Positions 1-13,283 of a DNA stretch of 13,283 nucleotides are shown here, piece by piece. A program made the translations under genes and the position numbers. Each line of letters begins with the position of its first letter. The stretch's first letter is position 1. The notes beneath the pieces were generated by a model. It made no database searches and was not told the DNA's origin. It saw only the letters and a program-made list of their open reading frames with translations. This DNA is from Candidatus Margulisiibacteriota bacterium (lineage in GTDB: Bacteria; Margulisbacteria; WOR-1; O2-12-FULL-45-9), in NCBI GenBank assembly GCA_018817195.1, contig JAHIUL010000099.1, forward strand, positions 1-13,283, written 5' to 3'.

Positions 1-1036
1 CGCTGCGCTGCTCTCGGTTGGATTCATTGACTCTCCGCCCGTCTGCCTGCCAGGCAAGTTTGCCGTTGCTTAGTATGCGCTGGGCAAAAATGTTGTTTTG
101 CTCGTTGCGGTGGTCAGTCCAGACAACAATTGCACCGCCGGCACCGTCTGGAGACAAAGAGGGGTTTTCCTGGGCATAAGCTACAGTGCATATTTCAGCG
201 CCGTCTTTTATCCACAGGCTTTTGCCGGCAAAACTTATTTTTTGTGCGTAAATATCATTGCCCTTGGCGCGGGCATCATGCCAGGTGATAATAACCCCGT
301 CAGATAATGAAATTATGCCTGGGCTAGCCTGGTTGTTGGCCGCGGAGCAGACTGATAAGCCATTTGTTTCCCACAAAACTTTGCCGTTTTTGTCTACGCG
401 CTGGGCGAAAATATTATTGTCAGAAGAGCTAAGCCTGCCGTCTGTCCAGGTAATGACAGCTCCGCCGGCATTATCTGTGACAATTTTTGGATACCATTGT
501 GTGCCGGCTGCTGTTGAAATTGGCACGCCATTTTCCTGCCACAGTATTTTTCCGTCAGCATTAACCCTTTGGGCAAAAACATCTTCGCCCATGCCTTCAC
601 GATAATCGTGCCAGGCAATTATTGCGCCGCCGTTTCCGTCAGAAATTATTTGCGGGGCAAATTGGCCGGCGCTTGCCTGGCTGATTGCGATGCCGAGGTT
701 GCCCCATAAAATATTACCGTTGCTGTCTATCCTTTGGGCAAAAATATCAGCATTGCCGCGGTGATAGTCCTGCCAAACGATAATTGCCCCGCCAGCCATA
801 TCGCTGGCCAGCTGAGGGAAGTTCTGGTTTCCTTTTGCGGAACAGGCGACAACCCCGTCTTTGGTCCAAATAATTTTGCCGGCCGAATCTATTTTTTGTG
901 CGTAAATGTCGTAATAGCCGGAACGGCCATCTTCCCAGACAATGATAAAATTATTTTTGCCATCAGGTATTAATTGCGGATTTTGTTGAGATGTGTTGCC
1001 GGGGGTGTCATTGATAAGCATGCCGTCTTTTGCCCA
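1..1036 (-). repeat. Six tandem coding repeats of 54-55 codons
   Basis: These repeats lie within the exported protein encoded on this strand. The units share the protein pattern D-x-x-GG-x-[IV]-[IV]-x-W-x-D, then R, D-I-[FY]-A-Q, and N/D-GK-x-x-W. The sixth unit continues beyond the window, so the full copy number is unknown. Codons differ between copies, so this is an old, diverged protein repeat and not a recent DNA duplication. Confidence 0.8.
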
Positions 1037-1123
1037 AACAGCCTTTGGCGTGATTTGAGCGAAAGCTGCGGCAAAAAGGCCAATCATTAGCCAGACACAA
1101 ATTAAGAATAGGTTTCTTTTCAT
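1..1123 (-). CDS. Exported 54-55-residue repeat protein, beta-propeller-like (partial, C-terminus off the left edge)
   Basis: This frame is open from the ATG at 1123 to the window edge, giving 374 codons with no stop, so the gene is incomplete. Residues 1-22 are a signal peptide (MKR start, hydrophobic core, AFA before Gln23), so the protein is exported. The rest is six tandem units carrying a [IV]xW-x-D core, with the Trp at residues 63, 117, 171, 226, 281 and 335, a spacing of 54 or 55. Each unit also has a D-x-x-GG turn, an Arg a few residues after the core Asp, a D-I-[FY]-A-Q-[RK] strand and an NGK-x-x-W strand. That period and beta-rich pattern suit propeller blades, though no named family is recognised. 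The ATG overlaps the smc stop codon as ATGA and no Shine-Dalgarno is seen, so translation is probably coupled to smc. The substrate is unknown. A solenoid rather than a closed propeller is possible. Confidence 0.85.
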   Translation of the reverse strand, partial: MKRNLFLICVWLMIGLFAAAFAQITPKAVWAKDGMLINDTPGNTSQQNPQLIPDGKNNFIIVWEDGRSGYYDIYAQKIDSAGKIIWTKDGVVACSAKGNQNFPQLASDMAGGAIIVWQDYHRGNADIFAQRIDSNGNILWGNLGIAISQASAGQFAPQIISDGNGGAIIAWHDYREGMGEDVFAQRVNADGKILWQENGVPISTAAGTQWYPKIVTDNAGGAVITWTDGRLSSSDNNIFAQRVDKNGKVLWETNGLSVCSAANNQASPGIISLSDGVIITWHDARAKGNDIYAQKISFAGKSLWIKDGAEICTVAYAQENPSLSPDGAGGAIVVWTDHRNEQNNIFAQRILSNGKLAWQADGRRVNESNREQRS

Positions 1124-3360
1124 TTAACACTTTCGGTCATTTTCATGGAGATAACTTTTGAAATACCAGGCTCTTCCATTGTGACGCCGTAGATATTATC
1201 TGCGACAGCCATGGTGCGTTTATTATGGGTGATGACAATAATCTGGCTCTGGTTTGAGAAATCTTTAAGCATCTCAGCAAAACGGCCAAGATTAGCGTCA
1301 TCTAAAGCTGCGTCAACTTCATCTAAAAAGCAAAATGGGCTGGGCCTGATCCTTAGCAGGGAAAAAAGGATTGCAATGGCGGAAAGCGAGCGTTCCCCGC
1401 CGGAAAGCAGGGGCAAGGGCAGCCATTTGCGGCCATTGGGCCTGACGGAAATTTCTATTTCCGCTTCTAAAGCCGCGACGCCTTCAGATAAAGTGATTTT
1501 TGCTTCTCCGCCGGCAAACAGCTTGGCAAAAACCTCGGAAAAAACAGTTGATATCTGCTGCATTGTCTCAAGGAATGTCTGTTCCGCTTTTTGGTCAAGC
1601 TCAATGATTAAATTGCGCAGGTTGTCGCGGGCGGCATTTAGGTCTGCCAGCTGGGCCTCCAAGAAGGTCAGTCTTTCTTTGGCCTTGTCAAATTCTTCAA
1701 TTGCCAGGAGGTTGACGGGTTCCAGCTGACGCAGCCTCAATTTTTTCTCTTCAACATCTTTTTTGCTCTTGACCACATTTGAGATCTGATGGGGGAAGGC
1801 CAGCGCTTCCTCAATATTCATGTTGTATTCCAATGAAACTTTTTCGCTGATGCCGTTCATCTCGCCTTCCAGCTTTGCCAATGCAATAGCCAGGGCATTT
1901 TCGTCATTTAATGTTTTTCTTTCTGCCTGCCCTTCCTGTTTGATTTTCTCTTCCAGGGCAGTAATTTGTTTAACAATTTCTTCTTTGGCCGTTCTTTTAG
2001 CAGCCAAAAGCTGGGAGGCGCTTTGTGATTTTTTGGTGTCTTCAGTTTTGCCGGTTAAATTTTCTAATTGTGAGCGTGAAGCCTGGAGCGCAAACCTGGT
2101 GCGTTCTTTTTCTTCAGCCAGGCGTGTAGCTTCTTCTTCCAGCATTTCCAGGCGCACTTTATAAGCCTCTTCTTTTTCTGCAGAATGTCCCAGGCTGAGG
2201 GAAATTTGGTTTTCTTTGCCCAAACTGTCGACTAAAAATGAAAGCTGCTCAATTAAGTTTGCTGCCAAAGAAATGATTTCTTCAAATGAAGTTGCCAGGG
2301 GTAGGCCAGTTAGCTCTAAGCCTTTCTTTTGTTGTTCAAGAGTGGCTTTAGCTCCATTGATTTTATCCTGGATAGTTTGTTCCTTTTCGCTAAGGCTGGT
2401 AATCTCTTTTTCTTCACGCTCAATTTCGCTTTTTATAAAGCGGTGATCAAGCTCCAGGTCGCGCATCTGGTCTTTTTCCTGCTCCAGGCTGACCAGGATT
2501 TGGTCAATTTCCTGTTCCAGCTGGCGCTGTTTGGCCCTTAAGTCAGCTAATAACTGCGAGTCTTTTTCTTCGCTGGCTTTTTGCACTTCAGAGGCTTGTT
2601 TTGCTTTTTCCAGTTCAGCAGTTAGTTTGGTTCTTTTTTCAAAGATCTGTTCCAACAGGCGGCGGCAAAGGCCAAGATCAAGAGTTTTAAGCTCTTCCTG
2701 GATTTGCAGATATTGTCTTGCTTGCCGGGCTTGCTCTTCCAGCGTAATTATCTGTTCGCCGACCTCAATTTTTAAATCGCTGATCCTTAGAATATTTTGT
2801 TCTGCTGCAATAATTTTCTTTTCTGCGGCAATTTTTCTGGTTTTATATTTGTTAATCCCAGCTGCCTCCTCAAAAACAGCCCGCCGGTCTTCGCCTTTGC
2901 TGGACAATATCGCGTCAACCTGGCCCTGGGTGATAATTGAATAACTGCTTTCCCCCAGGCCGGTATCAAGCAGCAGGTCTTTGATGTCTTTTAAGCGGCA
3001 CTGGTTTTTGTTGATGAAGAATTCGCTTTCCCCTTCGCGGAAGGTGCGGCGTTTAACCTCAACTTCGCTGAAAGGCAGGGGGAATTTATTTGTTGAATTA
3101 TCAAAGGTTAAAGCAACCTCAGCCAGGGACAGTGATTTGCGGGCAGCGGTGCCGGCAAAAATAATATTGGACAGGCTGGCGACCCGGAGCTTTCTGGGAT
3201 TGTCTTCGGCCAGTACCCAGCGGGTGGCGTCCATCAGGTTGCTTTTGCCGCAGCCGTTTGGCCCGACTACCGCGGTAATCCTGGCGTTTTCCGAAAACTC
3301 AATTTCCGTTGCATCTGCAAAAGTTTTAAAACCGCGCAGGCTTAGGGATTTTAAGAACAT
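1120..3360 (-). CDS. smc: SMC-family chromosome segregation ATPase, short-armed, without a recognisable hinge
   Basis: This 746-residue protein has a complete SMC head. It shows Walker A GPNGCGKS (33-40), the SMC-type segment NIIFAG (65-70), Q-loop Gln145, the EEAAGINKYK stretch (164-173), signature LSGGERS (652-658), Walker B FCFLDE (676-681), the D-loop AALDD (684-688) and His712. The segment LEPVNLLAIEEF (546-557) is the usual SMC neck. Bacterial SMC proteins are normally about 1150-1200 residues. Here two charged coiled-coil arms of roughly 175-180 residues (about 172-347 and 395-575) flank a short, less charged stretch (about 348-392). No hinge motifs are seen, and there is no CxxC zinc hook as in Rad50. 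The frame is open further upstream, but the ATG at 3360 starts the canonical MFLKSLSLRGFKTF, and the longer version would run into the divergent gene. The expected role is ATP-dependent DNA loop handling and chromosome organisation. No scpA or scpB is in the window. Confidence 0.9.
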   Translation of the reverse strand: MFLKSLSLRGFKTFADATEIEFSENARITAVVGPNGCGKSNLMDATRWVLAEDNPRKLRVASLSNIIFAGTAARKSLSLAEVALTFDNSTNKFPLPFSEVEVKRRTFREGESEFFINKNQCRLKDIKDLLLDTGLGESSYSIITQGQVDAILSSKGEDRRAVFEEAAGINKYKTRKIAAEKKIIAAEQNILRISDLKIEVGEQIITLEEQARQARQYLQIQEELKTLDLGLCRRLLEQIFEKRTKLTAELEKAKQASEVQKASEEKDSQLLADLRAKQRQLEQEIDQILVSLEQEKDQMRDLELDHRFIKSEIEREEKEITSLSEKEQTIQDKINGAKATLEQQKKGLELTGLPLATSFEEIISLAANLIEQLSFLVDSLGKENQISLSLGHSAEKEEAYKVRLEMLEEEATRLAEEKERTRFALQASRSQLENLTGKTEDTKKSQSASQLLAAKRTAKEEIVKQITALEEKIKQEGQAERKTLNDENALAIALAKLEGEMNGISEKVSLEYNMNIEEALAFPHQISNVVKSKKDVEEKKLRLRQLEPVNLLAIEEFDKAKERLTFLEAQLADLNAARDNLRNLIIELDQKAEQTFLETMQQISTVFSEVFAKLFAGGEAKITLSEGVAALEAEIEISVRPNGRKWLPLPLLSGGERSLSAIAILFSLLRIRPSPFCFLDEVDAALDDANLGRFAEMLKDFSNQSQIIVITHNKRTMAVADNIYGVTMEEPGISKVISMKMTESVK

Positions 3361-3369
3361 GTTGCACAA

Positions 3370-3399
3370 ATAATACCATAAAAATGATGAAGCCAGCAA
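3370..3399 (-). promoter_or_regulatory. Predicted promoter for smc, extended -10
   Basis: On the minus strand TTGCTG (3399-3394) and TATTAT (3375-3370) are 18 bp apart, and TGG precedes the -10 as an extended element. The -10 ends 9 nt before the smc ATG, which places the likely transcript start about 3 nt from the start codon. No Shine-Dalgarno sequence fits in that space. This is a prediction by eye. Confidence 0.55.
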
Positions 3400-3422
3400 C
3401 TGCAGAAAATGGCTTAAATTGA

Positions 3423-3452
3423 TTGCAACAAAATTTTCTGGTGTGCTACAAT
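3423..3452 (+). promoter_or_regulatory. Predicted promoter for the envelope operon, extended -10
   Basis: TTGCAA (3423-3428), an 18-bp spacer ending in TGC, and TACAAT (3447-3452) form a sigma-70-like extended -10 promoter. Only 8 nt separate the -10 from the ATG at 3461, so the transcript would be leaderless or nearly so. It lies back to back with the smc promoter, with 23 bp between the two -35 boxes, so one bound regulator could act on both. No clear operator palindrome was seen there. Confidence 0.55.
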
Positions 3453-3460
3453 AACACAAA

Positions 3461-4708
3461 ATGAGAAAGACACTGCTTTTCTTTATAGTCTTCTTTTTAT
3501 TTGCCTCACTGGCCCATGCCGGCATTTTTATTTATGAGCCCAAGGATAAAGAGATTCTATTTGATGAAGTTATTAAGCTGCGTGGTGTGGGCAAAGATCT
3601 TGAAGTCCTCAAAATAAATAACCAGGAGATAGATTTTGAAAAAAACGGTAATTTTATGTGCGGCCTGGTGCTGAAGCCAGGCAAGAACCTTGTGGAGGTA
3701 AGGGCGTTAGATACTAACAAACAACATTTTGTACAAAATATCCGCTTGCTGCGTTTGCTTAAATTTCCTGATATGGAAGGATTATTTAACGGTCAGAAGC
3801 ACTGGGCGCGCAGCCGCGTGGTTTATCTGGCCACTTATGGCTATATTGAGGGTTATCCTGATGGTAACTTTTACCCGGCCAACCCGATAACCAGGGGAGA
3901 GCTGGCAACCTGGATTGCCCGCATCAAGGGCTTTAAGCTTGAGGCCCTGACCGAAGATGTGTTTTTTGACGTGCCCAAGGAGCACTGGCGCGCACCATAC
4001 ATTAAGGCAATTGTTGATGCTGGTTTGATGAGCGGTTATAACGAAAAAACATTTGGCATTGACGACCCTCTTTCCCGCAGAAAAGCAGCAGCCATTGCAG
4101 TGCAGGCAGAGGGCTTAAAAGTAGCTGAAGATGTTAAAACATTTTTTGTTGATGTGCCAAAGGAAGAAAGTGGGGCAGCCCCCATCTATGTGGCAGGAGA
4201 AAAAGGTTTGGTCCGGGGAATTTATGAAGATATCAAGATTTTTGACCCGGACCGGGCGCTCACCCGCGCTGAAGCAGCGGTTCTTTTTTCCCGTTTTGAT
4301 CGGTCAATAAAAACCGTCCAATATTTATTCGATTTTAACAGTGGTTATTCAGAAAAAGTTTACGCCGGCTTAAATATTGCTCCCAAAATTATAGCTTTTA
4401 CCGCAGAGCCAAGCACCATTAGTGTTATGGAACAAAGCACTGTTCATCTGGAAGTTGAAATTGCGCCGCGCCGTGTTTTTTATCCTATAGCAACTGTTAA
4501 GGTTGACTTGTCGGAAATAGGCGGCATTGCTGATGTAGAATTATTTGATGACGGCACCCGGGGAGATAAGGCAGCTGGAGATAATATTTATTCGCTTAAC
4601 TTGTCGCTTGAGCCGGTCAGCAGCCACATTAAAACTTTAACTGCTACAGCGATTGACGGCCTGGGCTGGGAAAGCCAGCGCCAAACGTCGTTGTTGATTC
4701 TTGAATAG
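3461..4708 (+). CDS. Exported Ig-like/triple SLH-domain protein
   Basis: This 415-residue protein begins with a signal peptide (1-20, ending AHA). A short Ig-like domain follows at about 21-100, similar in pattern to glucodextranase B-type domains (INNQEIDF, then NGNF, then KPGKNLVEVRALD). Three SLH repeats lie at about 102-157, 168-218 and 228-279. Their key motifs are TRGE (144-147), SRRK (205-208) and canonical TRAE (268-271), so the second repeat has lost the usual acidic end of the motif. A C-terminal Ig-like domain (about 307-415) carries LFDDGTRGDKAAGDNIYSL. SLH domains bind wall polymers, or modified peptidoglycan in diderms, so this is probably a periplasmic wall-anchored protein. 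It is first in a four-gene operon and starts right after a predicted promoter without a Shine-Dalgarno sequence. What its non-SLH parts bind is unknown. Confidence 0.88.
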   Translation: MRKTLLFFIVFFLFASLAHAGIFIYEPKDKEILFDEVIKLRGVGKDLEVLKINNQEIDFEKNGNFMCGLVLKPGKNLVEVRALDTNKQHFVQNIRLLRLLKFPDMEGLFNGQKHWARSRVVYLATYGYIEGYPDGNFYPANPITRGELATWIARIKGFKLEALTEDVFFDVPKEHWRAPYIKAIVDAGLMSGYNEKTFGIDDPLSRRKAAAIAVQAEGLKVAEDVKTFFVDVPKEESGAAPIYVAGEKGLVRGIYEDIKIFDPDRALTRAEAAVLFSRFDRSIKTVQYLFDFNSGYSEKVYAGLNIAPKIIAFTAEPSTISVMEQSTVHLEVEIAPRRVFYPIATVKVDLSEIGGIADVELFDDGTRGDKAAGDNIYSLNLSLEPVSSHIKTLTATAIDGLGWESQRQTSLLILE

Positions 4709-4714
4709 TAATTT

Positions 4715-6358
4715 ATGATTTGCTTTAAAAACTATATAAAGCGTATTTGTGTTTGTTTGGCGGCGATAATTATTTTTATTGCACCTGCTTGGGCCCAGCT
4801 GGCTGAGTTAGGCATAAATCCGCTGGATATTGATTTAGGTGCGCGCCCCCTGGGCATGGGAGGGGCATTCACCGGCCTGGCTGATGATATGAACGCGCTT
4901 ATTTATAATCCTGGCGGCCTGGCCTGGGCTAAGGGAATTTCCGCAACAGTCAAAGATATTGAAAATATTGGCGTGACCCAGGCGTATCCCACAGGCTATG
5001 GTTCGTCATTAGGCCTGGGTGTTATTGCCCGTAAAATTAGCACCGCAATTCCTTCTGGAATAGCAAACTCCAGCGGTAATGTGATTTATTTGTCGTTTGG
5101 CACAAAATTGAATTTTATTCCCGCGCTGTTTGAAAGACCATTTTTTAACCGTTTGGGAGTCGGCATAAACTTTAAGGGTTTAAGCGGCCAGACCTTAAGG
5201 AAAGCTGGGGTGCCGGACCGTTCGGCCAGCGGGTGGGATGCGGATTTTGGCTTGCTTTGGAAGGCGGCTGATTGGTGGTCAGCAGGTTTAGTGGTGCAAA
5301 ACTTTCTGCCGGCTGGAGCTCTGGGCGGAGGAAAAATCAAATGGGATGTGGGGGGAGAAGAAGGGGTGCCGGCTATTGGCAAGCTGGCAGGATCAGCCCG
5401 CGTTATTGGCGATATTGATGCCCCGATTTTTATGGAAGGCCGCGAAGTTGTGGTTGCCGGTGAGCTTGATTTTTTCCAAACACAGCCAACCTTGCTTCGG
5501 ATCGGCGGCGAATACAAATTTAACGAAAGATATTATTTGCGCACAGGTTTTATGCAGCAGCATGGCAGAAATGGCGTAAGTTCTGACATTACATTTGGCG
5601 CCGGCATCCGTTTTGACCGCTTTGGCATTGATTTTGCCTCATATAACCAGGCGATACAAGAAGAGCGGTTTTTTGTTGTCTCAGTTTTATATTTTCCCAA
5701 GGAATGGATAGTCGTTGAAAAATTAGAATTTGAAAAACCTGGCCTTTTTCTTGAAACGGCATTTGAAAAGATTTCTCTTGAAGATAATATTGTAACAAGT
5801 GATGATGAAATTGAGGTTTCCGGCCGGGTTAAGCCGGGCGTAGAAGTGTATATTGACGGTTTGAGAGCTTCCCTTGATGAGGATAATTCCTTCAAAGTTC
5901 TTGTTCCTCTTCACATGAAAAAGAACTTAATTGTGGTGGAAGCACGCTACGAAGGCGAAAAAAAGATTTGGAAATATAAGGTCTTTCGTAAAGCCAGGGT
6001 TGATATTGCGGATGAGGCCGGGGTGGCCAACCTTGAAGAAAAAATAGAAGCTGTTGAATCCCTGGTAACAATGGGGGTTATTGAAATTACCCCTGAAGCT
6101 GATTTTGTGATGGAGGCTGGTATTACCAGGGGCGAATTGGCCAGCTGGATAGTTAAAGCAGCTGAACTAAGGCTGCCCAAGGTATCAGCAAATCTGTATC
6201 CTGATGTGCCGTGGAATCATCCTCTGGCGCCTTATATTAAAGTCGTAACTGATCTTAAGCTGTTTGAGCCCTTTGCCGATGGAACATTTAGGCCGGATGC
6301 AGTTGTGTCAGAGGAAGAAGGCAACAAGATTTTTGCGAGTTTTGACACTTTAAAATGA
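4715..6358 (+). CDS. PorV/UPF0164-like outer-membrane barrel fused to Ig-like and C-terminal SLH domains
   Basis: This 547-residue protein has a signal peptide (1-27, ending AWA). Residues 28 to about 328 resemble PorV/UPF0164 (FadL-like) barrels. The N-terminal GARPLGMGGAFTGLADD (42-58) followed by YNPGGLAW (64-71) is the family hallmark, and alternating amphipathic strands follow. An Ig-like domain covers about 342-428. Two SLH-like repeats end the protein: about 435-487 with TRGE (471-474), and 493-542, which reads YPDVPW, then ADGTFRPD, with a degenerate SEEE. The layout predicts an outer-membrane barrel whose periplasmic tail grips the wall. Known SLH-porins such as OmpM of Negativicutes carry SLH at the N-terminus instead. 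The gene lies 6 nt after its upstream neighbour, lacks a clear Shine-Dalgarno and shares ATGA with the next gene, so translation is probably coupled. Whether the barrel is a porin, a transporter or a secretion partner cannot be told from sequence. Confidence 0.82.
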   Translation: MICFKNYIKRICVCLAAIIIFIAPAWAQLAELGINPLDIDLGARPLGMGGAFTGLADDMNALIYNPGGLAWAKGISATVKDIENIGVTQAYPTGYGSSLGLGVIARKISTAIPSGIANSSGNVIYLSFGTKLNFIPALFERPFFNRLGVGINFKGLSGQTLRKAGVPDRSASGWDADFGLLWKAADWWSAGLVVQNFLPAGALGGGKIKWDVGGEEGVPAIGKLAGSARVIGDIDAPIFMEGREVVVAGELDFFQTQPTLLRIGGEYKFNERYYLRTGFMQQHGRNGVSSDITFGAGIRFDRFGIDFASYNQAIQEERFFVVSVLYFPKEWIVVEKLEFEKPGLFLETAFEKISLEDNIVTSDDEIEVSGRVKPGVEVYIDGLRASLDEDNSFKVLVPLHMKKNLIVVEARYEGEKKIWKYKVFRKARVDIADEAGVANLEEKIEAVESLVTMGVIEITPEADFVMEAGITRGELASWIVKAAELRLPKVSANLYPDVPWNHPLAPYIKVVTDLKLFEPFADGTFRPDAVVSEEEGNKIFASFDTLK

Positions 6359-7212
6359 AAAAGAATATATTAGTAATTTTAATTTGGATATTTATTTGTC
6401 TTACTGGCATGGCTTTCGCTCAAGAAAAAAAGCTAACCAAGGGCGAAGCTGTTATGAAAATCTCAACCACTGATTTTGTCAAAAAGAAAATTGGCGAACT
6501 GCTTTCCTGGACAGTTGGTTATGATATTTCAAACGTTAGCCGGGTTAAATTGACGCCGACAATTAATTATGTTCGGGCGGTGCCCAAAAAAGTGCCGCCG
6601 GACGGCCGCACGGTCTTGGAGATAGTTGCTTCTGTGGATGATCCAGGCGGTTTAAAGAATATTGCAGGTGTGCGAGCTGACTTGAGCTCAATTGGCCGCC
6701 TGCCCAATACTATGCTGGTTGATAATGGCTTGTTTGGTGATGCCAAGGCAGAAGATGGGGTTTATACCCTGCAGTCAAAAGTTGCTGCCAAAACAAAAAA
6801 TGGGACAAAAGATTTGCCTGTTGCTGTGGCCAACAAAAAAGGCTGGCTGGCTTTAGCCAAAACTTCTCTGGTCGTGGAGCGCGACCCAGTCATAGCAGAA
6901 GTCAGCTTAATGCCGGAGAAAATATCAGCTGGGAGAAAGTCTTATGTGACTTTAACTGTAAAGGTTGATAACCCCGGCAGGATCGAAGATATTGAAGAGG
7001 TTACAGTTGACCTGCGTTCATTGGGCCATCCTGAGCTGGCGGTGCTGCGCAACGATGGTAAAGCCGGCGATGCTGTTGCTGGTGATGATGTTTTTAGCCT
7101 GCAATTTTTGGTGGATGACTTTGTAAAGTCAGGGGAATATGATATCCGGATAGGAGCCTCCAATTTGTCAGGAGGCTACGGCTTTACAGATATTGTTTTA
7201 AAGGTAGAATAA
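6355..7212 (+). CDS. Exported protein with two Ig-like domains
   Basis: This 285-residue protein has a signal peptide (1-22, ending AFA, then Gln23). A short linker (about 23-62) contains LTKGEAVMKI, which resembles the tail of an SLH repeat and may be a remnant. Two related beta-sandwich-like domains follow, at about 65-174 and 177-285. Each contains the same acidic loop: LVDNGLFGDAKAEDGVYTL (121-139) and LRNDGKAGDAVAGDDVFSL (230-248, reading to Leu249). The Asp/Gly/Asn-rich spacing suggests metal binding, probably calcium, but that is inference. The C-terminal domain of the first operon gene has the same loop. The start codon overlaps the stop of the barrel gene as ATGA. It is most likely a periplasmic or surface partner of the two SLH proteins upstream. 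No enzyme motif was seen. Confidence 0.75.
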   Translation: MKKNILVILIWIFICLTGMAFAQEKKLTKGEAVMKISTTDFVKKKIGELLSWTVGYDISNVSRVKLTPTINYVRAVPKKVPPDGRTVLEIVASVDDPGGLKNIAGVRADLSSIGRLPNTMLVDNGLFGDAKAEDGVYTLQSKVAAKTKNGTKDLPVAVANKKGWLALAKTSLVVERDPVIAEVSLMPEKISAGRKSYVTLTVKVDNPGRIEDIEEVTVDLRSLGHPELAVLRNDGKAGDAVAGDDVFSLQFLVDDFVKSGEYDIRIGASNLSGGYGFTDIVLKVE

Positions 7213-7216
7213 TCTT

Positions 7217-9415
7217 GTGTTAACTACATTAACCATTATAAGCATATTTACCGAGATATTTGCGGCCGGCATTTTGATTGCCGGCGCGGTCACTTTTTTA
7301 AGGAATTACTTTGCCAGCCGGCAGCTCAAAGATTTATTTTTCAGCTTAATCTTTTTTGCTTTTTTTGCCAATCTTGCTTCAACTATTGCCTCACAAATGA
7401 TGTTTAACCTGGGGCGCGACCTGTCTGAGCTTATTCTGGTCCACAAGGGCATGTCTGTTAGCCTGGTTTTGTGTGCGGTTTTTATCTGGGCCTTTATTAT
7501 TGAAAGATTTAGCCTTAAGGTTTTGCGTTGGAGCAACTTGCTGTCAGCTGCTGTTGCCGGTTGGTTCTTTTATCAAATATTTCAATCAGCAATTGTATTA
7601 AGTTATCGCGAAGGCGTAATTGAGCCGATTGTTGATTATTCGCTTTTTGTTCCGGTAAAGTTGTTTTTTGCCTTAATGCTGACTGTTCTGGCAGTTGCTT
7701 CTTTTATTTTTGCTTTTATAAGCCCAAAAGGCAAGCGAACTCTTACCATGTACTTAGGTGGCTCTTCTCTTATTATGCTCTTGTCTCTGTTATCATCATT
7801 CTTTTATCTGCGTTTTGCTGAAGCAGGCTTTTTGCTTTTTTCCTGGGTGTTTACGCTGATAGCTTCTTTGGGGTTCTTGCTGGCGGAAATTATCCCGGTT
7901 TCTTCTGAAGAAGCCAGCCGACCGCTGCGTTTCTTTAGAACCAGGATATTGTTTAAGCTAATGCTTATTTTTGTCTTATTGATTGTTATTTTATTTGAAA
8001 TTACTACGTTGGCTACTATTAATATAAGCAAAGATGCTTTATCAAAATCAATCATTAGTAATTATTTGCGCGCGGCAGAAGGTTTGGCCTCAAAAATTAA
8101 TGATTACCCGGAAGATCCCTCTTTTGAAAACCTGCAAAAGCTGGTCTCGGAAACAAAGCTTGACGGCAAAGGCGTTGCTTTTTTAGTTGACGAAGGAGGC
8201 CTGCTTGTTTCACATCCTGATGCTAAGCGGGCGATTCAAAGGGAAAATGTGAGCGGCAACCAAGGGGTCAGACGGGTATTGAACCAGGAAAAGGGCGGCG
8301 GAGAATTTAAGGAGGAATGGGGCGGCCTCATGGTTGGAGCTTATGTGCCGATTGCAAAATACCGCTGGGGAGTGGTGATCCAGGAGCCGATTACTTCAGC
8401 CTATTTTGAACTGCGCCGCCTGGAAACAAATTCTCTTTTGTTTGTTATAGTTGGGATTATTTTAACCGCTTTAGTGGGAATTTTCTTTGCCCATTCAATT
8501 GAAAAGCCGATTAAGGATTTAACTTTAGGCACAGAAGCTGTGGCTAAGGGAGATTTGCGCTGGCAGGTGTCAGTTGATTCAGTTGATGAGATCGGCCGGC
8601 TGGCCGGGGCTTTTAACCAGATGACAACGGACCTGCGCGATAGCCAGGAGCGTTTAGTTTTGTCTGAAAAATTAGCTTCTCTTGGCACTATGGCAGCTGG
8701 TATGGCCCATGAAATAAAAAATCCTTTGGTTTCCCTGCGTACCTTTACCCAGCTGCTGCAGCAAAAGTGGGAAGACAAGGATTTTCGCGCCAAGTTTTCT
8801 TCAATCATTCCCCACGAAATTGAACGGATTAATCGGATAGCAGAAAGCCTGCTTAAGTTTGGCAAGCCCATGAAGCCGGAGCTCTCCAAGGTTGAAGTTA
8901 ATGATCTATTGGAAGAAGTCTTATTGTTGTTTGAAAGTGAAACCAAAAAACATAATATTCGTGTGACTAAGAAACTGGCTGGCCTGCCCCAGATCACCGG
9001 TGATGCCGGCCAGCTGCAGCAGGTATTTGTTAACATTGTTAAGAATGCAATTGAAGCGATGCATACCAAGGGTGGGGAATTAATTGTTAAAACTGATGTT
9101 GGGGAGGTTGTAAAACTGGGCAAGATTGGCCGGGAGGGCAAGCGCAAAGGAGAAGAAATAATCTGGGGCGAGGATCAGGAGCTTGAAAAACCAATTCCAG
9201 TAGTTTTTATTGAGGTTTCTGATACTGGCGAGGGGATTCCAGAAGAGAACCTTAAGAGCTTGTTTGACCCGTTCTTTACCACCAAGATGACTGGCACGGG
9301 CATGGGATTGCCCATTACTTTACGTATAATTGAAGAGCATAATGGTTCAATTAAAGTGCGCAGTCAGACTGGCAAGGGAACAACGTTTATAATAACAATG
9401 CCGCAGAGCCGTTAG
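7217..9415 (+). CDS. Membrane sensor histidine kinase (7-TM-like region, Cache-like domain, HAMP, HisKA, HATPase_c)
   Basis: This 732-residue sensor starts at GTG, 4 nt after the previous stop, with a weak AAGG upstream. Residues 1 to about 228 hold roughly seven hydrophobic segments, a HisKA_7TM-like arrangement. An eighth helix (about 245-268) leads to an extracytoplasmic Cache-like domain (about 270-400, with VAFLVDEGGLLVSHPD at 320-335). A ninth helix (404-426) and a HAMP domain (about 427-478) follow. The kinase core is complete: H-box GMAHEIKNPL with His498, N-box NIVKNAIEAM (606-615), G1 DTGEGIP (669-675), FDPFFTTK (683-690) and G2 GTGMGLPI (693-700). The core resembles NtrB/AtoS-type kinases. 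An extra charged stretch (about 632-657) sits between the N-box and G1. No response regulator is encoded nearby, so its partner lies elsewhere. Its place in the operon suggests sensing of envelope or wall state, but the ligand is unknown. Confidence 0.92.
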   Translation: MLTTLTIISIFTEIFAAGILIAGAVTFLRNYFASRQLKDLFFSLIFFAFFANLASTIASQMMFNLGRDLSELILVHKGMSVSLVLCAVFIWAFIIERFSLKVLRWSNLLSAAVAGWFFYQIFQSAIVLSYREGVIEPIVDYSLFVPVKLFFALMLTVLAVASFIFAFISPKGKRTLTMYLGGSSLIMLLSLLSSFFYLRFAEAGFLLFSWVFTLIASLGFLLAEIIPVSSEEASRPLRFFRTRILFKLMLIFVLLIVILFEITTLATINISKDALSKSIISNYLRAAEGLASKINDYPEDPSFENLQKLVSETKLDGKGVAFLVDEGGLLVSHPDAKRAIQRENVSGNQGVRRVLNQEKGGGEFKEEWGGLMVGAYVPIAKYRWGVVIQEPITSAYFELRRLETNSLLFVIVGIILTALVGIFFAHSIEKPIKDLTLGTEAVAKGDLRWQVSVDSVDEIGRLAGAFNQMTTDLRDSQERLVLSEKLASLGTMAAGMAHEIKNPLVSLRTFTQLLQQKWEDKDFRAKFSSIIPHEIERINRIAESLLKFGKPMKPELSKVEVNDLLEEVLLLFESETKKHNIRVTKKLAGLPQITGDAGQLQQVFVNIVKNAIEAMHTKGGELIVKTDVGEVVKLGKIGREGKRKGEEIIWGEDQELEKPIPVVFIEVSDTGEGIPEENLKSLFDPFFTTKMTGTGMGLPITLRIIEEHNGSIKVRSQTGKGTTFIITMPQSR

Positions 9416-9606
9416 GCTTTCATCTTTTTCATCAGCATCTGCATACCGTGCTCTAATACCCCGCTCATATTATCTAACAGGGAACTCTGAGCCAGTAAAA
9501 AGGGGCTTTCTTCTGCATCAGGGAAATTGATGTTCCCTGTGGTTTTAAAGGTAATACCGTCAATGGTTAATGTGTTATTTTTGTTGTCCTGGGTTTTATT
9601 ATGCAT
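9412..9606 (-). CDS. Small protein of unknown function (64 residues)
   Basis: The family is not recognised. A TTG one codon upstream is open, but the ATG at 9606 is chosen because TGAGGA lies 6 nt before it. The N-terminal half is polar with strand-like pieces (TLTIDGITFKTTGNI). The C-terminal half looks like an amphipathic helix rich in Met and Lys (SSLLDNMSGVLEHGMQML onward). There is no signal peptide, transmembrane segment or Cys. Its stop overlaps the convergent kinase stop by 4 bp (9412-9415), leaving no room for an intergenic terminator, so read-through transcripts from the two genes could pair. Support for a real gene is the good ribosome binding site, the fill of an otherwise empty 300-bp gap, and protein-like composition. 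It could still be a chance frame. Confidence 0.6.
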   Translation of the reverse strand: MHNKTQDNKNNTLTIDGITFKTTGNINFPDAEESPFLLAQSSLLDNMSGVLEHGMQMLMKKMKA

Positions 9607-9612
9607 CAAAAT

Positions 9613-9618
9613 TCCTCA
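9613..9618 (-). promoter_or_regulatory. Ribosome binding site for the 64-residue protein
   Basis: TGAGGA on the minus strand lies 6 nt before the ATG at 9606. It decides that start over the TTG one codon earlier, which would leave only 3 nt of spacing. Confidence 0.6.
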
Positions 9619-9648
9619 TTATTATTATCGGTTTTTACAGCCTAAAAC

Positions 9649-9677
9649 TTGCGCCAGGGAGCTAGCCTTGTTATAAT
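9649..9677 (+). promoter_or_regulatory. Predicted clpC promoter, extended -10
   Basis: TTGCGC (9649-9654), a 17-bp spacer ending in TGT, and a consensus TATAAT (9672-9677) make a strong housekeeping-type promoter. It implies a 5' leader of about 34 nt. No CIRCE inverted repeat and no CtsR-type direct repeat is visible around it, so classical heat-shock repression of clpC is not evident here. Confidence 0.65.
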
Positions 9678-9702
9678 TTGAATGCACAATTATTAGTGAA
9701 AA

Positions 9703-9709
9703 AAGGGGA
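9703..9709 (+). promoter_or_regulatory. Ribosome binding site for clpC
   Basis: The purine run AAGGGGA ends 8 nt before the clpC ATG at 9718. It supports this ATG over the second Met two codons later. Confidence 0.6.
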
Positions 9710-9717
9710 AGAAATAT

Positions 9718-12240
9718 ATGGCAATGTTTGAAAGGTTCAGCGAACGCGCTGTGAGAATAATTATGGCTGCCCAGGAAGAAGCCAAGCGCCTGGGTTCTAA
9801 TTTTGTTGGGGTAGAACATCTTTTATTAGGCATGATTGAAGAAGGCGAACCGATTATTTTACGTACGCTGGAGCATTTTCACGTAGATGTTGATGTTTTG
9901 AAGGGCGACCTTGAAGAGAAGGTTGCCGAAACAAGGACCGAAGGCAAAAGCGGGCCTGAGCTGCCTTTTAATGCCCAGGTCAAAAAGGTAATTGAGCTGG
10001 CCTGGGACGAAGCCCGCGGTTTGGGGCATAGCTATGTAGGAGTTGAGCATTTGCTATTGGGCATTTTAAGGGAAGGCGGCGGCATCACAGGAGATGTTTT
10101 GGGTTCTTTTGGCCTGACCACTGCTTCAGCCAAAAATATTATAGTTTCTATATTAGGCGAAGCCTCTGTTTTTCAAAAAAGAGCGCCCAGGCAGAGCCGC
10201 ACGCCTGTTTTGGACTCCTTTAGCCGCGATATGACTCTTTTGGCCAGGGAGAAAAAACTTGATCCAGTGGTTGGCCGGGCAAAGGAAATTGAACGAGTGA
10301 CCCAGATACTTTCCCGCCGCAAAAAGAATAATCCAGTGTTGATAGGCGAGGCAGGGGTGGGAAAAACTGCAATTGTGGAAGGTTTGGCCCAGCGAATTGT
10401 TTTGGCTGATGTGCCGCCGCCGCTGCTTAATAAGAGATTAGTTACCCTGGACCTGGGTTTGTTAATTGCCGGCACCAGATACCGTGGTGAATTTGAAGAA
10501 CGCATGAAAAAAGTTATTGCCGAAGTGACCAAAGACGCCAATGTAATTTTGTTTATTGATGAGCTGCATACTTTAATTGGCGCCGGCGCGGCTGAAGGCG
10601 CTATGGACGCGGCTAATATCTTAAAGCCGGCCCTGGCCCGGGGAGAACTGCAGGTTATTGGCGCAACCACGTTTGATGAATACCGCAAGAGAATTGAATC
10701 AGACCCGGCGCTTGAACGACGTTTTCAATCAGTCAGCGTTGAAGAGCCAAGTGTGCAGGAAACTATTGAAATTTTAAAAGGCTTGAGCGAGCGCTATGAA
10801 GAATTTCATAAAGTAAAAATATTAGGCGAGGCTTTGATAGCTGCTGCAAGGCTTTCTGCGCGTTATATTTCAGACCGGCATTTGCCGGATAAGGCTATTG
10901 ATCTAATAGATGAGGCTGCTTCCAAGGTAATGCTCCAGTCGTCCGTTGCGTCTCCTGAGCAAATTGAGCTGTTAAAACAAATCGAAGAGGTTAAGAACGA
11001 AAAAGAAAAAGCAGTTGAGAACCAGGAGTTTGAACTGGCTGCGCAGTTAAGGGATAAAGAGGATACCCTGCGCCTGGAATACGAAGCTGTGTCTAAAAAA
11101 GCAGCTGGCCGGCCAAAAGAAGGTTATCCGGAAGTTACTTCTGAGATTATTGCTCAGGTAGTGGCCGCCTGGACCGGCGTGCCTGTTACTCAGCTGACAG
11201 CTGAGGAAACTGAGCGTTTGCTGCAGATGGAAGAAGAGCTTAAAAAACGTGTGGTTGGCCAGGAACAGGCAATTACAGCTATTGCCAAGTCTATCCGCAG
11301 GGCGCGGGCGGGCCTAAAAGATCCAAAACGGCCGATTGGCTCGTTTATTTTCCTAGGGCCTTCTGGTGTGGGTAAAACTGAATTAGCCAAACGTTTGGCA
11401 GAATTCCTGTTTGGCGATGTTGACGCGCTGGTGCGCATTGATATGTCAGAATACCTTGAGCAGCACAGTGCATCGCGTTTAGTGGGCTCTCCCCCTGGGT
11501 ATGTTGGCTATGGGGAGGGCGGTCAGCTTACCGAAGCGATCAGGCGCAAGCCTCATTCTGTTGTGTTGTTTGATGAAATTGAAAAAGCTCACCAGAATGT
11601 CATGAATATTCTGCTGCAAATATTAGATGAGGGGCATATTACTGATTCACAGAGCCGGCAGATTGACTTTAAAAACACGGTTGTTATTATGACTAGCAAT
11701 GTTGGTGCTGAGTTTATCCAAAAACAAACCTCCATTGGCTTTGTCACTAAAGATGATGCCCAGGCCTCTTATGAAAAGATGAAAGAAACGGTTTTAGAGC
11801 AGCTTAACAAAAATTTTCGCCCAGAGTTTTTAAACCGCGTTGATGAAAGAGTTGTTTTTCGTCCGCTCTCCAAGGAAGATTTAATTTCAATTGTGGATAT
11901 TATGATCGGTGATATTAATAATCGGCTGGAAGAAAAAGGCCTTAACCTGAAAGTTAATAAAAAAGCCAAGGAATTCCTGGTTGATAAGGGCTATGATCCC
12001 AAGCTGGGGGCTCGTCCTTTGCGCCGCTCAATCGGCGAATATATTGAGGATCCGCTGTCTGAAGATGTCTTAAAAGGCAAATTTGGCTATGGCAGCAGGA
12101 TTAGCGTTAAAGCGGAAAAAGATAAATTAAGCTTTAAAGGAACCAAAGGAAGTTTGTCACCAAGTAAGAAGTCTGCGGTGAAAAAAGAGGAACCTGCCCC
12201 CTCACCGTCTGGTTCGGGGCGAGTTGTTGCCAGTGACTAA
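9718..12240 (+). CDS. clpC: ClpC AAA+ unfoldase, regulatory subunit of the ClpCP protease
   Basis: This 840-residue protein is a full-length class I Clp ATPase. Two Clp-N repeats cover about 4-72 and 80-147, each with GVEHLLLG. The first AAA+ module has Walker A GEAGVGKT (210-217) and Walker B VILFIDE (276-282). A UVR-type segment (about 430-462, [12 protein letters not shown]) identifies ClpC rather than ClpA or ClpB. The second module has Walker A GPSGVGKT (547-554), pore loop GYVGYGEGG (594-602), Walker B VVLFDE (615-620), and sensor 2 GARPLRR (764-770). The tripeptide IGF (673-675) is the expected ClpP-docking loop. The protein unfolds substrates and feeds them to ClpP in the cytosol. The last 30 or so residues are a Lys/Ser/Pro-rich tail of unknown role. 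In many Gram-positives clpC follows ctsR and mcsAB, which are absent here, so adaptors and control probably differ. It is co-transcribed with radA. Confidence 0.97.
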
Positions 12241-13283
12241 GACACAATCAATTTTCTTTTGCAAGTCTTGCGGCCAGGATTTTCCACGGTGGTATGGGCA
12301 GTGCTCCGCGTGTGGCGAATGGAATACCTTAGCAGAAGAAATCCTAAATCCTAAATCAGAAATCAGAAACAAATCCCAATCTCCAATTTCCAATCCCCAA
12401 TCCCCCATCTCAATAGTTGAAGTTGACTATTCTAAGGAAGAAAGAAATTCAACTGGAATTGTTGAAGTGGATCGGGTTTTAGGTGGGGGCGTTGTTGCTG
12501 GATCTGTGGTTTTGCTATCAGGCGAACCTGGGATTGGCAAGTCAACCATGATGCTGCAAATTGCTGAGGCGTTGAGTCAAAAGTCAGTTGTTCTATATGT
12601 GAGTGGTGAAGAATCATCCAAGCAGATTAGGTTAAGGGCGGAAAGGCTTGGCACACTTTCTAAAAACTTGATGCTTTATCCAGAAACAAATCTTCTAGCT
12701 ATCGAACAATCAATTGAGAAGATAAAACCAAACTTTGTTGTCATAGATTCTATCCAAACAATGTTTCGCGAGGATATTTCATCAGCGCCAGGGTCAGTTT
12801 CACAAGTTCGGGAATGTGCGGCGTATTTAGTGAGAGTTGCAAAATCTACCGGGATTCCAATCTTTATTGTCGGTCATGTTACCAAAGAAGGTAATATTGC
12901 CGGCCCAAGATTGCTCGAACATATAGTTGACACAGTCCTTTATTTTGAAGGGGAACGCCACAAGCAATATCGAATTTTGCGAGGAGTAAAAAATCGGTTT
13001 GGCTCAACTAATGAAGTTGGTATTTTTGAAATGAAGGATAAGGGCTTAACGGAAGTAGCTAATCCCTCTCAAGTTTTTTTGTCAGAGAGGCCTAAAAATA
13101 CTTCTGGTTCCATTGTTACCGCAGCCATGGAGGGGTCACGACCTTTATTAGTTGAAATCCAAGCCCTAGCATCTTTTACTAAAATGCCGTACCCGATGCG
13201 TAAAGTTACAGGAGTAGATTATAATCGGACCTCAATTGTTATTGCAGTACTTGAAAAGCAATTAGGGCTGAAATTGTCCAGCC
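12233..13283 (+). CDS. radA: RadA/Sms DNA repair ATPase (partial, C-terminus off the right edge)
   Basis: 350 complete codons are present; RadA is usually about 450 residues, so about 100 are missing, mainly the Lon-like C-terminal domain, which is only begun here. The GTG at 12233, overlapping clpC by 8 bp, gives the normal RadA beginning ([14 protein letters not shown]). A zinc finger uses Cys10, Cys13, Cys24 and Cys27. The ATPase begins with DRVLGGG (80-86), then Walker A GEPGIGKST (97-105) and Walker B-like FVVIDS (168-173). The RadA-specific KNRFG motif is at 253-257. RadA is a RecA-related hexameric helicase that drives branch migration during recombination and repair. The linker between the zinc finger and the ATPase (about residues 36-60) is encoded by a heptanucleotide repeat, yet its length is normal. 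The clpC-radA order is a widespread neighbourhood. Confidence 0.96.
   Translation, partial: MTKTQSIFFCKSCGQDFPRWYGQCSACGEWNTLAEEILNPKSEIRNKSQSPISNPQSPISIVEVDYSKEERNSTGIVEVDRVLGGGVVAGSVVLLSGEPGIGKSTMMLQIAEALSQKSVVLYVSGEESSKQIRLRAERLGTLSKNLMLYPETNLLAIEQSIEKIKPNFVVIDSIQTMFREDISSAPGSVSQVRECAAYLVRVAKSTGIPIFIVGHVTKEGNIAGPRLLEHIVDTVLYFEGERHKQYRILRGVKNRFGSTNEVGIFEMKDKGLTEVANPSQVFLSERPKNTSGSIVTAAMEGSRPLLVEIQALASFTKMPYPMRKVTGVDYNRTSIVIAVLEKQLGLKLSS
12340..12412 (+). repeat. Degenerate heptanucleotide tandem repeat inside radA
   Basis: Ten units of 7 bp, with one 3-bp interruption, can be read: AATCCTA twice, AATCAGA twice, AAC, then AAATCCC, AATCTCC, AATTTCC, AATCCCC twice and CATCTCA. It encodes the Asn/Ser/Pro/Ile-rich linker of RadA. 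Pattern and period resemble the short tandem heptamer repeats (STRR-like, CCCCAAT type) known from cyanobacteria and also common in other environmental genomes. Confidence 0.8.

Follow-up and report, generated by a model that had tools for sequence, protein, structure and literature searches.

A short SMC protein without a recognisable hinge in a Margulisbacteria-type bacterium and its relatives

Among the parts taken to define an SMC motor is the hinge, which dimerises the motors and closes the ring. In the stretch of DNA analysed here (the window, 13,283 nucleotides), a minus-strand gene at 1120..3360 (746 codons plus stop) encodes what a preliminary description took to be an SMC protein with a complete ATPase head, no hinge and half-length arms. 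The locus therefore raises the question of whether this is an intact SMC, and, if so, how it could work as a condensin without the part that closes the ring.

The longest open reading frame at the locus extends from 1120 to 3525 on the minus strand as a single open frame. Homology placed the start at MFLKSLSLRGFK (position 3360), which gives 746 residues in a continuous frame, as had been described. This start is likely, because a frame begun further upstream would run into the divergent gene at 3461. Within positions 1120-1123 the stop codon overlaps the ATG that opens the following minus-strand ORF (2-1123), which suggests that the two are co-transcribed. The two plus-strand genes adjoining smc (3461-6358) encode SLH (S-layer-homology) domain proteins.

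The predicted protein (P0001 in the set of relatives) scored 711.8 bits against TIGR02168 (SMC_prok_B; cut-off 567.35), whereas the SbcC/Rad50 models gave about 20-30 bits, and its sequence matches in the PDB were topped by bacterial Smc head constructs (5xg3, 3zgx). All features below lie on the minus strand. The N-terminal half of the ATPase head (residues 1-157, 2890..3360; boundary set by us) was delimited by phmmer comparison with solved SMC heads and by an AlphaFold2 model, and the C-terminal half (residues 579-746, 1123..1626) by TIGR02168, phmmer and the same model. Across 48 alignment rows there was no variation in Walker A (GPNGCGKSN, residues 33-41, 3238..3264), in the core of the ABC signature (LSGGER, residues 652-657, 1390..1407; S653-E656) or in the acidic pair of Walker B (FCFLDE, residues 676-681, 1318..1335; D680 and E681), confirming the earlier reading of the head motifs as intact and specific to SMC. 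Rad50 and SbcC likewise combine an ATPase head with a coiled coil lacking the SMC hinge, but that identity was rejected on the far lower model scores and on the cysteine-free tip; no CXXC zinc hook was found there, the only cysteines being at residues 37, 121, 232 and 677. A fold search listed SMC, Rad50 and MukB structures (the first MukBEF chain at rank 42) and was uninformative on the tip.

Between the two head halves the protein departs from the family. Its alignment to TIGR02168 covers model positions 1-347 on the N-terminal side and 833-1181 on the C-terminal side (the latter from a six-frame search), so that some 485 model positions are replaced by about 45-50 residues, which means that the protein lacks the hinge and, on both sides, the distal portion of the arm. 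A search with SMC_hinge (PF06470) gave no match in the protein at E up to 1 or in the host genome at E up to 0.01, and a hinge profile made for the current study did not match the protein either. The absence of the hinge, first proposed from the sequence alone, was thus upheld. Because this defining feature of SMC proteins is lacking, the protein is regarded as a variant, probably working as a condensin, and not as a canonical SMC.

Outside the head lie two arms, each about 185 residues long, joined by a tip of 48 residues. In the AlphaFold2 model (mean pLDDT 77.9), the N-terminal arm (residues 158-345, 2326..2889) forms a helix over 170-345. In place of the hinge comes the tip (residues 346-393, 2182..2325), delimited by the model and by its variability in relatives, with a loop, a short helix assigned by DSSP (residues 356-377, 2230..2295; block pLDDT about 50-65) and a low-confidence loop at 378-393. 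The C-terminal arm follows (residues 394-578, 1627..2181), based on the model and on lengths in relatives, with the boundary at 578 set by us. These limits agree closely with the stretch of 348-392 between arms of 175-180 residues given in the preliminary description, and the hairpin expected there was predicted, albeit with low confidence at the tip, where no hinge fold was seen. Model and relatives together indicate that antiparallel arms are present at about half the usual length. Half-length arms are accordingly a real feature of this protein, but they represent one state of a series and do not come with hinge loss as such, since hinge-less proteins are as long as 1063-1070 residues among the relatives and 1105 in the CPR.

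An in-frame deletion introduced by assembly or annotation would give the same appearance, and the host assembly, a draft in 237 contigs, is fragmented. The architecture nevertheless recurs across many assemblies, so that chance is not an issue: in 97 of 101 close relatives the stretch 158-343 measures 185-186 residues, and the stretch 395-578 measures 180-185 residues in 97 as well. In a sample of 31 genomes of the host class (host genome included), an SMC was found in 30 at E<=1e-30, the exception being a genome 69% complete (G057), and a hinge match (E<=0.01) in none. Of the 30 SMC proteins, 27 are complete, share this architecture and measure 716-905 residues, while three lack the N-terminus. 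An assembly deletion was therefore rejected, and an artefact of any such kind is scarcely credible. The relatives share the short form, and close relatives with a full hinge, which would have spoken for a deletion, did not appear among the 31 class genomes. An N-terminal piece of a hinge-less SMC is fused to an OmpA-type domain (PF00691) in P0109, a 674-residue protein that is possibly an assembly chimera. Named relatives of the 746-residue protein belong to Candidatus Saganbacteria, WOR-1 or Margulisiibacteriota, from which we infer a host class of Saganbacteria/WOR-1 type.

A short paralogue beside a normal smc was also considered and rejected, because neither a second SMC nor a hinge was found in the host genome (77% complete), in line with the earlier expectation of no other smc. 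In the class, ScpA was matched in 27 of the 31 genomes and ScpB in 26, their genes often lying near each other on one contig, and ParB in 30 (all but G059). The proposed search for scpA and scpB thus succeeded at the level of the class and failed in the host genome itself: both were unmatched there and in G060, G062 and G065, and ScpB also in G054. Given its 77% completeness, the lack of scpAB in the host genome presumably reflects missing sequence; a partial ParB lies at a contig edge. The largest number of ParB-family matches in any class genome was five, one of them below the cut-off (G065). Because it is the sole SMC found in the host genome, has a form common to the class and belongs to a class that kept ScpA, ScpB and ParB, the 746-residue protein is probably the condensin of the cell. 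The same observations bear on the idea that it is a specialised ATPase of the repair type, like RecN or SbcC. The missing hinge and short arms give it a superficial resemblance to RecN and Rad50, but with 711.8 bits for SMC_prok_B against about 30 or less for SbcC/Rad50, no other SMC found and partners retained in most of the class, such a role is very improbable.

Elsewhere in the phylum two other situations were observed. All eight genomes of family f30 had a hinge; the open frame measured about 1190 residues in seven of them and 1076 (cut) in the eighth. Among 35 phylum genomes outside the class and f30 (G001-G035, 55-100% complete; six-frame search with at most eight candidates scored per genome), the only SMC match was a 193-residue frame in G007, and 33 had no SMC, ScpA or ScpB match over the cut-off. 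By these searches, condensin appears to be lost in most other families of the phylum. ScpA and ScpB were both matched in G014, a genome 97% complete with no SMC match, and G030 had a ScpB match below the cut-off.

If the protein is a condensin, two copies must be held together, and the tip is one candidate for doing so. The helix 356-377 and its loop could pair with those of a second copy, making a small helical dimeriser that closes the top of the ring much as the Rad50 zinc hook does. In the 101 relatives some hydrophobic tip positions persist despite sequence drift (L369 in 73%, L373 in 83%; also G381 in 84%), and relatives of 983-998 residues retain a hinge remnant. In the CPR proteins treated below, a stretch near the tip is moderately conserved, with an entropy of about 2.1 bits where most of the distal arms have 2.5-2.9, although another arm stretch is equally conserved. 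B. subtilis Smc, moreover, functions with an unrelated dimeriser (PMC5344682). On the other hand, no region measured in the 101 relatives varies more than the tip (mean entropy 2.47 bits, compared with 1.88-2.01 for the distal arms and 0.52-0.67 for the head halves). The length of the stretch 344-394 ranges between 42 and 53 residues, and model confidence at the tip is low. A metal hook is not indicated, because the host tip has no cysteine and any cysteine near the tip occurs in only 14 of the 101. A mini-hinge of this kind is possible, though doubtful. A separate protein bridging the two tips is unlikely, since a tip so poorly conserved does not resemble the binding site of a conserved partner.

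The arms behave differently: nearly fixed arms beside a variable tip are the pattern to expect from a rod of greater importance than the tip. They also carry a conserved patch (residues 300-315, 2416..2463) comprising R300, D301, E303, L304, R307, F308, E312 and R315, of which D301, E303, L304, R307 and F308 are each kept in >=97% of the 101 relatives. An RD followed by an (R/K)(F/H) step occurred in all 33 sampled rows of the 746, 770, 844 and 984 types and in no sampled 905, 997, hinged or Clostridia row, in a sample that left out the nested hinge-less rows P0113 and P0171. We propose that this putative contact patch helps the two arms to zip.

The origin of the hinge-less state was followed in a series of relatives drawn from protein searches (the best 120 of 7260 and of 7977 matches). 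Hinged relatives measure about 1180-1193 residues. P0114 (1133 residues) retains the C-terminal part of the hinge alone (profile positions 73-112), at 24.1 bits, just over the cut-off, with PF06470 and 64.5 bits with the home-made profile; P0121 is its hinged relative, 63% identical. P0114 is one sequence only and could reflect a local deletion. In the 983-998-residue type, 18 of 19 proteins matched the last part of the hinge profile very weakly (-0.3 to 10.7 bits) and at one common position, and their alignment contains a hinge remnant of about 70 residues with an (S/T)GG(S/T) motif. The model of this type has weakly predicted strands at the remnant (pLDDT 69.1, tip about 40-56), too weak to claim a mini-hinge fold. 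The types of about 1063-1070, 984, 905, 844-855 and 716-779 residues had no hinge-profile match above 7 bits. The tips are not alike from one hinge-less clade to another, so that a common replacement dimeriser is not apparent.

A tree built on the heads of 69 hand-picked rows required at least four changes of hinge state, and none of 200 bootstrap trees had a single hinge-less origin, although the starred branches of the careful tree force only two changes. P0130, a hinged protein labelled Margulisiibacteriota, was sister to the 997 type (support 100/99). For the hand-picked rows of the Margulisbacteria-type set, a single origin was rejected by the AU test (p 9.9e-5); one hinge-less clade gave p 3.6e-4 without P0113, P0171 and P0114, and p 3.9e-6 in a test with 21 CPR rows added, a selection without the hinged CPR proteins described below. 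We read this as probable repeated hinge loss in Margulisbacteria-type SMCs, with regain or the exchange of smc genes between lineages as alternatives; the counts alone cannot separate loss from regain, and loss is favoured because the outgroups are hinged. The host protein would then descend from a normal hinged SMC that lost its hinge and, with it, the distal portion of both arms; taken with the mechanism set out below, this whole explanation has about an even chance of being right.

Hinge-less SMCs are also found in the CPR. A Liptonbacteria locus (Parcubacteria group; genome G074) encodes one of 741 residues. In the class of this genome, SMC was matched in 88 of 142 genomes (E<=1e-30) and ScpA in 89; among the matches listed, the frames measured 674-855 residues, four shorter ones apart. 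No hinge match exceeded the cut-off in the 142 genomes, five having partial matches below it. In the phylum, where at most two candidates were scored per genome, 94 of 286 genomes matched SMC at E<=1e-70, with frames of up to 1105 residues among the matches listed. Forty-one CPR frames, chosen and not random (20 from the best class matches, 20 from longer phylum SMCs), were compared with the home-made hinge profile. In six of them, measuring 929-1060 residues within the stretch retrieved, the hinge was clear (99-118 bits), and the other 35 had nothing over 5 bits, so that hinge loss in the sampled CPR appears frequent but not universal. The SMCs of about 930-1060 residues at CPR loci L114-L116, L122, L123 and L125 have a full hinge match and hence shortened arms, and hinge-less CPR SMCs of similar total length occur alongside them. 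With the 21 CPR rows in a clade of their own, apart from the Margulisbacteria-type rows (support 100/100), and a common clade of all hinge-less rows rejected, hinge loss seems to recur across more than one uncultured lineage.

The reading we favour, which we hold to be evenly balanced between right and wrong, is that the 746-residue protein is the main chromosomal condensin of a Saganbacteria-type bacterium, used with ScpA, ScpB and ParB and held together by bridging at the heads and by arm zipping. The kleisin ScpA (with ScpB) and ATP engagement would hold two SMC hairpins together at the heads, and arm contacts, perhaps at the patch around 300-315, would lay them side by side as a short rod. 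DNA would be held in the head/ScpAB compartment and pushed by ATP-driven opening and zipping of the arms, with no permanently closed hinge end. Besides the family score and the lone SMC of the host genome, the class counts (SMC 30/31, hinge 0/31, ScpA 27/31, ScpB 26/31, ParB 30/31), the fixed arms with a variable tip, a patch seen in this hinge-less clade and the lack of a shared replacement dimeriser all point this way. According to PMC5526789, which cites Minnen 2016, arm contacts along the rod help the hinge-less Smc of B. subtilis to dimerise. Against this reading stand the four genomes without ScpA or ScpB, the host among them, and an arm whose length of about 186 residues matches neither of the published natural modes, 163 and 238, but falls between them. 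An attempt to place arm length on the published 91-100 residue steps gave no clean fit. According to PMC5344682, the hinge of B. subtilis Smc can be swapped for a zinc hook, which makes the hinge fold itself unimportant, but that swap left a dimeriser in place.

Compared with the bacterial Smc-ScpAB condensin (TIGR02168, B. subtilis Smc), the protein has the same head motifs and head-proximal arm, with ScpA, ScpB and ParB in its relatives, but no hinge and a shorter arm, about 186 residues where B. subtilis Smc has 344 (PMC5344682). The mini-Smc and Smc(zinc hook) described there resemble it in their short arms and replaced hinge fold; they differ in being engineered and in retaining a strong dimeriser. 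MukB and the channel-less hinges of Wadjet II/III are alike in their reduced hinge function, yet keep the hinge and mostly have longer arms, as described in PMC12647877, which recently also presented the hinge as a gate for bypassing obstacles. As a kind, the hinge-less SMC is not new, since PMC12153180 reports one in a cluster of oceanic Actinomycetes. By that description it has the same SMC head and coiled coil, no hinge and no CXXC hook, and is set apart by its lineage, its origin in ocean metagenome ORFs and its uncertain host; the present set adds occurrence throughout a class, together with its partners and arm lengths, intermediate forms and relatives that have a hinge. Among the matches listed in the open-licence literature, no report of a hinge-less SMC in Saganbacteria, Margulisbacteria or Patescibacteria was found, nor of class-wide use with ScpAB and ParB, intermediates, repeated loss or the extension to the CPR.

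If several uncultured lineages have repeatedly lost the hinge with SMC-ScpAB-ParB still in use, their condensin would organise chromosomes without a hinge-closed ring, through short arm-zipped hairpins bridged only by heads and kleisin, a proposal we consider plausible at somewhat less than even probability. Organisms whose only detected SMC is hinge-less offer a direct test of loop-extrusion models based on ring closure. The relatives with half a hinge, a remnant or none form a natural series for testing the purpose of the hinge, in which hinge and arm states are available to reconstitute. Since relatives share the hinge-less form, the hinge may be dispensable in nature.
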